Of a stretch of DNA of 8,459 nucleotides, positions 1-8,459 are shown piece by piece (within the stretch, counting starts at the first letter, position 1; the number at the start of each line of letters is the position of its first letter). The notes beneath the pieces were generated by a model that did not search any database, had not been told where the DNA came from, and saw only the letters and a program-made list of their open reading frames with translations. The stretch spans positions 1 through 8,459 of the forward strand of contig DAOVMD010000113.1 in assembly GCA_030630935.1 (NCBI GenBank). The letters are read 5' to 3'. This DNA comes from Candidatus Mcinerneyibacteriota bacterium. Its GTDB lineage: Bacteria > AUK180 > JAQVHJ01. The translations under genes and the position numbers were made by a program.

Positions 1-38
1 AGCATAAACAATCTCCTTACCTGTTTGTCAGTTACCAT
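1..38 (-). CDS. istA: IS21-family transposase IstA, N-terminal 12 codons (partial)
   Basis: The minus strand reads ATG at 38-36 and encodes MVTDKQVRRLFM before running off the window at position 1. The start is supported by a GGAGG Shine-Dalgarno at 50-46, seven bases upstream. From memory of the family, many IS21-type transposases (IstA, DDE nuclease with an N-terminal helix-turn-helix) begin with nearly this sequence, where the segment leads into the DNA-binding helices. Only about a dozen residues are visible, so the call rests on that resemblance plus the IS21-like terminal repeats just upstream. Intactness of the transposase and presence of the IstB ATPase cannot be judged. Transcription is in the same direction as the upstream secreted-protein cluster, so read-through from that cluster could reach it. 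Confidence 0.6.
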   Translation of the reverse strand, partial: MVTDKQVRRLFM

Positions 39-57
39 ATCCAAACCTCCTATTATG

Positions 58-87
58 GGTAATTTGAATATGATAACATAAATTACC
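58..87. repeat. Perfect 8-bp inverted repeat upstream of transposase start
   Basis: GGTAATTT at 58-65 is exactly repeated in inverse as AAATTACC at 80-87, with a 14-base spacer. It sits between the terminal direct repeats and the transposase ribosome binding site at 46-50. It could be an operator-like site or an RNA hairpin in the transposase leader; there is no adjacent T-run to make it a terminator. Confidence 0.45.
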
Positions 88-92
88 AAAAT

Positions 93-133
93 CCGGTAAC
101 TTTAATTGACACCAACCGGTAATTCTAATTGTC
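93..133. repeat. Two 18-base direct repeats, 23-base period, at IS terminus
   Basis: CCGGTAACTTTAATTGAC at 93-110 and CCGGTAATTCTAATTGTC at 116-133 match at 15 of 18 positions and start exactly 23 bp apart, about two helical turns. Regularly spaced related repeats inside the terminus are a hallmark of IS21-family ends, where they serve as transposase binding sites. Binding here is inferred. Confidence 0.7.
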
Positions 134-1129
134 GCTAATCACCCTTCCCTGAAACTTCTTATCATCAGTGGCTTTTATAAGGCATTTGATAGTGCGTTTC
201 CCTCTTTTAACTAATTCATTAACTACAACATTGTTATTTTTCACATCTTTTGGATCGTCAATTAAAAGATAGACTAGTTTCTTAGTTTTTATTGAACCGA
301 GGTCAAGTCCCTCAAGCACAGGACCTTCTTTTTTTCCACTTGTTTTTATTTCGTGAGGATCTTCTTTATCTTTACTATAAACAAATTCGTAACTCAATAG
401 AAATTTTTCACCTATCTCCTCCTTGTTTATTACTTTTGCCCCTTTTATAGATTCAATTAGGGCGGTTTCCTCTTCTTCAGTGAAACTCGATTCAATTACA
501 TTAACCTTTGTCACTTCTTTATCTTCATCAAAATACACTCTCAGCATTATGAATTTATCTTTTTCTTTGGCATCTATCTCCGGCATTTCAAATTCTAAAA
601 TTCTATGTTCTTTGAATTCTGCATCTATACTGAAATCGAATTTTACATCTTCACTGTAATCAAACTTGATCTCATAGATCTTTATCTCAGTCTCTTGTTT
701 TACATCAAAATACAGTTTCTCTTTTAATGCCAATTCTGCTGGTAAAGAATAGACGAAATACTCATTCACTTTTTCCGGTTTGAATATCTCTTGTGCGATC
801 TTTATGGGTATATTCTGCTTTGTCTTGATAATGACCGCTGATGTAGTTATTAGTTCTCCCTTAACTCCAAGCATCAGTATTAATGCCTTAATAAGCGGGA
901 ACATACCTGACTCATCCACTGTGAATATCATCTCTCCAGAATAAAACAATCCTGTATCTTTAGAATAAGAAAGCTCACCTTTTACAAAGATTTTACTTTC
1001 AAGTCCCTCAACCTGGATTGAGGATTCTCCAGACGGTGAGAAACTTATTTTTAGTTCGGAGTACTGCTTTGCCTGAACAAAAAATAGTAATGCCAGAACA
1101 CAAATCACTACATACACACACTTTTTCAT
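125..1129 (-). CDS. Secreted protein of unknown function with TonB-C-like domain, probably 3'-truncated by IS
   Basis: The 334-residue product has a clear Sec signal peptide (MKKC, a hydrophobic run over residues 5-18, likely cleavage after VQA at 20) and is otherwise soluble, rich in charged beta-strand-like segments. Residues about 193-252 (IMLRVYFDEDKEVTKVNVIE, then an acidic helix and a closing strand FLLSYEFVYS) resemble the beta-alpha-beta pattern of the TonB C-terminal domain family; this is a weak resemblance by eye. I do not recognise the N-terminal 170 residues. The ATG at 1129 is preferred over one 16 codons upstream because it has GGAGGTG six bases before it and begins the signal peptide. 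It is the last gene of a same-strand cluster, 67 bp after the HtrA-like protease gene. The last codons, VISDN and TAG, coincide with the proposed IS tip, so the native C-terminus is probably lost. Confidence 0.75.
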   Translation of the reverse strand: MKKCVYVVICVLALLFFVQAKQYSELKISFSPSGESSIQVEGLESKIFVKGELSYSKDTGLFYSGEMIFTVDESGMFPLIKALILMLGVKGELITTSAVIIKTKQNIPIKIAQEIFKPEKVNEYFVYSLPAELALKEKLYFDVKQETEIKIYEIKFDYSEDVKFDFSIDAEFKEHRILEFEMPEIDAKEKDKFIMLRVYFDEDKEVTKVNVIESSFTEEEETALIESIKGAKVINKEEIGEKFLLSYEFVYSKDKEDPHEIKTSGKKEGPVLEGLDLGSIKTKKLVYLLIDDPKDVKNNNVVVNELVKRGKRTIKCLIKATDDKKFQGRVISDN

Positions 1130-1134
1130 AGAAA

Positions 1135-1141
1135 CACCTCC
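1135..1141 (-). promoter_or_regulatory. Strong Shine-Dalgarno deciding the start at 1129
   Basis: The minus strand reads GGAGGTG, then five bases, then ATG. This places initiation at 1129 and argues against the in-frame upstream ATG at 1177, whose extra residues would mask the signal peptide. Confidence 0.8.
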
Positions 1142-1196
1142 AAATAAATTTTTTATAGATAATATGTCAATTAACAATAACCACTAATTATTATAT

Positions 1197-2537
1197 TTAC
1201 AAGATAAAAGGTAGGTTATAATCTGTAACAAACATGACAATATCTTCAGGTTTATTTCCCCATATAATAACAATTCCAAATTGCTCAGTTAAAAATGAAT
1301 ACTTGATAGCTTTTTGAAGGTCATTGGAGTTATTAATATTGACTGCAATCATTACATCCATAAATTGTCCCGGGACCACACCTTTAATTTTTCCCTTTGG
1401 CAGAGTAACTTTCGCAGAGCCTGAGCCTTTCGCAACATTAATTATTCTAAGTTGTTTATCAAATTCTAAACCTAATAAGTGGAAGAACCAAAATCTCCAA
1501 GGTATTTCCTCCGGTTGAAATTTTAATTCTTCAGTTTGAATTTTAATTATTTTTTCCTTATTCTTTCGTAATATTTTAAACTCCAATTCTGTCCCAATTT
1601 TTTTATTGAAAATATAATCCTGTAATTCAGTAATTTTAAAGAATGTTAAGCCATTTACTGTAAGGATCAAATCGTTCTTTTGTAAGTTGAATTTTTTCCC
1701 TGGAGTATCAGGAAATACCCATTCGACCAGAAAGCCATTTTTTAATTCACCTTCATAGTCTATATAGTTTCTGTTCTTTTCATTATTTATCAGTATTGAA
1801 CATCCGACCCATGAACGTTTAAATGAATTGGATTCTAAATAATTCTTATATAATTTCCTTACCATATATATAGGAATTGCAAGGTTAAAGTCGTATACTT
1901 TTCGGTGTTTATAATCAGATGATTTCTTTATAGTTGGAATTCCAATTAATTTCCCGTCCTTATCTACCAATGCCCCACCGCTGTTTCCGGAAAATATTTT
2001 TGCAGAGAATCTGAAATTTCGCTCGATTAAAGTCAGGTGAGTAATTATTAAATCTTTGGATGAGATAATTCCTTTCGTAACCGAGATTCCTTCCCCATGA
2101 GAATTACCGATTGCCCAACAATCATCACCCATTGCAAAGCTATTATGATTTCCCAAGATAATAGGTTTTAAATTATACACCTCGATTTTTATTAGAGCAA
2201 GGTCAGCGAATTTATCTTCAATAAGAATCTCAGCATTATATTTTTTCTTATCACTTGTAATCACGGTTATTTCAGAAGCATCGGAAATAACATGGGCATT
2301 TGTGACAATAATCCCGTCGCTTGATAGAATGACTCCGGAACCCATCGAATCAATCGGCTCTTCTTTTTGTAAACCTGTTTCGTCAATAAAAAAGAAGTTC
2401 GGGGTAGATTTCACTTTAATTATAACTGTTGACTTAATTGATTCTTTAATTTTGCCTGTATCATAATCTTCAGCATAACATGGGAGCATGAACAATAGTG
2501 AGAGAAGAATCAGGGATATGATTGAGTTTCTTTTCAT
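1197..2537 (-). CDS. HtrA/DegP-like exported serine protease with PDZ domains (paralogue of 5340-3994)
   Basis: The 446-residue product has a Sec signal peptide (likely cleavage after CYA at 22), so it probably acts in the periplasm. Residues 35-230 form a trypsin-like S1C protease domain with an intact triad: His82 in IVTNAHV, Asp112 in FADLALIKI and Ser186 in GNSGGAL. A PDZ domain covers about 267-335 (FLVEWVFPDTPG, NDLILTVNG). A divergent second PDZ-like segment at about 352-446 includes DVMIAVNINNSNDLQKAI and ends in LPFIL. HtrA proteins degrade or refold misfolded envelope proteins; the actual substrate here is unknown. The length fits the DegP/DegQ range. The gene starts 21 bp after the pseudoprotease gene, with an AAGGAAA ribosome site upstream of the ATG at 2537. 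Its closest visible relative is the first gene of the cluster, with similar motifs throughout. Confidence 0.88.
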   Translation of the reverse strand: MKRNSIISLILLSLLFMLPCYAEDYDTGKIKESIKSTVIIKVKSTPNFFFIDETGLQKEEPIDSMGSGVILSSDGIIVTNAHVISDASEITVITSDKKKYNAEILIEDKFADLALIKIEVYNLKPIILGNHNSFAMGDDCWAIGNSHGEGISVTKGIISSKDLIITHLTLIERNFRFSAKIFSGNSGGALVDKDGKLIGIPTIKKSSDYKHRKVYDFNLAIPIYMVRKLYKNYLESNSFKRSWVGCSILINNEKNRNYIDYEGELKNGFLVEWVFPDTPGKKFNLQKNDLILTVNGLTFFKITELQDYIFNKKIGTELEFKILRKNKEKIIKIQTEELKFQPEEIPWRFWFFHLLGLEFDKQLRIINVAKGSGSAKVTLPKGKIKGVVPGQFMDVMIAVNINNSNDLQKAIKYSFLTEQFGIVIIWGNKPEDIVMFVTDYNLPFIL

Positions 2538-2558
2538 TTTATTCTTTCCTTTAAAAAG

Positions 2559-3959
2559 TTAAATTACAGGGAAATAATCTTGAATTATGGTGATGAATGT
2601 GAATCCCTGATCTAAAAAATTTCCATTTGCGATATATAAAATTAAGATATCATCAAATAAAGAATTTGTAATATAATCATCTAACATTTTACAGTTAGTA
2701 ATTTTTTTTGTACGTAACCGGTTATCCAATTTAATTTCCTTAGCGTCAAGTTTCTGAACGGGAAATTCATCTTTTGGGAGATAATATTTAATATATTTCT
2801 CTGCTTTTAGAAAAGTTCCATCTGCATAAGAATCCTTTCTAATTTTTTCTATATACGGTTTTCCGTTTTTGCATATCACTTTCAACCCGAAATAAAGATG
2901 TAATTCGTCCAATGGAGATAACCTCAGAGTATATGGTTTATCAACAGTCTTTATTTTTAATTCCTCTTCTTTTGAATTTCTCGAGATCTTTAAACTTACT
3001 TCACTTTGGGAGGGGAGGCTCATCACATATTTAATATACTCAATAACATCAGTGTGAGAATTATTATCTACTGAGATTATGACATCACCTTTTTGCACTC
3101 CTGCTTCAGCTGCAGGGGTACCTGGAAATACCGCTGCAACATATATCTTTTCTGAGTCAATATCAATATTAAATTCCTTCTCACTAAATGAATCGGCTTT
3201 GGTGATGTATATGCCCATCCAGCTATGAATAATCTTCTCTCCGCGTTTTAATTTTTCAATGATTGGTTTTATATTATTAATAGGTTCAATTATCCCGAAA
3301 TTTTGAACATTACCTCTACAGATTCCGATCACTTCGTTCTTAGAATTAAATACCGGGGCAGTTGAAACGCCTGGATTAATACTCATATCACTCTTGATAT
3401 AATTGGGGAATTCAATATTTACCAGGTCAGAATAATTTGTTGAGCTTATAATTCCCGATGAAAGGATTTTACTAGCACCTCTTTGGAATCCATAAGACCA
3501 AATCTCATCGAGATGTTCTACCTTATCCGAATCCCCAAACGTTACCCATTTCCGGTCGTAACTTTCAAGTTTAACAAGAGCAATGTTTTGGGGAGGATAT
3601 GAACCAACAATTTTAATTGGATATTTCTTCCTATCATAAAATACGGCTTCTAATTTATCAAAATATCTCAGAGGTTCAAATGGAATGATAGCATATCCTG
3701 ATGAATCGAAAACAAAACCTGTTACCTCACGCTCTTCAAATTTTTTCTCTTCCAATACAGGAACCATATTATACCCGGAATACCCAACTACCACTTTTGA
3801 TTTTGTCGGAACAAGGTATGTTGCTTCAGTTAAATATTTCGTTTTGAAAACTGAATTATATGCAGTCTTAATATCCCGCTTTGCATTTACAAAGGAACTA
3901 TAAGAAAAAAGAATCAGGACGATCATTATCCCAATCAACGGTTTTTTAAATTTAATCAT
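2559..3959 (-). CDS. HtrA-like exported protein, catalytically degenerate (predicted pseudoprotease) with PDZ domains
   Basis: The 466-residue product has a signal peptide (cleavage likely after VNA at 26). The trypsin-like fold is recognisable from residue 50 to 240: GFVFDSSGYAIIPFE, NIALVKL, ILSSGIISS, INPGVSTAPVF, EVIGI and IEPINNIKPII match the order of HtrA motifs. The catalytic His position is Glu95 and the Asp position is Asn125. Ser199 is kept, but the usual GNSGGP is GVSTAP, so peptidase activity is unlikely. PDZ1 is canonical at about 271-340 (IYVAAVFPGTPAAEAGVQKG). A divergent C-terminal PDZ-like segment ends in YFPVI, echoing LPFIL and LPFLL of the neighbours. It lies between two intact proteases with gaps of 34 and 21 bp, which suggests a structural or regulatory partner role; this is inference. 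The ATG at 3959 is preferred over the GTG at 3971, because that GTG overlaps the Shine-Dalgarno. Confidence 0.82.
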   Translation of the reverse strand: MIKFKKPLIGIMIVLILFSYSSFVNAKRDIKTAYNSVFKTKYLTEATYLVPTKSKVVVGYSGYNMVPVLEEKKFEEREVTGFVFDSSGYAIIPFEPLRYFDKLEAVFYDRKKYPIKIVGSYPPQNIALVKLESYDRKWVTFGDSDKVEHLDEIWSYGFQRGASKILSSGIISSTNYSDLVNIEFPNYIKSDMSINPGVSTAPVFNSKNEVIGICRGNVQNFGIIEPINNIKPIIEKLKRGEKIIHSWMGIYITKADSFSEKEFNIDIDSEKIYVAAVFPGTPAAEAGVQKGDVIISVDNNSHTDVIEYIKYVMSLPSQSEVSLKISRNSKEEELKIKTVDKPYTLRLSPLDELHLYFGLKVICKNGKPYIEKIRKDSYADGTFLKAEKYIKYYLPKDEFPVQKLDAKEIKLDNRLRTKKITNCKMLDDYITNSLFDDILILYIANGNFLDQGFTFITIIQDYFPVI

Positions 3960-3963
3960 CTTA

Positions 3964-3969
3964 CCCTCC
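3964..3969 (-). promoter_or_regulatory. Shine-Dalgarno GGAGGG deciding the start at 3959
   Basis: The minus strand reads GTGGAGGGTAAGATG. GGAGGG lies four bases before the ATG at 3959. A longer frame opening at the GTG (3971) would begin on top of this site and so is not the likely start. Confidence 0.75.
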
Positions 3970-3993
3970 ACTTTTAAGGTTTAATTATTAATT

Positions 3994-5340
3994 CTAAAGT
4001 AAAAATGGTAATTTATCATCTACAATAAATAAGATAGAGTCTTTCGGTCCCTTTCCCCAGACCATAACCAGCGAAAACTGATGTTCAAGATGAGATCTTT
4101 TTATTACAGAGTTCAGGTCATTGAAATCCCTGACCTTAATTTCATAACCTTTATCAAAGGTTTGACCTGGAATAACTGCTTTCAACTTATTTTTCGGGAT
4201 CTCCATTTTTTCTACCTTAGACCCCTTGCGGATTGAAATTATCCGTAATGACTTGTCGATATCCATTCCGAGGAAATGAAATAAACAGAAGTCTGGTGGG
4301 AATCTTTCCGGCGGCATGATTAACCTGGTAGTTTTAATTGCTACATTATTAACTTTATTATTTCGCAGGTATTTCACATTTATTTCTGTTCCCGGATCGA
4401 GACTATAAATATAATCTTGAATTGCAGTTAATTTCTGAAATTTCACATCATTAATTTCAAGAATTACATCATTCCTTTTTAAACCTCTTTGCTTTGCCGG
4501 TGTGTTTGGGAAAACCCATTCAATTAAATACCCCTTGTCAGATCCTTTGAAATTTAAATAGTCTCTGTTTTTCTGGTTATTTTGCATTACTGCAATTCCT
4601 ATCCAGGAACGATAAAATGTTTTAGTTCTTTTATAAGTTCTAAAAAGAGCTTTGATCATGTACGCAGGAATTGCAAGGTTGAAGTCGTACATTTTCTGCT
4701 CTTTATAATCGTATGATTTCTTTATAGTTGGAATCCCAATTAATTCTCCATTTTTATTAATGAGTGCACCACCACTATTCCCATGATTAATCTTAGCATT
4801 AAACCTGAGAAACCGTTCAATCATTAAATAATGTAAAATATTTTGGTTTAAAGAAGTGATCATACCTTTTGAAATATTAAATCCTAAACCAAGGGTATTT
4901 CCTACTGCCCAGCAATCATCGCCTTCTTCTAATTTGTTAATATCACCAATCTCCATATACTCCAGGTTATCAGCATCAATCCTAATTAGAGCGAGGTCAG
5001 TATAAGGATCTAGAACAAGGACCTTAGCGGTATATTTCTTTTTGTTATATGTCAATACAGTGATCTTATCTCCACCTTCAACAACATGATTGTTTGTGAC
5101 AATGATTCCATCTGATGAAAGAATAACTCCTGATCCTTCCCATCTCTCAGATTTAACACGTAGAAATCCTGCCTTTTTATGAACATATAAAGATTCGGTT
5201 TCTCCTTTTACCTTGATAATAACTACTTTATTCAGAGACTTTTTAATTAACTCCTTATCATATTCATCTTCAGAATAAATATTTGAAAAGGTAACTAATA
5301 AAATAATCATTAAGCACATAAATCTTTTTAATATTTTCAT
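3994..5340 (-). CDS. HtrA/DegP-like exported serine protease with PDZ domains, first gene of cluster
   Basis: The 448-residue product has a signal peptide (hydrophobic core at residues 8-20, likely cleavage near IYS at 23). The S1C trypsin-like domain (about 35-232) has a complete triad: His85 in IVTNNHVV, Asp115 in PYTDLALIRI and Ser189 in GNSGGAL; KGMITSLNQ and DFNLAIPAYMI are further landmarks. PDZ1 runs about 269-336 (YLIEWVFPNTPAKQRGLKRN, DVILEIND). A divergent PDZ-like tail at about 353-448 contains KVRDFNDLNSVIKRS and ends in LPFLL. The expected role is periplasmic protein quality control or processing; the substrate is unknown. It leads the minus-strand cluster, with the pseudoprotease gene starting 34 bp after its stop. 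A GGGAG ribosome site lies at about 5352-5348 and a sigma-70-like promoter candidate lies upstream. Confidence 0.88.
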   Translation of the reverse strand: MKILKRFMCLMIILLVTFSNIYSEDEYDKELIKKSLNKVVIIKVKGETESLYVHKKAGFLRVKSERWEGSGVILSSDGIIVTNNHVVEGGDKITVLTYNKKKYTAKVLVLDPYTDLALIRIDADNLEYMEIGDINKLEEGDDCWAVGNTLGLGFNISKGMITSLNQNILHYLMIERFLRFNAKINHGNSGGALINKNGELIGIPTIKKSYDYKEQKMYDFNLAIPAYMIKALFRTYKRTKTFYRSWIGIAVMQNNQKNRDYLNFKGSDKGYLIEWVFPNTPAKQRGLKRNDVILEINDVKFQKLTAIQDYIYSLDPGTEINVKYLRNNKVNNVAIKTTRLIMPPERFPPDFCLFHFLGMDIDKSLRIISIRKGSKVEKMEIPKNKLKAVIPGQTFDKGYEIKVRDFNDLNSVIKRSHLEHQFSLVMVWGKGPKDSILFIVDDKLPFLL

Positions 5341-5360
5341 ACTTTTCTCCCTTTACTTTT

Positions 5361-5389
5361 ATTCTAACATATTATTATAAAAAAAGCAA
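5361..5389 (-). promoter_or_regulatory. Candidate sigma-70-type promoter for the minus-strand HtrA cluster
   Basis: On the minus strand, TTGCTT (5389-5384) is followed after exactly 17 bases by TAGAAT (5366-5361; 5 of 6 to consensus). A start near 5354 would give a short leader with the GGGAG ribosome site. The -35 match is weak (3 of 6), and random matches are common in A+T-rich DNA, so this is tentative. Confidence 0.4.
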
Positions 5390-5398
5390 ATAAAAATC

Positions 5399-5427
5399 TT
5401 GAAAAGTACTGCTAAATATGATAAAAT
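5399..5427 (+). promoter_or_regulatory. Candidate promoter for the adenylate cyclase gene
   Basis: TTGAAA (5399-5404) and TAAAAT (5422-5427), each 5 of 6 to consensus, are 17 bases apart. The predicted start near 5434 would leave only about 11 bases before the ATG at 5445, almost inside the ribosome site, so the true promoter may be elsewhere in the gap. No TGTGA-N6-TCACA-like CRP site is seen in 5341-5444. Confidence 0.3.
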
Positions 5428-5434
5428 ATAGAAA

Positions 5435-5439
5435 AAGGA
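5435..5439 (+). promoter_or_regulatory. Ribosome binding site AAGGA deciding the start at 5445
   Basis: AAGGA lies five bases before the ATG at 5445. The in-frame ATG at 5418 has no purine-rich site at the right distance, and its extra residues (MIKYRKRIL) lie outside the FHA fold. Confidence 0.65.
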
Positions 5440-5444
5440 TTTTA

Positions 5445-7106
5445 ATGGCCACATTAATTTATTATGAACTTAATGATAATCCGATAAAATTTAAGATCAA
5501 GAACGAGATTACCAAGATAGGCCGCAAGGAAGATAATGATATTATCCTAACTGATATTTTTGTTTCACGATATCACGTTGCTATTATAAATAAGGAAGGG
5601 CGATTTACATTAATTGACAAGGGAAGTTCTTACGGCACACTTCTAAACGGGAAAAAGATGTCCAGGGAAGAACTTAAGTATGGTGATGAGATTAAAATTG
5701 GGAATATCCTTATGACGTTTGTCGATGATTCTACAATAGATTCCGTTTTCACAAAAGACACCAAACGTACCCAAGGTGAGATGATAAAAGATATTACTCT
5801 TCTTCAGAATGAGCTGGATGATATTAAGATGAAGATTCGAGATAGAGATAAAGTAAAACTTGATATTAACCTGCTCGGTGAACGATTAATTAGTGTTCAA
5901 AATGAGCTTGTAAAGATGCAAGAATCTTTTCTTCAAGCTAAGAAATCGAATCAAGTTCTCAGGATTATGTATGATGTTGGAAAAGTTGTTAACTCAGTTA
6001 CTGACCTAAGAATGTTGATGAATGTTGTAATGGATTTAGCTTTAAAAGTTGTAAGTGCCGAGCGTGGTTATTTAATGCTTTATGAAAAGGAAGCGAACTC
6101 TCTTATTACAAAGGTTGCAAGGAATATGGGGAAGAATGTTACAGATCTTAATAATCTTGAAATATCGCAGACAATTGCTAAGGAGGTTTACAAATCAAGC
6201 AAGCCAATTCTTACAATTGATGCTCAGAATGATGATAGGTTTTCAACCTCAACAAGTATTGTAATGTATAATATCAGATCTGTTATCTGTGTACCTTTGC
6301 GTAATAAGAAAGAAGAAGCGATTGGAATTATTTATGTTGATAATATTGCATCAAAATCATCTTTTACAGAAGATGATAAAGAATTACTGGCGACATTTGC
6401 AAATTATGTTGCAGTTGCAATTGAGAATGCTTCCTTGTTCGAGAAGATCCGTAAGGAAGAAAAGATTAAGAACAAATTATCTCGTTACCTTTCAACAAAT
6501 GTTGTTGACTCGATAATTCAAGGACAGGAGATTCAGCTGGGTGGAGAGATAAAAATGATTACAACATTATTTTCTGATATCCGGGGATTTACAACAATGT
6601 CTGAAAAAATGGAACCGGAAGAAGTTGTTGCTTTATTAAATGAATATTTTTCTATTATGACAGATATAATATTTAAGTATGAAGGTACGCTCGATAAATT
6701 TATCGGGGATTGTATTATGGCGGTATTTGGAGCACCTTTTAGGCATGAGGATGATCCAATGAGAGCAATTAAAACTTCAATTGAGATGCGGGATGCAACG
6801 ATTAAATTAAATGCAAAATGGAAAAAGATGGGCAGAAGAAGTATTGGGGTCGGGATAGGAATCAATACAGGTGAAGCGATTGCAGGGAATATCGGTTCAT
6901 TACAAAGAATGGATTATACCGTTATTTCAGATGCTGTTAATCTTGCAGAACGTTTAGAAGCAAATGCTCCTGCAGAAAAGATTTATATTTCAATCTCAAC
7001 ATATGAAATTGTAAAAGATTATATCAAAGCTGTGGAACTTAAACCGTTTAAGGTAAAAGGTAAATCTAAGGCTCAACAAGTTTTTGAAGTATTAAGTTTA
7101 AAGTAA
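5445..7106 (+). CDS. FHA-GAF-class III adenylate cyclase
   Basis: The 553-residue protein has no signal peptide or membrane segment and should be cytoplasmic. Domains in order: an FHA phosphothreonine-binding domain (about 5-95; GR at 26-27, SRYH at 41-44, NG at 68-69); a coiled-coil linker (about 112-168); a GAF domain (about 175-332, with CVPLRNKKEEAIGIIYVDN); a short helical linker; and a class III nucleotide cyclase domain (about 368-553). Both metal-binding aspartates are present (D378 in FSDIRGFT, D422 in FIGDCIMAVFG). K418 and T492 match the adenine-selecting pair of class IIIb cyclases, and N499 and R503 in VNLAERLE supply the transition-state residues. ATP to cAMP is therefore the expected reaction, controlled by a phosphoprotein bound to FHA and a ligand bound to GAF. 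No kinase gene is visible. It is divergent from the HtrA cluster across 104 bp and convergent with the PorV-like gene. Confidence 0.93.
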   Translation: MATLIYYELNDNPIKFKIKNEITKIGRKEDNDIILTDIFVSRYHVAIINKEGRFTLIDKGSSYGTLLNGKKMSREELKYGDEIKIGNILMTFVDDSTIDSVFTKDTKRTQGEMIKDITLLQNELDDIKMKIRDRDKVKLDINLLGERLISVQNELVKMQESFLQAKKSNQVLRIMYDVGKVVNSVTDLRMLMNVVMDLALKVVSAERGYLMLYEKEANSLITKVARNMGKNVTDLNNLEISQTIAKEVYKSSKPILTIDAQNDDRFSTSTSIVMYNIRSVICVPLRNKKEEAIGIIYVDNIASKSSFTEDDKELLATFANYVAVAIENASLFEKIRKEEKIKNKLSRYLSTNVVDSIIQGQEIQLGGEIKMITTLFSDIRGFTTMSEKMEPEEVVALLNEYFSIMTDIIFKYEGTLDKFIGDCIMAVFGAPFRHEDDPMRAIKTSIEMRDATIKLNAKWKKMGRRSIGVGIGINTGEAIAGNIGSLQRMDYTVISDAVNLAERLEANAPAEKIYISISTYEIVKDYIKAVELKPFKVKGKSKAQQVFEVLSLK

Positions 7107-7121
7107 GTTTAAAAACCAAAA

Positions 7122-7142
7122 TCAAGCAATTCCATTGCTTGA
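7122..7142. terminator. 9-bp perfect stem, 3-base loop, just after the cyclase stop
   Basis: TCAAGCAAT, loop TCC, ATTGCTTGA forms a perfect hairpin 15 bases after the cyclase stop. On the plus strand it is followed by ACAGAG, with no T-run. On the minus strand it is followed by TTTTGGTTTTT, so it is better as a backup terminator for leftward transcription. It could instead protect the 3' end of the cyclase mRNA. Confidence 0.5.
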
Positions 7143-7331
7143 ACAGAGAATATACATCTTCGCTAATATCTCGGGATAAAAATATTTTTTCGCATTAAAT
7201 TGTTCTTCAAACTTTTAATGTTATTATTTTCAATCATCATGGTCAAGGTCAAACTGGGATGCAAGCACCCTTTCTGATTTCTGACTGAAGGTTAGTACTT
7301 TGTATAAGTATTATAATTAGGCAAGAACAAT

Positions 7332-7360
7332 GGGGTTTCACCCCCTTTATTTTTCTTTTT
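7332..7360 (+). terminator. Possible plus-strand terminator downstream of the cyclase gene
   Basis: GGGGT, loop TTC, ACCCC (7332-7344) is followed by CTTTATTTTTCTTTTT. The stem is only five base pairs but all but one are G-C, and the T-rich tail suits a rho-independent terminator reading rightward, about 225 bp after the cyclase stop. Confidence 0.5.
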
Positions 7361-7406
7361 GTTATTCCACTATTTTTTGTTTTATATACTCTGTTATATT
7401 TCTTTG

Positions 7407-7438
7407 AAAAAAAAAGCCCAACTTTTCAGTTGGGCTTT
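7407..7438 (-). terminator. Strong rho-independent terminator of the PorV/PorQ-like gene
   Basis: AAAGCCCAACT (7413-7423), loop TTTC, AGTTGGGCTTT (7428-7438) is a perfect 11-bp stem. Read on the minus strand it ends in an unbroken run of nine T (7415-7407), 24 bp beyond the stop codon at 7463. On the plus strand the tail TTTAAAATATTT is weaker but could also stop rightward transcription. Confidence 0.9.
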
Positions 7439-7462
7439 AAAATATTTAAAAAAGGAATATAC

Positions 7463-8446
7463 TTAAAATTGAATACCTATTTGAGCTCTAAATACGCCAC
7501 CAAATTCAGTAGACGGATTAAAAGAAATATCGACATTCATACCTTTCGAGGTACCGAACGGAACTTTCATTCCTACACCTGCTGAGATACTATCGTAAAC
7601 ATCATATCCTGCCTGGTATCCGGACCTTAAAACAAATCTTCCATTTAATGTATATTCAAATCCTATACTGGATTTGATTGCGGCATCGTTATACTGTACA
7701 AATTCAACAACTGTTAAGAAATCATGATTTGCAGATTTAAAGAAATTCCAGAAGATTCCATATCTTGCGATAACCGGCATTTCCCAACGTTGATGGTAAT
7801 ACTCTACATTTGATCCCATATTTCCTGCAGAAAAAGCAAGGCGAATATCCTTCATGAATTCAGGATTTTGATAAGTGAATCCGAGATCAAATGAGTAAGC
7901 ATCCGCTTCCCATTCTTCTAATTTCTCATAAAGATAATTAAAGTTCACTCCAAATCTAAAACTGTCAGTTAATTGCTTACCATAACCGATTGTTAGGACA
8001 TAATCATAAGCCGTAAATGTATCACCTGATTCATCTGGCTCGGAAGTATATCCAGTTGGGTAGGTGTATTCAAATGTTCCATAATCTACATATTTAATAC
8101 CAACCCCAAATGAACCATAATTAATTGTCTCATTGTTTCTAAGAACTTTAACCGGCATTCCTATACTCATGAATTGATAACTTGTATCAATAAAGTAACT
8201 TGAATACATGACTTGAATATCCATCCCTTTTAGTCCGGCCAATCCCGCTGGATTCCAGAATAAAGCAGTGGAATCTTCGACTAATGCACTATAAGAGTTA
8301 CCAAGCGCAGTTGCCCTGGCACTTACGGGTAGTTTGACAAACTGGAACGCGGTTGTACCTAAGTGAAATTGAGTTGCCATTCTAGCCGATGCTGAACCTA
8401 CAAGTACAAGCATAAGTAAGATGGTCAAAATTGCTATCTTTCGCAT
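7463..8446 (-). CDS. PorV/PorQ-family outer-membrane beta-barrel protein
   Basis: The 327-residue product has a signal peptide (cleavage likely after SASA at 21), then the segment that typifies the PorV/PorQ (UPF0164, FadL-like) family: GTTAFQFVKLPVSARATALG at 30-49, followed by SALVEDSTALFWNPAGLAGL. The rest is alternating beta-strand sequence rich in Tyr, Gly and Phe, ending in RAQIGIQF with a C-terminal Phe as in barrels inserted by BAM. PorV and PorQ are outer-membrane parts of type IX secretion in Bacteroidota, but many FCB and candidate-phylum genomes carry multiple family members with no known link to that system, and no other secretion gene is visible here. The ATG at 8446 has GGAGGAT at 8459-8453, the very edge of the window, so upstream neighbours are unseen. 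The strong terminator at 7407-7438 ends the unit. Confidence 0.88.
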   Translation of the reverse strand: MRKIAILTILLMLVLVGSASARMATQFHLGTTAFQFVKLPVSARATALGNSYSALVEDSTALFWNPAGLAGLKGMDIQVMYSSYFIDTSYQFMSIGMPVKVLRNNETINYGSFGVGIKYVDYGTFEYTYPTGYTSEPDESGDTFTAYDYVLTIGYGKQLTDSFRFGVNFNYLYEKLEEWEADAYSFDLGFTYQNPEFMKDIRLAFSAGNMGSNVEYYHQRWEMPVIARYGIFWNFFKSANHDFLTVVEFVQYNDAAIKSSIGFEYTLNGRFVLRSGYQAGYDVYDSISAGVGMKVPFGTSKGMNVDISFNPSTEFGGVFRAQIGIQF

Positions 8447-8459
8447 TATTAGATCCTCC

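Follow-up and report, generated by a model that had tools for sequence, protein, structure and literature searches.

Here we describe an active HtrA-like serine protease, A, followed on the same strand by an HtrA-like protein, D, whose catalytic residues have been replaced, and we report that the two genes keep the same order in two bacterial genera of one family. Judged from its sequence, D is catalytically dead in both genera, yet it has been kept as a pseudoprotease and is not decaying. We put at roughly one in two the probability that D serves A as a non-catalytic HtrA partner, either by presenting substrate to it or by activating it in trans. The theme of a dead HtrA beside an active one is already known from magnetic bacteria and is found here again in an unrelated gene cluster.

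The window, by which we mean the whole stretch of DNA analysed, is an entire contig of 8,459 bases from a MAG of 3.16 Mb that is 80% complete. Its minus strand carries A, D and a second active protease, B, as tandem open reading frames separated by 21-22 bp as called (Table 1), and the Trypsin_2 and PDZ matches of all three bear out the three tandem same-strand HtrA-like genes of the preliminary description. Upstream lie a divergent gene for an FHA-GAF-cyclase protein and a PorV/TodX-like gene. The likely ATG start of D is preceded by a GGAGGG Shine-Dalgarno sequence that overlaps the called GTG. The fourth HtrA of this genome is a generic DegP on another contig (C111), and since the relative described below has it too, the HtrA cluster is additional to a housekeeping DegP.

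Table 1. Positions of features in the window and loci of the second operon.
Feature	Position	Strand	Remarks
Gene A, active HtrA-like serine protease, 448 aa	3994..5340	-	signal peptide, trypsin, PDZ and C-terminal PDZ-like domain; from sequence, Pfam and model
A His85 codon, catalytic	5086..5088	-	alignment
A Asp115 codon, catalytic	4996..4998	-	alignment
A Ser189 codon, catalytic	4774..4776	-	alignment
Gene D, predicted HtrA pseudoprotease	2559..3971	-	470 aa from the called GTG; 466 aa from the likelier ATG at 3959
D Glu99, catalytic His position	3675..3677	-	Glu in the relative too
D Asn129, catalytic Asp position	3585..3587	-	Asp in the relative
D Ser203, catalytic Ser position	3363..3365	-	within GVSTA, not GNSGG; Glu in the relative
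D PDZ domain, residues 252-341	2949..3218	-	intact; PDZ_2 51 bits
Gene B, second active HtrA-like protease, 446 aa	1197..2537	-	48% identical to A; absent from the relative
Gene X, secreted-looking, family not recognised	125..1177	-	likely ATG at 1129
FHA-GAF-adenylate/guanylate cyclase gene	5418..7106	+	divergent to A; also adjoins A in the relative
Second operon	L103 (G022), L100 (G145), L101 (G146), L102 (G147)		
Second operon, further loci	L112 (G150), L113 (G149), L114 (G151), L115 (G152)		
Operon of G259	L120 (G259:C42) 4717-8568		R/G/D, H/D/S, G/D/Y, same order

We regard A and B as HtrA relatives outside the curated DegP/DegQ subfamily. They score 99 and 96 bits against Trypsin_2 (Pfam cut-off 27.6), with the triad and the GNSGG motif in place, and 58 and 41.6 bits against PDZ_2 (cut-off 27), which gives each at least one C-terminal PDZ domain; against the NCBIfam Do family (TIGR02037) they reach 238.6 and 212.2 bits, both below its cut-off of 416.2. 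Alignment confirmed the intact triads first reported for the outer genes, H85/D115/S189 in A and H82/D112/S186 in B. The AlphaFold model of A, built from a five-row alignment, is of fair quality (pLDDT 76.6); Foldseek and VIA-align place it in the DegP/DegS/AlgW/MucD fold, and VIA-align aligned it with DegP and DegQ up to residue 439, covering the second PDZ domain.

D keeps the fold and the PDZ domain that a partner role needs, without what cutting needs. It scores 55.5 bits against Trypsin_2 and 51.2 bits against PDZ, both above the curated Pfam cut-offs, and it falls below the cut-off of the NCBIfam Do family. In the alignment its triad positions are E99/N129/S203 counted from the called GTG, or E95/N125/S199 from the ATG, and GVSTA stands in place of the lost oxyanion motif GNSGG; the Glu95 and Asn125 noted earlier for the middle gene are correct and are counted from the ATG. 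With E/N/S in the window and E/D/E in the relative, D lacks the His/Asp/Ser triad, and we class it as a pseudoprotease of HtrA descent, without protease status. Nearly all HtrA-like proteins on the fetched loci are H/D/S, the second (dead-active-dead) cluster excepted, so the state of D is exceptional and a triad of its type is no chance event.

The single-protein structure predictions proposed at the outset were run for A and D, and both gave an HtrA fold. The model of D, likewise from a five-row alignment, has a pLDDT of mostly ~70-93 in the protease-PDZ part and ~30-50 in the tail. It was placed in the same DegP/DegS/AlgW/MucD fold by Foldseek and VIA-align, and aligns in VIA-align to AlgW, MucD and DegS over residues ~24-348 with Z of 28-29, in match lists dominated by the protease-PDZ part and not the tail. 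Of the common layout claimed for the three proteins, the trypsin and PDZ domains stand for all three by Pfam, as do the signal peptides of A, D and B as judged by eye. The divergent PDZ-like tail stands for A, whose model spans the second PDZ of DegP, and lacks support for D, whose tail is poorly modelled. The sequence similarity between these tails was not significant, and shared ancestry was dropped as an explanation for them.

Between D and A the identity is only ~26%, and the alignment shows about nine residues missing from D after the Ser strand, where A has a loop, and an N-terminal insertion gained. In the tree D is a long branch, and no grouping of it with A or with B is supported. The idea that D is a recent copy of A is unsupported: beside the low identity, generic DegP outscores A in the profile comparison, though in the tree D may still belong beside A and B.

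Full-length proteins of the A and D types were found in just one other genome within homologue searches that covered 145 genomes with the A/B profile, 41 with D and 7 of the class. This relative, the MAG 'bacterium STE_202' (contig JAQVHJ010000016.1), belongs to the same family and another genus; its contig was the sole match of a contig scan with a two-row alignment, and the scan with a single sequence gave no match. The A-D pair is carried by these two genomes only, both incomplete MAGs. The relative carries A (61% identical) and then D (60%) in the order seen in the window, with A flanked by the same divergent FHA-GAF-cyclase and PorV-like neighbours; a convergent peroxiredoxin gene lies downstream of D, gene X is absent from the cluster, and B was not found anywhere in the assembly, which is 72% complete. 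Because B is missing beside A and D in the relative, the conserved unit is the active-dead pair and not the trio. The trio had been put forward as the functional unit, and a neighbourhood search proposed for it; once run, that search found the A-D pair kept in the relative and the trio absent. The FHA-GAF-cyclase protein is 81% identical between window and relative and divergent to A in both; it might sense or control the HtrA cluster.

The preliminary description had named decay of the middle gene in relatives as an observation that would count against it, and the D of the relative is intact. Its triad reads E/D/E, with His replaced by Glu as in the window, Asp kept and Ser replaced by Glu. 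The lesions differ (E/N/S against E/D/E), which argues that catalysis is dispensable and that the remaining protein is kept. The D reading frame runs to full length in both genera, uninterrupted by stops or frameshifts, at a protein divergence of ~40%, and blocks such as LDEIWSYGFQRGASKILSSGIISS are invariant. Between window and relative dN is 0.33 for D and 0.295 for A; synonymous sites are saturated, so the dN/dS ratio is not usable.

The partnership that we favour starts from what sequence and model give, namely the fold of D, the loss of triad and oxyanion motif in two genera, its intactness and its conserved adjacency to A; from there we infer that A and D are co-transcribed and touch each other, that D binds substrate, and which way the regulation runs. 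The conserved unit is a two-gene cassette encoding a secreted active A and then a secreted non-catalytic paralogue D; in the genome of the window a second active copy, B, which stems from a duplication, stands behind D. HtrA proteases are classically homo-oligomers. D would be the envelope partner of A, and would either enter a mixed HtrA assembly as its non-cutting protomer or form a homo-oligomer next to A; with its PDZ domain and empty active-site cleft it would bind exposed polypeptide ends, and it would then hold substrates or hand them to A. Alternatively, it would give a PDZ/sensor-loop signal that switches on a neighbouring A protomer. In HtrA oligomers the active state of loop LD is induced by loop L3 of the adjacent protomer (PMC4877387). 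Even a protomer that has lost its triad can therefore regulate an active neighbour, or recruit for it. In favour of a partnership, D is conserved between the genera (~60%) nearly as well as the active A, and gene order and divergent neighbours are shared. For the dead paralogue a role as regulator, adaptor or chaperone had been proposed, and it is the most natural reading of a protein that is dead in two genera, intact and beside an active protease; the trio in which that role was set is not supported.

The main rival is that D is a separate, homo-oligomeric protein, either a free-standing periplasmic chaperone or a ligand- or peptide-binding sensor, and that its operon with A serves co-regulation and nothing more. 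Chaperone activity without cleavage occurs among HtrA proteins, and the long branch of D without a supported grouping, its lost residues and its N-terminal insertion are in keeping with an independent function. The protease domain of MamO, moreover, has been repurposed to bind metal (PMC4794232). It also counts against a partnership that D, only ~26% identical to A and nearer by profile score to generic DegP than to A, need not have trimer interfaces that match those of A. Against the rival stands the strict adjacency of D to A, in the same order in both genomes, and we hold the separate chaperone or sensor to be a substantial possibility, though a minority one. We think it improbable that the whole trio makes up a single three-component protease in which A and B are distinct active subunits. 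In favour of it, the genes lie close together on the same strand, and in the tree B falls outside A and the relative's A (support 99/90), so that the split of A and B precedes that of the genera and B would come from an old duplication and have been lost in the relative; yet at this locus the relative lacks B beside its A and D, and the AU test does not reject a later duplication of A in the lineage of the window (p 0.42).

Two further readings concern D itself. Ser203 is present in the window's D and might suggest that it still cuts with an altered active site, but the relative has Glu at the Ser position, and both proteins have Glu for His and no GNSGG, so that residual cutting is very unlikely. 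The variation of the triad residues between the two orthologs could likewise be taken as the mark of a decaying relic; we rejected this on the intact reading frames in two genera and the dN near that of A, to which the invariant blocks can be added, and regard decay as largely refuted, with hardly any credence left to it.

The partnership of A and D can be set beside systems already described. The preliminary description knew of none with this arrangement, a claim that does not stand: magnetotactic bacteria encode active and dead HtrA proteins together in a single gene cluster, in the form of MamE with MamO and of the inactive MamE copies (PMC4794232), much as A and D are encoded. In magnetotactic bacteria the pairing arose repeatedly, inactive MamE copies having appeared three times, and MamO is a dead HtrA needed non-catalytically for MamE-dependent proteolysis in vivo (PMC4794232); its activation role needs the transporter domain, and no contact between MamE and MamO was found (PMC4794232), two points that tell against a partnership of A and D. 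MamO is distinguished by a TauE-like transporter domain and a di-histidine metal site, whereas D has a PDZ domain, an N-terminal signal peptide (by eye) and no TauE among its Pfam matches at E up to 1. D scores 25.3 bits against the NCBIfam MamO model, whose cut-off is 800, and on these two grounds we ruled out that D is a MamO. In the literature on further HtrA pseudoprotease systems, MamO was the sole bacterial case that we found. Plant Deg7 likewise joins an active HtrA protease domain to a degenerate one that mediates trimerisation (PMC3473262), and the two cooperate, but within one fused eukaryotic chain with four PDZ domains, whereas A and D are separate genes. AtDeg5 and AtDeg8 form hetero-oligomers (PMC4877387), a complex of two different HtrA-family proteins such as A and D might form; unlike A and D, they are described as two proteases, and AtDeg5 has no PDZ domain. 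DegP, DegQ, DegS, AlgW and MucD of the Do family share fold, PDZ domain and envelope location with A, B and D, but are homo-oligomers with intact triads, whereas A, B and D all fall below the Do cut-off.

A second operon makes a better case for paired active-dead HtrA machines than the window does; it was first met in G022 while tandem HtrA genes of the relatives' list were screened. There the order is dead1-active-dead2, and dead1, one or two active copies and dead2 follow one another in 8 of the 10 genomes examined of the phylum of G022, which is not that of the window, from three families. Active copies are always H/D/S, and dead copies are degenerate in every genome (dead1: F/D/T, I/D/T, F/K/Y, F/K/M, D/H/T; dead2: T/G/E, R/G/E, N/G/E, A/G/E, Y/D/Q, D/D/T). 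Among 289 genomes around G022 one more has the dead-active-dead order, G259, of a family outside that phylum's list. The D profile scores 118-152 bits with generic DegP, 17-36 with dead1 and 34-56 with dead2, so the A-D cassette and the dead-active-dead operon most likely arose separately, although the AU test is also compatible with a grouping of D and dead2 (p 0.43); D as an ortholog of dead1 or dead2 was set aside for want of special similarity by profile score.

Since D shows no special kinship to the dead proteins of the second operon, active-dead HtrA clusters seem to recur in unrelated lineages, and this recurrence is the point of interest. We suggest tentatively, as a possibility short of even odds, that operons of active and obligately dead HtrA proteins are recurrent, unrecognised envelope protease machines with at least two origins outside magnetosome clusters (A-D, and dead-active(1-2)-dead), in which dead subunits of a hetero-oligomer set activity or substrate choice. 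If dead paralogues are regular HtrA subunits or partners outside magnetotaxis, allosteric control by non-catalytic protomers would be a general device, and small secreted active-dead pairs would lend themselves to experiment much more readily than the membrane-bound MamE/MamO. A separate observation is that Ser has become Glu in two apparently unrelated dead HtrA lineages, in GNEGCP of dead2 (L103 6155-7426) and GVEAAP of the relative's D (L006 1498-2898).

Gene X, behind B, has no Pfam match over the cut-off and no NCBIfam match. It may be co-transcribed with the HtrA genes and is not conserved with them; we ruled it out as a functional partner because its homologues, in two genomes of the class, do not lie beside HtrA genes. 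At this end of the contig lies an insertion sequence at which the assembly broke off and which appears to truncate X at its 3' end: positions 1-140 are repeated terminally on at least four more contigs of the MAG, and on the minus strand a transposase-like start, MVTDKQVRRLFM, follows them. The homologue of X in G005, at 464 aa, extends beyond the point where the window's X ends.
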